Source: Verrucomicrobiales bacterium (GTDB taxonomy: Bacteria; Verrucomicrobiota; Verrucomicrobiia; Limisphaerales; F1-12-MAGs170). Taken from it: 34,357 nucleotides of DNA. The stretch covers positions 1 through 34,357 of the forward strand of contig SXMN01000272.1 of the NCBI GenBank assembly GCA_005777315.1, given 5' to 3'. The translations under genes and the position numbers were made by a program. Of this stretch, positions 1 through 34,357 are shown in pieces (position 1 is the first letter of the stretch; every line of letters begins with the position of its first letter). A model generated the notes under the pieces. That model was not told the DNA's origin, did no database searches, and was given only the letters and a program-made list of their open reading frames with translations.

Positions 1-231
1 CGCTGGGAGAGGGAGAACCTCTCGCTGCGCATTCTAAATCCGTGGCGGCCTTCGTTATCGAAAAGACAGGCGAAGGTAACTCCCTCTCCCAGCGGGAGGG
101 CCGGGGTGAGGAGGGCTGCTTGAACCTCAATAAAGCCCCCTCTCCCCAACCGACGGGGAGAGGGAGAACCCGAATCGGATCTCCCATCTTTCCTTAATTC
201 AACGGCAGTGGGGCCGGGGTGAGGGAGAATG
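1..231. repeat. Intergenic cluster of C/G-rich hairpin repeats
   Basis: Four related pieces lie here: 1-18 (inverted), 80-115, 136-172 and 209-229. The 14 bases TCCCTCTCCCAGCG at 81-94 recur as a reverse complement at 1-16. GGCCGGGGTGAG occurs at 99-110 and again at 212-223. Positions 138-147 and 155-164 form a perfect 10-bp stem with a 7-base loop. This resembles the dispersed REP-like intergenic repeats common in some environmental bacterial genomes, but the family is not identified. No credible gene was seen between 1 and 352. Confidence 0.6.
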
Positions 232-352
232 CTCCCAACTCAGTCACAGGCTGCATGGACTTTTACAACGATTGATAGGCTTCGCGAGGTTCAGGATCGC
301 TGACCGTGAAGGGAGCCTTGCACATCAGTCACAGCGGGAGTTTCGCCCCGTT

Positions 353-1285
353 TCATTCTCGAGGTGTCGGTGTCCGGGAGGATTCCTGCGCCGCCTTGAC
401 AATCTCATCCACAAGTTCGCCAGGTTTCCACTCGTTGCCGATGAGGATCTTTTGCACCCGCCCCTGGGTGTCCAGAACGGCGGTACGCAGTTTGTGATCC
501 CATTGATCGTTACGGACCACGATTGGAAGATTGAACTGTTCGGTGATCGCATCAATGTCGATCATCGCGCCTGTCACGAAACTCCACTTCTTCGGATCGT
601 ACTCGTAACGCTGGGCATAATTCTTGAGCACGGTTGGCGTATCGTGATGTGGATCGAAAGAGATCGAGAGAAGATGCCAGTTCGTCGGTCCGGTGGTGCT
701 CGCGGCGAGCTGGTTGTAAGCGAGGGAGAAATTGCGCGACATCAGCGGGCAGAAATTAGGTATCGGGCATCTCGTGAAGATGAAGGTCATGACCACCGCC
801 TTCCCTTTGAAATCGGAGAGCCGGATCGATGAGCCCAGTTCATTGGTAAATTGATAATCCGGCACCACATCTCCCAGCTTCAATTCCTCCACCTCCCGCA
901 CAATCCGAACAGGGGGCCGCTCCTGCACGGCTTCCGGCGACGCCGTCGCTGTCTTTTTCAACTGGTCGATCCACGAATCATTTTCCGTGACGCTCAGTCG
1001 GAAGGTTACGGCGTCACCCTCAGAGATGCCTGCCAGTTCGTTTGTGCTCTTCACGCTGAATGGCATCGTCATCGCAGGCATGTAGTCCGGCACCTCGCTG
1101 TGTTTGATGGTGATGGAGCGTTCACTTGACTCGACCTTCCTCACAACTCCGGTAACCGGGTAGGTTTTCACCGCGCCTTCGGTTCCAGGCGAAGATGCTT
1201 TGGCGGGCGGGGCGGGTTTGGTTCCACAACCCGCCACAAGCAGTGAAAGGCAGATGAAAAAAACGCGGCAAATCGGATTGAACAT
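353..1285 (-). CDS. SCO1/SenC-family copper lipoprotein with N-terminal CusF-like domain
   Basis: This is a 310-residue predicted lipoprotein. A signal peptide ends in the lipobox LVAGC with lipid-attachment Cys20. Residues about 40-105 resemble the CusF copper-binding fold, with the Met-rich MPAMTM at 69-74. Residues about 125-300 are a SCO1/SenC thioredoxin-like domain. Its two cysteines lie in CPIPNFCP (Cys173 and Cys179), spaced CxxxxxC instead of the usual CxxxC, and the conserved His is His264 in DHKLRT. SCO proteins deliver copper to, or keep reduced, the CuA site of cytochrome c oxidase, so assembly of a terminal oxidase is the likely role. No oxidase gene lies in the window. The ATG at 1285 was chosen because the signal peptide begins there; the frame is open upstream to 1411 but that stretch has no signal features. 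Confidence 0.9.
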   Translation of the reverse strand: MFNPICRVFFICLSLLVAGCGTKPAPPAKASSPGTEGAVKTYPVTGVVRKVESSERSITIKHSEVPDYMPAMTMPFSVKSTNELAGISEGDAVTFRLSVTENDSWIDQLKKTATASPEAVQERPPVRIVREVEELKLGDVVPDYQFTNELGSSIRLSDFKGKAVVMTFIFTRCPIPNFCPLMSRNFSLAYNQLAASTTGPTNWHLLSISFDPHHDTPTVLKNYAQRYEYDPKKWSFVTGAMIDIDAITEQFNLPIVVRNDQWDHKLRTAVLDTQGRVQKILIGNEWKPGELVDEIVKAAQESSRTPTPRE

Positions 1286-1322
1286 CGTGATAATTTTATC
1301 CCACAGGTCCGCGCAAAAACAA
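1286..1322 (-). promoter_or_regulatory. Candidate sigma-70 promoter for the SCO1 gene
   Basis: On the minus strand TTGTTT (1322-1317) is followed after 18 bases by TAAAAT (1298-1293). The start codon of the SCO1 gene begins 8 bases beyond the -10 box, so a transcript from here would have almost no leader. Recognised by eye only. Confidence 0.35.
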
Positions 1323-1411
1323 CTTTGGATTTTCCTGTGTATGTGCCCTCCACGAACCCACAGTCTCAACACGGAGATTTGGTGAACGCAGTGCGGTGGA
1401 GCCGCACCCAA

Positions 1412-1592
1412 GGAGTGCGGATTTTAGTCCGCAGGAACGCCTGAACAGCCCTTGAGCCGAGAAGATCGAGGTGGGTGGCTCTGTCGCTGGTCCAGTCACC
1501 GAACAGTGACAGCCTCTTGGGAATGGCAAGGCAACGAAAACTCCTGACTGGCTTGGTGATTTCACACTCCTGCGGACTGAATTCCGCGCTCC
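1412..1592. repeat. Inverted pair of 25-base palindromic elements
   Basis: Positions 1412-1436 and the reverse complement of 1568-1592 agree at 22 of 25 bases, and each can fold on itself (for example TGCGGA and TCCGCA at 1416-1421 and 1428-1433). They face each other across about 130 bases. A further 6-bp hairpin, CTCGCG/CGCGAG, lies at 1599-1613. The surrounding gene-free stretch 1286-2066 holds no open frame with credible protein character. It resembles an intergenic repeat unit. Confidence 0.55.
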
Positions 1593-2066
1593 GAAATTCT
1601 CGCGGCACGCGAGGGTTCGGATGTATTGCAGAACGGAGCAATATAACCTTTCCTTCCCTCCTTAGCCTCCGTGTCCTCCAAAACTCTGCGCTGAAGCACG
1701 GGCGCACCCCACAGCCAACAAAGTTGATAGTCCCCATGCATCCGCCTTGCGAAAGGAGGCTCTCCGTTGCCCGTTGATAGGGATGGCTTTCCTGCCCGCC
1801 GTGAATGCCGGATGGATGGTCGCATCCTCTACCGATGCCACATGGTGTGGGTGACGCCGATCCCTCCGGACTCCTCTGAAGCCTATCAGAACCTTGCAAT
1901 ACACTCAGTTTTCCGGAACAGTCGGGATGAAGCCAATGTTGGTCCGTTACCGATACGATGAGGTTTTATGCTGAAACTGAATTCTGAGCTTGAATCCACC
2001 CGCTTTTCGTCATCCAACATCGTCTGACGCGCTCACCGCATCGCATGGCAAACAGCTCTTCCAGCG

Positions 2067-3965
2067 TTGGCGTGCGTGGTTGCTTCCTCCGCTGAGCCGA
2101 AGCCCGAGGTGCCCATCCTTGCCAATCTTTCCTTCGAGCAGCTTTCGCAGATCCAGGTTGCCTCGGTATCGAGGCGGGAGGAAAAATTATCAGAGGTCGC
2201 CGCGGCGGTGTACGTCATCACAGGCGAGGACATCCGGAGATCCGGCGTCACGAGCATCCCCGAGGCCTTGCGTTTGTCGCCCGGAGTGGAGGTCGCCCGG
2301 CTGAACTCGCACCGTTACGCGGTGAGCATCCGCGGTTTCAACGGCGAGTTTGCCAACAAGTTGCTGGTATTGCAGGACGGACGATCGCTCTATACCCCGC
2401 TCTTCGCAGGGACCTTCTGGGACGTGCAGGACACGATGTTTGAGGACATCCAGCAGATTGAAGTCGTCCGAGGACCAGGTGGCACGGCTTGGGGAGCCAA
2501 CGCTGTGAACGGAGTCATCAACATCATTACCAAGGACGCGCGGGAGACGCAGGGATCCATGGTCACCGGCGGTGGGGGCGTGGGGGAGCGGGCGTTTGGC
2601 GCGGCGCGGCACGGCATGAAACTCTCCGAGCATTCGTGGCTGCGCGTGTACGGCTCGTGGTTCAGCCGTGATAACACCGACTTTGCAAGTGGCTCGTCGG
2701 CAGGTGATAACTGGCAGCAATCGCGCGGTGGCTTCCGTCTCGATGCGCAACCCTCGGCCCAGAATCATTTCACGCTCCAGGGCGAAACCTATGGCGGACA
2801 CGCCAGGCAGATCATTTTTACAGGTCCGGACGTGATCAACATGCTTGGCGGACATCTCATCGGGCGCTGGCGGCACACAATCAGTGAGTCGTCTGACTTG
2901 AATCTCCAGACCTACTATGATGGCACCCGTCGAGAATCCGGTCAGGGCATCACGGATCAGGATACGTTCAACTTCGAGGGACAACACCGTTTCGCGCTGG
3001 GGAAACGGCAGGAAATCAACTGGGGCTTGAACTACCAGCATACCCAGAACCGCACCGTCGGTGCTTCCGGGCTCGTGTATTCGAGTCCCAATCTGGGCCT
3101 GGACCAGGCCGGCATCTCCGTGGACGACACCCTGACGCTGGTACCAGAGCAACTGAAAATCTCCACCGGCCTGAAGTTGGAACATAATGAATTCACGGGC
3201 CTGGAAATATTGCCCAACGCCCGGTTGTCCTGGACGCCATCCACGCGCCAGACGTGGTGGCTGGCGGCCTCTCGCGGCGTGCGCATTCCCTCCATCGCCG
3301 ACAACGATTCGAGTGCGGTTTTGAACCTGCCCGGCCCCACGACTTTCCAAAGCCTCCCCAACACCGCACTCGATGCGGAAGTGTTGTGGACCTACGAAGC
3401 GGGCTGGCGAATGTCGCCCGCACAGAACCTGTCCCTGGATGTCGCGGTGTTCTTCAATGATTACGACCATTTGCGCACGCGTGAAAGGACCATCTCACCA
3501 GGGAGGATCACCCAGCGTCGGGGCCAGTTGATGACCGGCGAGAGTTATGGTGTGGAACTGGCGACGGGCTGGCAGGTCACCGATAACTGGCGATTGCGCG
3601 GAAGTTACACCCACTTGGAACTGGAACTTCTGCCCGTAGCGGGGAGCACCGATACCGCTTCACAAGCGCAGGAAGGGTTCAGCCCGCAGCATCAATTCGG
3701 ATTTCACTCCGCACTGGACCTGCCGGGCAATGTCTTCCTGGATCCCGGAGTGCGCTATGTGGGTGCGCTCGAAAGCCTGAATGTGTCCAGCTATGCGGCG
3801 TTGGATTTACGCATCGCCTGGCGTCCGTGCCCGCAATGGGAATTATCCGTGGCGGCTCAAAATTTGCTAGACGACCGCCACGCGGAGTTCAAGAACCCGG
3901 TGACACTCCCGGCGGCCAGTGAAAATGGGCGGGTAATCCATGGGAAAGTGACCTGGAGATTTTAG
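2067..3965 (+). CDS. TonB-dependent outer-membrane receptor
   Basis: The product is a 632-residue receptor. An N-terminal plug (about 35-160) contains the signature VVRGPGGTAWGANAVNGVIN near residues 132-151, and a 22-strand-type barrel follows, ending in aromatic Phe (VTWRF), as expected for outer-membrane insertion. It should import a large or scarce ligand using TonB energy; the ligand cannot be read from the sequence. The 5' end is problematic. The only in-frame start after the TGA at 2025-2027 and before the plug is TTG at 2067 (or GTG at 2076). Yet a signal-peptide-like segment (AWQTALPALACVVASSA) is encoded in frame just upstream without a standard start codon. The gene may have lost its true start, use an unusual one, or carry a small sequence error. 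It is followed 15 bases later by a related truncated receptor and then by yfiR and a sensor kinase. Confidence 0.88.
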   Translation: MACVVASSAEPKPEVPILANLSFEQLSQIQVASVSRREEKLSEVAAAVYVITGEDIRRSGVTSIPEALRLSPGVEVARLNSHRYAVSIRGFNGEFANKLLVLQDGRSLYTPLFAGTFWDVQDTMFEDIQQIEVVRGPGGTAWGANAVNGVINIITKDARETQGSMVTGGGGVGERAFGAARHGMKLSEHSWLRVYGSWFSRDNTDFASGSSAGDNWQQSRGGFRLDAQPSAQNHFTLQGETYGGHARQIIFTGPDVINMLGGHLIGRWRHTISESSDLNLQTYYDGTRRESGQGITDQDTFNFEGQHRFALGKRQEINWGLNYQHTQNRTVGASGLVYSSPNLGLDQAGISVDDTLTLVPEQLKISTGLKLEHNEFTGLEILPNARLSWTPSTRQTWWLAASRGVRIPSIADNDSSAVLNLPGPTTFQSLPNTALDAEVLWTYEAGWRMSPAQNLSLDVAVFFNDYDHLRTRERTISPGRITQRRGQLMTGESYGVELATGWQVTDNWRLRGSYTHLELELLPVAGSTDTASQAQEGFSPQHQFGFHSALDLPGNVFLDPGVRYVGALESLNVSSYAALDLRIAWRPCPQWELSVAAQNLLDDRHAEFKNPVTLPAASENGRVIHGKVTWRF

Positions 3966-3980
3966 AAAGGTGCCAAGACC

Positions 3981-4570
3981 GTGAATCATCACGCGCAGTA
4001 TGCTCCACGCCCTCGGCTTCGGCAGGCTGTCGGCCTGCTCGCCAGCCTCCTCTGCTCGTCCGTCCGGTCAGCAGAGCCGCCCATCCTCGCCAATCTTTCC
4101 TTCGAGCAGCTTGCTCAAATTGAAGTGACCACCGCGTCCAAGCGCCCTGAACCGCTTGCCCGCACGCCGACGGCGATCTCGGTGGTCAGCGGCGAGGAAT
4201 TAAGGCGGTCGGGCTCTGTGTCCCTGCCGGATGCGTTGCGGTACGTGCCCGGAATGGATGTCGCCAGGATCAGCTCCGCCTCGTGGGGCGTGGGCTCGCG
4301 AGGGTTTGGAGGTCAGTTCGCAAATCAGTTGCTGGTCATGATAGACGGCCGGTCTGTTTATGACCCGGCATTCAGAGGCGTGTTGTGGGACAGCGCGACA
4401 GTGATGCTGGAAGACCTCGACCGCATCGAAGTGGTTCGAGGGCCGGGTGGCAGCCTTTGGGGAGCCAATGCAGTCAACGGCGTCATCAATATCCTCACCA
4501 AGAGCGCGGCTACCCCCCCCGCTCCGTGTATGGTAGGATGACCTGGAGGTACTGGACTTTTATTTTCTAA
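3981..4570 (+). pseudogene. TonB-dependent receptor remnant: plug joined to last barrel strand
   Basis: A signal peptide (residues about 1-31) and a complete plug domain closely paralleling the upstream receptor are present (for example ILANLSFEQL and RGPGGSLWGANAVNGVINIL). About 450 residues of barrel are then missing. Directly after a run of eight C (4514-4521) the sequence continues, one frame off, with RSVYGRMTWRY and a stop at 4570, matching the C-terminal strand of the neighbour (HGKVTWRF). As read, the frame ends at 4541 after 186 residues; a ninth C would carry the frame through to 4570. An internal deletion removed the barrel. It could be a plain pseudogene, or a small plug-only periplasmic protein. 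Tandem duplication with the upstream receptor is likely. Confidence 0.8.
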
Positions 4571-4762
4571 TGTCTAAATCATCGCACACATGATCACATT
4601 GCAAACTCCAAACGAGACGCACTGCAGATTAGGGAATGATTTGAGGAGATTGAACCAAGGAACCTTCGCTTCCCGGCTGCGGAAACCTTTTGCGAGCAAG
4701 GCATCATTCGAGTCATGGGAGGCAGGGCGAATAAGTTTCGCCAAACACGCTTTTGATCTGAC

Positions 4763-5389
4763 ATGAGATCCAACAGCAAAACCCATCACAACGCCGCGAA
4801 ACGCCGGCATGATTCCCTTCGTGGATGCGGGAGCTGGCTGGCAAACCTGGTGCTCGCGTTTTTCCTTCTGGCGCCTCCGTGCTCCGACGCGGCTCAAGCT
4901 GTGGCCGGGGTGCCCGAATACAACCTCAAAGCAGGCTACCTCATTACATTTACCCAATACACAACATGGCCCACCAATGCCTTCCCTTCGACGAACTCAC
5001 GTCTTGTCATCGGAGTTCTTGGCAACAACCCATTCGGACAGGCACTGGATCAGACAGCTCAGGCCCAGAAGAGCACCCGGCCACTTACGGTGCGAAATAT
5101 CAGCACACCTGAGGAGGCCGCGCTTTGTCATGTCGTCTTCCTGAGCAAGGAGGAAAGCCGTAACGAAGCCCAGTGGCTGGAGGCGCTCAAAGACAAGCCG
5201 GTGCTCACCGTGGGTGAATCCGGCCAGACGATCAAGCGAGGCGGGATCATCGAGTTCGTCATGGAGAACAAGCGCGTGCGATTTGACGCCAGTTCGCGCG
5301 CCATGTCCGGCGCGAAATTGAAGATCAGTTCGCAGATGCTCGGATCGGCGCGCAAAGTTCACAAGGCTTCCACCGATTCAGAGAAATAG
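4763..5389 (+). CDS. YfiR-family (DUF4154) periplasmic protein
   Basis: This 208-residue protein has a basic N-terminus, a hydrophobic signal segment (about 25-40) and a likely cleavage site after the AAQA region. The mature part shows the YfiR/DUF4154 pattern: YNLKAGYLITFTQYTTWP near 53-70, then CHVVFLS, then VLTVGESG, then a GGIIEFVMENKRVRFD stretch and a closing LKISSQML helix. In Pseudomonas YfiR is a periplasmic repressor of the CHASE8 diguanylate cyclase YfiN. The mature protein has a single Cys (Cys122), so the intramolecular disulfides known for P. aeruginosa YfiR cannot form. The stop is 2 bases from the start of the sensor kinase, which implies translational coupling. A 6-bp hairpin GGCGAA/TTCGCC (4726-4742) lies 20 bases before the ATG. 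Confidence 0.88.
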   Translation: MRSNSKTHHNAAKRRHDSLRGCGSWLANLVLAFFLLAPPCSDAAQAVAGVPEYNLKAGYLITFTQYTTWPTNAFPSTNSRLVIGVLGNNPFGQALDQTAQAQKSTRPLTVRNISTPEEAALCHVVFLSKEESRNEAQWLEALKDKPVLTVGESGQTIKRGGIIEFVMENKRVRFDASSRAMSGAKLKISSQMLGSARKVHKASTDSEK

Positions 5390-5391
5390 CC

Positions 5392-8043
5392 ATGCGCCGT
5401 CTGCAAAACATGTCGGTGCGTCAGCGGTTGATCTGGCTGGTCTTGGTTGCGAGCCTGCTGGCGCTGATCTGCGTCATCGGAGCGGTGTCGGCTTACGAGA
5501 TAAACACATTTCTCCCCTCCGCTCAGGATCAGTTGGAGAGCGAGGCGGTGATCCTTCAGGAAGCACTTCGAGCCACGCTCGAGTTCCACGACAGCGACAC
5601 AGCCCGGCGTTATCTGGAGACTCGCCGGGCCATTCCTGAACTCGCAGCAGCCGCTTTGTATGGAAAGGACGGCCAGGTTTTCGCGGAATACCACCGACCG
5701 GATGTCAACATACTGACTCTCCCCACCATTCCTGCTCCGGCAGGGGCTTACTTTACCCCGCGCCAGCTCACACTGTGGCAACCGGTCAGGAAAGATGGGG
5801 AACTCCTCGGCCACCTGGTTCTCATCCGCGACTTGCCGCCGTGGTACCGGCGGTTGCCGCAATACTTCATCATGTTTGTCGCGGTGTCAGGCGCTCTGGT
5901 TCTGGTAGGTGTGACCATCCAACTGGGCGCGAACCGGCATTTCCTGCGTCCGCTCGTTTCGCTCGTCAACACCACCAGCCAGGTGATTCAGCGAAATGAT
6001 TACACCGTACGCGCCGAGGTGCGCCGCGATGATGAGCTGGGGCGGCTTGCCCAGGCCTTCAACCAGATGCTCGAAGTCATAGGCCAGCGAGACGTGGCCC
6101 TCCGCCAGGCCGGAGCACAAATCCAGAAGGTGTTCGACGCCACCACCCAGGTCGCCATCATCGCCACGGACCTTCAAGGAATCGTCACCGTCTTCAACAC
6201 CGGGGCGGAGCGGATGCTGGGTTACCGCGCCGAGGACGTGGTCGGCAAACTTACTCCAGCCGCCTGGCATGTTGCCGGAGAGATCGAGACGCGCGGGGCG
6301 GAACTGGCCAGAACCTACGGCCGCGCCTTGCATGGGTTCGACGTTTTCGTGGAGGCCACCCGCCGAGGCCAATCCGAGGCGCGCGAGTGGACCTTCGTCC
6401 GCAAGGATGGCTCGCAACTGAAGGTATATCTCGCGATCACGGCATTACGCGATGCCTCCAACGCAATCTCCGGCTTTCTGGGCATGGCAAACGATGTCAC
6501 CGAGCGCATACGGGCGGAAGCCGAGCTGCGTCGGAGCGAGGAACGGTTCCGTTCCCTCATCGAGAACGCCTCGGACATGATCACGGTGATCAACTCCAGC
6601 GGGATCATCCGCTTTCAAAGTCCTTCGTCTGAGCGCGTGCTGGGTTACGCGCCTGACACCCTGGTTGGCAAAAGCATTTTCGAGCTGATCCATCCTGAAG
6701 ATCAGACCACGGGACAAGACGCATGGCGAAGAGCTCTCGACAATCCCGGGCTCGCGGTATCCATCGAAACAAGACTACGCCATCAAAACGACCAGTGGCG
6801 GACAATCGAAGCCGTGGGCCGGAGCGTGCCCGAGGAATCGGCGGAGGGTTATCTGATCCTCAATGCGCGGGACGTGACCGAAAGCCGGAAAATGGCGGAG
6901 CAATTTCGCCAGTCTCAGAAAATGGAGGCCATCGGCCAGTTGTGCGGCGGTGTGGCGCACGACTTCCACAACATCCTCTCCATCATCCAGGGCAACATCT
7001 CGCTCATGAGGTTGCAGGACGAACTTTCGGCGGAGATGAAGGATAGCATCACGGAGGTCGGCGAGGCCGCCACCCGTGCGGCCAATCTCACCCGACAACT
7101 GCTCGCCTTCAGCCGCCGCCAGACGATCCAGCGCAAGGAACTCGACTTGAATGAAGTGGTCTCCAATCTCACGCGGATGTTGCAGCGAATCGTCGGAGAG
7201 GACGTCCGCATACAAACCAGCTGCTCGCCGCACCCCGCCCGCATCAGCGCGGACGCGGGGATGATGGAGCAAATCCTCATGAACCTTGTGGTCAACGCGC
7301 GCGACGCCATGCCGCGTGGCGGCAAACTCGTCATCGAAACCGCCAAAGCGGAATTCGATGAAACGATCGTCGAGCAGACCGCCCAGGCTCGACCGGGAAA
7401 ATTCATCAGCCTGAGTGTTACCGACAGCGGCTGCGGCATCCCTCCGGAAACCCTGCCAAAAATCTTCGAACCGTTCTTCACTACCGAGGAGGTGGGAAAA
7501 GGCACCGGGCTGGGCCTCGCCACCGTTTACGGCATCGTCCGGCAGCACGAAGGCTGGGTCAGTGTTTACAGCGAAGTGGGATTGGGGACAACGTTTCGCG
7601 TTTACCTGCCGTACCAATCAGAAGCCACTGAAGTCAGGCCATCGGCACCGGTTGCCGCGCGGGCTCAAAGTGGGAATGAAACCATACTCGTCGTCGAGGA
7701 TGAACCCCAATTGCGAACCCTTGTCCGCCGCATTTTGTCACGCCAGGGTTACAAGATTCTTGAAGCGTCCACAGCCCGCGCCGCCTTGGATGTCTGGAAA
7801 CAACATGCGGGCGAAATCCGCCTGCTCCTGACCGATCTTGTCATGCCCGACGGAATGAGCGGCATGGAGCTGGCCCACATGCTTCTCAATGAACAGCCGT
7901 CGTTGAAGGTCATTTACACGAGTGGCTACAGCCCTGAAATCGCAGGCAAGGATGTACCGCTCCAGGACGGCATCAACTTCCTCGCCAAACCGTTCGATTC
8001 ACACCAGCTATCGCGTGTCGTTCGCACCAGCCTCGACGGGTGA
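5392..8043 (+). CDS. Hybrid sensor histidine kinase with CHASE8-like, HAMP, two PAS and receiver domains
   Basis: The product has 883 residues. TM1 lies at about 11-33. A periplasmic CHASE8-like region (about 38-150) resembles that of YfiN, with the pattern [25 protein letters not shown] and YHRPD. TM2 is at about 156-178, HAMP at about 180-235, and PAS domains at about 245-375 and 383-500. The HisKA domain carries phospho-acceptor His523 in [11 protein letters not shown] (most relatives have DFNN). The HATPase domain shows N, G1 (DSGCGIPP) and G2 ([11 protein letters not shown]) boxes. A C-terminal receiver has acidic Glu769 and Asp770 and phospho-site Asp815 in LLTDLVMPD. It is probably controlled by the adjacent YfiR protein and passes phosphate through its receiver to an unlinked phosphotransfer protein or regulator; no output-domain protein is nearby. 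Confidence 0.93.
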
Positions 8044-8103
8044 TTTCCCAACGCCGGCAGAGTTCTGATCTTACCTTAATCCTGATCCTCCTCTGGATCT
8101 CCT

Positions 8104-9183
8104 TCACAATGCGGTCCGCAGTTCACCCGAGCTGACCTCCCACCGCTTCAGCTCCCTGCCAAGCTCGCGCGGCCAGTTCTCGTCGGTGGCGGTCATGAAA
8201 ACCTGACCGCGACACGCGTGCGCCCGTTCGAGCAACGGCAACAGCCCGGCACGGCGTCCTCGATCCAATTCCCCCATCACGTCATCAATCAGCAACACTG
8301 GCGGCGAACCGTGAAGGTGGCTAAGGTACTCTGCCTGCGCCATTTTGAGAGCAATCACCGCGGAGCGCTTTTGCCCTTCGCTGGCAAATTGCAGCGCCGA
8401 CTTTCCGTCAACAGCGATCACCACTTCATCCCGGTGGGGGCCCACCAAAGTCATCCGCATGGTTCGTTCACGCGAGCGGGACTGGGCCAGCTCGACGGCA
8501 AAGTCCGCTTTCACCGCAGGCTGGTAGCTGACAGAAAATTCCTCCCGTGCCCCGGTGATCTTAAGATACGCGGCTACCGCAAATGGCACGAACTCCGGAA
8601 TCAGCTTTGCCCTCATCCGGATGATCTCCGAACCAGCGCTTTCCAGCTCGGAAGTGAAACCAGCCAATGCAGCTTCGTTCAACACTCGTTGTTTCAGCAA
8701 AGCGTTGCGGGCTCGCAGAGCCTGGGCGTAACGTCGCAACATCCCGAGATACGCCGGATGCGTTTGGGTCAGGAGGAGATCCACGAACCGGCGGCGTCGG
8801 CTCGCGGGTCCCTTCACCAGTTGCAGATCCTCGGAGCAGAAGACGACAGCGCGCAGGATACCCAGATAGTCTGCAAGGCGGCGGACCGGTTGCGAATTCA
8901 GGGTGAGATTGCGCTCCCGGGCTGACCAGTAAATCTTCACCATGCTGGAGGATTGCCCCTCAATCTCAGCGCCGACAAAATATCCCTTGTGCCCGTGTCT
9001 TACCATCTGAGCGCTTCCCACTCCACGAAACGAGCGCAACGTGGCGATGAGGTAGATGGCCTCCAGGATGTTCGTCTTGCCCTGAGCATTTGGACCGAGA
9101 AGAAGATGAAAGCCCGGAGAGAAATCCACATCCAGACGGGCGTAATTCCGAAAATCTCGAAGCCGTAGATGAGCCAGATGCAC
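8104..9183 (-). CDS. recF: DNA replication and repair protein RecF
   Basis: This is a 359-residue SMC-like ATPase of typical RecF length. It opens with the RecF N-terminal pattern LRLRDFRNYARLDVDF. Walker A is GPNAQGKTN (residues 30-38), the ABC-type signature is SEGQKRSAVIALKMAQ, and Walker B is PVLLIDDVMGELD. RecF acts with RecO and RecR to load RecA at gapped DNA and stalled forks. Here it is not beside dnaA/dnaN/gyrB, its common place, but divergent from mreB with 162 bases between. It converges with the sensor kinase across 60 bases. The ATG at 9183 gives the full N-terminal strand. Confidence 0.97.
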   Translation of the reverse strand: MHLAHLRLRDFRNYARLDVDFSPGFHLLLGPNAQGKTNILEAIYLIATLRSFRGVGSAQMVRHGHKGYFVGAEIEGQSSSMVKIYWSARERNLTLNSQPVRRLADYLGILRAVVFCSEDLQLVKGPASRRRRFVDLLLTQTHPAYLGMLRRYAQALRARNALLKQRVLNEAALAGFTSELESAGSEIIRMRAKLIPEFVPFAVAAYLKITGAREEFSVSYQPAVKADFAVELAQSRSRERTMRMTLVGPHRDEVVIAVDGKSALQFASEGQKRSAVIALKMAQAEYLSHLHGSPPVLLIDDVMGELDRGRRAGLLPLLERAHACRGQVFMTATDENWPRELGRELKRWEVSSGELRTAL

Positions 9184-9281
9184 GCTCGCTGTTAACCGCG
9201 ATTCATCCGGCGGGCGATCAAAAAGGAGTTCCCTTCACGATCGCTTTCACCTGACCTCGGTGATCTTTGATCTTCAGCCGC

Positions 9282-9317
9282 TTATCCACTTGACCCGGCA
9301 AGGAGCGCATCCTTAAT
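9282..9317 (+). promoter_or_regulatory. Candidate mreB promoter overlapping a DnaA-box-like 9-mer
   Basis: TTGACC (9290-9295) and CTTAAT (9312-9317), spaced by 16 bases, would start transcription about 20 bases before mreB. The 9-mer TTATCCACT at 9282-9290 matches the DnaA box TTATCCACA at eight of nine positions and abuts the -35 box. A single near-match can occur by chance. Confidence 0.3.
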
Positions 9318-9345
9318 CTCGCGGCTGTGTTGTTAGGCACCTTTC

Positions 9346-10374
9346 ATGTTTGCGCAACTTAAAGGCCTCTTTTCCAATGACATTGGGATAGACCTCGGAA
9401 CGGCAAATTCGCTCGTTTACGTACGCGATCAGGGAATTGTGCTGCGCGAACCTTCCGTCGTAGCCATCCAAGCCGGCACGACCAACGTCCTCGCGGTTGG
9501 CGAAGAAGCCAAACGCATGCTCGGACGCACTCCCGGAAACATTGTCGCCATCCGCCCGATGAAAGACGGCGTGATCGCGGACTTCGAGATCACGGAGTCC
9601 ATGCTGCGGCATTTCATCCAGAAGGTTCATCATCGCAAGCTCATTGCCCCCCGTGTCGTCGTTGCCGTGCCCTCCGGGATCACTGAAGTCGAAAAGAGAG
9701 CCGTCAAAGATTCGGCCACCCATGCCGGCGCCCGCGAAGTTTATCTGATTGAGCAACCCATGGCCTCGGCCATTGGCGTCGGACTTCCCGTACATGAACC
9801 GGCGGGAAACATGATCGTGGACATCGGAGGCGGCACCTGCGAGATCGCCATCATTTCCCTCGCGGGAATCGTGTTCAGCCGCAGTCTCCGTGTCGGTGGT
9901 GACGAGTTCGACGAGACAATCGTTGCCTACATGAAGCGAGCCTACAACCTGATGATCGGTGAACGCACTGCGGAGGAAATCAAGATCCGCATTGGCTCGG
10001 CTTTTCCGTTGGAGCAGGAGATTTCCATGGAGGTCAAGGGACGCGACCTGAGTTCCGGCCTTCCCAAAACCCTGCCGCTCCGCTCGGAGGAAGTTCGCGA
10101 AGCATTGAAGGAACCGTTGACCAGTATTTTGGAATCCGTGCGCATCACGCTCGAACGCTGCCCACCAGAACTTGCCGCTGATCTTGTCGATCGTGGCATC
10201 GTCATGGCTGGTGGAGGCGCTTTGCTGCGAGGCGTGGATCGTCTGGTCGCGCAAGAAACCGGCCTGCCAGTCCATATCGCGGATGATCCGCTGACCGCCG
10301 TGGCGGAAGGGACAGGACGAGTCCTGCAAGAACTCCAATTTCTCAAGCGAGTTGCCTCCTCAAGCCGCGTGTGA
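9346..10374 (+). CDS. mreB: Rod-shape-determining actin homologue MreB
   Basis: This 342-residue protein begins with the membrane-binding amphipathic stretch [10 protein letters not shown]. The actin-fold ATP site follows: phosphate-1 loop IDLGTANS (15-22), phosphate-2 motif DIGGGTCE starting at Asp159, and the adenosine motif [12 protein letters not shown]. The family forms membrane-bound filaments that guide cell-wall synthesis along the cell cylinder. It is the first gene of mreB-mreC-mreD-mrdA-rodA-rng. A 54-base gap carrying a strong hairpin separates it from mreC, whereas the later genes overlap or nearly touch. Confidence 0.98.
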
Positions 10375-10397
10375 TTTCAAGCGCCAAGCCCTGTGCG

Positions 10398-10426
10398 TTC
10401 ACTCGAAGACATTTCCTTCGAGTGAA
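10398..10426 (+). promoter_or_regulatory. Perfect 11-bp RNA hairpin over the mreC ribosome-binding region
   Basis: TTCACTCGAAG (10398-10408) pairs perfectly with CTTCGAGTGAA (10416-10426) around the 7-base loop ACATTTC. The 3' arm ends two bases before the mreC ATG at 10429 and contains the only purine-rich SD-like bases (GAGTGAA). No U-run follows, so it is not an intrinsic terminator. It may occlude mreC translation or stabilise the 3' end of a processed mreB message. Confidence 0.65.
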
Positions 10427-10428
10427 AG

Positions 10429-11271
10429 ATGTTTAAGCGGCCGCAATATATTGCTCTTAGTGTCGTCCTGCTCCTGGCGCTGATTTTCATCAGCCTGCCA
10501 TCCCGAACGACCGCGCATCTGAAGATCGCTCTCGGCAGCTTGTTCCTTCCTCTTTTCGGTTTGGCCGGGTCCACTCAAAAGGTGCTGGATCAAGGGAGTG
10601 TTGCTTTGCGATCCAAACGTTCCCTGGTTCAGGAACTTGAACAACTCCACCTCGAGAATGAACAGCTCCGCATCTTCACCAACCAGACGGCCCAGGTTTG
10701 GGAGGAAAACAACCAACTCCGCCAGGCCCTGACCTGGCAGCGGCAGGCCCGCTGGCCCTTGAAACCCGCGCGCGTCATTCTGCGTGATCCAGCGAATTGG
10801 TGGCGATCTGTTCACATCGACCTTGGACACCGCGATGGCATCACCACCAACATGCCGGTACTCACCACAGATGGCCTCGTGGGCAAGGTGATTCTTGTTG
10901 GCTACAACAACTCGCAGGTGGTGCTCATCGGTGATCCAAACTGCCGTGTCTCGGCTCTGATTGAGGATCTGGATCGCTCAAGCTCGACTCGCAAGCCTGC
11001 TTCTCCGGTCAGTCACGGAGTCATTGTATCGGGGGAATCCAGCATTCTCGATCCTACCATCGTTGACCTCACCTACATCGACCGGCAAACCCCGCTGAAG
11101 CCTGGACAGAGAGTTCTGACCAGCGGACTCGGCGGAGTTTTCCCACGGGGTATTCCGATAGGCCAGATCGCCGATTCTTCAAGTGTCGGTTACGGACTTT
11201 ATCTCGATGCTCGCGTCAAACTGTCGGCAAATCTTGCTCACCTCGACCAGGTTTGGGTCATGACTCAATGA
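10429..11271 (+). CDS. mreC: Cell-shape protein MreC
   Basis: This 280-residue protein has a short cytoplasmic start, one membrane helix (about 8-28), a periplasmic coiled coil rich in Glu/Gln/Leu (about 60-110), and the two small beta-barrel domains of the MreC family (about 115-275). The family segments GLVGKVILVGYNNSQVVLI and LTSGLGGVFPRGIPIG are visible. MreC links MreB and MreD to PBP2 and stimulates its activity. The stop codon overlaps the mreD start as ATGA (11268-11271), so the two are probably translationally coupled. Confidence 0.96.
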   Translation: MFKRPQYIALSVVLLLALIFISLPSRTTAHLKIALGSLFLPLFGLAGSTQKVLDQGSVALRSKRSLVQELEQLHLENEQLRIFTNQTAQVWEENNQLRQALTWQRQARWPLKPARVILRDPANWWRSVHIDLGHRDGITTNMPVLTTDGLVGKVILVGYNNSQVVLIGDPNCRVSALIEDLDRSSSTRKPASPVSHGVIVSGESSILDPTIVDLTYIDRQTPLKPGQRVLTSGLGGVFPRGIPIGQIADSSSVGYGLYLDARVKLSANLAHLDQVWVMTQ

Positions 11272-11819
11272 ACCCGCTGACCATCACCATTCTCTTCGTG
11301 ACGGCTTACCTGGCGGTGTTTCTCACCGCCAAGATGGCCGGAATGATCTCCTTCCTGGGAACGCAGATCGATCTTCTGCCAGCACTCATCGTCTATGCCG
11401 GCCTTACGACTTCACCAATTGTAATTGCCGGGCTGGCCATCTGGTGTGGACTCTTATCCGACACGCTTTCGGCAAATCCTCTGGGCATCACCATCAATCC
11501 ACTGCTCCTGATCGGTCTGGTGGTTTATCACCGAAAGGAACTTATTCTGCGCGATCAGGCCTACGCGCAGTTCATACTGGGAGCCGCGGCCACCGCCGCG
11601 TCTGCACTCATCACCGTCCTGCTTTTGATCGCCACCGACCACCGTCCGCTCATCGGCTGGGGCTCGATCTGGCAATTGATGATCCAGGCGCTCGCCGGAG
11701 GATGCTGCGCGCCCCTCTGCTTCCAGTTCTTTGATCGCATCCACAGGACTTTCAATTACCAGCCGGTCCCGGAAAGCAGCTTCCGGTCGGACCGCGAAAT
11801 CAAACGAGGACGCGCCTGA
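11268..11819 (+). CDS. mreD: Cell-shape membrane protein MreD
   Basis: This is a 183-residue protein made almost entirely of hydrophobic helices (about five or six), with the MreD-like features LLPALIVYAGL and GLLSDTLSANPLGI. The ATG at 11268 is chosen over an in-frame ATG at 11253 because it makes the ATGA overlap with mreC and begins the first membrane helix directly (MNPLTITILFVTAYLAVFL). MreD is weakly conserved, so position between mreC and mrdA is part of the evidence. The next gene starts 2 bases after its stop. Confidence 0.9.
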   Translation: MNPLTITILFVTAYLAVFLTAKMAGMISFLGTQIDLLPALIVYAGLTTSPIVIAGLAIWCGLLSDTLSANPLGITINPLLLIGLVVYHRKELILRDQAYAQFILGAAATAASALITVLLLIATDHRPLIGWGSIWQLMIQALAGGCCAPLCFQFFDRIHRTFNYQPVPESSFRSDREIKRGRA

Positions 11820-11821
11820 TC

Positions 11822-13774
11822 ATGCTCATCGTGGATCAATTGAAGAAGGGCGATCGACCGCTTCAAATACTTGCGGGAATGATTCTCGCAAGCATGGCAA
11901 TGCTGCTGGCCGGACTTTGGTATGTCCAGGTTCTCTCAGCCCAGCGCTACCGTAACAATCTTCAGGTGCAATCCTTCCGGACCGTCCGGGTTCCCGCCGT
12001 CCGAGGCAAGATTCTCGATCGCAACCGAACTCCGCTCGCCGAGAACCGACCGTCCTACAATCTGAACCTCTTCCTTGAGGAACTCCGTCCGCTCTTCCGT
12101 GCCGAGTATGTGAATCATGTTCGCAAGGATTACCTGGCGGCGCGTCCCGGCCTGACCAACGTCCCGCGCAGCGACGTTCCGGCCCTGGAACGTCAGGCCC
12201 GCTATCGTGTCGTCAGCAATCTGCTCTTCACCGTCAGTTCATCACTCAATGATCCGCGAGTGCTGATTGAGAAGCATTTCCACAATCACTACGACAGCCA
12301 GCGATCACTCCCCTACCCGCTTCTGCGGGATCTGTCGGCACCCCAGGTCGCTGCATTCACCGAACGCTCCAGCCACCTCCCGAGCCTTGACCTGGATGTC
12401 CAGCCCACTCGCGCCTATCCGCAAAAATCTCTCGCTGCTCACCTGCTGGGACACCTTCAACGCGATGACGCTCCGGAGAGCGACGAAGAAATACCCGTCA
12501 AATTCCTTCTTCCCGATTACGCAGGGGTCAGTGGAATCGAAAAGTTCTTTGACAAGGAACTTCGCGGGCTGGCCGGCGTGCGCTCGGTACTCGTCAACAG
12601 CATGGCCTACCGGCAGCGGGAGGAGATGCTCGTAGAGCCTCAGCCAGGAAAGAACGTCGTGCTGACCATCGACTTTTTTATTCAACAGGCGACGGAACGC
12701 GCCTTGGGCGGAGCAGAATCGCAAGCCCGCGGTGCCGCCGTTGTCATGGATGTGAGCAACGGCGACATCCTGGCCATGGCGTCCAGCCCGACCTTCGATC
12801 CGAGCGTGTTTCTGGGGCCAATTCCATACGAGGAATGGGAACGCTTGATCGACCCAAAACTCCTCCCCCAGTTCAATAACGCCGCCTATGGCCAGTATCC
12901 TGCAGGTTCCACGTTCAAAATTATCGACGCGCTGGCATGTCTCGAAGCTGGAGAGCTTGATCCGGAGGAAATCTATCATAGCAAGGGCTACTTTCAGATG
13001 AATGGCCACGGACGCCCCATTCGCGATACCGCGGGTGAAGGCGAATTCAATTTCGAGAAGGCGTTCTACCTATCAAGCAACCCTTACTTCATCGAACATG
13101 CTTTGCTAATTGGCCCAGAAAAGCTTGTTGAAATGGGCCTGAGGTTCCGTCTGGGCGAAAGAACGGGCCTGCCCACAAGGCAGGAAGCCGCTGGCTATTT
13201 CCCTCCAGCCGGTCGATTGAGGAGCCTCGACGGCACGCCGTGGACGCCAGGCGATACCGCGAACCTCGCAATCGGCCAGGGAGACATCAAAGTGACGCCT
13301 CTGCAAATGGTTTGCATGGTCGCGGCAGTCGCAAATGGTGGCACGCTTCTGCAACCTCGTCTGGTGGCTCAGATCGAGCCGCAGGAAAATCCAACTCCCG
13401 AAAACATCACCACTTTTCCAGCCCGTGTTGTTCGCGGTGATCTACGAGTGAGCAAACGCAGCCTGGACATCCTCGCCAAGGCCATGCTCGCTGACGTGGA
13501 AAACCCGATCGGCAGCGGACGGCGGGCCGCCGTGCCAAACTTCCGCGTCTGCGGCAAGACGGGGACAGCCCAGACGCCAACCAAGGAGTACGTCGTCTGG
13601 TTTGTTTCCTACGCCCCTTACGAGAATCCCCGTTACGCGGTCGCAGTGGTGATCACGGGCGGCAGCTCAGGTGGCGGCACCTGCGCACCAATCGCGCGCG
13701 AGATTTATCAAGCCATCGCAAGGCGGGAATCGATGGTTCAACCTCCACGACCTTCACTGGCTGGGAACCCCTGA
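11822..13774 (+). CDS. mrdA: Penicillin-binding protein 2, elongasome transpeptidase
   Basis: This 650-residue class B PBP has a membrane anchor at about 18-38, an N-terminal pedestal beginning QSFRTVRVPAVRGKILDRN (about 57-75), and a C-terminal transpeptidase domain. Catalytic Ser363 lies in AGSTFK. The second motif is Ser418-Ser419-Asn420, and the third is KTGT at 579-582. It cross-links peptidoglycan during side-wall growth together with RodA, whose gene begins 1 base after this stop. Length and motif spacing are normal for PBP2. Confidence 0.97.
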   Translation: MLIVDQLKKGDRPLQILAGMILASMAMLLAGLWYVQVLSAQRYRNNLQVQSFRTVRVPAVRGKILDRNRTPLAENRPSYNLNLFLEELRPLFRAEYVNHVRKDYLAARPGLTNVPRSDVPALERQARYRVVSNLLFTVSSSLNDPRVLIEKHFHNHYDSQRSLPYPLLRDLSAPQVAAFTERSSHLPSLDLDVQPTRAYPQKSLAAHLLGHLQRDDAPESDEEIPVKFLLPDYAGVSGIEKFFDKELRGLAGVRSVLVNSMAYRQREEMLVEPQPGKNVVLTIDFFIQQATERALGGAESQARGAAVVMDVSNGDILAMASSPTFDPSVFLGPIPYEEWERLIDPKLLPQFNNAAYGQYPAGSTFKIIDALACLEAGELDPEEIYHSKGYFQMNGHGRPIRDTAGEGEFNFEKAFYLSSNPYFIEHALLIGPEKLVEMGLRFRLGERTGLPTRQEAAGYFPPAGRLRSLDGTPWTPGDTANLAIGQGDIKVTPLQMVCMVAAVANGGTLLQPRLVAQIEPQENPTPENITTFPARVVRGDLRVSKRSLDILAKAMLADVENPIGSGRRAAVPNFRVCGKTGTAQTPTKEYVVWFVSYAPYENPRYAVAVVITGGSSGGGTCAPIAREIYQAIARRESMVQPPRPSLAGNP

Positions 13775-13775
13775 C

Positions 13776-14975
13776 ATGTTCGAGCCCTACCTCCAGCACA
13801 AGGAACAGCGGATCGAATGGCTGATGATCGCCGCGATAGCTGCCCTGGCCGTGATAGGAGCGACCTTCATCTATAGCGCCACCGCCGCCAATGAGAGCGC
13901 CAAGGCTCTGGCTTGGTACAAGCAGGAGTATTTCAAGCAGATCATTTTTTACATCATTGGATTCGGACTGGCCGCCGCCGTTTGCCTGGTGGAATACAAC
14001 CAGATAGCCCGCTGGTCGCTCGTAGGCTACTGGCTCTCCATCCTCCTGCTCATAGCTGTCTTCATCGTCGGCACCAAGGTCTATGGCGCGCAACGTTGGA
14101 TCAAGATGGGGCCATTCCAGTTTCAGCCTTCGGAGTTTGCCAAACTGGCTTTCGTCATCGCGATGGCCAATTTCCTCAGCCGTCCCGCGGATGAACTGAG
14201 GCTTCCCGGTGTCTTTGCCAAGGCGCTCGCAATGACGGTGCTGCCATTTGCGCTCATCCTGAAGGAGCCGGATCTGGGTTCGGCACTGGTGCTCATTCCC
14301 ATGACACTGGGAATGATGTTCGTCGCGGGCGCCCCGGCCAGTTATTTGCGCCGCCTGTTCATTTGCGCAGGAATCGTCATCGCACTGATCATCGCGGACG
14401 TCATGTTCGCTCCACCGCAATGGCGGATTCCGCTCGCGGATTACCAACGGGACCGTCTGCTTGTTTACTTTGGAAAGGATTTCGCTCCGCGCAATGCCAC
14501 CCCGGCGGAGCTGGCGCAAGCCCGGCAACGACAGCAAAAAAAGTCGTACAACATCGAGCAAGCGTTGATCTCAGTCGGCTCGGGAGGACTGACGGGGAAA
14601 GGCTGGCGGCAGGGAACTCAGAACGCTTTGGGTTATCTGCCACGGGCCGTGGCGCACAATGACTTCATTTTCTCCGTCATTGCCGAGGAGCAAGGATTTC
14701 TGGGCAGTGTGACTGTGCTAAGCCTCTACACCGTGATTCTCTTCACAGGGATCCGGATAGCGGGGCAGGCGCGCGACCGGCTTGGCAGGCTGCTCGCCGT
14801 TGGCATCGTTGCCATGCTCTTCAGTCATGTCTTCATCAACATCGGCATGAACATCCGCATGATGCCGGTTACGGGCATCCCACTGCCACTGTTAAGCTAC
14901 GGTGGAACTTCAGTGATCTGCTCCCTGGTCGCCGTCGGTATTTTGCATAACATCCACATCCATCACAGATCCTAA
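13776..14975 (+). CDS. rodA: Rod-shape-determining SEDS glycosyltransferase RodA
   Basis: This 399-residue SEDS-family membrane protein has about ten helices and the family features GAQRWIKMGPFQFQPSEFAK, the catalytic-loop pattern KEPDLGSALVL with its essential Asp, and the C-terminal TGIPLPLLSYGGTS. It polymerises lipid II glycan strands in partnership with PBP2. The ATG at 13776 is chosen because it lies 1 base after the mrdA stop. The frame stays open 105 bases further upstream, but that part lies inside mrdA. A longer loop around residues 225-265 (rich in Gln, Arg and Lys) precedes the NIEQALISVGSGGLTGKGW segment. Confidence 0.97.
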   Translation: MFEPYLQHKEQRIEWLMIAAIAALAVIGATFIYSATAANESAKALAWYKQEYFKQIIFYIIGFGLAAAVCLVEYNQIARWSLVGYWLSILLLIAVFIVGTKVYGAQRWIKMGPFQFQPSEFAKLAFVIAMANFLSRPADELRLPGVFAKALAMTVLPFALILKEPDLGSALVLIPMTLGMMFVAGAPASYLRRLFICAGIVIALIIADVMFAPPQWRIPLADYQRDRLLVYFGKDFAPRNATPAELAQARQRQQKKSYNIEQALISVGSGGLTGKGWRQGTQNALGYLPRAVAHNDFIFSVIAEEQGFLGSVTVLSLYTVILFTGIRIAGQARDRLGRLLAVGIVAMLFSHVFINIGMNIRMMPVTGIPLPLLSYGGTSVICSLVAVGILHNIHIHHRS

Positions 14976-14981
14976 CCATTT

Positions 14982-16979
14982 ATGAGTGACAAAAGCTTCT
15001 CCAGCCGACGCAGACGCGGCGGCATGCGGTTCCGCCCCAGCGGCGGAATTTCCAATCCTCAACATCAACAAGGACAGGGCCGCAACGCAGCAGACGCTCG
15101 CGCCGAGGTTCTGGCCGACAAGCCCGTTGATGAAACCGTTTTCGACAGTCGGCGCCACGAAAAGGAGATCGAGCGCGCCGAGAATGTCGCGGCGGGTCTT
15201 CCCGAAAACGCCCCGCAGCAGGAGCCAGCACAATCCAAGGAGGTGCCGGAGCATCGGAGGCGTGAGTTTCGACAGCCTCATATGGATACGCCTGCCGAAG
15301 TGAAGGAGGATACCACTTTCAGTCCGGTGCCTGTGAAGGATCAACCTCCTTCTGGGTTTGTTGAAACCATCAAACAGGCGGCGAACAAGGTCATCAAGAA
15401 GGTGCAGCGCCTGATCAAACCGGTAAAGAAGACTCACAAGGAAGTCGTGATCAATGCCGAGTCCCTCGAAACACGCGTCGCCGTGGTCGAGGAAGGCAGA
15501 CTGGAGGAGTTCACCATCGAGCGAACAGGTGACGAGCGGCTCGTCGGAAGCATCTACAAGGGAAAAGTCCGCAACCTCGAGGATGGACTCAAGGCAGCAT
15601 TCGTTGACATCGGTTTTGAGAAGAACGCCTTCCTGCACTACTGGGATATTGTTCCCGCGAACTTCGATAGTGGCGTCGAAGTCGTCGAACGTGAAGGCGG
15701 GCGTAGAAAAGACAAGCCCCGTATCACTCAAAGGGACATTCCACGTCTGTATCCGCCGGGCACCGACATCATCATCCAGGTCACCAAGGGACCAATCGGC
15801 ACCAAGGGACCTCGGGTGACCACCAATCTGGCGCTGCCTGGGCGATACCTGGTACTGCTGCCCAACTCCGATCAAAGCGGCATCTCGCGTAAAATCGAGA
15901 ACCAGGAGGAGCGTCATCGGCTGAAAAAGATTCTGCGTTCGCTCAGTATTCCGGAAGGCATGGGCGTCATTATTCGAACCATAGGCGAAGGGCAGCAGGC
16001 CCGCTATTTCGTGCGCGACCTCGCCCTGCTGCTTGACGAGTGGAAACAAATCCAGGAACGCATCAACAAACAGCCTTCCGCCACTTGCGTCTTTCAGGAA
16101 CCAGATCTCATCGAGCGAACGGTCCGCGACTTTCTCACCGAAGACGTGGAACGCATCGTCATCGACGGACCGCAGCAATACGACCGCATCCGCGAAATGA
16201 TCAGCCGCATTTCCAAACGGTCCGCCTCCAAGGTGAAGCTCTACGCCGATTCACAGCCCATCTTCGATCGATTCGGAATCAGCCGGCAGTTGGAGAACGC
16301 GTTCTCGCGCCAGGTTCATCTCAAGAGCGGTGGATACATCGTCATCGACGAAACCGAGGCGCTCGTGGCCATTGACGTCAACACCGGCCGCCACAAGAGC
16401 AGCAAGGATCAGGAATCCACCATCCTCAAAGTAAACCTCGAAGCTGCGGAGGAAATCGGGCGTCAACTTCGGCTGCGCAACATGGGCGGGTTGATCGTCC
16501 TGGATTTCATCGACATGAAATCACGCCGCGATCAACAGCAGGTATATCAACGCGTGAAGGAAGGTCTGCGCCGCGATCGAGCCAAGACCCACGTGCTGCC
16601 GATTTCACAACTCGGCCTGCTGGAGATGACACGACAGCGCCATTCTGAATCTGTTCGAGCCGCGGTCTATGACGATTGCCCCTACTGCAAGGGACGCGGC
16701 AAAGTGAAGAGCAACCTCACGATGAGCGTGGAAATTCAGAGGAAACTCAGCGAGATCCTCAAGAAACGCCATCGTGATGAATCAGACTTCCAGTTGCGCA
16801 TTGTCGTCAACCCCACCGTGCTCGAACGGCTTCGCAAGGAAGACGAACAACTGCTCATCGAGATGGAAAAACGCTACTTCGGCAAACTCTCGTTCCGCGC
16901 CGATCCCGCGTTCCACGCCGAACAGTTCAAGATCGTCAACGTCACCACCAACGAAGAAATGGCGAGCGTGGGCGGATAG
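14982..16979 (+). CDS. rng: Ribonuclease E/G family protein (RNase G-like) with N-terminal extension
   Basis: The product has 665 residues. The first ~150 are charged, low-complexity and probably disordered. An S1-type RNA-binding domain follows (LVGSIYKGKVRNLEDGLKAAFVDIG), then the 5'-sensor/RNase H-like part and the DNase I-like catalytic part. Metal ligands are Asp465 (AIDVNTG) and Asp508 (VLDFIDM), 43 residues apart as in E. coli RNase E. The Zn-link is Cys566 and Cys569 in CPYCKG, 58 residues after Asp508, again as in RNase E. No long C-terminal degradosome scaffold is present, so it is G-like. It should process rRNA and start mRNA decay. Its place after mreBCD-mrdA-rodA parallels the mreBCD-rng order of enterobacteria. 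Confidence 0.95.
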   Translation: MSDKSFSSRRRRGGMRFRPSGGISNPQHQQGQGRNAADARAEVLADKPVDETVFDSRRHEKEIERAENVAAGLPENAPQQEPAQSKEVPEHRRREFRQPHMDTPAEVKEDTTFSPVPVKDQPPSGFVETIKQAANKVIKKVQRLIKPVKKTHKEVVINAESLETRVAVVEEGRLEEFTIERTGDERLVGSIYKGKVRNLEDGLKAAFVDIGFEKNAFLHYWDIVPANFDSGVEVVEREGGRRKDKPRITQRDIPRLYPPGTDIIIQVTKGPIGTKGPRVTTNLALPGRYLVLLPNSDQSGISRKIENQEERHRLKKILRSLSIPEGMGVIIRTIGEGQQARYFVRDLALLLDEWKQIQERINKQPSATCVFQEPDLIERTVRDFLTEDVERIVIDGPQQYDRIREMISRISKRSASKVKLYADSQPIFDRFGISRQLENAFSRQVHLKSGGYIVIDETEALVAIDVNTGRHKSSKDQESTILKVNLEAAEEIGRQLRLRNMGGLIVLDFIDMKSRRDQQQVYQRVKEGLRRDRAKTHVLPISQLGLLEMTRQRHSESVRAAVYDDCPYCKGRGKVKSNLTMSVEIQRKLSEILKKRHRDESDFQLRIVVNPTVLERLRKEDEQLLIEMEKRYFGKLSFRADPAFHAEQFKIVNVTTNEEMASVGG

Positions 16980-17007
16980 CCAGGATTCGATATCTCAGTC
17001 AAGCGAC

Positions 17008-17041
17008 GGGCGGGAGCCATAGCTCCCGCCTGTTTGCTTTT
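17008..17041 (+). terminator. Intrinsic terminator of the mre-rod-rng operon
   Basis: GGCGGGAGC (17009-17017) pairs perfectly with GCTCCCGCC (17022-17030) around the 4-base loop CATA, and one G-U pair can extend the stem. A T-rich tail (TGTTTGCTTTT) follows. It begins 29 bases after the rng stop codon. Confidence 0.85.
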
Positions 17042-17147
17042 GAGCCTTTGAGTCAGACAGCATCCCGTTTGTCCATCATGCAAACGCGGAAAGCTGGAAC
17101 AAACATTTACACGGAACCTTCTGGCTCAGATTTTTACCCGGATGATA

Positions 17148-17176
17148 TTGACTTGGCTATTTCACCCGGATACAAC
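17148..17176 (+). promoter_or_regulatory. Candidate sigma-70 promoter of the DUF2239-type gene
   Basis: TTGACT (17148-17153) and TACAAC (17171-17176) are exactly 17 bases apart. Transcription would begin around 17183, only about 3 bases before the ATG at 17186, so the message would be nearly leaderless. This supports 17186 as the start of the gene. Confidence 0.4.
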
Positions 17177-17185
17177 CATTCCGTC

Positions 17186-17833
17186 ATGACACCTGCCAAT
17201 AACCCTGAAAGATATGAGACCCTTGGAAGAACCTGCACTGCCTTTGCCGATTCTCGATGTGTCGCCTCCGGCGATTTGAAGGATGTGGCGGCGAAAGCCA
17301 GGGATTTCCTGGATCGGGATGAGACCGCACAAATGTTGGTTTTCGACGATGCCACCAGCGAGGTGATCGAGGTGGATTTTCGCGGGACAGTCAAAGATAT
17401 TTTACGAAGGCTTGGCGCAAGGAGGAAGTCGAATGGCCTCCCCGCCGACAAGGCCCAGCCAAACGAGCAAACTCCGCGAGCGCCTGGCCGTCCAAAATTG
17501 GGTGTCGTCGCACGTGAAGTCACGCTGCTACCGCACCATTGGGACTGGTTAGGCAGCCAACCCGGAGGCGCATCGGTCGCGCTACGAAAACTGGTGGAAG
17601 AAGCGCGGCGCGCCAATGCCGGCAAGGATCGCGAGAGACAGGCGCGCGAGGCCACTTACAATTTCATGTCCGTCACCGCCGGCAATGAACCGGGTTTTGA
17701 GGAAGCGACCCGGGCCTTGTTCGCAGGCAACGGCAAGCGCTTCGATCAATTGGTCACACCCTGGCCTCCGGATGTCCGCGATCACACTAAAAAGCTCGCG
17801 GCAGTCGCATTTCAAAACCCTGGCAGTCGATGA
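17186..17833 (+). CDS. DUF2239 family protein
   Basis: This 215-residue soluble protein has no membrane segment or signal peptide. It resembles DUF2239 proteins: CTAFADSRCVASGDL at the start, then a MLVFDDATSEVIEVDFRG strand pair, then GRPKLGVVAREVTLLPHHWDWL and a helical C-terminal half. The GRPKLGV...REVTLLPHHWDWL part recalls a ribbon-helix-helix or AlkA-associated segment, but no function is established. The frame extends upstream to a TTG at 17048; the ATG at 17186 is preferred because conserved-looking sequence begins there and a promoter sits just before it. It stands alone after the operon terminator and converges with the large sensor kinase 120 bases away. Confidence 0.75.
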   Translation: MTPANNPERYETLGRTCTAFADSRCVASGDLKDVAAKARDFLDRDETAQMLVFDDATSEVIEVDFRGTVKDILRRLGARRKSNGLPADKAQPNEQTPRAPGRPKLGVVAREVTLLPHHWDWLGSQPGGASVALRKLVEEARRANAGKDRERQAREATYNFMSVTAGNEPGFEEATRALFAGNGKRFDQLVTPWPPDVRDHTKKLAAVAFQNPGSR

Positions 17834-17953
17834 CTGAACCGATCCAGCCGCAACCCTGCGGAAGCGCATGAACCATCTGCATCCAGCCGATGACGGAGTG
17901 CTGTGTGCGCCACTTGAAGATATTTGGTATCGAGGCTGGAGCCGCCTCGCGAT

Positions 17954-20900
17954 TCAGGAATCGACTCCGCCTGATCCGAGAGTGAAATAGAAAGTGGCTC
18001 CCTGATCCACCGCGGCATTGGCCCATATGCGGCCTCCGTGCCGATGAACCACGCGCTGGACTGTGGCGAGTCCGATTCCGTGGCCTTCAAACTCCCCGGC
18101 AAGGTGCAGACGCTGGAAGGCTCCGAAAAGCTTCCGCGCTTGAGTCATGTCGAAACCCGCTCCGTCATCGCGCACGAAGAAAGTGGTTTCACCATCGATT
18201 TGCTCGGACCCAAACTCTATCCGTGCCCTGGGCTTCTTGCCGCTGTATTTCCATGCGTTGCCCAGCAGGTTAAGGAGCACCACACGGACGAGGGCCTGAT
18301 CCGCGATGGCCAGGCAATCCGGTGCGACCACAAACTCGACGTCGCGCTTCGGGTCATTGGTGCGCAATTGATCTGCAATGGTGTGAGCCAGGCAGGACAA
18401 GTCCACCGGCGTGGTGCGCAATTCGGCGCGCGCGACACGAGCAAGCGACAGCAGCGCTTCCACGAGCTGGTCCATAAGCACCGCATTGGCCTGGATGCGG
18501 CGGGCATAGCGCAGGCCGTCGGCGTCGAGTTGCCCGGCGTGATCTTCACAGAGTGCCAAAGCGAATCCGTTGAGAGCTCTCAATGGCGCTCGAAGGTCGT
18601 GTGAAACCGAGTAGCTGAAGGCTTCGAGTTCCTTGTTGGCCGCCTGAAGCTGAAGAGTGCGTGCCGCAACACGGTGTTCAAGGTCCGCGTTGAGTTCGCG
18701 GATCTGGGCCTCGGCCTGCTTGCGTTCCGTCACATCCACGTCCATGCATACGAAGCATGGCTCGCCCTGCGGCGAGGGGATGCGGAAGACTGTTGAAACG
18801 AGCGTGCCTAAGCTGCCATCCCGCCTATGAAAGTCCAATTCCACAGGCCCTTTGGAGTCACCCGTCACTTTGATTTCTTTAAGAACCTTAACAAAGTCCG
18901 CGGTTTGCTGTGGGGTGAAAATGAGTTGGTCGAGGGTCTCGCCGATGGCTTCGTCCGCCGACCAACCGAAGACTGTCTTCGAAGCCGAGTTCCAGAAAAG
19001 CACGCGTCCGTCCTCATCATACCACTGCACGGCCACATACGGAGTGTTCTCGATCGAAGCCCGGAGCCGTTCCTCACTCGACCGTAAAGCAACCTCCGCC
19101 TGCTTCCGCTCGCTGATGTCCACGTGAAACGCCAGCAGGGCGGGGCGGCCCTTCCAGGTTATCGCCGCAACCGACGACTCGATCCAAATCCGGCTGCCGT
19201 CCTTGCGCACGCCCTGCCATCCGGAAAAGATCGACAGCCGCTCACCCCGGAGCGTTCTTTCCACCTTTGATCGCAATTCCGGCTCGGCTTCTGGCGAGAT
19301 AAAAGTCTCCCAGACATTTCGACCGATGAGTTCACTCGGATTCTCGTATCCGTACATTCGCGCCAGACTCGAATTGACGAATTGGATGATCGAGTCCTGA
19401 TGCACAAAGATGCCGTGAATTGATGCTTCAATCACGCTGCGATAACGATCCTCCGACTGCTTTAACGCTTCGTCCTGCCTGTTTCTCTCGGTGATGTCGC
19501 GAGCTATGGTGGAATAGAAATTCAGACTGCCGTCAGGGTTTTTGTGAGCGATGACGACTTGCGAGATCGGAATCTCGTGCCCGTCCTTGTGGAGCAGCGC
19601 GGTTTCGCCGCTCCAGACACCGTCGCGCAACGCTGTCGGGAGCCCCTGGTCGAGAACTCTCCGTGCGGCCCACAGCGGATGGATCTCCGGGATTTTCCAT
19701 GTCCGGATGTTCACGCTGTCGTCAATGCCGATCATGCGGCGGCCAGCCGGATTCAAGAACAGCAGGTGCCCTTTTGGATCCGAGAATCCGACAAAATCGC
19801 TCGTCCCCTCGAGTACGACGCCGAGTCTGGCGCGCTCATGTTCCAGGATTTGTTCGTGTTCCAGTCGTTCGATGCGGTGCTGGAGTTTGTTTCTCCCCGT
19901 GCGCCACACGCCAATGCCCAAGGCTCCCGCCGTTCCGCCGATGGCGAGCAGACGGAACCAAATCGTCTGCCAGAAATAGGGCTGGGGAACGACAGTGATC
20001 GAGGCGGGAATGGGATTCCAGACCCCGTCGCTATTGGCCGCTTTGACCTGGAATCGAATTGGACCTGGCCGGGGCGTGTGGAAGTAAATGCTGAGTCTCC
20101 CCGGTCCGGATGCATCCACCCAATCGTCATCGCGGCCCTCGACCTTGTAGGCGAAGTGCATCTTCTCCGGGGCGGTGAAGCTGAGGCCGGCATAATGTAT
20201 TCCCACCTCGCGACTGCCGGCTGGAACGGAGACGCGATCCTCGCTTCGCTGGGGAAGCTCACGATAGAGTCCTTGGGCATCGCGGTAAGTAACCTTTTCG
20301 ATCAGCACGGGCGGTGGCGTGGTGTTGAGTTTGAGATGGGCGGGATCGATCATGGCCAGACCCTTGAGGGTGGCGAACCAGAGCCGGCCCTGGCTGTCCT
20401 TGAGGCCAATGGATTGATGCCCGGCCGTGCATTCGACGCTTTGAAGACCGTCGCTGAGATTGAAAATCTGATAAGGCAGCCGGCTGAGCGTTCCATCCGC
20501 TACGCGCCCCAGTTCCTGTTGCGTCACGCGAATCACCCCACGCTTGGAGCCAAGCCACCAATGGCCGAAGTCATCCATCAGGAAGCATGTAATATCGCGC
20601 GACGGAAGGCCCTTTGCAGTCGTGATGGAGGACCATTTCCCTTGGCGCAAGCGTAGGATTCCCACGCCCCCCTGCCCAATCCAGACTGTTCCGTCCGGTT
20701 CGATCCTCAAGCAGTTCAGTTCGCGCAATGTGGCACCTGTCGCGCCCTTGACCTCCTCCCAGATTTCTCCGTCCCACCGTAAGAGTCCACGCGAACTTGC
20801 GGCCCAAATCGTGCCGTCCGACGGATCCTCCGCGAAGAATCGCACTTCACCGAGTGACGTATCATCCTCTTGAGCCTGGCGCTGGAACCGGCCACCGAAG

Positions 20901-21820
20901 TAGAGCGAGATGGTTTCATTTCCTCCGATCCAGACACGCCCTTTGGAATCCTCAAACACAGCTGAGATGCTATCTCCACCACTTTCAGTCCGTCCGATGA
21001 TCCTCGTGTCTGTCCCTCGAATCAGGAGCAGGCCGCGTCCTTGTCCACCAGCGGAATAGCTCCCAACCCATGTATTCCCCTCTCTATCTCGCAAGAGGCA
21101 TTGGGTGAAAACAGATCTAGGATTTCCATCCGGTTGCAGGACAGGTGAAAACCGACCCTCCTCAAGTCGTTGAACACCTTTGCCGTAAGTTCCCACGAGC
21201 ATCCGGCCTGGCGCCTCCTCAACCACGGCTTTGACGTTCCGTTCCGGCAATCCCTGCTCCGGTCCGAAATTAACGACTGTCCTTGGTTTCAAGCGCATGA
21301 GTCCACCACCGCTCGTGCCCACCCACAGGTTCTTTTCACGATCCTCGAAGGTGAACCGAAGGCTGTCATACGTCAGTCCGTTCGTGGCCGTGTATTGACG
21401 AACCTGGCCGTCAGGCAAGATGCGGTAGAGCCCCTGGTTGACACTGCTGCCCCATATATTCCTCTGGCTGTCGAAATGCGCGGACCATGTCACGGGTAAT
21501 TTCATTGAAAGAGGGACTCTCGAAACGATCTGGTTGTCCTTGATCTTCAAAATCCCTTCTCCCGAATTCAGCGCCGTCATCTCACCGTCTTGATCGAAAC
21601 CGAACCAGACATAGTTTTCCGCAACCGTGCTGGCAAATGCGGGCTCTTCCCACCGCTGGCCATTCCAGAAGCCAAAGAAGCCGCGAGTGTTGCTCACCTG
21701 GCCGACCCAGATTCGACCTGTCCGATCCACGTCGCCCTTGTAATTCCTGTCCTTGTCCCCGGGGGGGGCTGGGTAGTTCAAGCATGCGACCCTTTTCCAC
21801 CCTGAAAATCTTCGCGCCAA
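17954..21820 (-). CDS. Propeller-Y_Y_Y-PAS sensor histidine kinase, main frame of a frameshifted gene
   Basis: This frame holds most of a gene whose 5' part lies in another frame (21582-22304). Reading inward from 21770 there are many two-component-propeller repeats with WVGT/WIGG-type strands (such as LWVGTSGGGLMRL). A Y_Y_Y domain with YKVEGRDDDWVDASG follows around 20200-20050, then one membrane helix (IWFRLLAIGGTAGALGIGVW) around 19970-19905. Three PAS domains start near 19830, 19440 and 19070. The HisKA domain has phospho-acceptor His in SVSHDLRAPLRAL (codon 18599-18601), and the HATPase domain has LLNLLGNAWKYS, DDGAGFD and GHGIGLATVQRVVHRHGG. The HATPase ends the protein with no receiver. 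Such proteins sense periplasmic, often carbohydrate-related, cues. No partner regulator is adjacent. Confidence 0.85.
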   Translation of the reverse strand: MARRFSGWKRVACLNYPAPPGDKDRNYKGDVDRTGRIWVGQVSNTRGFFGFWNGQRWEEPAFASTVAENYVWFGFDQDGEMTALNSGEGILKIKDNQIVSRVPLSMKLPVTWSAHFDSQRNIWGSSVNQGLYRILPDGQVRQYTATNGLTYDSLRFTFEDREKNLWVGTSGGGLMRLKPRTVVNFGPEQGLPERNVKAVVEEAPGRMLVGTYGKGVQRLEEGRFSPVLQPDGNPRSVFTQCLLRDREGNTWVGSYSAGGQGRGLLLIRGTDTRIIGRTESGGDSISAVFEDSKGRVWIGGNETISLYFGGRFQRQAQEDDTSLGEVRFFAEDPSDGTIWAASSRGLLRWDGEIWEEVKGATGATLRELNCLRIEPDGTVWIGQGGVGILRLRQGKWSSITTAKGLPSRDITCFLMDDFGHWWLGSKRGVIRVTQQELGRVADGTLSRLPYQIFNLSDGLQSVECTAGHQSIGLKDSQGRLWFATLKGLAMIDPAHLKLNTTPPPVLIEKVTYRDAQGLYRELPQRSEDRVSVPAGSREVGIHYAGLSFTAPEKMHFAYKVEGRDDDWVDASGPGRLSIYFHTPRPGPIRFQVKAANSDGVWNPIPASITVVPQPYFWQTIWFRLLAIGGTAGALGIGVWRTGRNKLQHRIERLEHEQILEHERARLGVVLEGTSDFVGFSDPKGHLLFLNPAGRRMIGIDDSVNIRTWKIPEIHPLWAARRVLDQGLPTALRDGVWSGETALLHKDGHEIPISQVVIAHKNPDGSLNFYSTIARDITERNRQDEALKQSEDRYRSVIEASIHGIFVHQDSIIQFVNSSLARMYGYENPSELIGRNVWETFISPEAEPELRSKVERTLRGERLSIFSGWQGVRKDGSRIWIESSVAAITWKGRPALLAFHVDISERKQAEVALRSSEERLRASIENTPYVAVQWYDEDGRVLFWNSASKTVFGWSADEAIGETLDQLIFTPQQTADFVKVLKEIKVTGDSKGPVELDFHRRDGSLGTLVSTVFRIPSPQGEPCFVCMDVDVTERKQAEAQIRELNADLEHRVAARTLQLQAANKELEAFSYSVSHDLRAPLRALNGFALALCEDHAGQLDADGLRYARRIQANAVLMDQLVEALLSLARVARAELRTTPVDLSCLAHTIADQLRTNDPKRDVEFVVAPDCLAIADQALVRVVLLNLLGNAWKYSGKKPRARIEFGSEQIDGETTFFVRDDGAGFDMTQARKLFGAFQRLHLAGEFEGHGIGLATVQRVVHRHGGRIWANAAVDQGATFYFTLGSGGVDS

Positions 21821-22304
21821 AAGTGGTGATGCAGATCACGCCTGCGTTCTCCGAGAACGACCGTGCATACGTGCCTGTCCATCCCTGTTGTGGACCGTAA
21901 GGAATCCAACGGCTGCCATCCCTGACCACCAACCCCTGAAGCGTGCTCACCCAAAGCCGCCCGGAAGCATCCAGGTGTAAATTGACGATCCCGGCACCTG
22001 GCAACTCCGGAGTGTTGGCCGGATCGAAGACCGTGAAGCTGACGCCATCAAAACGCACCAGACCGTTGAACGTGCCGAACCAGAGATAACCGTCTGGAGT
22101 CTGAACCATTGACGTGGCCGAGTTCTCTGGAAGCCCCTGGTCCGTTTCCCACGAGTCGATCAGATATTCATCCACAGCGCGCTGCTGGGCTCCATGCGCC
22201 GGTAGAAGAATGAGCACTGCCATGATCAGCAGCGCCAATCTTCGGAGACTCGACGGGGGACATGTTTCCGCAGGGCATTCCCAGGATTTAGTTCGTAGGG
22301 TCAT
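21582..22304 (-). CDS. N-terminal frame of the frameshifted propeller sensor kinase
   Basis: This frame encodes the start of the kinase at 17954-21820: a signal peptide (hydrophobic LALLIMAVLILLPAHGA, cleavage near residue 39) and the first propeller repeats (SWETDQGLPENSATSMVQTP, DGYLWFGTFNGLVRFDG, SGRLWVSTLQGLVVRDG). Meaningful sequence ends at the C8 run (plus-strand G 21761-21768). After it the frame gives 60 residues of non-propeller sequence and stops. Removing one C joins ELPSPP to GDKDRNYKGDVDRTGRIWVG in the other frame and restores one protein of about 1,450 residues. Either a sequencing or assembly indel or a genuine slippage site explains this. Confidence 0.8.
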   Translation of the reverse strand: MTLRTKSWECPAETCPPSSLRRLALLIMAVLILLPAHGAQQRAVDEYLIDSWETDQGLPENSATSMVQTPDGYLWFGTFNGLVRFDGVSFTVFDPANTPELPGAGIVNLHLDASGRLWVSTLQGLVVRDGSRWIPYGPQQGWTGTYARSFSENAGVICITTFGAKIFRVEKGRMLELPSPPRGQGQELQGRRGSDRSNLGRPGEQHSRLLWLLEWPAVGRARICQHGCGKLCLVRFRSRR

Positions 22305-22395
22305 GACATGTTCTGGTTGGGCCTGGGTGATCGGTGTCCGGTGTCAAACCTGTTGCAACCTCCTCATAGCAAAACCACATCCGGGTTGGAACAAC

Positions 22396-25300
22396 TTATT
22401 CATCTTCCCCGCCGCCTTCACCCCGTCGCTCCCATTTTCTTGGCGTGCGTTCCGGAAGACTGGAATCCACGCGAGCATAATAACTGTTCTCGCCAAACAT
22501 CTCGTCCACGGCTTTTTGGAATTCCATGGATGGCGCTACAAAGAATCGCTCGTGGGCTTCGATAAAGATGATTTCTCCGGTCGGCTGGGTGAGACAAAGA
22601 AAAAGTGGGCAGGCCCCGCGATGCGCCGCTGCCAGATCGTGCGCGAGCTTCAGACGCTCGGAAGTCAGGTGAGCGGTGTGCAACCTGAAATGAACCTGTT
22701 TGGTATATTTCCTCGGAGCATCTTCGAGAGGCATGATTTCCTGCGGGAAGATCTTGGGTTTGTCCTCGGCGTTGCTGATCTCGCCGATCACGAGAACCGC
22801 CTTGTTCACGACGAGCAGTTCCCTGGACCGGTCGTAACTTTCGTTCATGCACAGCATCTGCATCGAGCCGGCAAGATCTTCGAGCGTGACCATCGCGTAT
22901 GGTTTGTTCGTCTTCTTGGAGACGCCGCTTTGAACGGCGGTGATCATGCCCCCAATGCGCGTCACGGAGCGATTCTGCAATTGCGCGGCAGTCAACGTGT
23001 TCGCAAGTGAGTACTGCTCCAGGATTTCCGCGAAAGGTGTCAAGGGATGGCCCGTGACGTAGAAGCCGAGCAACTCCTTTTCCGCCGCGAGCATCTCGCT
23101 CTGGCTCCACTCGGGAAGCTTGCGAACGGCTCCGTTATCCTGCGAAACCTTGTCCTCCAGCATGCCGAAGAGGGAACTTTGGCCCCTATTCCGGTCCTGG
23201 AGAATGCTGGCGGCGCGTGCAAGAGAATGCTCCACCTGGGAGAACAACGTGGCGCGCGTTTCACCAAAGGTGTCGCACGCGCCGCATTTCACGAGCGCCT
23301 CGACTACTTTGCGGCTGACCGTGCGGCCATCGACACGCTCGCACAGATCGCCAAGTGACTTGAACCGCCCGCCTTCGCCACGGGCCTTGAGGATCGCCTC
23401 GACGGCCACTTCTCCCACCCCTTTGATCGCCGCGAGACCAAATCGGATGACCGTTCCGTCCCGGGCTGGCGCGAAGGCGACCTGGCTTTCATTCACATCT
23501 GGGGGCAATACTTCGACGCCAAAGACGCGCGCTTCCTGAATGAAGATGCCAAGTTTTGCGGTGTCGCCCATGTCGTTCGTCATCATGGCCGACAGGAATT
23601 CGACAGGATGGTTGGCCTTCAGATAGGCCGTCTGATAGGCGACGATGGCATAGGCCGCCGCATGGGATTTGTTGAAGCCGTAGCCAGCGAACTTCTCCAG
23701 AAGGTCGAAGATCTGATTCGCCTTTGCGGCCGGAATCCTGTTGGTCGTGGCGGCGCCTTTGACGAAGATCTCCCGCTGCTGGGCCATTTCCTCGATCTTC
23801 TTCTTGCCCATTGCGCGGCGAAGCAGGTCGGCGCTCCCAAGCGTGTAGCCCGCGAGCAATTGAGCAGCCTGCATGACCTGCTCCTGATAAATGAGGATGC
23901 CGTATGTTTCCTTCGATATCGGCTCGATCAGCGGATGCTCGTACTCAATCTTTACTTCCCCGTGGCGTCGCTTGATGAATTCCGGGATGAGCTCCATCGG
24001 TCCCGGTCGATAAAGCGCGATCAAGGCCGTGATGTGCTCGATCGAACTGATCTGAAACTTCCGGCACAAGTCACGCATCCCGCCGGATTCCAGTTGGAAC
24101 ACGCCAATGGTATTGGCTTTGTTCAACAAGTCGTAGGTGGGGGCGTCATCAAGCGGCAGATCGTCGATCGGCACTTCGATGCCCCTGGTCTGACGGACCA
24201 TGTCGCACGCATTCCGAATGACGGTCAGCGTTTTAAGACCCAGGAAATCCATTTTCAGCAATCCGAGATCCCCCACCGGCCCCATGGGGTATTGCGTCAC
24301 GATCGTCCCGTCCTCGTCCTGTTTAAGCGGCAGAAGATTCACCAGGGGTTGATCACCGATCACCACACCCGCGGCATGAACCGACGCGTTGCGAGTGATG
24401 TCCTCCAGGACGAACGCGGTGTCCACCAGCTCGCGCGTGACCTCTTCAGTCTCGTACGCCTGCTTGAAATCCGGCGATTGCTCGAGCGCCTTCTTCAACG
24501 TCATCTTGAGATCGAACGGAATCATCTTCGCCAGGCGGTCGCACTCGGCGAAGTTCAACCCCATCACGCGTCCGACGTCCCGGATGACGGACTTTGCGCC
24601 CATGGTGCCGAAGGTGATGATCTGCGCGACGGAGCTGCGTCCGTACTTCTCACGCACGTACTCGATCACGTCCGCCCGGCGGTCATCTGCGAAATCGATG
24701 TCGATGTCGGGCGGGTTAACGCGCTCGGGATTCAGGAATCGCTCGAAGAGCAGATGATACCGGATCGGATCCACGTTGGAGATTTCGAGAAGGTAGGTGA
24801 CGATCGAACCGGCCGCAGAACCACGCGCCACGCAGGAAATGCCCTTGCTTCGACCATAACGCACGAAATCACCGACAATGAGAAAGTAACTGATGAATCC
24901 CGTTTTTTCGATGACCTTGAGTTCGACCTGCAGCCGGTCCATCACAGCTTTCACCGCGGCCGCAACCGTAGGCTGAGAGGCTGGCGCCTCGTTCGAAACC
25001 GGCGGGCTCGCAGTATTGGCTGGATCGGGAACGTAGGTCGGCAATCGTTTTGGATCCCCTATCTCCTCGATGATGAACTCCTGCCCCTCCGCACGAACGC
25101 GCAATCCGTAGCGCTTGTGAAGCCCCTCACACAGCAGCGTCCGCAGATAGCCTTCGCGCGTGTAAATTTCCGGAGGATGGAACACCGGGTAATGAAGCTT
25201 TCCAAACTCGATCTCAACATTGCATTTCTCGGCAACTTCACGGGTGTTCAACACGGCATCGAGGTTGTCCGGGAAAAGTGCCTTCATTTCATCGGCGGAG

Positions 25301-26049
25301 CGAAGATAGAACTGCTCCTGCACGTAGCGCATCCGCTTGGTCTCGGCCAACTGGCTCTGCGTTCCTATGCAGATGAGGCAGTCATGCGCGTGCGAATGGC
25401 CTCGCTCGACGTAGTGAACGTCATTGGTCGCCACAAGCTTCAAACCAAACTCCTTTGACCACGGAATCAATTGCCGGTTCACCTTCGCCTGTTCAGGGAT
25501 GCCATGGTTCTGAAGCTCAAGGTAGAAATTCTCAGCGCCGAAAGTCTGCTTGAACCAATCGATTGAATCGCGCGCCTGGATGAGTTGCTCCTTCTGAATC
25601 AGTTCAGGAATCTCGCTGGCGATGCATCCTGAAAGCACGATCAAGCCGTCTTTGTGTTGCGCCAGGATTTCCTTGTCGATTCGCGGTTTGTAGTAGTAGC
25701 CCTCGAGATGCGCGGCGGTTGCGAGCTTGGTGAGGTTTCGATAGCCCTGTTCGTCTTTTGCCAGAAGCAACAGATGATTGTAAACATCCCTGCCGCCCGT
25801 TGAGGATTTTTTGTCGAAACGGCTGGCGGGCGCCACATACACCTCACAACCAATGATCGGTTTGATCCCCTTCGCGACGGCAGCCTGATAGAAATCAATG
25901 GCACCGTACATCACGCCGTGGTCCGTGATGGCCATCGAGCCAAACTTCAGCTCGTGAGCCTTCTCCATCAGCCGGTCGAGCCGGCAGGCGCCATCGAGCA
26001 GGGAGTACTCAGTGTGAAGATGAAGGTGAACGTAATCCGCGTGCGACAT
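22396..26049 (-). CDS. dnaE: DNA polymerase III alpha subunit
   Basis: This is a 1217-residue C-family replicative polymerase. The N-terminal PHP domain keeps a full apparent metal set: His10, His12, Asp19, His44, Glu69, His92, Cys142, Asp210 and His212. The palm has PDIDIDF with Asp448 and Asp450 as catalytic ligands. Fingers, the tandem HhH and clamp-binding region follow, and an OB-fold lies near residues 1010-1090 ([29 protein letters not shown]). The C-terminus is short and charged. This is DnaE1 type. The residues at 340-365 form a Pro/Ala-rich insertion ([20 protein letters not shown]) before the palm. The gene stands alone, 90 bases after the large kinase start and 103 bases from the repeat protein, all on the minus strand. 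Confidence 0.97.
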
Positions 26050-26152
26050 GCCACGGAATCTAATGGCTGCTTTCCCGGCCCGGCAAGCATGGACGCCATT
26101 GGGAAATCATCCGCCTGAACGACACCGGAATTGCCAGCAGTCTCCCGCAAGC

Positions 26153-29100
26153 TCAACGTGGTGCAACGATGCTCCAACCTGCCGGAAGTGTGTAGGGCGA
26201 TTCGGCACGATGCAGAGCAGTGCCTTCAAGCAGCCAAAAGGCGACACCACCCTCCTCATGCTGGAGGATAAGATCGGTGAATCCGCTGTTGCTAAACCGG
26301 CTCGCGCCACTGATGTGCCATTCCTTGGGCAAAGTGAGCGGAATGAGCCCATTAACGACAGCAACGCCGTTCATCAGCCAAAATGCGATCGTGCGCTCGT
26401 CACTTTCGAGCACAATGTCCGCATGACCATCCTTGTTAAAATCCCCGCCGGCGCGAATCACCCAGCCCGGAGGAACTTTCAACGGAACTTCCGCTTTCTT
26501 GATGCTTGTACCGTTCATGAACCAAAATGCGACGGAAGTGTCGGTGTGCTGGAGCACCAGATCCTGCTGCCCATCCTGGTCAAAATCTCCAGTGGCTCTG
26601 ATGCGCCATCCGGGAGGCAACTGGAACGGAACCACACTCTGGGAAATCGTCTCGCCATCCAGCAGCCAGAACGCCACGGAACCGTCGTTGTGCCGAAGCA
26701 CGATGTCGTCCTTCTTATCCTGATTGAAGTCGGCCAGGGCAACAACCTGCCACCCTGCTGGAGCCGTGAAAGGAACAGTCGCCTTGCGAATCGAAGTGCC
26801 TTCCATCGCCCACAGCGCAATGGAACCGTCGCTGTTTTGAACGACGATCTGCGATGAAGGCGCAGCAGGGGGAGTTGGAGGCTTCGGAGTATCCACGGGA
26901 GGCACGGGGGGATCGACTGGAGGCGTGGGTGGACTGGGCGCTTCCGGATCGTAGGTGTAAACCAATTCAAGAAGGGAGTTGTTGCCCCGGTCGTCCGTGC
27001 CGATGAGTGTGATGGGGTTCTCTCCGGAGTAAAGGAGCACGCCCTCGATCACCCAGCTTGTCGTGCCTTTCGCCGTGCCTCTACCACCACGCTTGTTGAG
27101 CCAGGCTATTCGAGAGACCTGGTTGTCGTCCGTGGCTGTGCCACGAAGGGTGATCTGACGACGGTTGGTGGTGAATTCAAGTCCACCGGTCGGACTCACG
27201 GGCGTGATGACGGGACCAACATGGTCTGGTGGAGAATAGGTCACCTCGAGCGACTTCGATGTCGTCAAACCTGCGAAATCGGTCGCAGTGAACGAAATCC
27301 CATTGATCCCTCGCTGAAGCGCGATTTCGTTCACAATCCAATCGGATGCTCCAACGGCAAACCCGCTTCCACCACGATCATTTTTCCAGGCGACCGACGT
27401 TACCTCGAAATTGTCGCTCGCGTTCCCACTCACTGTTATCGTTGGCGAATCCGTCGTGAATGCCGGGGCAACCGTGGGAGCGATGATGTTCAAACCGGGC
27501 GGAGTCGTGTCGATGGGGCGATAAGACACATTCAAAGTCGTGCTGGTTGTCTTTTTGAAACCGTCTGTCGCGGTGAACGTGAGGATGTTCGGGCCGAGAC
27601 TCAAAGGCAGATCGACGGCGGTCCAGTTGAGCGTGCCCGTTGCGTCACCCGCGCCTCCTCGATCATTGCGCCACGCGATTTTGATCACATCCAGATCATC
27701 AGAACTGACGCCTGAGATGGTTATCCTGGAAGACAGCGACGTGTAGCTGGCATCTGTCGTCGGCGCATTGACTGTGATGACGGGAGGTAGAAGGTCCGGT
27801 GGATTGTAGGTGACACGGACAGTTTGTCTGAAGCGATTGCCAGTAGGATCCTGCGCCGTCACTGTGATCCGATTCAAGCCGCGGACCAGTGGAACCGAAT
27901 CCAGCTTCCAGATGTTGACGCCAGTTGCATCGCCGCCACCTCCCCGGTCGTTGCTCCAGAACACAGATTCAACTCCAACATTGTCCGATGCTGTGCCAGA
28001 AAACTTGATCGGCGAAATGGTCGTCGTCATCGAGAGCGTTTGATCGACTTCATTGACGATGAGATTTGGCGCGGTGATGTCGGTGGGAAAAAAGACCACC
28101 ACCAATGTTCTGGTGCCGCCATTTCCCAGAGCGTCCCGCGCCGTCACTGTAATGTTGTTCACGCCGCTTTGAAGCTGGACAGCGGCAATGGACCAGCTCG
28201 TCGTTCCTTGAGCCACTCCTCCACCACCCCGGCTACTGGCCCACGTAACCTGTGTAATGCCCACATTGTCGGAAGCGGTGCCAGCCATATCGACGAAGAA
28301 CTTGCTGCCGGTGTATGAACCGCTGGAGGACGGCGAGGTGATGGTGACCAATGGCGCTGAGCCATCGGGTGCGGCATAAGTGATGGCGAGGAAAGCGGAG
28401 GTTTGATTGCCAGCCGTATCCTTTACGGTCACTATGATGTTGTTGAGGCCGGTTAAAAGAGGAAGATTGTTGACGCTCCAATTGATCGTGCCATTGCCAA
28501 CTCCACTGCCACCACGATCATTGCTCCACGTCACTTGGGTGACATTCACATCATCGGAGGCGGTGCCTGCCAGATCGATCAGAGGTGTGCCCGCCGCAAA
28601 CGTGCCAAGGGTGGTCGGGGATAAAATTGAAATCGAGGGTTTGGTCGTGTCGGGAACGTTATAAGTCACTGTGAGGATATCCGAACCAGAATTACCCACG
28701 GCGTCTCGCGATGTAACAGTCAACACATTGATTCCGGGCTGAAGTGCCAGCGCGTTGATCGCCCAACTGGTCGTACCCGATGCAAAGCCACTCCCTCCGC
28801 GATCATTCGACCACAGAACTTGTACCACACCCACATCATCAGAGGAGGTCCCTGCAAGATTGATGGAACCAGTGGTTGTCGAGTGCGTGGGATTCAATGT
28901 CGGAGTGGAAATCGTCATCACGGGCTTGGATGTGTCCGACGGCACGTTCCAGTTTACCGTGTAAACCGGCGCCGTCGCGACCAGATCGTCTTGATTGACA
29001 CCCGTTAAAGATCCCGACGCCACGTTCGGACGAAACAGAGCCGTCACCGTGTAGGCCCGTGATCCCACCGCATTGCGAGTGAAATTGATGTCGAAGCCGC

Positions 29101-29746
29101 GAGTCGCGCGCCCCGGCTGGCTGATCACCACCCAGTTTTGAACCTTTGTGGAGTTATCCGCGTCATGCACGTCCACCTGCAACACTCCATCACTTAAAAC
29201 ATCATACTGTACGTCCAGGTGAAGTCCGAAGGACTGTCCGATAACCGCTGCGCTGCCCGACGAGGGAGATGATTTGATCTCGGGGATTTGTGATACGATG
29301 TAGAAAGGCCGCCACTCGGTTAGCTCGATAAACGTTTGCGGATCAGCGTCCACAACCGTCCAGTAAAAGACCTCGATCGAATGCCCAGGATCAAGGGTGT
29401 CACGAATGAGTGCCCATTCTGCTGCGGAAACTGTGTGGGATGTTCCGATCGGGTCGGGCACATACGCCTCATCAGGAAGATTCCCGGTCGTGGCGAATGC
29501 GATCTGTGCCCCGGCACACCCTTCCAATGTCCAGTTGAACGTCTGAGGAAAACCCACCGAGATGTCAGCAACGGGCGTCGTTAAAATTGCCGAACACGCA
29601 GGTGGAACAGCCCCTTCCGCCTCGATCGTCGCGCCCATGAGCAAACAGCCCATAATCCTGCCGATGACTTGAAATGCGCTCCAACATGGAAGTAACGACC
29701 CGCAGCTCTGCAAATCCGTCCCTCCCGGCAAATTCTTCCGTCTCAT
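26153..29746 (-). CDS. Large secreted protein with seven Ig-like repeats and FG-GAP/VCBS repeats
   Basis: The product has 1197 residues. A hydrophobic N-terminal segment (about 26-45) suggests export. An all-beta region follows (about 50-280), then seven tandem Ig-like repeats of about 95 residues (DNA period about 285 bases, 26960-28920). Their shared core is W-NDRGG-G, then G-T-W, then L-G-N-ITVTA-D-GN. A proline-rich linker (APSPPTPPVDPPVPPVD) leads to five FG-GAP/VCBS-like repeats of about 50 residues. These carry calcium-type loops such as DFDQDGQQD and DFNKDGHAD, and each includes FWLMNG/FWLLEG and PPGW elements. The C-terminus has no recognisable PEP-CTERM, LPXTG or type IX sorting signal. 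An extracellular or surface binding role is likely but not proven. The start at 29746 has no clear ribosome-binding site. Confidence 0.85.
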   Translation of the reverse strand: MRRKNLPGGTDLQSCGSLLPCWSAFQVIGRIMGCLLMGATIEAEGAVPPACSAILTTPVADISVGFPQTFNWTLEGCAGAQIAFATTGNLPDEAYVPDPIGTSHTVSAAEWALIRDTLDPGHSIEVFYWTVVDADPQTFIELTEWRPFYIVSQIPEIKSSPSSGSAAVIGQSFGLHLDVQYDVLSDGVLQVDVHDADNSTKVQNWVVISQPGRATRGFDINFTRNAVGSRAYTVTALFRPNVASGSLTGVNQDDLVATAPVYTVNWNVPSDTSKPVMTISTPTLNPTHSTTTGSINLAGTSSDDVGVVQVLWSNDRGGSGFASGTTSWAINALALQPGINVLTVTSRDAVGNSGSDILTVTYNVPDTTKPSISILSPTTLGTFAAGTPLIDLAGTASDDVNVTQVTWSNDRGGSGVGNGTINWSVNNLPLLTGLNNIIVTVKDTAGNQTSAFLAITYAAPDGSAPLVTITSPSSSGSYTGSKFFVDMAGTASDNVGITQVTWASSRGGGGVAQGTTSWSIAAVQLQSGVNNITVTARDALGNGGTRTLVVVFFPTDITAPNLIVNEVDQTLSMTTTISPIKFSGTASDNVGVESVFWSNDRGGGGDATGVNIWKLDSVPLVRGLNRITVTAQDPTGNRFRQTVRVTYNPPDLLPPVITVNAPTTDASYTSLSSRITISGVSSDDLDVIKIAWRNDRGGAGDATGTLNWTAVDLPLSLGPNILTFTATDGFKKTTSTTLNVSYRPIDTTPPGLNIIAPTVAPAFTTDSPTITVSGNASDNFEVTSVAWKNDRGGSGFAVGASDWIVNEIALQRGINGISFTATDFAGLTTSKSLEVTYSPPDHVGPVITPVSPTGGLEFTTNRRQITLRGTATDDNQVSRIAWLNKRGGRGTAKGTTSWVIEGVLLYSGENPITLIGTDDRGNNSLLELVYTYDPEAPSPPTPPVDPPVPPVDTPKPPTPPAAPSSQIVVQNSDGSIALWAMEGTSIRKATVPFTAPAGWQVVALADFNQDKKDDIVLRHNDGSVAFWLLDGETISQSVVPFQLPPGWRIRATGDFDQDGQQDLVLQHTDTSVAFWFMNGTSIKKAEVPLKVPPGWVIRAGGDFNKDGHADIVLESDERTIAFWLMNGVAVVNGLIPLTLPKEWHISGASRFSNSGFTDLILQHEEGGVAFWLLEGTALHRAESPYTLPAGWSIVAPR
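26960..28920 (-). repeat. Tandem coding repeats of about 285 bases
   Basis: Seven repeats inside the large secreted protein keep a conserved NDRGG-coding patch (seen on the plus strand as CCACCACGATCATT-like motifs near 27090, 27366, 27653, 27940, 28225, 28510 and 28795). The spacing is 284-287 bases. The copies are diverged at DNA level, which suggests old duplication and not recent expansion. Confidence 0.75.
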
Positions 29747-29957
29747 AGTGATTTCGACTACAGAATCACACGCAAGGCAAAGGCCATGCCAAGTTGAGAC
29801 CAGCCAGCCAAGACAGACCCTGTCTAGACCCTGTCAGCCCTTTCCTACAGCGCCGACCTGTTCAATTCACAGGTGATGCGGTCAGAATGTCCACATTCGG
29901 GATCAACCAGGAAAAATTGGACACCTCGAGTTCCAAGCCGGATGCCGACCTCCCGAA
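29747..29957. other. Intergenic stretch between esterase and repeat protein
   Basis: No gene was seen. A short tandem direct repeat GACCCTGTCTA/GACCCTGTCA sits near 29816-29838, and GACAG/CTGTC can form a small stem there. The stretch should hold the promoter of the repeat protein and the end of the esterase transcript, but no clear promoter or terminator could be recognised. Confidence 0.3.
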
Positions 29958-31082
29958 TCACTTTCGATCCAAGCTCTCCCCCATCCATCGCACCATCCGC
30001 TGCCACATGTCGGGGGTGTACACATGTCCGGTCTTTGGGTAAATCACGCTCTCGAATGCCGACGCAGCTTCGTAAAGTTCATAGGCAGGACGGACCTGCT
30101 CTTCAATCTTCCGTATTCCCGCCAACGGCGATCCTGAGTCTTCATCGCCAGTCAGGCACAGGAGCCGGCGTGGAGCGACGAGTGAAATCACGGCCTCGGT
30201 ATCGAACTCCCGCAACATGCCGGGTACAAAATAGTAGATGCCGTGATGTTTCAGACCGCCCGCCTCGATTAAATCCTGGTAACGCGTCAAGCATGCGACG
30301 GCCACACCGGCTCGCAGCCTCTCATCCAGCGCCATCAGCCACCAGGTGCGAGTCGCCCCCCTGCTGATCCCGGTAGCGCCCACGCGAGACGAATCCACTT
30401 CCGGCCGGGAGCACAAGTAGTCGAGCGCCATCAGGTCGTCCCGGAGGATCATTCCCCACAAGGAACGTCCCATCCAAAGATTAAACTTGCTCGCCGTCAT
30501 CTCCCCTGCCCCGCCCTTCTCCCCAGAGCCACCGGGGCCTTTGCCATTTCGCTCCCCAAAACCGCAGGCATCAATTCCCAGCACCGCAAAACCCAGCTTT
30601 GCGAGTGTCGGCCCGGGCATCTCCGGCGTGTGCTCCGCGCGCAGCAATTCCTCTTTGCCGTTATCGTAATCGCCGCCGTGCCAGTGACACCAGAGGATGG
30701 CGGGAACCTTGCCTGTTCGTTTTGGCAGGAACAGGTACCCTGGCACTCTGGTGCCAGCTCCATTATCGAATTCGAATTTCTCAAAAATGTAATCGCCACG
30801 ATCCTCACGAGATAGCGTCTGCGCCCTGGGATCGACTGGACGAGGAGGCAGATCACCCAGGAGTCTCGTCAATGTGCCTCGAATCTCGGTGCGTTGTTTT
30901 TCCCAGGCAGTGCGAGTGGCGGGCAACTTGAGATCGGGTACGGGCGGTGCCGCGCGCATCCATTCCTGCGCAATCGAGATTTGAGGCTGGGCCATGCCTG
31001 AGCATGGAATGAGAAAAAGGCTCAATGCGAGGAAAACCCCGCGCACAAACCGGTGTTGAAGTGTCCTGTCGGTTGTCGTCAT
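29958..31082 (-). CDS. Secreted alpha/beta hydrolase (acetyl-xylan-esterase / dienelactone-hydrolase-like)
   Basis: This 374-residue exported hydrolase has a signal peptide (FVRGVFLALSLFLIPCSGMA, cleavage after MAQ or nearby). Its nucleophile elbow is GISRG with Ser240. The likely acid is Asp313 or Asp315 in TGDEDSGSP, and the catalytic His is His353 in KTGHVYTP. The N-terminal half includes VPGYLFLPKRTGKVPAILWCHWHGG, typical of the Abhydrolase_7/acetyl-xylan esterase group found in polysaccharide-degrading bacteria. The substrate is unknown; an acetylated or methylated glycan is a reasonable guess. The ATG at 31082 is chosen because the signal peptide begins shortly after it. A longer frame reaches 31202, almost touching the divergent moxR start. 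Confidence 0.82.
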   Translation of the reverse strand: MTTTDRTLQHRFVRGVFLALSLFLIPCSGMAQPQISIAQEWMRAAPPVPDLKLPATRTAWEKQRTEIRGTLTRLLGDLPPRPVDPRAQTLSREDRGDYIFEKFEFDNGAGTRVPGYLFLPKRTGKVPAILWCHWHGGDYDNGKEELLRAEHTPEMPGPTLAKLGFAVLGIDACGFGERNGKGPGGSGEKGGAGEMTASKFNLWMGRSLWGMILRDDLMALDYLCSRPEVDSSRVGATGISRGATRTWWLMALDERLRAGVAVACLTRYQDLIEAGGLKHHGIYYFVPGMLREFDTEAVISLVAPRRLLCLTGDEDSGSPLAGIRKIEEQVRPAYELYEAASAFESVIYPKTGHVYTPDMWQRMVRWMGESLDRK

Positions 31083-31206
31083 GGAAACGGCGGGAGGATG
31101 CGCTTCGTACTCGATGAATGCGAAGCTTTTGTTCCTCGGATTCCAATAACGAAAGCTGGCGCGACAGCCGGAACCCATGTAATTAAACCGCGCAAAAGGC
31201 ATAATC

Positions 31207-32208
31207 GTGGAAACCCCTACTACTCCCTACCAGAACGAGCAACGAGCCGTGGAACATCTCCTTGCCAGCCGCACCCGCATCGACACTGAGCTCTCCAAGG
31301 TCATCGTCGGCCAGAAGGAAGTCATCGAGGAAATGCTCATCGCACTCTTTGCCGGCGGCCACTGCCTGATCACTGGAGCGCCAGGACTGGCCAAAACACT
31401 TTTGGTAAAATCCATCGCCCAGATTTTCCACCTCAAATTTCAACGCATTCAATTCACGCCGGATCTGATGCCTGCCGACATCATCGGGACTGAAATCCTG
31501 ACCGACACCGGGGAAGGACGGAAGATGACTTTCGTGAAAGGGCCCATCTTCGCGAACATGATCCTCGCGGACGAGATCAACCGAACTCCGCCAAAAACCC
31601 AGGCCGCGTTGCTCGAAGCCATGCAGGAGCACCAAGTCACCGCTGCGGGAGTGCGGCATGTGCTGGAAGAACCATTCTTTGTTCTCGCCACCCAAAACCC
31701 CATCGAGATGGAAGGCACCTATCCTTTGCCCGAGGCGCAACTGGACCGTTTCATGTTCAATGTGGTAATCAATTATCTGCCCGAAAAAGACGAAGTGGCC
31801 GTCGTGGCGCAGACAACCGGACGTCGTGCTGAACCCATCCAACCGCTCTTCACCGGCGAAGACGTGCTCCAGTTCCACGACGTCGTCCGCAAAGTGCCGA
31901 TCGCCGAGGATGTCATCCGATATGCCGTCAGACTGGCGGCCTCCTCAAGGCCCAAACAAAAAGACTCCCTCGACTACATCAATGAATGGGTCAGTTGGGG
32001 AGCGGGTCTGCGAGCCGCTCAATTTCTCGTGCTGGGGGCGAAGGCGCGCGCCCTCTTGCGCGGCAAGAGCCATGCAGCCGTTGAAGACATCCAGGCGCTC
32101 GCCCTCCCAGTCCTCCGGCATCGCATCCTGATCAATTACCGCGCGGAGGCTGAAAGCATCACCGTTGAGACCATCACCCAACGCCTGATTGAATCTCTGA
32201 AGAAGTAG
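31207..32208 (+). CDS. MoxR-family AAA+ ATPase
   Basis: This 333-residue AAA+ protein is of usual MoxR length. Walker A is GAPGLAKT (57-64), Walker B is MILADEINRTPPKTQAALLEAMQE, sensor 1 is the ATQNPIEMEGTYPLPEAQLDRF region, and a C-terminal lid ends with HRILINYRAEAESITVE. MoxR ATPases act as chaperones that help fold or activate partner complexes and are normally followed by a DUF58 protein and VWA-domain proteins. Here none follow: the next gene is on the other strand 133 bases later. The start is GTG at 31207, with AAAAGG about 9 bases before it as a probable ribosome-binding site. Confidence 0.93.
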   Translation: METPTTPYQNEQRAVEHLLASRTRIDTELSKVIVGQKEVIEEMLIALFAGGHCLITGAPGLAKTLLVKSIAQIFHLKFQRIQFTPDLMPADIIGTEILTDTGEGRKMTFVKGPIFANMILADEINRTPPKTQAALLEAMQEHQVTAAGVRHVLEEPFFVLATQNPIEMEGTYPLPEAQLDRFMFNVVINYLPEKDEVAVVAQTTGRRAEPIQPLFTGEDVLQFHDVVRKVPIAEDVIRYAVRLAASSRPKQKDSLDYINEWVSWGAGLRAAQFLVLGAKARALLRGKSHAAVEDIQALALPVLRHRILINYRAEAESITVETITQRLIESLKK

Positions 32209-32341
32209 GGCGGGAATCGGGCAGGGTGAACGTTCTTCATCCGTGAATCGGTGAACGCAGCGATCTCATTGGCTCCATCGAGTTCGTCAGCAGGCATGCC
32301 ACGACCGGATCAGCCTCCCACTTGCCAGACTCGGCGGGATT

Positions 32342-33214
32342 TCACGCCGCCAACTGGCTGATTGCATCCACAACCGTCACCATCTCGCGCATCCGTTCGA
32401 CATAACTTTGAAATTCGGCAGGTGAAAAACCCACCCGCTTGCATGCACGATCGAGCCCCGGAATGGTGGCTTCCGCGGCGCAAGTTGAACCTTGCGAGGA
32501 TTGAATCAAGTGCGCCACGGTATCCGCCACGGTGATGATCGATGCGGAAAGATTTGAACCATCCCCGACTTCCGGCGAATGGTGCCATCTGACAGCCGCT
32601 TCAACTTCGATCGGGAAATTCCAACGCTTGAGCAGCTCTCCACCAAGTTGCGCATGATCCACCAGAAACGAGATGCGCTCCATTTCGACAAGTTTGCCAG
32701 GATCACCGGCAGCCTGGGAACTGACTCTGCCGTAATCCGTCTCGAAAGCGCTCGCGAGAAGCAATTTCCCAAAATCGTGCAGCAACCCCGCGGTGAACAT
32801 CGGTCCGCCCATCTCCCCGCACTCTGTCGCAAGCACCTCAGCCGCCAGACCGGTTAGCACGGAATGCTTCCAGAAATCATGCACCTCCACGCCCCAACCT
32901 GGCTGCGCGATGCTTAACACACTCTGACCACAGGCAGTCACCACTAGCCGGTAAACATTATAGAGCCCAACGCGCGCCACCGCCTGCCTCAATTCCGCAG
33001 TCGGTGATGAATCAGCGAAATACGCGCTGTTGCACAGCCTCAACACCGTGGCCGCCATCGCCGGATCCTGGGCCACCAGGAGAACAATCTCATCCAGATC
33101 CACATCCGGATCCGACAACGCGCTCAACAGTTTCGGCAGAATCATCGGTGCCGTTGGCAGCGGCTCGACCTTCTCAAGTAAATCGACTACAGGATCGGAC
33201 ATCGTTTGCTCCAT
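32342..33214 (-). CDS. HDOD-domain signalling protein
   Basis: The protein has about 290 residues. The HDOD pattern begins at LPTAPMILPKLLSALSDPDVDLDEIVLLVAQDPAMAATVLRLCNS, followed by LRQAVARVGLYNVYRLV and the HD-like LLHDFGKLLLASAF. The HD pair is kept, but the full metal set of catalytic HD-GYP phosphodiesterases is not seen, so a scaffold or signalling role is more likely than catalysis. The ATG at 33214 is preferred over a GTG at 33232; an in-frame ATG at about 33202 is also possible. No partner domain (GGDEF, EAL or receiver) is attached. The gene is convergent with moxR. Confidence 0.88.
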   Translation of the reverse strand: MEQTMSDPVVDLLEKVEPLPTAPMILPKLLSALSDPDVDLDEIVLLVAQDPAMAATVLRLCNSAYFADSSPTAELRQAVARVGLYNVYRLVVTACGQSVLSIAQPGWGVEVHDFWKHSVLTGLAAEVLATECGEMGGPMFTAGLLHDFGKLLLASAFETDYGRVSSQAAGDPGKLVEMERISFLVDHAQLGGELLKRWNFPIEVEAAVRWHHSPEVGDGSNLSASIITVADTVAHLIQSSQGSTCAAEATIPGLDRACKRVGFSPAEFQSYVERMREMVTVVDAISQLAA

Positions 33215-33382
33215 GTTTGTGCGGCCAGACACCGCCGCTCATCCACACGTATCGGCAAAACTGCCGGGCGACTTTAGGGTCCGTACAAAAATAGCACCGG
33301 GTATTGGCGGGAGCGCTGGCAGGCCAGATGCAAGGCATGAGGACGGCGCACAGGCGCACGGACACGCCGTCCGGCGGCAGAA

Positions 33383-33411
33383 TTGACTTCATCCTATCCC
33401 GTGATTTTAAT
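33383..33411 (+). promoter_or_regulatory. Strong sigma-70-like promoter of the toxin-antitoxin pair
   Basis: TTGACT (33383-33388) and TTTAAT (33406-33411) are 17 bases apart. The antitoxin ATG at 33418 lies at the expected transcription start, 7 bases after the -10 box, so the mRNA is predicted to be leaderless. Confidence 0.6.
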
Positions 33412-33417
33412 GCCTCC

Positions 33418-33672
33418 ATGACGGCTACGCTGGAACAAACTCGGACCGATTTGCTCAGGCTCATTGAACTGGCGCAACGCGGCGAGGAAGTGGTGATCAC
33501 CCAGCAGGGGCAGGCAATTGCCAGGCTCACGGCTGTGCCGCCAACCAAACCACCTTCGGACCGCAAGGCATGGCTGGCCAAACTCGCGCGTCTGCGTGAG
33601 AGCACCGCGACAGAAAAAACCACGCCGACTACGGAGGAAATCTTGGAACACCTCCGAGCCGAACGTGGTTGA
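33418..33672 (+). CDS. Phd/YefM-family antitoxin
   Basis: This 84-residue protein has the Phd/YefM fold pattern at its N-terminus (LEQTRTDLLRLIELAQRGEEVVITQQGQAIARLTAV). A helical, charged C-terminal tail would wrap the toxin. It should neutralise the PIN toxin encoded immediately downstream and repress the shared promoter. The ATG at 33418 is chosen because the family fold starts there and a good promoter ends just before it; the frame is open upstream to 33304 without family features. The TGA at 33670-33672 directly abuts the toxin ATG. Confidence 0.88.
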   Translation: MTATLEQTRTDLLRLIELAQRGEEVVITQQGQAIARLTAVPPTKPPSDRKAWLAKLARLRESTATEKTTPTTEEILEHLRAERG

Positions 33673-34113
33673 ATGAGCTACTGGGATACTTCGACGCTGG
33701 TGAAACTCTATGCGAAGGAGCCAGATTCAGCGACGTTCGCGAACCACCTCTCGAGCGTGCCAGGACCGATGACCACATCGCGGATCGCCCTCTACGAAGT
33801 CCGCGCCACTCTTCTCCGCAAAGAAGGCGAAGGCATCTTGCAGGTCGGCACCGCGCAAACGCTCCACAACGAGTTGCTTCAGGATGTCGCCACCGCCGAT
33901 CTTCGTCTGATCGAACTGGGCGCGGATGTCGAACAGGAATACGGGCGAGTGCTCGACCTATGCTACCAGCAGACTCCACCACTCCTGCTTCGCACGCTTG
34001 ATGCCCTCCATCTGGCGAGCGCACGCATCGCCGGCGGAACCGAATTCGTGGCCACGGACAAGCGCCTGCGCGATGCGGCGAAGTTGCTCGGGTTTTCTCT
34101 TTTCCCCGCCTGA
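33673..34113 (+). CDS. VapC-like PIN-domain toxin ribonuclease
   Basis: This 146-residue PIN-domain protein has the expected acidic residues: Asp5 (YWDTSTLVKLY), Glu42 (LYEVRATLL), Asp110 (TLDALHLASA) and Asp129 (FVATDKRLRDAA). VapC toxins are Mg-dependent endoribonucleases that cut tRNA or rRNA and stop translation when the antitoxin is degraded. The start codon follows the antitoxin stop with no gap, so translation is coupled. All four active-site acids are present, so it should be active. Confidence 0.92.
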   Translation: MSYWDTSTLVKLYAKEPDSATFANHLSSVPGPMTTSRIALYEVRATLLRKEGEGILQVGTAQTLHNELLQDVATADLRLIELGADVEQEYGRVLDLCYQQTPPLLLRTLDALHLASARIAGGTEFVATDKRLRDAAKLLGFSLFPA

Positions 34114-34153
34114 GTTTGACATCTTCGATACGGACGCGGTTTATCTGCCTTTA

Positions 34154-34357
34154 TCAAACACCGTAGTGTGGATCTTGAACCTTCCCGAGAGCGGATCGTG
34201 CGATGCGCCGGCGCAACGCTAAGGGCGAGCGAAATAATAACTTGAGCAAATAGGCTGGCTTTTGAAACGGATCGAGAGATAAGCTCGAAGGATCCGGCTC
34301 AAGATCATCATCGCCCAGGTCAGGAGAAAGTATCGGCAATTGTCCGTGCGGATGGAC
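34154..34357 (-). CDS. Possible C-terminal end of a gene cut by the window edge
   Basis: A minus-strand frame is open from the right edge to a stop at 34154-34156 and encodes a charged segment (LSPDLGDDDLEPDPSSLSLD) and a basic helix (LLFRSPLALRRRIARSALG). The frame continues past the edge. Its composition is protein-like, but no family was recognised and chance is possible over such a short length. Confidence 0.3.
   Translation of the reverse strand, partial: VHPHGQLPILSPDLGDDDLEPDPSSLSLDPFQKPAYLLKLLFRSPLALRRRIARSALGKVQDPHYGV

Follow-up and report, generated by a model that had tools for sequence, protein, structure and literature searches.

Among the closest described systems is YfiBNR of Pseudomonas aeruginosa and E. 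coli, in which the periplasmic protein YfiR adjoins an inner-membrane CHASE8-HAMP protein (TpbB/YfiN) with a GGDEF output, and YfiB is an OmpA/PAL-type lipoprotein. Distant homologues of YfiN were described by Malone et al. 2012 (PMC3375315), in the sections that deal with them, as having histidine kinase, hybrid kinase and other outputs, mostly without YfiB. These sections propose an ancient YfiR-YfiN[PAS/HAMP] core and align a pair from Opitutus terrae; they do not mention a TonB receptor. NCBIfam contains consecutive models for a set of three proteins: NF053590 (TOL_0244 TonB receptor), NF053591 (TOL_0243 YfiR-like) and NF053592 (sensor histidine kinase, YfiR-like protein-associated; "HK near YfiR-like"). 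Receptors of this or a similar family have been implicated in the sensing or uptake of long-chain alkanes. TOL_0244 of Thalassolituus oleivorans was up sevenfold on the n-C28 alkane and resembles OmpS of Alcanivorax dieselolei (PMC6304351), and OmpS was reported to be essential for alkane sensing (PMC6304351, PMC9788540, PMC5174103). FecA-FecR-type transducers are the known case of a TonB receptor that signals across the envelope, by means of an N-terminal STN domain, FecR and a sigma factor.

We analyzed a stretch of 34,357 nucleotides of Verrucomicrobiales DNA (the window). It contains a real three-gene cell-envelope signalling unit, encoding an outer-membrane receptor, a small periplasmic protein and an inner-membrane sensor kinase (Table 1). 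The genes are all on one strand in the order receptor, yfiR, kinase, with a receptor remnant in between. The window copy is divergent within a known, very widespread kind, and its extra receptor gene is damaged. The unit resembles YfiBNR in the YfiR fold and in the pairing of yfiR with an adjacent gene for an inner-membrane CHASE8-HAMP protein. In contrast to YfiBNR, its output is a hybrid histidine kinase (HisKA-HATPase-receiver) and not a GGDEF domain, and it has a TonB receptor upstream. No YfiB was found among the adjacent genes, which encode TonB receptors, a SCO1/CusF protein and a RecF-type protein. The pairs of Malone et al. (PMC3375315), from distant bacteria that include O. terrae, have the same combination as the window and also lack YfiB; the window unit differs from the account of them in the cited sections in having a TonB receptor. 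Where FecA-FecR has STN, FecR and a sigma factor, the unit has a kinase together with a periplasmic protein that is soluble. The kinase gene is followed on its 3' side by a RecF-like gene (minus strand) and then an MreB gene. A scan of positions 1850-8300 for promoters and terminators gave no more sites than were found in shuffled sequences.

Table 1. Features of the receptor-yfiR-kinase locus (window positions).
Feature	Positions	Strand	Evidence or remark
SCO1/CusF protein	353-1411	-	upstream neighbour of the receptor-yfiR-kinase genes
Complete TonB-dependent receptor (632 aa), TOL_0244 family	2067-3965	+	Plug 4.2e-21, barrel 7.4e-33 (Pfam)
Plug-only receptor remnant (186 aa), same family as first receptor	3981-4541	+	Plug 2.3e-22 (Pfam)
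Receptor C-terminal scrap RSVYGRMTWRY, different frame	4513-4553	+	family profile, last 13 positions
YfiR-like periplasmic protein (208 aa)	4763-5389	+	PF13689, NF053591
Kinase input: TM helix, CHASE8 (43-144), TM helix, HAMP	5392-6135	+	PF17152, PF00672
Kinase output: PAS, PAS, HisKA, HATPase, receiver	6136-8043	+	Pfam and intact motifs

The first receptor passed the cutoff of NF053590 by a thin margin (649.3 bits; cutoff 645). Its plug begins at residue 41, and Pfam gave no match to an STN domain. The remnant is 55% identical to the first receptor across the plug region and matched only positions 2-143 of the 604 in NF053590. The gene stops after the plug, and no barrel was found in it. The scrap that overlaps its end matched in frame 2 with an i-E of 0.0057 in a search of three sequences, which is weak by itself, and it lies in the place expected. 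The simplest reading of these sequences is that the second receptor lost its barrel through an internal deletion; a misassembly of tandem copies is possible. We rejected the reading of the plug-only gene as a deliberate short signalling protein, which is less likely because the deleted end can still be read, in another frame, as a receptor C-terminus. Since the copy adjoining yfiR has no barrel, the intact receptor of the unit would be the first one. The preliminary description of this DNA placed TonB receptor genes directly upstream of yfiR. This holds for the intact gene, but the gene that adjoins yfiR is broken. Viral contigs scanned with the receptor gave no match. An alkane as the ligand is only a family-based lead, with nothing that links the window receptor itself to alkanes.

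The small protein is YfiR/HmsC-like, as the preliminary description proposed. It matched PF13689 (DUF4154/YfiR) with E = 1.3e-39 across residues 53-197 (136 bits; cutoff 24.9) and NF053591 with 142.2 bits (cutoff 125), and the kinase starts 2 bases past its stop. We made an AlphaFold model from an alignment of 32 relatives (mean pLDDT 86; above 94 in the domain) and used it in a fold search. The top PDB matches were all Pseudomonas YfiR (E 1.7e-9, TMt 0.76). Rhodothermus marinus small substrate-binding proteins (E 4e-5 to 2e-4) ranked below these, as did ABC-type binding proteins. The disulfides of Pseudomonas YfiR, which we take to be C71-C110 and C145-C152, should be impossible in the mature window protein, judging from an alignment of the two. 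The window YfiR has cysteines at 22, 40 and 122. The first two likely fall within a signal peptide that is presumably cleaved, leaving C122, which aligns with Pseudomonas C110, as the lone cysteine of the mature protein. Among 69 relatives, C122 is retained in 56, the position of C145 is a cysteine in just five, and the position of C152 is mostly N, G or R. Thus, a single cysteine in mature YfiR, and with it a redox control different from that in Pseudomonas, had been correctly noted, but it is typical of the relatives in general and no peculiarity of the window protein.

The kinase (5392-8043, plus strand; 883 residues) matched the CHASE8 model PF17152 at residues 43-144, with E = 2.4e-13 and 50.6 bits when the whole protein was searched and 5.4e-15 and 55.9 bits for the segment alone (cutoff 27). 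CHASE8 is followed by HAMP (182-229), two PAS domains, HisKA (515-577), HATPase (622-742) and a receiver (765-877). These Pfam results bear out the domain order first described, a YfiR/CHASE8 pair attached to a phosphorelay-type kinase. The motifs HDFHN (from residue 523), NARDAM, DSGCGI and GTGLGL are all present, as are LLTD and AKPF in the receiver, and the HDFHN box is CckA-like. An AlphaFold model of the kinase input, made from an alignment of 30 relatives, had a mean pLDDT of 90, with CHASE8 (PAS-like strands, 84-147) between two transmembrane helices (9-64 and 149-201). A fold search with the input returned WalK, 3cwf and other generic sensors of the PAS type; the modelled fold is thereby confirmed as PAS-like, though not as CHASE8 in particular. 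Searching PDB sequences with the same region found no CHASE8 relative and essentially only matches to the HAMP region. Although the input aligned over the full length of NF053592 (1-223), its score of 166.4 bits was below the cutoff of 194, whereas the window receptor and YfiR pass the cutoffs of their models; the window differs from the NCBIfam set also in the receptor remnant. Gene order and domains agree with the NF053592 members, and the window kinase would work like them while falling outside the model. The window kinase and YfiR form a pair on a long branch.

Most of the known contact positions between YfiR and YfiN remain hydrophobic in the window pair. The part of Malone et al. on the interface (PMC3375315) assigns contact roles to V160 and F162 of YfiR and to the AAVVF motif of YfiN. 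The window YfiR has V172 and F174 at the positions of V160 and F162, which are hydrophobic in nearly all relatives; a third Pseudomonas contact, L183, is Ser195 in the window. By eye, we assigned the AAVVF motif to A86-A87-A88-L89-Y90 of the kinase. In 69 complete receptor-YfiR-CHASE8 triads, A87 was present in 65 and Y or F at position 90 in 54.

We used two surveys to determine how general the gene order is. Of 58 genomes around the window, mostly from the same order, 22 had kinase inputs above the NF053592 cutoff, often several in each. We examined 47 CHASE8-type kinase loci with their surroundings, from the window, its genome and order-level relatives. In 34 of these yfiR was immediately upstream, usually with a gap of -4 to +25 nt, and about half also had a receptor. 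In the second survey we scanned GTDB genomes with an alignment of the receptor only, to avoid choosing loci by the answer. The best 80 loci were used, and 73 had enough downstream DNA to be evaluated. By their record titles, the best 80 come from Verrucomicrobiota, Nitrospirota, Nitrospinota, Acidobacteriota, Planctomycetota, Gemmatimonadota, Bacteroidota, Armatimonadota, Deferribacterota, Desulfobacterota (in the wide sense), Pseudomonadota and others; most are draft metagenome bins, so that single phylum assignments may err, but the overall spread is sure. In at least 11 phyla, 55 of the 73 evaluable loci had both yfiR and a CHASE8 protein downstream of the receptor. The receptor is a regular component of the unit, the order is conserved far beyond relatives, and the association in the two surveys greatly exceeds chance. 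The other evaluable loci had CHASE8 only (5), yfiR only (2) or neither (11). Receptor and yfiR were 310 nt or less apart in 48 of the 55 triads.

Kinase outputs prevail in this set, and GGDEF outputs are exceptional. Nearly all triads found from the receptor have a histidine kinase with zero to two receivers. Two loci have GGDEF only (L100, L124), and one triad has kinase, receivers and GGDEF (L136); a similar protein is beside the receptor in L092. Given that kinase outputs are common in at least 11 phyla and GGDEF is rare, a diguanylate cyclase ancestor is without support here. We estimated the number of output changes on a quick tree of the inputs, which has weak support and long branches that meet: output class would need at least 30 changes (possible minimum 4, shuffle mean 38.7). 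GGDEF as the ancestral output was rejected as unsupported on the dominance of kinase outputs. The idea that the YfiR/CHASE8 switch was rewired to a phosphorelay as a new event at this locus is not supported, nor is it a novelty. The swap of outputs was reported in 2012, in the sections of Malone et al. on distant homologues (PMC3375315), so the swap in the window was already known, and the three-gene set has its NCBIfam models. Our additions are the survey started from the receptor and the finding of correlated divergence that leaves out the kinase core.

We measured correlated divergence with distance matrices for the 69 complete triads (Spearman correlation and Mantel tests). YfiR correlated with the periplasmic CHASE8 part of the kinase (r = 0.38), the receptor with CHASE8 (r = 0.36) and YfiR with the receptor (r = 0.33; Mantel p = 0.001 for each). 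The HisKA-HATPase core was not correlated with YfiR (r = -0.13) or CHASE8 (r = -0.10), and only weakly with the receptor (r = 0.14, p = 0.06). The core had the highest split-half reliability of the parts measured (0.81), and its divergence does not track that of CHASE8 even though the two share a polypeptide. These distances are most naturally explained by a conserved input cassette in which receptor, YfiR, CHASE8 and HAMP are inherited together, with exchange of the catalytic modules. Because linkage by itself yields correlated divergence, these r values do not prove contact among the three proteins. Covariation between YfiR and CHASE8 columns in 69 pairs reached 0.238 at most, inside the range of shuffled maxima (0.18-0.30).

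We think it probable that YfiR holds the kinase through CHASE8 and that the receptor sets the availability of YfiR; we are more confident of the YfiR-CHASE8 step taken alone and less so of the receptor step. In the mechanism that we infer, from physical binding and the sign of regulation to the role of the receptor, its ligand and the target of the phosphate, YfiR would be exported to the periplasm, bind CHASE8 and set the activity of the kinase, as an inhibitor by analogy with Pseudomonas YfiR-YfiN. The signal through CHASE8 and HAMP would alter autophosphorylation at the HDFHN histidine, and phosphate would be relayed via the C-terminal receiver to an unlinked partner. The TonB-dependent receptor would hold the position of the Pseudomonas lipoprotein YfiB, and its loading or transport state, or a substrate that it delivers, would change the amount of YfiR free for the kinase. 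This scheme builds on the observed domains, catalytic motifs, gene order, correlated divergence and hydrophobic contact positions. The structural matches of the YfiR model and the purifying selection on yfiR also speak for it, and what is reported of TOL_0244 and OmpS is the nearest hint as to function. Against it we counted the lack of covariation above shuffles, Ser195 at L183, the kinase input below its cutoff, the long branch, the broken receptor beside yfiR, breaks in the sister locus and CHASE8 kinases without YfiR. More generally, and tentatively, a TonB-dependent receptor rather than YfiB may be the general outer-membrane switch for YfiR, in a receptor-YfiR-CHASE8-HAMP transenvelope cassette found in at least 11 phyla. 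If so, the cassette plugs into kinases, hybrid kinases and diguanylate cyclases, and there is a second route besides FecA/FecR from a TonB receptor to the cytoplasm. Taken alone, the window copy is unremarkable; a broader importance could lie in how very common this signalling cassette is. Control of YfiR by the receptor would explain how YfiR systems that lack YfiB sense the outside, and would give TonB receptors a way to signal to histidine kinases with neither STN domains nor sigma factors.

It is also conceivable, though rather unlikely, that YfiR controls the kinase while the receptor, a transport gene in the same operon, is under the control of the system and not an input to it. Two-component operons often include their own target genes, and a receptor is missing next to some of the YfiR-kinase pairs (L011, L076, L079, L083). 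However, the divergence of the receptor tracks YfiR and CHASE8 and the kinase core only weakly, and the similar receptor OmpS is reported to be needed for sensing, beyond uptake (PMC6304351, PMC9788540). We consider unlikely a different role for YfiR, as a putative ligand-binding protein that takes a small molecule imported by the receptor to CHASE8 and activates the kinase. The substrate-binding proteins in the fold search, the conservation in the cassette of a receptor that is an importer by family, and the tie of its relatives to alkane sensing (PMC6304351) would all fit such a role, but the strongest structural matches are to the repressor YfiR, whose hydrophobic contact residues are largely retained.

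The orthologous locus of a sister species in the same genus (genome G001, contig C10; L164, 88-4034) has one receptor. This receptor can be read as two open reading frames in different frames, and yfiR, 66% identical to that of the window, has one in-frame TGA; the start of the kinase is 85% identical. The breaks could be decay or sequencing error, the genome being a draft. Differences between the two yfiR genes at the three codon positions (0.22/0.13/0.49) indicate purifying selection since the species split. It seems improbable that the window cassette is a duplicate in decay, with the working version elsewhere in the genome on contig C353: the second receptor without a barrel, the long branch and the breaks in the sister copy would be expected of one, but the window yfiR and kinase are intact with complete catalytic motifs, and change weighted to third positions indicates past selection.

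The cassette on contig C353 (L010, 8261-17297) is a tandem array of receptor, yfiR, CHASE8 kinase, receptor and yfiR, with a phage-type integrase (PF00589) where a second kinase would be expected. Another locus in the same genome (L011, contig C158, 3338-11109) has a receptor, an MpaB/rubber-oxygenase-like gene (PF09995) on the opposite strand, yfiR and a CHASE8 kinase. CHASE8 kinases without YfiR occur in several relatives. Two such kinases (L012, 4265-6967; L013, 83-2269) adjoin neither yfiR nor a receptor and lie beside genes for an ABC-F protein and for glutamine synthetase; the same kinases recur, again without yfiR, in the sister genome (L078, L082).

The end of the receptor gene overlaps the beginning of yfiR by exactly 13 nt in loci from many phyla (L045, L048, L051, L052, L060 and many of L084-L163). 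This could partly stem from the choice of the longest open reading frame; the codons for the C-terminal Trp-Arg-Phe-stop of the receptor would provide the ATG (ATGGCGNTTYTRA). In the SCO1/CusF protein encoded upstream of the window unit, a CusF copper-binding domain comes first and is fused to a SCO1/SenC domain.
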